The position numbers and the translations under genes were made by a program. This document shows, piece after piece, positions 1-12,604 of a DNA stretch of 12,604 nucleotides (position 1 is the stretch's first letter; each line of letters starts with the position of its first letter). The notes beneath the pieces are model-generated. The model had not been told where the DNA came from and did no database searches. It saw nothing but the letters and a program-made list of their open reading frames with translations. Source of the stretch: Candidatus Atribacteria bacterium (lineage in GTDB: Bacteria > Atribacterota > JS1 > SB-45 > 34-128); NCBI GenBank assembly GCA_003451675.1, contig DMCY01000046.1, positions 1 to 12,604 on the forward strand, written 5' to 3'.

Positions 1-2
1 TG

Positions 3-329
3 AAAGAGAGAAACCATGATGGTGACTAACTGATAAATTAAGGCCGAGGTGGCCAATATGCAAGCGAATTATACCAGAAATTATTGAAAAGAAATGGTAT
101 ACTATGTTCCATGAGCCGTAAAGGTAACTGGTGGGATAAGGCCGTGATGGAGAGTTCCTAGCATAACTGAAAAGTGGAATGGATTTATCAGGAAACCTAT
201 GAAACAAGAAGACAGGCTCGACGAGATATATTCGAATACATCGAAATCTTTTACAACAGAGAAAGATTACATTCCTCTCTCGGTTATTACAGTCCTGAGG
301 AATATGAGAGAATGATCAAAGTGTCTTAA
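3..329 (+). pseudogene. IS3-family transposase, 3' remnant (broken by stops)
   Basis: This is the C-terminal end of an IS3-family DDE transposase (integrase core), no longer translatable. One frame reads [14 protein letters not shown], then [20 protein letters not shown], then [20 protein letters not shown], and finishes with the IS3 hallmark [20 protein letters not shown] and a natural TAA at 327-329. The catalytic Glu is the E of the VMES segment near 150. The frame carries four internal stops: TAA at 27 and 39, then TAG and TGA downstream of the VMESS segment (about 159-170). The HSD motif expected before RGGQYAS is also degraded. Several stops of different types argue for decay rather than recoding. 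The upstream part lies outside the window. The family assignment is strong. Confidence 0.9.
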
Positions 330-334
330 CTGAG

Positions 335-359
335 TGTCCGGATTATCAGGGGAAGACCA
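335..359 (+). mobile_element. Putative right terminal repeat of the IS3 remnant
   Basis: Six bases after the transposase stop the sequence runs TGTCCGGATTATCAGG and then GGGAAGACCA. IS3-family right ends usually lie just past the transposase stop, contain a TGTCC...GGGG pattern and finish in CA, so the element probably ends at 359. The matching left inverted repeat is outside the window, so the boundary is inferred. Confidence 0.55.
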
Positions 360-421
360 TCTCTCTACGGGTGAACTTAGAGCAGATCCAGATAACAAAA
401 CGAGTAGTCTTTTTCACTTGG

Positions 422-482
422 CTTGCCTCCTTTTTTGAGGTAGTTCTCTTAAATCCTACTAAAAAAGTAGGGGGGAGGCAAG
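422..482. repeat. Nested inverted repeat (possible stem-loop)
   Basis: CTTGCCTCC at 422-430 is the exact reverse complement of GGAGGCAAG at 474-482. Inside it sits a second hairpin, CCTACT (455-460) with AGTAGG (466-471) around five A residues. It lies between the IS remnant and the CPBP gene. It could be a transcript hairpin or the remains of another small mobile element. The rest of 360-573 shows no gene. Confidence 0.5.
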
Positions 483-573
483 TTAATTTCACTAAAACAT
501 TTGAGAATAAAGAGTTTAAAAGAAAATTAGTAAATTATTTTTGACATTACTCTTGTTCGGATAAGGAGGAATT

Positions 574-1206
574 ATGATTAATCTCTTTAAGCAAGAATTA
601 GGTGAGATACATTCTTTTTTTAGAAACAATTATAAGGAAACGGTTGTTCTGTGTGCGACGACACTTTTCCTTGTTCTGGCGATTTGCAGACCAATAGGGT
701 CATCTTTGATAATAAACTACCTGGTGTATTATGCAATTCTTCCGATTTTCACCATTTTGATTATCTTAAGAAAGAATCTTTTTGATTTTGGGCTCAGGCT
801 CGGGGATTATAAGTTATGGAGTTTCTATGTAGCCATAACGGTGGTCATCGCTGTCCCGGTATTGTATATCGGCTCTCTTTTTTCTTCAGTAGGCCAGTAT
901 TATACTAAACCTTTCGATTACTACAGTTTTTTCACTCAGATGGTCCCCCTTCTTTTTTTCTGGGAGTATATACTTCGTGGTTTTCTCCTGTTCGGACTTA
1001 AGGAAAGGTTTAAAGAAAACAGTATACTTATACAGATGGTTCCCTTTGTGCTTCTCCATATCGGAAAACCGGAAATAGAGATATTGATGTGTATCCCCAT
1101 GGGATTGTGGTTTGGATATATTGCCTATCGGGGAAAATCGTTCTGGCCGGCATTCATCACCCATACTTTCATTAACTTTACCCTTAAATACTTTGTTAAT
1201 TTTTAA
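574..1206 (+). CDS. CPBP-family intramembrane protein (Abi/CAAX-protease-like)
   Basis: This is a 210-residue, very hydrophobic protein with several predicted membrane helices (about 22-38, 44-66, 81-101, 121-140, 150-163 and 170-184). The C-terminal half has the three motifs of the CPBP (CAAX protease and bacteriocin-processing) family: WEYILRG with E131 and R135, FVLLH with F158 and H162, and HTFIN with H197 and N201. The usual first motif is EExxxR; here the first Glu is Trp130, a variant that may alter activity. Family members are membrane-embedded metal-independent proteases, or are linked to bacteriocin immunity or phage defence. The substrate here cannot be told. The start is supported by AAGGAGGA at 563-570. 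Its DNA looks richer in G+C than the genes downstream, and it lies next to a dead IS, so recent acquisition is possible. Confidence 0.85.
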   Translation: MINLFKQELGEIHSFFRNNYKETVVLCATTLFLVLAICRPIGSSLIINYLVYYAILPIFTILIILRKNLFDFGLRLGDYKLWSFYVAITVVIAVPVLYIGSLFSSVGQYYTKPFDYYSFFTQMVPLLFFWEYILRGFLLFGLKERFKENSILIQMVPFVLLHIGKPEIEILMCIPMGLWFGYIAYRGKSFWPAFITHTFINFTLKYFVNF

Positions 1207-1235
1207 TGGCAAAGAAGAGAAAAGACAATTGTCCG

Positions 1236-1267
1236 TCTTTCGGTAATTAGCTGAAGGGTTTTTTTAT
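1236..1267 (+). terminator. Probable Rho-independent terminator after the CPBP gene
   Basis: A nine-pair stem with some G-U pairs (1236-1244 with 1250-1258, loop AATTA) is followed directly by a T run from 1259. Just upstream, AAAGAC (1221-1226) can pair with GTCTTT (1235-1240), which would compete with the terminator stem. The remainder to 1425 is AT-rich with no gene. A -10-like TATAAT lies at 1317-1322 without a good -35 partner. Confidence 0.55.
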
Positions 1268-1425
1268 TTTTTAATTTTTTTCACAAAAAGAAGGGTTTTT
1301 TAAAGATCTGTTGAATTATAATTATAAATAATTTTTTAAAAAGAAATCTAAGGCTTTTATTTTTAGATAAACTGACTTTTATTTAATAAAGGGAATAAGG
1401 AAAAAATTTAGAGGTGAATTGAAGA

Positions 1426-1956
1426 ATGGAAAGAACATTGGTGTTAATAAAACCCGACGCATTTAAAAGGGGCCTTGTTGGGGAAATTATTTCGAGATTT
1501 GAAAGAGTAGGATTAAACCTGGAAGAAATGAAAACAGTAAATGCTACTACTAAAGTTGTCGGACAACACTATCCTGATGATAAAAATTGGGTTAGATCTG
1601 TTGGTAAAAAGACTGTAGATACTTATCAAAAATATAATTTAAATATTGCAGAGGATTTAGGTACTGATGATGCCCTGGAAGTTGGTAAACTGGTTAGAAA
1701 ATGGTTGATTCAGCAAATAACTTTAGGACCAATGATTGCAATTATCTTAAGTGGAAACCATGCTATTGAAGTTGTAAGAAAAATAGTGGGGAATACGGTG
1801 CCTCTTTTTGCGGAATTAGGATCAATAAGGGGCGATTTTTCGATAGATTCACCTGACCTTTCAATTAAAGAAAAGCGGGCTTTACAGAATTTGGTTCATG
1901 CCTCGTCAACCGTTGAGGAGGCGAAACGAGAAATCTCTCTTTGGTTTGAAATCTGA
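1426..1956 (+). CDS. ndk: Nucleoside diphosphate kinase, long form with insertion
   Basis: The enzyme transfers the gamma-phosphate from ATP to other nucleoside diphosphates through a phosphohistidine and balances (d)NTP pools in the cytoplasm. All expected catalytic positions are visible: K9 in LIKPDA, Y49, R118 and T124 in VRKIVGNT, R135 in IRGDF, N155, and the phosphorylated H158 in NLVHASS. The protein has 176 residues against about 140-150 for the standard enzyme. The extra 33 or so residues sit between Y49 and R118, covering roughly 50-95 (HYPDDKNWVRSVGKKTV and what follows). Insertion-bearing NDKs of this sort are, as I recall, found in archaea and some candidate bacterial phyla. GAGGTGA at 1411-1417 supports the start. 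It appears to be transcribed alone. Confidence 0.95.
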   Translation: MERTLVLIKPDAFKRGLVGEIISRFERVGLNLEEMKTVNATTKVVGQHYPDDKNWVRSVGKKTVDTYQKYNLNIAEDLGTDDALEVGKLVRKWLIQQITLGPMIAIILSGNHAIEVVRKIVGNTVPLFAELGSIRGDFSIDSPDLSIKEKRALQNLVHASSTVEEAKREISLWFEI

Positions 1957-2062
1957 AAATTTATAGTAAGAGAGCTTAATTGTATTAAATATGTATTAAA
2001 TATAGACAACAGGTAGAAAATATGCTAACATTATCTCGTTAAAAAGAGGGATACCAGATTCA

Positions 2063-2115
2063 CAATAATATTAATCTGTGTAATCAAATTATAATCTGGG
2101 TGATCAATAATATTA
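2063..2115. repeat. Short direct repeats upstream of nfu
   Basis: TAATCTGTGTAATCAA (2072-2087) and TAATCTGGGTGATCAA (2092-2107) match at 14 of 16 bases with a 20-bp period, about two helical turns. An outer 11-bp direct repeat, CAATAATATTA, flanks them at 2063-2073 and 2105-2115. They lie just before the nfu ribosome-binding site, so they could be an operator, or remains of a dispersed repeat. Confidence 0.45.
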
Positions 2116-2130
2116 TATTAGGAGGAAGCA

Positions 2131-2352
2131 ATGAAAGAAAAAGTGGAGGCAGCTTTAGAGAAGATAAGACCATCTCTTCAGGCAGATGGCGGAGATGTTG
2201 AATTGGTAGAAGTAACTACAGATGGAGTAGTAAAAGTAAGATTAACCGGTGCCTGTAGCGGATGTCCAATGAGACAGATGACTTTACAGTTGGGTATTGG
2301 CAGAGCATTAAAGGAAGAAGTTCCTGAAGTAAAAGAAGTTGTAGCAGTATAA
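2131..2352 (+). CDS. Nfu/NifU C-terminal-domain iron-sulfur scaffold
   Basis: This is a compact 73-residue Nfu domain, the same fold as the C-terminal domain of NifU. It opens with KVEAALEKIRPSLQADGGDVELV, the family signature, and has the paired cysteines C42 and C45 in ACSGCPM that hold a 4Fe-4S cluster in a dimer. Members carry clusters to apo-proteins in the cytoplasm. Single-domain versions of about 70-80 residues are common in anaerobes, so the length is normal. A strong AGGAGGA at 2120-2126 sets the start. A clear terminator follows, so it is probably transcribed alone. A client could be the 4Fe-4S radical SAM enzyme encoded at 10303-11334, but that link is only a guess. Confidence 0.95.
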   Translation: MKEKVEAALEKIRPSLQADGGDVELVEVTTDGVVKVRLTGACSGCPMRQMTLQLGIGRALKEEVPEVKEVVAV

Positions 2353-2405
2353 TTATTTTTTAATAAGTGTAAATATCAAGAAAAGTAAATACAATAAATA
2401 GAATA

Positions 2406-2446
2406 GGGGTATGATTTTAAAATATATCGTGCCCCTTATTATTTTT
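2406..2446 (+). terminator. Rho-independent terminator of nfu
   Basis: GGGGTATGAT (2406-2415) pairs with ATCGTGCCCC (2426-2435) over ten positions, two of them G-U. A ten-base loop separates them, and TTATTATTTTT follows the stem. It ends the nfu transcript 54 bp past the stop codon. Confidence 0.8.
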
Positions 2447-2466
2447 AGAAATTAAAAAAGAACTTC

Positions 2467-2499
2467 AGTTTAGATGCAGGAATCTTGTGGGTCTAAACT
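2467..2499. repeat. Short hairpin at the left edge of a dispersed repeat
   Basis: AGTTTAGA (2467-2474) is the exact reverse complement of TCTAAACT (2492-2499), with a 17-base loop. The right arm overlaps the start of the dispersed repeat copy A. No T run follows, so it is not an obvious terminator. Confidence 0.4.
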
Positions 2500-2604
2500 T
2501 TGGGTAGATGGCAGGAAAGATAAAATAACATTTCTTGCTTTTGTTTTTCTTGCTTCTTTTTTCTCTAATTCTTTTTCTTCACGCAATACGCAATACGAAA
2601 AAAC
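2491..2604. repeat. Dispersed intergenic repeat, copy A, with 7-nt array
   Basis: This stretch resembles 12485-12604 along its whole length. Both start GT(C/G)TAAACTTT, continue through a T/C-rich tract containing TTTTTTCTCTAAT and CTTTTTCTTC, and end in 7-nt units. Here the units are ACGCAAT (2581-2587), ACGCAAT (2588-2594) and ACGAAAA (2595-2601). No coding frame is visible. Two related copies 10 kb apart indicate a repeat family of this genome. Confidence 0.6.
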
Positions 2605-2613
2605 CTGATTTAA

Positions 2614-2643
2614 TTGTAAAATACGGTAGTTTTCAGTTATAAT
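2614..2643 (+). promoter_or_regulatory. Candidate promoter of the giant multidomain gene
   Basis: TTGTAA (2614-2619) and a perfect TATAAT (2638-2643) are 18 bp apart, about 150 bp before the start codon. A second TATAAT at 2757-2762 has TTGATC 20 bp upstream (2731-2736), which is less well spaced. A small palindrome, CCTAAAATTAGG (2744-2755), lies just before that second -10. Confidence 0.4.
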
Positions 2644-2796
2644 GGATATTATAAAAGAATTTTTATCAATATGTATTTACCATTTTTGCAATATTCAAGA
2701 GAAAAGAATAACCCTTTTTTGATTGATACTTTGATCCAATGAGCCTAAAATTAGGATATAATAATTAATCTATAAAAAGTTTTAGGATGGTAATTA

Positions 2797-5700
2797 ATGA
2801 ATAAAACTATGGTTAAAGAATTGTATAACAAAATATCTAAAAAGATTTTACACACACAGATGTTAGATGATATCTCTTTAGATAAAGAGTTGGTTAGAAA
2901 ATATATTGAAAATCCTCCATTTTTAAAACAATTATCATCTATGGTAGAAAAGAAAGATTATAGCTGTCAGGCAGTATATTTTTTGTGTAAAGACCTGCTT
3001 GTCGATATAGACAAAAAACATAATCCCACTAATTGGCTTTATCAGGTATTTCAATTTGTCCTCTCTAAATCTTTTCCGGAAGCAGCAGATCTATCCCTTA
3101 AGGATATCTCCTATAATTGCCAAAAGACTTTCTTGCTTTATTTAGAATTTTTAAGAGTAATTTTGGATTTTCAAAAATTGTCCGGTGATTTTACTTTCCA
3201 CAGCAAATATTCCCTTAATTTTTTAACTTTTGAAGAAAAAAACAAACTGGAAAATCCTGCTGAATATAAAAGATTTTTAAAGGCATTTAATGATGAATAT
3301 ATTTATGAGATGATGAAATTAAGCCAGGAAGTTTTAAAGTTCAATACCTTAGACCATATATGCGGGGTAAATTGGATTGCTTTGTTTATCGGCAGGCAGT
3401 TATATAATCTGGGTCTTCCCGTTGATTTGGGGAGGATTTCGGGAGCAGCAGCAGGACATGATATCGGAAAATATGGGTGTAAAGATATTGAGGTAGAAAG
3501 AACTCCCTATTTACATTATTACTATACTGATATGTGGTTTAAAAAACATAATATCCCTTATATCGGACATATTGCAGTTAATCATTCTGTTTGGGATTTA
3601 GAATTAGAAAATTTACCCCTGGAATCACTTATATTAATTTATTCTGATTTTCGGGTTAAAAATACTAATAACGGTTCTAAGTCGGAGATGAAAATCTTTA
3701 GTCTAAAAGATTCTTTTCAAGTAATTTTAGACAAACTGGATAATGTTGATGAGAAAAAAAGAAAAAGATATTATCGAGTTTATGAGAAATTAAAAGACTT
3801 TGAAGATTATATGATAAATTTAGGGGTAAACGTAGATGTAGAGAATAAAGAGATAAGTTCTTATAAAAAAGATAGAAAACCGTATTATTCTCTTATGCAG
3901 GGTCAAGAAGTTATCCAGAATATAAAATTTCTTTCTATAGAACATAATATAAGTTTAATGTACGAACTTCGAGATGAATCTTCTCTTAATTCGCTTTTAG
4001 AATTAGCTCGAAGTGAAAAAGATTGGAATAATCTACAGGAATATCTACAAATATTTAATGAATATTCCACCTACTTCACTCAAAAACAGAAGATGATTAC
4101 TTTGAGATATTTATACGAACAGTTAACTCATCCGGAAGATGAAATAAGAAGGAGAAGTGCAAAGCTTATCGGTTTATTGATTGCCAGCTTTGACGAAGAT
4201 TACCGTAAAGAGATTCCTCGGGATGTTACTCTGGAACCTCCATCAGTTACCAGTGTAGATTTATTGGAAAGATATTTAAAATACTTTTTGCAGCCAGACC
4301 ATAAAAAGATTGCTCTTCATCAATCTCGTATTATTAATAGCACTGAGAATATGATTTCCTCTCTCTTTTCTAACTGTCGCAATAATTATCAGGTAAGCAA
4401 TTATAGAAAAAGTATTTTAAAATACTATAAAAAAGACCTGTATACCGATGAAGAAATTCAACTGTGTTTGATAAAAACCGCCAAACATATATCAATCTAT
4501 TCAGATGAAAAATCTGTAAAGGTATTATTTGATTATATTATAAAGATGTTGAAGAAAGAGAATCACAATCTTAGGCTTACTGCTTTAGAGGTAGTCTATG
4601 ATTTAATACCCCAAATTGATAAAAAATTTAGATTTATAAATAACTTAAGAAAATTATTTGCTGGTAATATTTCTACCTCAGTACTCCCTGCTGAAAATTA
4701 TTTAAATATGAAGATAGTTGAATTATTAGGTTTGGATGAAAGCATTGTAAAAAAGTACATCGAATTTTATCGAAGAGACATAGAAAAGATACAGTATATA
4801 TTTCTAAGCAACCTTAAAACTTCAACCAGTGGAATAATTAAAAAAATTCAGATAGAATTTTTATTAGAACATACTTTAAAGAGCAAACAGGAAGAAATCT
4901 ATACTGCTTTGCATTTTTGTAATATTTTAAAAGTTAGCGGCATAGAAGATATTAGAAATTTGGCTGGTAAAGCTTTGGTAAATTTAATGCCTTCCTTATC
5001 TTTTCAACAGAGGAATGATATAGCCATTGAACTATTGCGGGCTTTAGAAATGGAAGATTATCAATTTACTAAATATATTCCTTACTATTTAGGACAATTA
5101 ATACTTCATCTAACACCTAATGAATTAGAGGAACTTATTGATGATTTAATAGAAAAAATAAAACAGTCAGATCCCAAATTAAGCTCATTACTGCTTAGAA
5201 CAGTTGGTATAGCCATCGCTAATTATCCTAAGTACCGAGAAAGATTTTCAAAAAAAGAAAAATCATATGAAAACAGACTTAACAAGATGATAGGTATCCT
5301 TTTGAATGGTTTTGTCCACTATAATTTAAAGGTTAAACAGGCAGCTTTTAGAGTTATTGGTAGGGAAATATTTGGCTCAAGACATCTTAGTTTAGAAGAA
5401 AAAAACCACATATTTCAACTTATTGCCAAAAAAATTCTTACTCTGTTAACTCCTGTAACTAAAGAAGGTCTGATGTTTTTAATAAGTTGCACCGGACTTA
5501 ATTATATGTATAAATTTATTTCTGATTATAATTTTTTCAGGGGAAACATAAATCTTGAAACCCCGGACAAAATAGCTTTCTTCCCAGGAGCTTTTGACCC
5601 ATTTTCCTTAAGCCACAAAGAGATTATAAAAGCAATAGAAGCACTCGGATTTGAAACGTACTTAGCAGTTGATGAATTTTCCTGGTCTAAAAGGACTCAG

Positions 5701-7722
5701 CCACACCTCTTTAGAAAGAATATAATAAATATTTCCATTGCTGATGAACTTAATGTATATTTATATCCCGAAGATTTACCGGTTAATATCGCCAATTCAG
5801 ATAATTTAAAGACTTTAAGAGAAAATTTTCCATTTTCTGAGGTTTATATTGTAGTAGGCAGTGATGTTGTATTGAATGCCTCTGCTTATCAAAAAAACAA
5901 AAGAAAAAATTCCATACATACTTTTTCTCATATTGTTTTTGATAGAAGAACTCCACATACTGCTGATGAGAAAGAAAAAATGGTTCAAGAAGCTATTAAA
6001 AAAATAAAAGGAAAAATCATAAAACTTAATCTTACCTCTTGTTATGAAGAAATAAGTTCGAGTCAAATAAGAAGTAATATAGATGAAAATAGAGACATTT
6101 CCAGACTTATTGACCCTTTGGCTCAGAAATATATTTACGAAAATAGTTTATACCAAAGAGAACCACAATATAAGAGTGTAATACAAACTATCTCTATTGA
6201 TATACAGATAGTTGAAAATATTACCCCGGATTTAATAGAAGAACTTTTCCAGAAAATACTTTCTAAATATAATCGAAATGAAGTATTTAAAAAGTTAGTC
6301 GAGTTTACTCATAAAGTAAATTCGAGAATTTTGCTATTACGTGATGTTCGCCACAATGGAATGATATTGGGTTTTTCAGCATTTCATTGGGTTCGTTCAA
6401 ACATTCTTTTCCAGGAGTTTAAGGACAACTTAATATCTGAGTATATCCGGGAAAATGCAGTTGGCCGTATTATAGTTATTGATGGTATTTTTACCATAAG
6501 TGATACGGAAAATAAATCAGAGCTTGAAAACCTCGAACAGGTTATTCTTACCGAAACCCTTTCTTTTTGTATAGAGAAAGATTACAATTATACGATATTT
6601 AGGAATGTATTAAACAATTATCCTTTGGCTTCTTTAAACGAGAACTTAGGACTTATGGGATTTTATCGCTTACCTTTCAGCGATAAAGATAATCCGGTAT
6701 TTGTAGTGGATATGAGTAAACCCTGTATAGTCAATCTGGATACCGAGTCAATTATAAAGGAACCTTTTTGCCAAAATTTAAACATTAAAAAATCAGTTAT
6801 AATATCACGTAAAAGATTATTAAAATCGTTTACTACTTTTTATCCCGGGAATATTGTTTTACCATTTAATATAAATTTGATTAACCAGACTATTGTAAAG
6901 AAAATTTGCAAGATAAACGATGTTTCTACAACGCCGTTAATCCCACGAACTTTAGGAAGGTCAATGTGTGTGCCTTTCGGAAAGATACTGCATAAGATGG
7001 TAGTACCCAATACTGTAACTAAATCTCTCCATACGGAAAAAATATTTGCTTCTAATATGAAAAGTTTTAAGATTGGTGCCTTCCCCAATTATATGAGTCT
7101 GGAAAATCAGGTTAAGATGATTCGTTCATTTAATATGCCCGTAATTCTTATTGATGACTATTTACATAAAGGATATAGAATAAAGACCCTTGAGCCTCTA
7201 TTTAAAAAATATGATATTAAAATTAAAAAAATAATTGTGGGAGCACTATCCGGTAGTGGGAAAGAGATAGCAACTATATTAAATAGAGATGCTGATTGTG
7301 CTCATTTTATTCCCAATCTCAGGCTTTGGTTTAATGAAAGTGAATTGTATCCTTTTGTTGGTGGAGATGCATTAATGAGAAAGATAAGGACTCAGGGAAA
7401 TTTAGTTAGGTCTATCAATCAGGTACTACCCTATACTTTCCCTTCATTTATTAAAAATGTTTCTGCAAAAACTATCTATAATTTTTCCGAAGTTTGTATT
7501 GAAAATGCCTTAACTATATTAGAAGCTCTGGAAAATGAATACCAAGTAATTCAACAAAGAAAGTTAACTTTAGACCATTTAGGAGAAGTAATTATTTATC
7601 CCCGATATCCTGACCAGGGAGAAGATATGGATTATAATCTAAATCTTAGTCCTTCTCATTATTTAGGAAATAGCCTTGAACTTTTACGACGTACCAAAGG
7701 AATAGCAGACAGGGAAATGTGA
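2797..7722 (+). CDS. Giant HD / HEAT-like / NadD-like / GNAT-like / PRTase-like protein
   Basis: This 1641-residue cytoplasmic protein (no signal peptide or membrane segment seen) joins several nucleotide-related modules. Residues 180-290 form an HD phosphohydrolase domain: H187, H221-D222 in AGHDIGKYG, H258/H263 and D284. Residues about 400-915 are helical with HEAT-like segments (451-461, 591-604, 718-731, 843-856). Residues 925-1118 are a NadD-type nucleotidyltransferase with FFPGAFDPFSLSH and ISSSQIR (1086-1092); the usual HxGH is SLSH, keeping H940. Residues about 1130-1305 resemble a GNAT acetyltransferase. Residues about 1380-1560 contain VILIDDYLHKGYR (D1453, D1454, G1459), like the PRPP loop of type I phosphoribosyltransferases. 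NadD and the HD protein YqeK are neighbours or fused in many bacteria, which makes the pairing meaningful. The substrate is unknown. A modest AGGATGG (2784-2790) precedes the ATG. HD and NadD calls are firm; the GNAT and PRTase calls are tentative. Confidence 0.8.
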   Translation: MNKTMVKELYNKISKKILHTQMLDDISLDKELVRKYIENPPFLKQLSSMVEKKDYSCQAVYFLCKDLLVDIDKKHNPTNWLYQVFQFVLSKSFPEAADLSLKDISYNCQKTFLLYLEFLRVILDFQKLSGDFTFHSKYSLNFLTFEEKNKLENPAEYKRFLKAFNDEYIYEMMKLSQEVLKFNTLDHICGVNWIALFIGRQLYNLGLPVDLGRISGAAAGHDIGKYGCKDIEVERTPYLHYYYTDMWFKKHNIPYIGHIAVNHSVWDLELENLPLESLILIYSDFRVKNTNNGSKSEMKIFSLKDSFQVILDKLDNVDEKKRKRYYRVYEKLKDFEDYMINLGVNVDVENKEISSYKKDRKPYYSLMQGQEVIQNIKFLSIEHNISLMYELRDESSLNSLLELARSEKDWNNLQEYLQIFNEYSTYFTQKQKMITLRYLYEQLTHPEDEIRRRSAKLIGLLIASFDEDYRKEIPRDVTLEPPSVTSVDLLERYLKYFLQPDHKKIALHQSRIINSTENMISSLFSNCRNNYQVSNYRKSILKYYKKDLYTDEEIQLCLIKTAKHISIYSDEKSVKVLFDYIIKMLKKENHNLRLTALEVVYDLIPQIDKKFRFINNLRKLFAGNISTSVLPAENYLNMKIVELLGLDESIVKKYIEFYRRDIEKIQYIFLSNLKTSTSGIIKKIQIEFLLEHTLKSKQEEIYTALHFCNILKVSGIEDIRNLAGKALVNLMPSLSFQQRNDIAIELLRALEMEDYQFTKYIPYYLGQLILHLTPNELEELIDDLIEKIKQSDPKLSSLLLRTVGIAIANYPKYRERFSKKEKSYENRLNKMIGILLNGFVHYNLKVKQAAFRVIGREIFGSRHLSLEEKNHIFQLIAKKILTLLTPVTKEGLMFLISCTGLNYMYKFISDYNFFRGNINLETPDKIAFFPGAFDPFSLSHKEIIKAIEALGFETYLAVDEFSWSKRTQPHLFRKNIINISIADELNVYLYPEDLPVNIANSDNLKTLRENFPFSEVYIVVGSDVVLNASAYQKNKRKNSIHTFSHIVFDRRTPHTADEKEKMVQEAIKKIKGKIIKLNLTSCYEEISSSQIRSNIDENRDISRLIDPLAQKYIYENSLYQREPQYKSVIQTISIDIQIVENITPDLIEELFQKILSKYNRNEVFKKLVEFTHKVNSRILLLRDVRHNGMILGFSAFHWVRSNILFQEFKDNLISEYIRENAVGRIIVIDGIFTISDTENKSELENLEQVILTETLSFCIEKDYNYTIFRNVLNNYPLASLNENLGLMGFYRLPFSDKDNPVFVVDMSKPCIVNLDTESIIKEPFCQNLNIKKSVIISRKRLLKSFTTFYPGNIVLPFNINLINQTIVKKICKINDVSTTPLIPRTLGRSMCVPFGKILHKMVVPNTVTKSLHTEKIFASNMKSFKIGAFPNYMSLENQVKMIRSFNMPVILIDDYLHKGYRIKTLEPLFKKYDIKIKKIIVGALSGSGKEIATILNRDADCAHFIPNLRLWFNESELYPFVGGDALMRKIRTQGNLVRSINQVLPYTFPSFIKNVSAKTIYNFSEVCIENALTILEALENEYQVIQQRKLTLDHLGEVIIYPRYPDQGEDMDYNLNLSPSHYLGNSLELLRRTKGIADREM

Positions 7723-7746
7723 AGCCGAGTTAGTATATAGTGAAGA

Positions 7747-7871
7747 ATAGCGTGGAGCGTATAGCATTAAAACGTAAAGCTAAAAACGCAAAGCGCAAAA
7801 CCAAAACTCAAAATTCAAAATTTAGATAAAAAGTTTTGAATTTTAAATTATGGTTTTTCGTTTTTCGCTTT
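7747..7871. repeat. 7-nt-period array forming a long imperfect inverted repeat
   Basis: From 7747 to 7823 eleven consecutive 7-nt units keep register and drift in sequence: ATAGCGT, GGAGCGT, ATAGCAT, TAAAACG, TAAAGCT, AAAAACG, CAAAGCG, CAAAACC, AAAACTC, AAAATTC, AAAATTT. The right part is their rough reverse complement. AAAATTCAAAA (7810-7820) pairs exactly with TTTTGAATTTT (7834-7844), CGCAAAACCA (7794-7803) nearly matches TGGTTTTTCG (7851-7860), and the outer AAAGCG/CGCTTT tracts also match. The RNA could fold into a hairpin of about 90 nt between the giant gene and the next gene. No T run follows, and no gene is visible in 7723-7954. Confidence 0.6.
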
Positions 7872-7954
7872 AAATTTTTAATTTAATAGTAATCTATAAA
7901 TCAATTTATCTATTCCGCAAACTAGAAAAATTATAATTATAAGAAGGGGTTTTA

Positions 7955-9199
7955 ATGTTCTTCTATAAACTAAAAGATAAAATACTAATTTCCCAATCGG
8001 AATACAATAAATTAAATAGAATATCTGAAAGCGAAGTTAAAGAGAGCAAAGAAATAATTTATGTACTTAATCGGATAAACCCTTTAAAATCAAGAAGAAA
8101 TTTTTGTATTTCCGATTCCTCTCTTATTTTTTTAAAAGAAGAGGGTATCCACCTACTGCAAAAAGCCAAGAAGATTGATTTCAACTTACCTCCATGGCTT
8201 AAAGAAAGAATAAAAGAAAAAAGAGTGAGTTCACTTAATACCGAATATCCTAACTGGCAAGATGTATTAAATTATAAATTTCCTTCCCGGTGGAAAGTTA
8301 ATATTGTAGGATTGGGTGATGTAGGAGGGGTTCTCCTTACCGGTTTGAGATTATTGGGAGGAAGTTGTATTGAATCTATCGGAATATATGATAAAAATAT
8401 AAACGCGATAAAAAGATGGAAATTAGAAGCAAATCAAATATTTTGTCCTTTTACTGCTTACAAATTTCCTGAGGTTTACCAGTTAAGAGAAGAGAATATT
8501 TTTGATTGTGATATATTTATATTTTGTGCAACTGTAGGAGTTCCTTCTTTGAGAGAAGAACAAGAAGATGTGAGAATGAAGCAATTTGAAGGAAATTTTA
8601 AGATAATCTCTGATTATGCCCGAAAGGCCCGGGAGAAATCGTTTAAGGGGATATTTGCAGTTATCTCAGACCCGGTAGACTTATTGTGCAAAGCTGTTTT
8701 TCTGAGCAGCAATAAAAGTACAAGCGGAGAGTTTGATTTTAAAGGATTAGCAGCAGACCAGATAAGAGGATATGGCTTAGGAGTGATGCATGCCCGGGCA
8801 GTCTATTATTCAAAACAAAATACTGAAACTGCTGAATATAATCGTGAAGGCAGAGCCTTTGGCCCCCATGGTCAAGGTTTGGTAATTGCCAACAGCTTAA
8901 AAAAATATGATGAAAGTCTTTCCGAGATGCTTACCGCTCAGACCGTAAAAGCAAATTTAGAAGTGAGGAGGACCGGTTTTAAACCTTATGTAGCTCCTGC
9001 CTTATCTTCCGGAAGCTATCCCCTTATTGCTACTATGAGTGGAAAATGGCATTATAGTGCAACTTTTATAGGGGGAGTATTTATGGGAGCAAAAAATAGA
9101 TCGATTAAATCAGGAATCGAAATTGAAAGATTAGATCTTCCAGTTATTTTAGTAGAGAAAATTAAAAGAAGTTATCAGGAATTGGGCAATATTTTATAA
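7955..9199 (+). CDS. Lactate/malate-dehydrogenase-like protein with N-terminal extension
   Basis: Residues about 113-375 follow the LDH/MDH superfamily. VNIVGLGDVGG (G119, G121, G124) is the dinucleotide-binding loop, and D146 ending GIYD favours NAD over NADP. CDIFIFCAT (185-193) is the strand beside the cofactor. VISDPVDLL (236-244) matches the usual VxNPVD but has D239 where Asn is expected. R281 in GVMHAR fits the substrate-carboxylate Arg, and H305 in GPHGQG fits the catalytic His of GEHG. The protein has 414 residues against about 310-330 for ordinary enzymes; the surplus is an N-terminal region of about 110 residues with no motif I recognise. The Asn-to-Asp change and altered loops suggest a substrate other than lactate or malate. 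AGAAGGGG (7942-7949) sets the start. It is first of three closely spaced genes; the next starts 27 bp on. Confidence 0.75.
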   Translation: MFFYKLKDKILISQSEYNKLNRISESEVKESKEIIYVLNRINPLKSRRNFCISDSSLIFLKEEGIHLLQKAKKIDFNLPPWLKERIKEKRVSSLNTEYPNWQDVLNYKFPSRWKVNIVGLGDVGGVLLTGLRLLGGSCIESIGIYDKNINAIKRWKLEANQIFCPFTAYKFPEVYQLREENIFDCDIFIFCATVGVPSLREEQEDVRMKQFEGNFKIISDYARKAREKSFKGIFAVISDPVDLLCKAVFLSSNKSTSGEFDFKGLAADQIRGYGLGVMHARAVYYSKQNTETAEYNREGRAFGPHGQGLVIANSLKKYDESLSEMLTAQTVKANLEVRRTGFKPYVAPALSSGSYPLIATMSGKWHYSATFIGGVFMGAKNRSIKSGIEIERLDLPVILVEKIKRSYQELGNIL

Positions 9200-9226
9200 A
9201 TAATTATCGATAGAGGAAATTATTTT

Positions 9227-10279
9227 ATGGAAACGATTTATTTGATTATGCCGGGAAAAATATCGGATAGTTTTGCCGAAGTTATCAAAATAGCTACAGA
9301 AAATTATAAATTAACAATTATAAAAACTTTTCAGGATTTTCCTGTTAATTTACGAAATAAAAAGATTATATTTGCTATTGAATTAGATGAATGCGGATTT
9401 AATATTCCTTTATTTGAAATGCTTCTAAAATTAAAGGAAAGAGAAGATGATTCCCTTTTAGGTTCAAGAGCCGTAATTATAATCCAAAGTTCAAGTGAAT
9501 TGTTTACCAAGAGCACTGCTCAAAAGATAATTTTTTTAACCAACCAGATGGGGTGCAGATTCCCCGGTCATCCAGTTGTAGAGGCTACTTACAATCTCTA
9601 TAATTTTCTTACCTGGCAAAGAACTTTTAAACTACCACTTATAGAGATTTACAAAAAACAGTCTAAAGAATTAGCAAAAAAATTAATAGAGGAGAATTTA
9701 AAATTAATTAACAGACCAAAGATACTTGTGTTGCATTCGAGTTTGTTTAAGACTTCTAATACTCTTATGCTCTGGAGAATGCTAAAAAAAAATCTTATCG
9801 GAGAAGATATAAAAGAACTCCATGTAGAAAATGGAACTGTAGTAGATTGCAGAGGATGTTCTTATAAAACCTGCATCCATTATAGTGAAGAAAAAAGCTG
9901 TTTTTATGGAGGAATTATGGTAAAAGAAATTCTCCCTGCGATAGAAGAAGCAGATTGTATAATCTGGTTGTGTCCTAATTATAATGACGCAATATCCGCA
10001 AAGCTTATGGCAGTTATAAATAGAATGACTGTTCTTTATAAGAGGGTGAAATTTGGAAATAAAACTATATTTTCCATTGTGGTTTCCGGAAATTCAGGAA
10101 GTGATTGTGTGGCTAAACAGTTAATAGGAGCTTTAAATATTAACAAAGGATTTAGACTGCCTCCATATTTTGCTTTAACCGCTACTGCTAATGACCCCGG
10201 GTCAATAATGAATGTTTTGAGAATAGACCAAAAAGCAAAAGAATTTGCTGAAAACATAAAAAGAGAAATTAAAAAATAA
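9227..10279 (+). CDS. Flavodoxin-fold NAD(P)H-dependent reductase, two-part
   Basis: The C-terminal half (about 164-345) is a flavodoxin-like NADPH-dependent FMN reductase domain: KILVLHSSLFKTSNT holds the phosphate-binding loop for FMN, and CIIWLCPNYNDAISAKLM is the strand and loop typical of the family. Between them lies a cysteine cluster, C208, C211, C216 and C225 (CRGCSYKTC, then SC), similar to the CxGCxxC element of iron-sulfur flavoproteins and related reductases, so an Fe-S or other metal site is possible. The N-terminal 160 residues look like a decayed copy of the same alternating strand/helix fold (IIFAIELDECGFNIPLFEML resembles the second FMN loop) without the key glycines. AGAGGA at 9212-9217 supports the start. 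It sits between the dehydrogenase-like gene and rlmN. The electron acceptor is unknown. Confidence 0.75.
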   Translation: METIYLIMPGKISDSFAEVIKIATENYKLTIIKTFQDFPVNLRNKKIIFAIELDECGFNIPLFEMLLKLKEREDDSLLGSRAVIIIQSSSELFTKSTAQKIIFLTNQMGCRFPGHPVVEATYNLYNFLTWQRTFKLPLIEIYKKQSKELAKKLIEENLKLINRPKILVLHSSLFKTSNTLMLWRMLKKNLIGEDIKELHVENGTVVDCRGCSYKTCIHYSEEKSCFYGGIMVKEILPAIEEADCIIWLCPNYNDAISAKLMAVINRMTVLYKRVKFGNKTIFSIVVSGNSGSDCVAKQLIGALNINKGFRLPPYFALTATANDPGSIMNVLRIDQKAKEFAENIKREIKK

Positions 10280-10302
10280 AATATAGAGATTTAGTTTATA
10301 TT

Positions 10303-11334
10303 ATGATTATACAGAAGAAAGATATTAAAAATTTCACCTTAAACGAATTACAAGAAGAGGTTAAAAATTTAGGAGTTGAAAAATATAGGGCAGCTCAATT
10401 ATTTGATTTACTTTATAAGAAGGGCATAGAAGATTTCAGGGAAATGTTGAGTCTCCCAGCATCATTTAGAGATTTACTTCAAGAAAATTATTATATAAGT
10501 AAGATAGAGTTAGCTAAATTGCTTAAATCAAAAGACCAAACTGAGAAATATTTATTTAAGTTAGAAGATGAAAATTTAATAGAAAGTGTTCTAATATTTT
10601 CCAATAAAAGAGTTACTGAATGTATATCTTCCCAAATTGGCTGTAAATATAACTGTTTGTTTTGCGAAAGTGGCAAAAAGGGTTTTAGCAGGAACCTTAC
10701 AGTTAGCGAGATTTTAAATCAAGTTTTATTTGTTAAGAAAAAAATGAAGTCCAATCCCAATAATATTGTATTTATGGGTATCGGGGAGCCTTTAGACAAT
10801 TATGATAATGTTGTAAAAGCCATTTGTGTATTAAATTCTAAAGATACATTTGACATTGGAGCAAGAAAGATTACTATCTCTACCTGCGGGATAATACCGG
10901 CTATAAAAAGATTGCAAAAGCGTAATTGGCAGATAGAACTATCGGTTTCTCTGCATGCCCCGGAAAACAAATTAAGGTCTTATCTAATGCCGGTAAACAA
11001 TCTGTATCCTTTACCTGATTTGATAGAAGTATGCAGGAATTATACGGATAAAACTAATAGACAGATTACTTTTGAATACATTTTAATTAAAGGAGTGAAT
11101 GATTCAGTAAATTACGCAGATAAACTGGCTAAACTAATTGGTGGGTTTAATTCAAAAGTAAATCTAATTACTTTTAACCCTGCTCCCGACTCTTTATTGC
11201 CACCCGCTGCTCCCCAGGTTAAATCTTTTAAAAATGAATTGATAGCCAAGGGAATTCCAACTACTATAAGAATATCAAAAGGTGACGATATCTCTGCTGC
11301 ATGTGGTCAGCTAAAGAGCCTGCATCTAAAATAA
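10303..11334 (+). CDS. rlmN: RlmN-type radical SAM rRNA/tRNA adenine-C2 methyltransferase
   Basis: RlmN methylates C2 of A2503 in 23S rRNA, and A37 of some tRNAs, using two SAM molecules. The radical SAM motif CKYNCLFC (C114, C118, C121) binds the 4Fe-4S cluster, and FMGIGEPLDN (157-166) is the SAM-binding GEP motif. The two mechanistic cysteines of the family are present: C107 in ECISSQIGC and C334 in GDDISAACGQL. The N-terminal 70 residues match the RlmN accessory helical domain (KYRAAQLFDLLYKKGI). The 343-residue length is normal. No strong Shine-Dalgarno is seen before the ATG, and the gene starts 23 bp after the reductase, so translation may depend on the upstream gene. A diverged RlmN paralogue is possible, but all catalytic residues are kept. 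Confidence 0.92.
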   Translation: MIIQKKDIKNFTLNELQEEVKNLGVEKYRAAQLFDLLYKKGIEDFREMLSLPASFRDLLQENYYISKIELAKLLKSKDQTEKYLFKLEDENLIESVLIFSNKRVTECISSQIGCKYNCLFCESGKKGFSRNLTVSEILNQVLFVKKKMKSNPNNIVFMGIGEPLDNYDNVVKAICVLNSKDTFDIGARKITISTCGIIPAIKRLQKRNWQIELSVSLHAPENKLRSYLMPVNNLYPLPDLIEVCRNYTDKTNRQITFEYILIKGVNDSVNYADKLAKLIGGFNSKVNLITFNPAPDSLLPPAAPQVKSFKNELIAKGIPTTIRISKGDDISAACGQLKSLHLK

Positions 11335-11341
11335 GTTACAA

Positions 11342-11378
11342 GGGCGTATGTAATACGCCCCTACTTTTTCTCTCTTTT
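11342..11378 (+). terminator. Terminator after rlmN (GGGCGTAT hairpin)
   Basis: GGGCGTAT (11342-11349) pairs perfectly with ATACGCCC (11353-11360) around a GTA loop, and CTACTTTTTCTCTCTTTT follows. It starts seven bases past the rlmN stop and probably ends the three-gene operon. Palindromes with this core also occur as dispersed repeats in various bacterial genomes (recalled, not checked). Confidence 0.75.
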
Positions 11379-11384
11379 ATTTTC

Positions 11385-11424
11385 TTAACCAGCTAACCAG
11401 GTAACTAACTAACCAAATAACTAA
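11385..11424. repeat. 8-nt tandem repeat, five units
   Basis: Five adjacent 8-nt units are in register: TTAACCAG, CTAACCAG, GTAACTAA, CTAACCAA and ATAACTAA. The common core is TAAC(C/T)A. They lie between the rlmN terminator and the tRNA promoter and do not code for anything. Confidence 0.6.
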
Positions 11425-11430
11425 TTCTTA

Positions 11431-11451
11431 ACGAGATACGAAATACGAAAA
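11431..11451. repeat. 7-nt array, three units
   Basis: ACGAGAT (11431-11437), ACGAAAT (11438-11444) and ACGAAAA (11445-11451) follow the same ACGNNAT pattern as the arrays at 2581-2601 and 12575-12604. The array ends six bases before the -35 element of the tRNA promoter. Confidence 0.55.
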
Positions 11452-11456
11452 TTTTC

Positions 11457-11484
11457 TTGACTTTATAAACATATCTGATATACT
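11457..11484 (+). promoter_or_regulatory. Promoter of tRNA-Met
   Basis: TTGACT (11457-11462) and TATACT (11479-11484) are separated by 16 bp, close to the sigma-70/SigA consensus. Transcription would start near 11491, leaving a leader of about 19 nt before the mature tRNA. Confidence 0.7.
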
Positions 11485-11509
11485 TTTAACGAAGATAATG
11501 ACGACTAAC

Positions 11510-11585
11510 GGGCCCATAGCTCAGCTGGCAGAGCAACCGGCTCATAACCGGTCGGTCCCTGGTTCGAATCCAGGTGGGCCCACCA
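11510..11585 (+). tRNA. tRNA-Met (anticodon CAT), CCA encoded
   Basis: A complete 76-nt cloverleaf. Acceptor GGGCCCA (11510-11516) pairs with TGGGCCC (11575-11581), followed by discriminator A and encoded CCA (11583-11585). The anticodon stem is ACCGG/CCGGT (11536-11540, 11548-11552) around CTCATAA, giving CAT at 11543-11545. The T arm is CCTGG-TTCGAAT-CCAGG. A paired G1-C72 end and an anticodon stem lacking three consecutive G-C pairs next to the loop argue against the initiator. Elongator Met is the best call. A tRNA-Ile whose C34 is modified to lysidine also has CAT and cannot be fully excluded by eye. Confidence 0.93.
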
Positions 11586-11674
11586 AAAATTGATAATTAT
11601 TAATTTTAATAATAATGTGGATAGTGTAAGATTTATGAAAAAGCATAAAAATGTTAAAATACCAGAATTTTATC

Positions 11675-11718
11675 AAAACCTTACTTCTTATATATAAGAA
11701 GTAAGGTTTTTTTGTTTT
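11675..11718 (+). terminator. Perfect 36-bp palindrome plus T run (terminator/attenuator)
   Basis: Positions 11675-11710 read the same on both strands: AAAACCTTACTTCTTATA followed by its exact reverse complement, giving a stem of about 16 pairs with a TATA loop, then TTTGTTTT. It lies 90 bp after the tRNA and 48 bp before the next start codon. It may end the tRNA transcript, or attenuate a transcript entering the zinc-ribbon gene. A weak promoter-like pair, TTGATA (11590-11595) and TAATGT (11613-11618), lies upstream of it. Confidence 0.75.
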
Positions 11719-11757
11719 GATGGGCTTTGCAACTGTGAAGAGAGGAGGAATAATTCA

Positions 11758-12471
11758 TTGATAGAAGAACAATATGATATTCTTATAGAATTACAGAAAA
11801 TCGATATTGATATCGATGAGGAGGGAAAAAAGAAGAGAAGTTTGCCTTTAATGATAGAAGGGATAAGCAAAGAAATTCAGGGGTTGAAAGATAGTTTAAA
11901 AAATAAAAATGAAAATTATAAGAATTTACAGATTAAATTAAAAAGAATAGAATTAGATTTAACTGAAAAATCTAATAAAATCAAAAAACATCAGGAAGAT
12001 TTATACGGAGGAAAAATATCTGATATCAAGGAGCTCAAGCAGATACAAAAGGTAATAGCCAATTATCAAGAAGAAAAAGATAGTATTGAAGAAGATGTTT
12101 TAGACTTAATGGAAGAGATGGAAAACCTTGATAAATCGATTAGTCATCTCGACGAAGATTTGAAAATGAAAGAGGAAGAGTTTAAAAAACGCAAAGAAGA
12201 AATGAATTTAGCAAGGTTAGTAATTGAAAAGAATATGAATTCTTTAAATATTAAAAGAGAAGAGATATTAAATAAAATAACCGATGACCATCTTTTAAAG
12301 GAATATGAACTTTTAAGAAAAGAGAAAGGCGGAAAGGCCATTGTAGAAGTTGATAGTCCTATATGTCCAGGCTGTTATCTTGACCTTCCCAGTGATGTTA
12401 TTTATCAATTAAAAAAGAATCGAAAGATAGTAACTTGTCCCAATTGCAGCCGAATTCTAATTTGGAAATAG
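11758..12471 (+). CDS. Coiled-coil protein with C4-type zinc ribbon (zf-RING_7 family)
   Basis: This 237-residue soluble protein is a long charged antiparallel coiled coil (about 30-190) ending in a four-cysteine zinc ribbon: CPGC (C203, C206) and CPNC (C227, C230). The hairpin loop motif LYGGKISDIKELKQIQ (82-97) is the signature of this widespread bacterial family (Pfam zf-RING_7, formerly DUF164). Its biochemical role is not settled; a nucleic-acid-binding or scaffold role has been suggested from structure. The start codon is TTG at 11758, chosen because AGGAGG (11743-11748) sits nine bases before it and the protein opens with the family's usual MIEEQYDILIELQKID. A palindromic terminator-like hairpin lies 40 bp upstream of the start codon and could attenuate expression. 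Confidence 0.9.
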   Translation: MIEEQYDILIELQKIDIDIDEEGKKKRSLPLMIEGISKEIQGLKDSLKNKNENYKNLQIKLKRIELDLTEKSNKIKKHQEDLYGGKISDIKELKQIQKVIANYQEEKDSIEEDVLDLMEEMENLDKSISHLDEDLKMKEEEFKKRKEEMNLARLVIEKNMNSLNIKREEILNKITDDHLLKEYELLRKEKGGKAIVEVDSPICPGCYLDLPSDVIYQLKKNRKIVTCPNCSRILIWK

Positions 12472-12484
12472 TAATGGTTAGTTA

Positions 12485-12604
12485 GTGTAAACTTTAGCGG
12501 GATAGTTAAAAAAAAGAATATTTATTGTTTTTGTTTCTCTATCTTTTTTTTCTCTAATACCCTTCTTTTTCTTCACGCAATACGCGATACGCAATACGAA
12601 ATAC
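12485..12604. repeat. Dispersed intergenic repeat, copy B, with 7-nt array
   Basis: This is the second copy of the repeat at 2491-2604. It shares GTGTAAACTTT, the TTTTTTCTCTAAT tract and CTTTTTCTTC, then has four 7-nt units: ACGCAAT (12575-12581), ACGCGAT (12582-12588), ACGCAAT (12589-12595) and ACGAAAT (12596-12602). The array runs off the window edge, so its full length is unknown. Confidence 0.6.

Follow-up and report, generated by a model that had tools for sequence, protein, structure and literature searches.

The window, a stretch of 12,604 nucleotides from a Candidatus Atribacteria bacterium (contig DMCY01000046.1), carries on its plus strand a gene for a giant protein of 1641 amino acids (2797-7722), followed by genes for an LDH-superfamily protein of 414 amino acids (7955-9199), recognized from profile matches and alignment, and for an FMN-reductase-like flavoprotein of 350 amino acids (9227-10279), recognized from a profile match and an alignment in which cysteines 208, 211, 216 and 225 are conserved. 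Upstream lie a gene for a CPBP/Rce1-like membrane protease (574-1206), whose nearest model is that of the archaeomyxosortase MrtA (1.4e-21, under its cut-off), a nucleoside diphosphate kinase gene (1426-1956, 176 amino acids), which the family profile matches in two stretches, as with an insertion, and, between the kinase and the giant, a 73-residue frame (2131-2352) that we take to resemble the NifU C-terminal scaffold (CxxC). Downstream, an RlmN gene (10303-11334) begins 23 bases past the flavoprotein gene and is followed by a terminator-like hairpin (11342-11360) and a tRNA gene (11510-11582).

The preliminary description had read 2797-7722 as a single frame of 1641 codons, and this frame is real and its coordinates exact: it is unbroken in the window and has full-length relatives. 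A false fusion or a sequencing error is ruled out by the many full-length copies from separate assemblies. In the sources that name them, these relatives are called cytidyltransferase, nicotinate-nucleotide adenylyltransferase, phosphohydrolase or hypothetical protein. The five modules listed previously also hold, with unequal support: the HD and NadD-fold parts are strong and the HEAT solenoid is clear, whereas the GNAT part has the fold but lacks the acetyl-CoA loop, and the PRTase-like part is moderate, with an altered PRPP loop. These modules are preceded by a poorly conserved N-terminal helical region (residues 1-130, 2797-3186), delimited from the model and the alignment. Structures were predicted for the two halves of the protein, and the fold matches listed are dominated by NadD and the solenoid.

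The HD phosphohydrolase domain (residues 131-345, 3187-3831) is the best conserved module of the giant. All 40 members are hit by the Pfam HD profile (PF01966) at E<=1, the best value being 2.9e-7, with the window sequence alone falling below the curated cut-off. H187, H221, D222, H240, H263, D284 and K225 are invariant in all 40; in a wider set, of which a few rows are the same gene fetched twice, the six metal ligands are kept in 83 of 84 rows. In YqeK, two metals are bound by the ligand series H, HD, H, H and D, and the lysine that stands four positions past the HD histidine is important (PMC8177086, PMC11857287). The six ligands and the lysine of these Ap4A hydrolases (TIGR00488) are all present in the giant's HD domain (40/40), but the ligand spacing differs, an hhalign comparison with seven YqeKs is weak (E 0.069), and the ten families that the 40 members match at E<=0.1 do not include TIGR00488. 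Judged from these alignments, the resemblance to YqeK is in the site and not in the family model. The HD part of the DVU_1551 family NTP transferases (NF045665) matches 40/40 members at E<=0.1, which indicates that the joining of an HD domain with a nucleotidyltransferase recurs, although this match is limited to the HD part and lies far under the curated cut-off.

The NadD-fold adenylyltransferase domain (residues 920-1125, 5554-6171) is supported by profile matches, fold matches and motifs. Both ATP motifs, G-x-FDPxxxxH and ISSxxIR, are present in the window's domain, and seven checked NadD-motif residues are kept in 81 of 87 rows. The NadD model matches the domain at 3.3e-12, as against 3.8e-4 for CoaD; the nearest folds are those of small-molecule enzymes. 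The fold and the ATP-binding motifs are common to the giant and NadD (TIGR00482), but the giant scores 46.8 bits, below the equivalog cut-off of 112.45 bits, and its acceptor loop is altered to D-x-F-SWSK, so NaMN or NMN may not be its substrate. Compared at the level of sequence, the giant resembles the NadD-YqeK pair in its sites and, by the curated models, is a member of neither family. Nor is it the cell's ordinary NadD, a role ruled out because 20/20 giant-carrying genomes tested have another NadD gene that scores above the curated cut-off. In the eight genomes examined for it, a YqeK gene always adjoins this ordinary NadD.

Between the HD and NadD-fold domains, the predicted model and fold matches place a HEAT/ARM-like solenoid (residues 371-912, 3907-5532), whose matches are mainly scaffolds of protein or RNA complexes. 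The NadD domain is followed by a GNAT-fold domain (residues 1131-1310, 6187-6726), defined by a fold match and the alignment. The acetyl-CoA loop of GNAT proteins follows the pattern R/Q-x-x-G-x-G/A, which appears at the expected place in 2/40 members and anywhere in 7/40. The C-terminal domain (residues 1318-1641, 6748-7719) is PRTase-like, with a PRPP-loop-like motif at residues 1449-1461. This assignment draws on PF00156 (Pribosyltran), which matches 22 of 40 members at E<=1, the window's own C-terminus having no Pfam match, on a precomputed PF00156 annotation of one relative (P0271), and on weak profile matches (hhalign E 0.003, probability 10%). The PRPP loop of type I PRTases reads DDxxxTGxT; in the giant, DD is kept in 39/40 members and G in 40/40, R replaces the last T in 40/40, and a T or S precedes the G in 5/40. 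Since both the GNAT and the PRPP loops are altered, it would be premature to assign acetyltransferase or PRTase activity to these parts.

The genes that follow the giant form a conserved operon with it, a feature that, like the paralogues described below, was absent from the preliminary description. Across 54 loci (53 from a scan of species genomes plus the window), 49 have an LDH-like gene no more than 340 bases from the giant and in the same orientation, and the frames of the two overlap in 17 of these 49 when starts are set by the longest frame. Of the five misses, one sequence ends 265 bases past the giant (L001) and two end within it (L047, L050); in the other two (L007, L010) an LDH-like frame missed by the distance rule was seen in neighbour clustering. 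The flavoprotein gene lies within 300 bases of the LDH-like gene in 38 of the 49 loci, and seven more have a flavoprotein of the same family outside the distance rule. In an order sample around Alkalithermobacter paradoxus (G001), 115 of 148 genomes match the giant, or 89 (E<=4.2e-82) after 26 weak NadD-like matches are set aside; the LDH-like gene gives 94 matches, of which seven, all from giant-less genomes, were discounted as weak (E 5.3e-7 or worse). In this clostridial sample the LDH-like gene is thus present in 87/89 genomes with the giant vs 0/59 without it (Fisher p 1.6e-39, ignoring shared ancestry), one of the 87 having it as a short piece adjoining the giant (G470). In a phylum-wide sample of 299 genomes, the same four carry the giant and the LDH-like gene (after removal of 39 and 7 weak matches, respectively). 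All three genes are present in Acetoanaerobium noterae.

The LDH-like protein has the NAD-binding half of the L-lactate/malate dehydrogenases and retains the equivalents of LDH Arg109, Arg171 and His195, but the equivalent of Asp168 is Met278, which breaks the His195-Asp168 relay, and the Asn of TNPVD is Asp. On account of these two replacements, it is probably not a plain 2-hydroxyacid dehydrogenase. A PDB search with the flavoprotein gave no match.

The preliminary description had proposed tracing the whole architecture across phyla, and relatives of full length are found both in Atribacterota and among many Clostridia. Among 7,998 scored candidates, 5,772 match the window protein at E<=1e-3, the best 120 of them (the first being the window's own) with at least 51% identity over 89-100% of the query; a distant clostridial member used as query (L038) matches 7,221 of 7,995, the best 120 with 47-99% identity over 61-100%. 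The 53 loci of the species-genome scan come from Atribacterota, Fervidicella, Alkalithermobacter, Anaerovorax, Mogibacterium, Blautia and others, and named carriers include Acetoanaerobium noterae, Alkalithermobacter and Caloramator. Within Atribacterota, the phylum of G005 (L009), 19/50 genomes carry the giant. In a midpoint-rooted tree of the NadD and C-terminal domains, which covers the first of two Atribacterota groups, this group, to which the window belongs (about 13 rows), is nested among clostridial sequences (support 0.968), which suggests that the giant was transferred between the two lineages. A phage or plasmid origin finds no backing: phage records gave no match, two viral contigs found in a scan with two peptide patterns match the NadD part only, and the sole match in the plasmid collection is a 2.63-Mb record titled plasmid. 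This record (NZ_CP154629.1, Acetoanaerobium noterae) is chromosome-sized. PADLOC, which was used to look for defence systems, recognized neither the giant nor its two partners.

Some genomes carry two copies of the giant, and in four of them (G379, G416, G451, G499) the copies are complementary. The copy in the LDH operon lacks the HD domain (L115, L118, L120, L122; 1075-1201 amino acids) and has intact NadD and PRPP-like motifs, whereas the copy elsewhere retains the HD (L114, L117, L119, L121). Three of these HD-retaining copies, L114, L119 and L121, have a degenerate NadD part, and in L117 the contig ends before this part. The four HD-retaining copies cluster in the tree (support 0.957). 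Two further copies (L123, L127) likewise retain the HD and have an altered NadD site. The surroundings of second copies vary. In a second class (L125, L128, L129, L130), an APH-type kinase gene immediately precedes the giant and both the LDH-like and the flavoprotein gene are missing; L131 resembles this class without the kinase gene. L127 has its kinase gene in convergent orientation, and upstream of the giant stands a hydroxyproline dehydratase-like gene (score just under cut-off). The APH-type small-molecule kinase scores far under the cut-offs of resistance kinases.

Genes of cofactor metabolism are found beside some copies. CoaBC immediately precedes the giant in L180 and L181 and is also present in the L024 flank, and PanB is near the giant in L128, L129 and L131; in G464 and G486 CoaBC is upstream of the giant and neither the LDH-like nor the flavoprotein gene adjoins it. 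In the second Atribacterota group, the three loci inspected each have a nicotinamidase-like gene after the operon (L182, 11576-12121; L183, 12472-13014; L184, 11537-12097). The L183 protein matches a PDB nicotinamidase at E 8.4e-40, and in L182 the operon before this gene has no flavoprotein; the adjacency may reflect shared synteny. NAPRTase (PF04095) is found in 0/50 genomes of the Atribacterota, whether or not the giant is present, and in 9/11 clostridial genomes checked, so that the giant filling in for a missing NAPRTase is unsupported. Some NAPRTase-less Atribacterota genomes do have a nicotinamidase-like gene.

The closest assayed relative of the giant is the mycoplasma NadD-YqeK fusion JCVISYN3A_0380, which is proposed to proofread NAD synthesis (PMC9426524). 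Both proteins unite a NadD-fold adenylyltransferase and a YqeK-type HD on one chain; in the giant, by contrast, the HD comes first, a solenoid of about 540 residues lies between, the chain also has a GNAT fold and a PRTase-like domain, the genomes also carry an ordinary NadD, and the LDH-like and flavoprotein partners are fixed. A search of open-licence papers found no description of the giant's architecture, in agreement with the previous statement that no characterized enzyme is known to have this order of modules, to which the mycoplasma fusion nevertheless adds a precedent.

The modules, their conserved sites, the operon and the complementary paralogues are direct observations, and the simplest proposal in which each conserved site has a use is that the giant could be a dedicated enzyme that makes and breaks a NAD-like dinucleotide in concert with its two redox partners, one that we favor tentatively, as somewhat short of an even chance. 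A base-ribose-5'-phosphate would be bound or made by the PRTase-like C-terminus and then adenylylated with ATP by the NadD-fold domain to yield the dinucleotide, and the YqeK-type HD would cleave the pyrophosphate of the product, or of wrong products. The solenoid would keep the catalytic ends together and the GNAT fold would probably be structural or serve in binding, while the NAD-binding LDH-like enzyme and the four-cysteine flavoprotein would use or regenerate the product. Every reaction, substrate and cooperation in this scheme is one that we infer. The earlier idea that the modules make, transfer and hydrolyse a nucleotide agrees with the conserved catalytic residues, the activity itself being predicted; overall, the observation is confirmed and its interpretation partly supported. 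In favor of the scheme count the intact NadD and HD sites, their split between paralogues, the fixed partners and the nicotinamidase neighbor; against it count the PRPP loop without T-G-x-T, the negative Pfam result for the window's own C-terminus, the changed acceptor loop, the weak or absent YqeK family match, the varied contexts of second copies, the two genomes without adjoining partners (G464, G486) and the uninformative NAPRTase distribution.

The strongest rival, owing to the proofreading proposed for the assayed fusion (PMC9426524), is metabolite repair: the HD domain would remove damaged or wrongly made NAD(P)-type dinucleotides, the NadD domain would remake them and the redox partners would restore the oxidation state. 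That the HD is the best conserved module is in line with this reading, but these organisms already have an ordinary NadD and YqeK, and the PRTase-like domain and the changed acceptor loop are left unexplained, so that we regard repair as a serious but minority prospect. With its synthesis-like and hydrolysis-like sites on one chain, the giant could instead be bifunctional in both producing and degrading a dinucleotide messenger such as Ap4A, a logic comparable to that of RelA/SpoT. YqeK proteins do cleave Ap4A (PMC8177086, PMC11857287), but a signal system would not usually come with two redox partners, and the clustered neighbors include no recurrent gene for a receptor or regulator, making signal turnover rather improbable.

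The scaffold-like matches of the solenoid would fit an enzyme that holds an RNA end or a protein in order to put a nucleotide on it, although HEAT-type repeats match one another broadly and the folds closest to the NadD domain belong to small-molecule enzymes; such macromolecule modification appears quite unlikely. Adenylylation of a pantetheine-type acceptor, in a branch of coenzyme A metabolism, would suit the CoaBC and PanB neighbors noted above and the fold shared with phosphopantetheine adenylyltransferase. Here, the preference of the domain for the NadD over the CoaD model and the neighbor clustering, in which CoA genes do not recur beside the main operon, leave very little probability. 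Returning to the make-and-break enzyme, a bolder version, which we consider doubtful, is a new NAD-like dinucleotide cofactor or signal system, in which the giant would build the dinucleotide from base, PRPP and ATP and also destroy it, its users being an iron-sulphur flavoprotein and a dedicated dehydrogenase other than LDH, encoded in an operon of many Clostridia and Atribacterota.

At about 1,600 residues, the giant is kept at full length across many species, its hydrolase site invariant and its adenylyltransferase site intact, and its fixed partner genes restrict which substrates to try. If the giant does make and break a dinucleotide, the pairing of NadD and YqeK would extend from housekeeping and repair to a special pathway.
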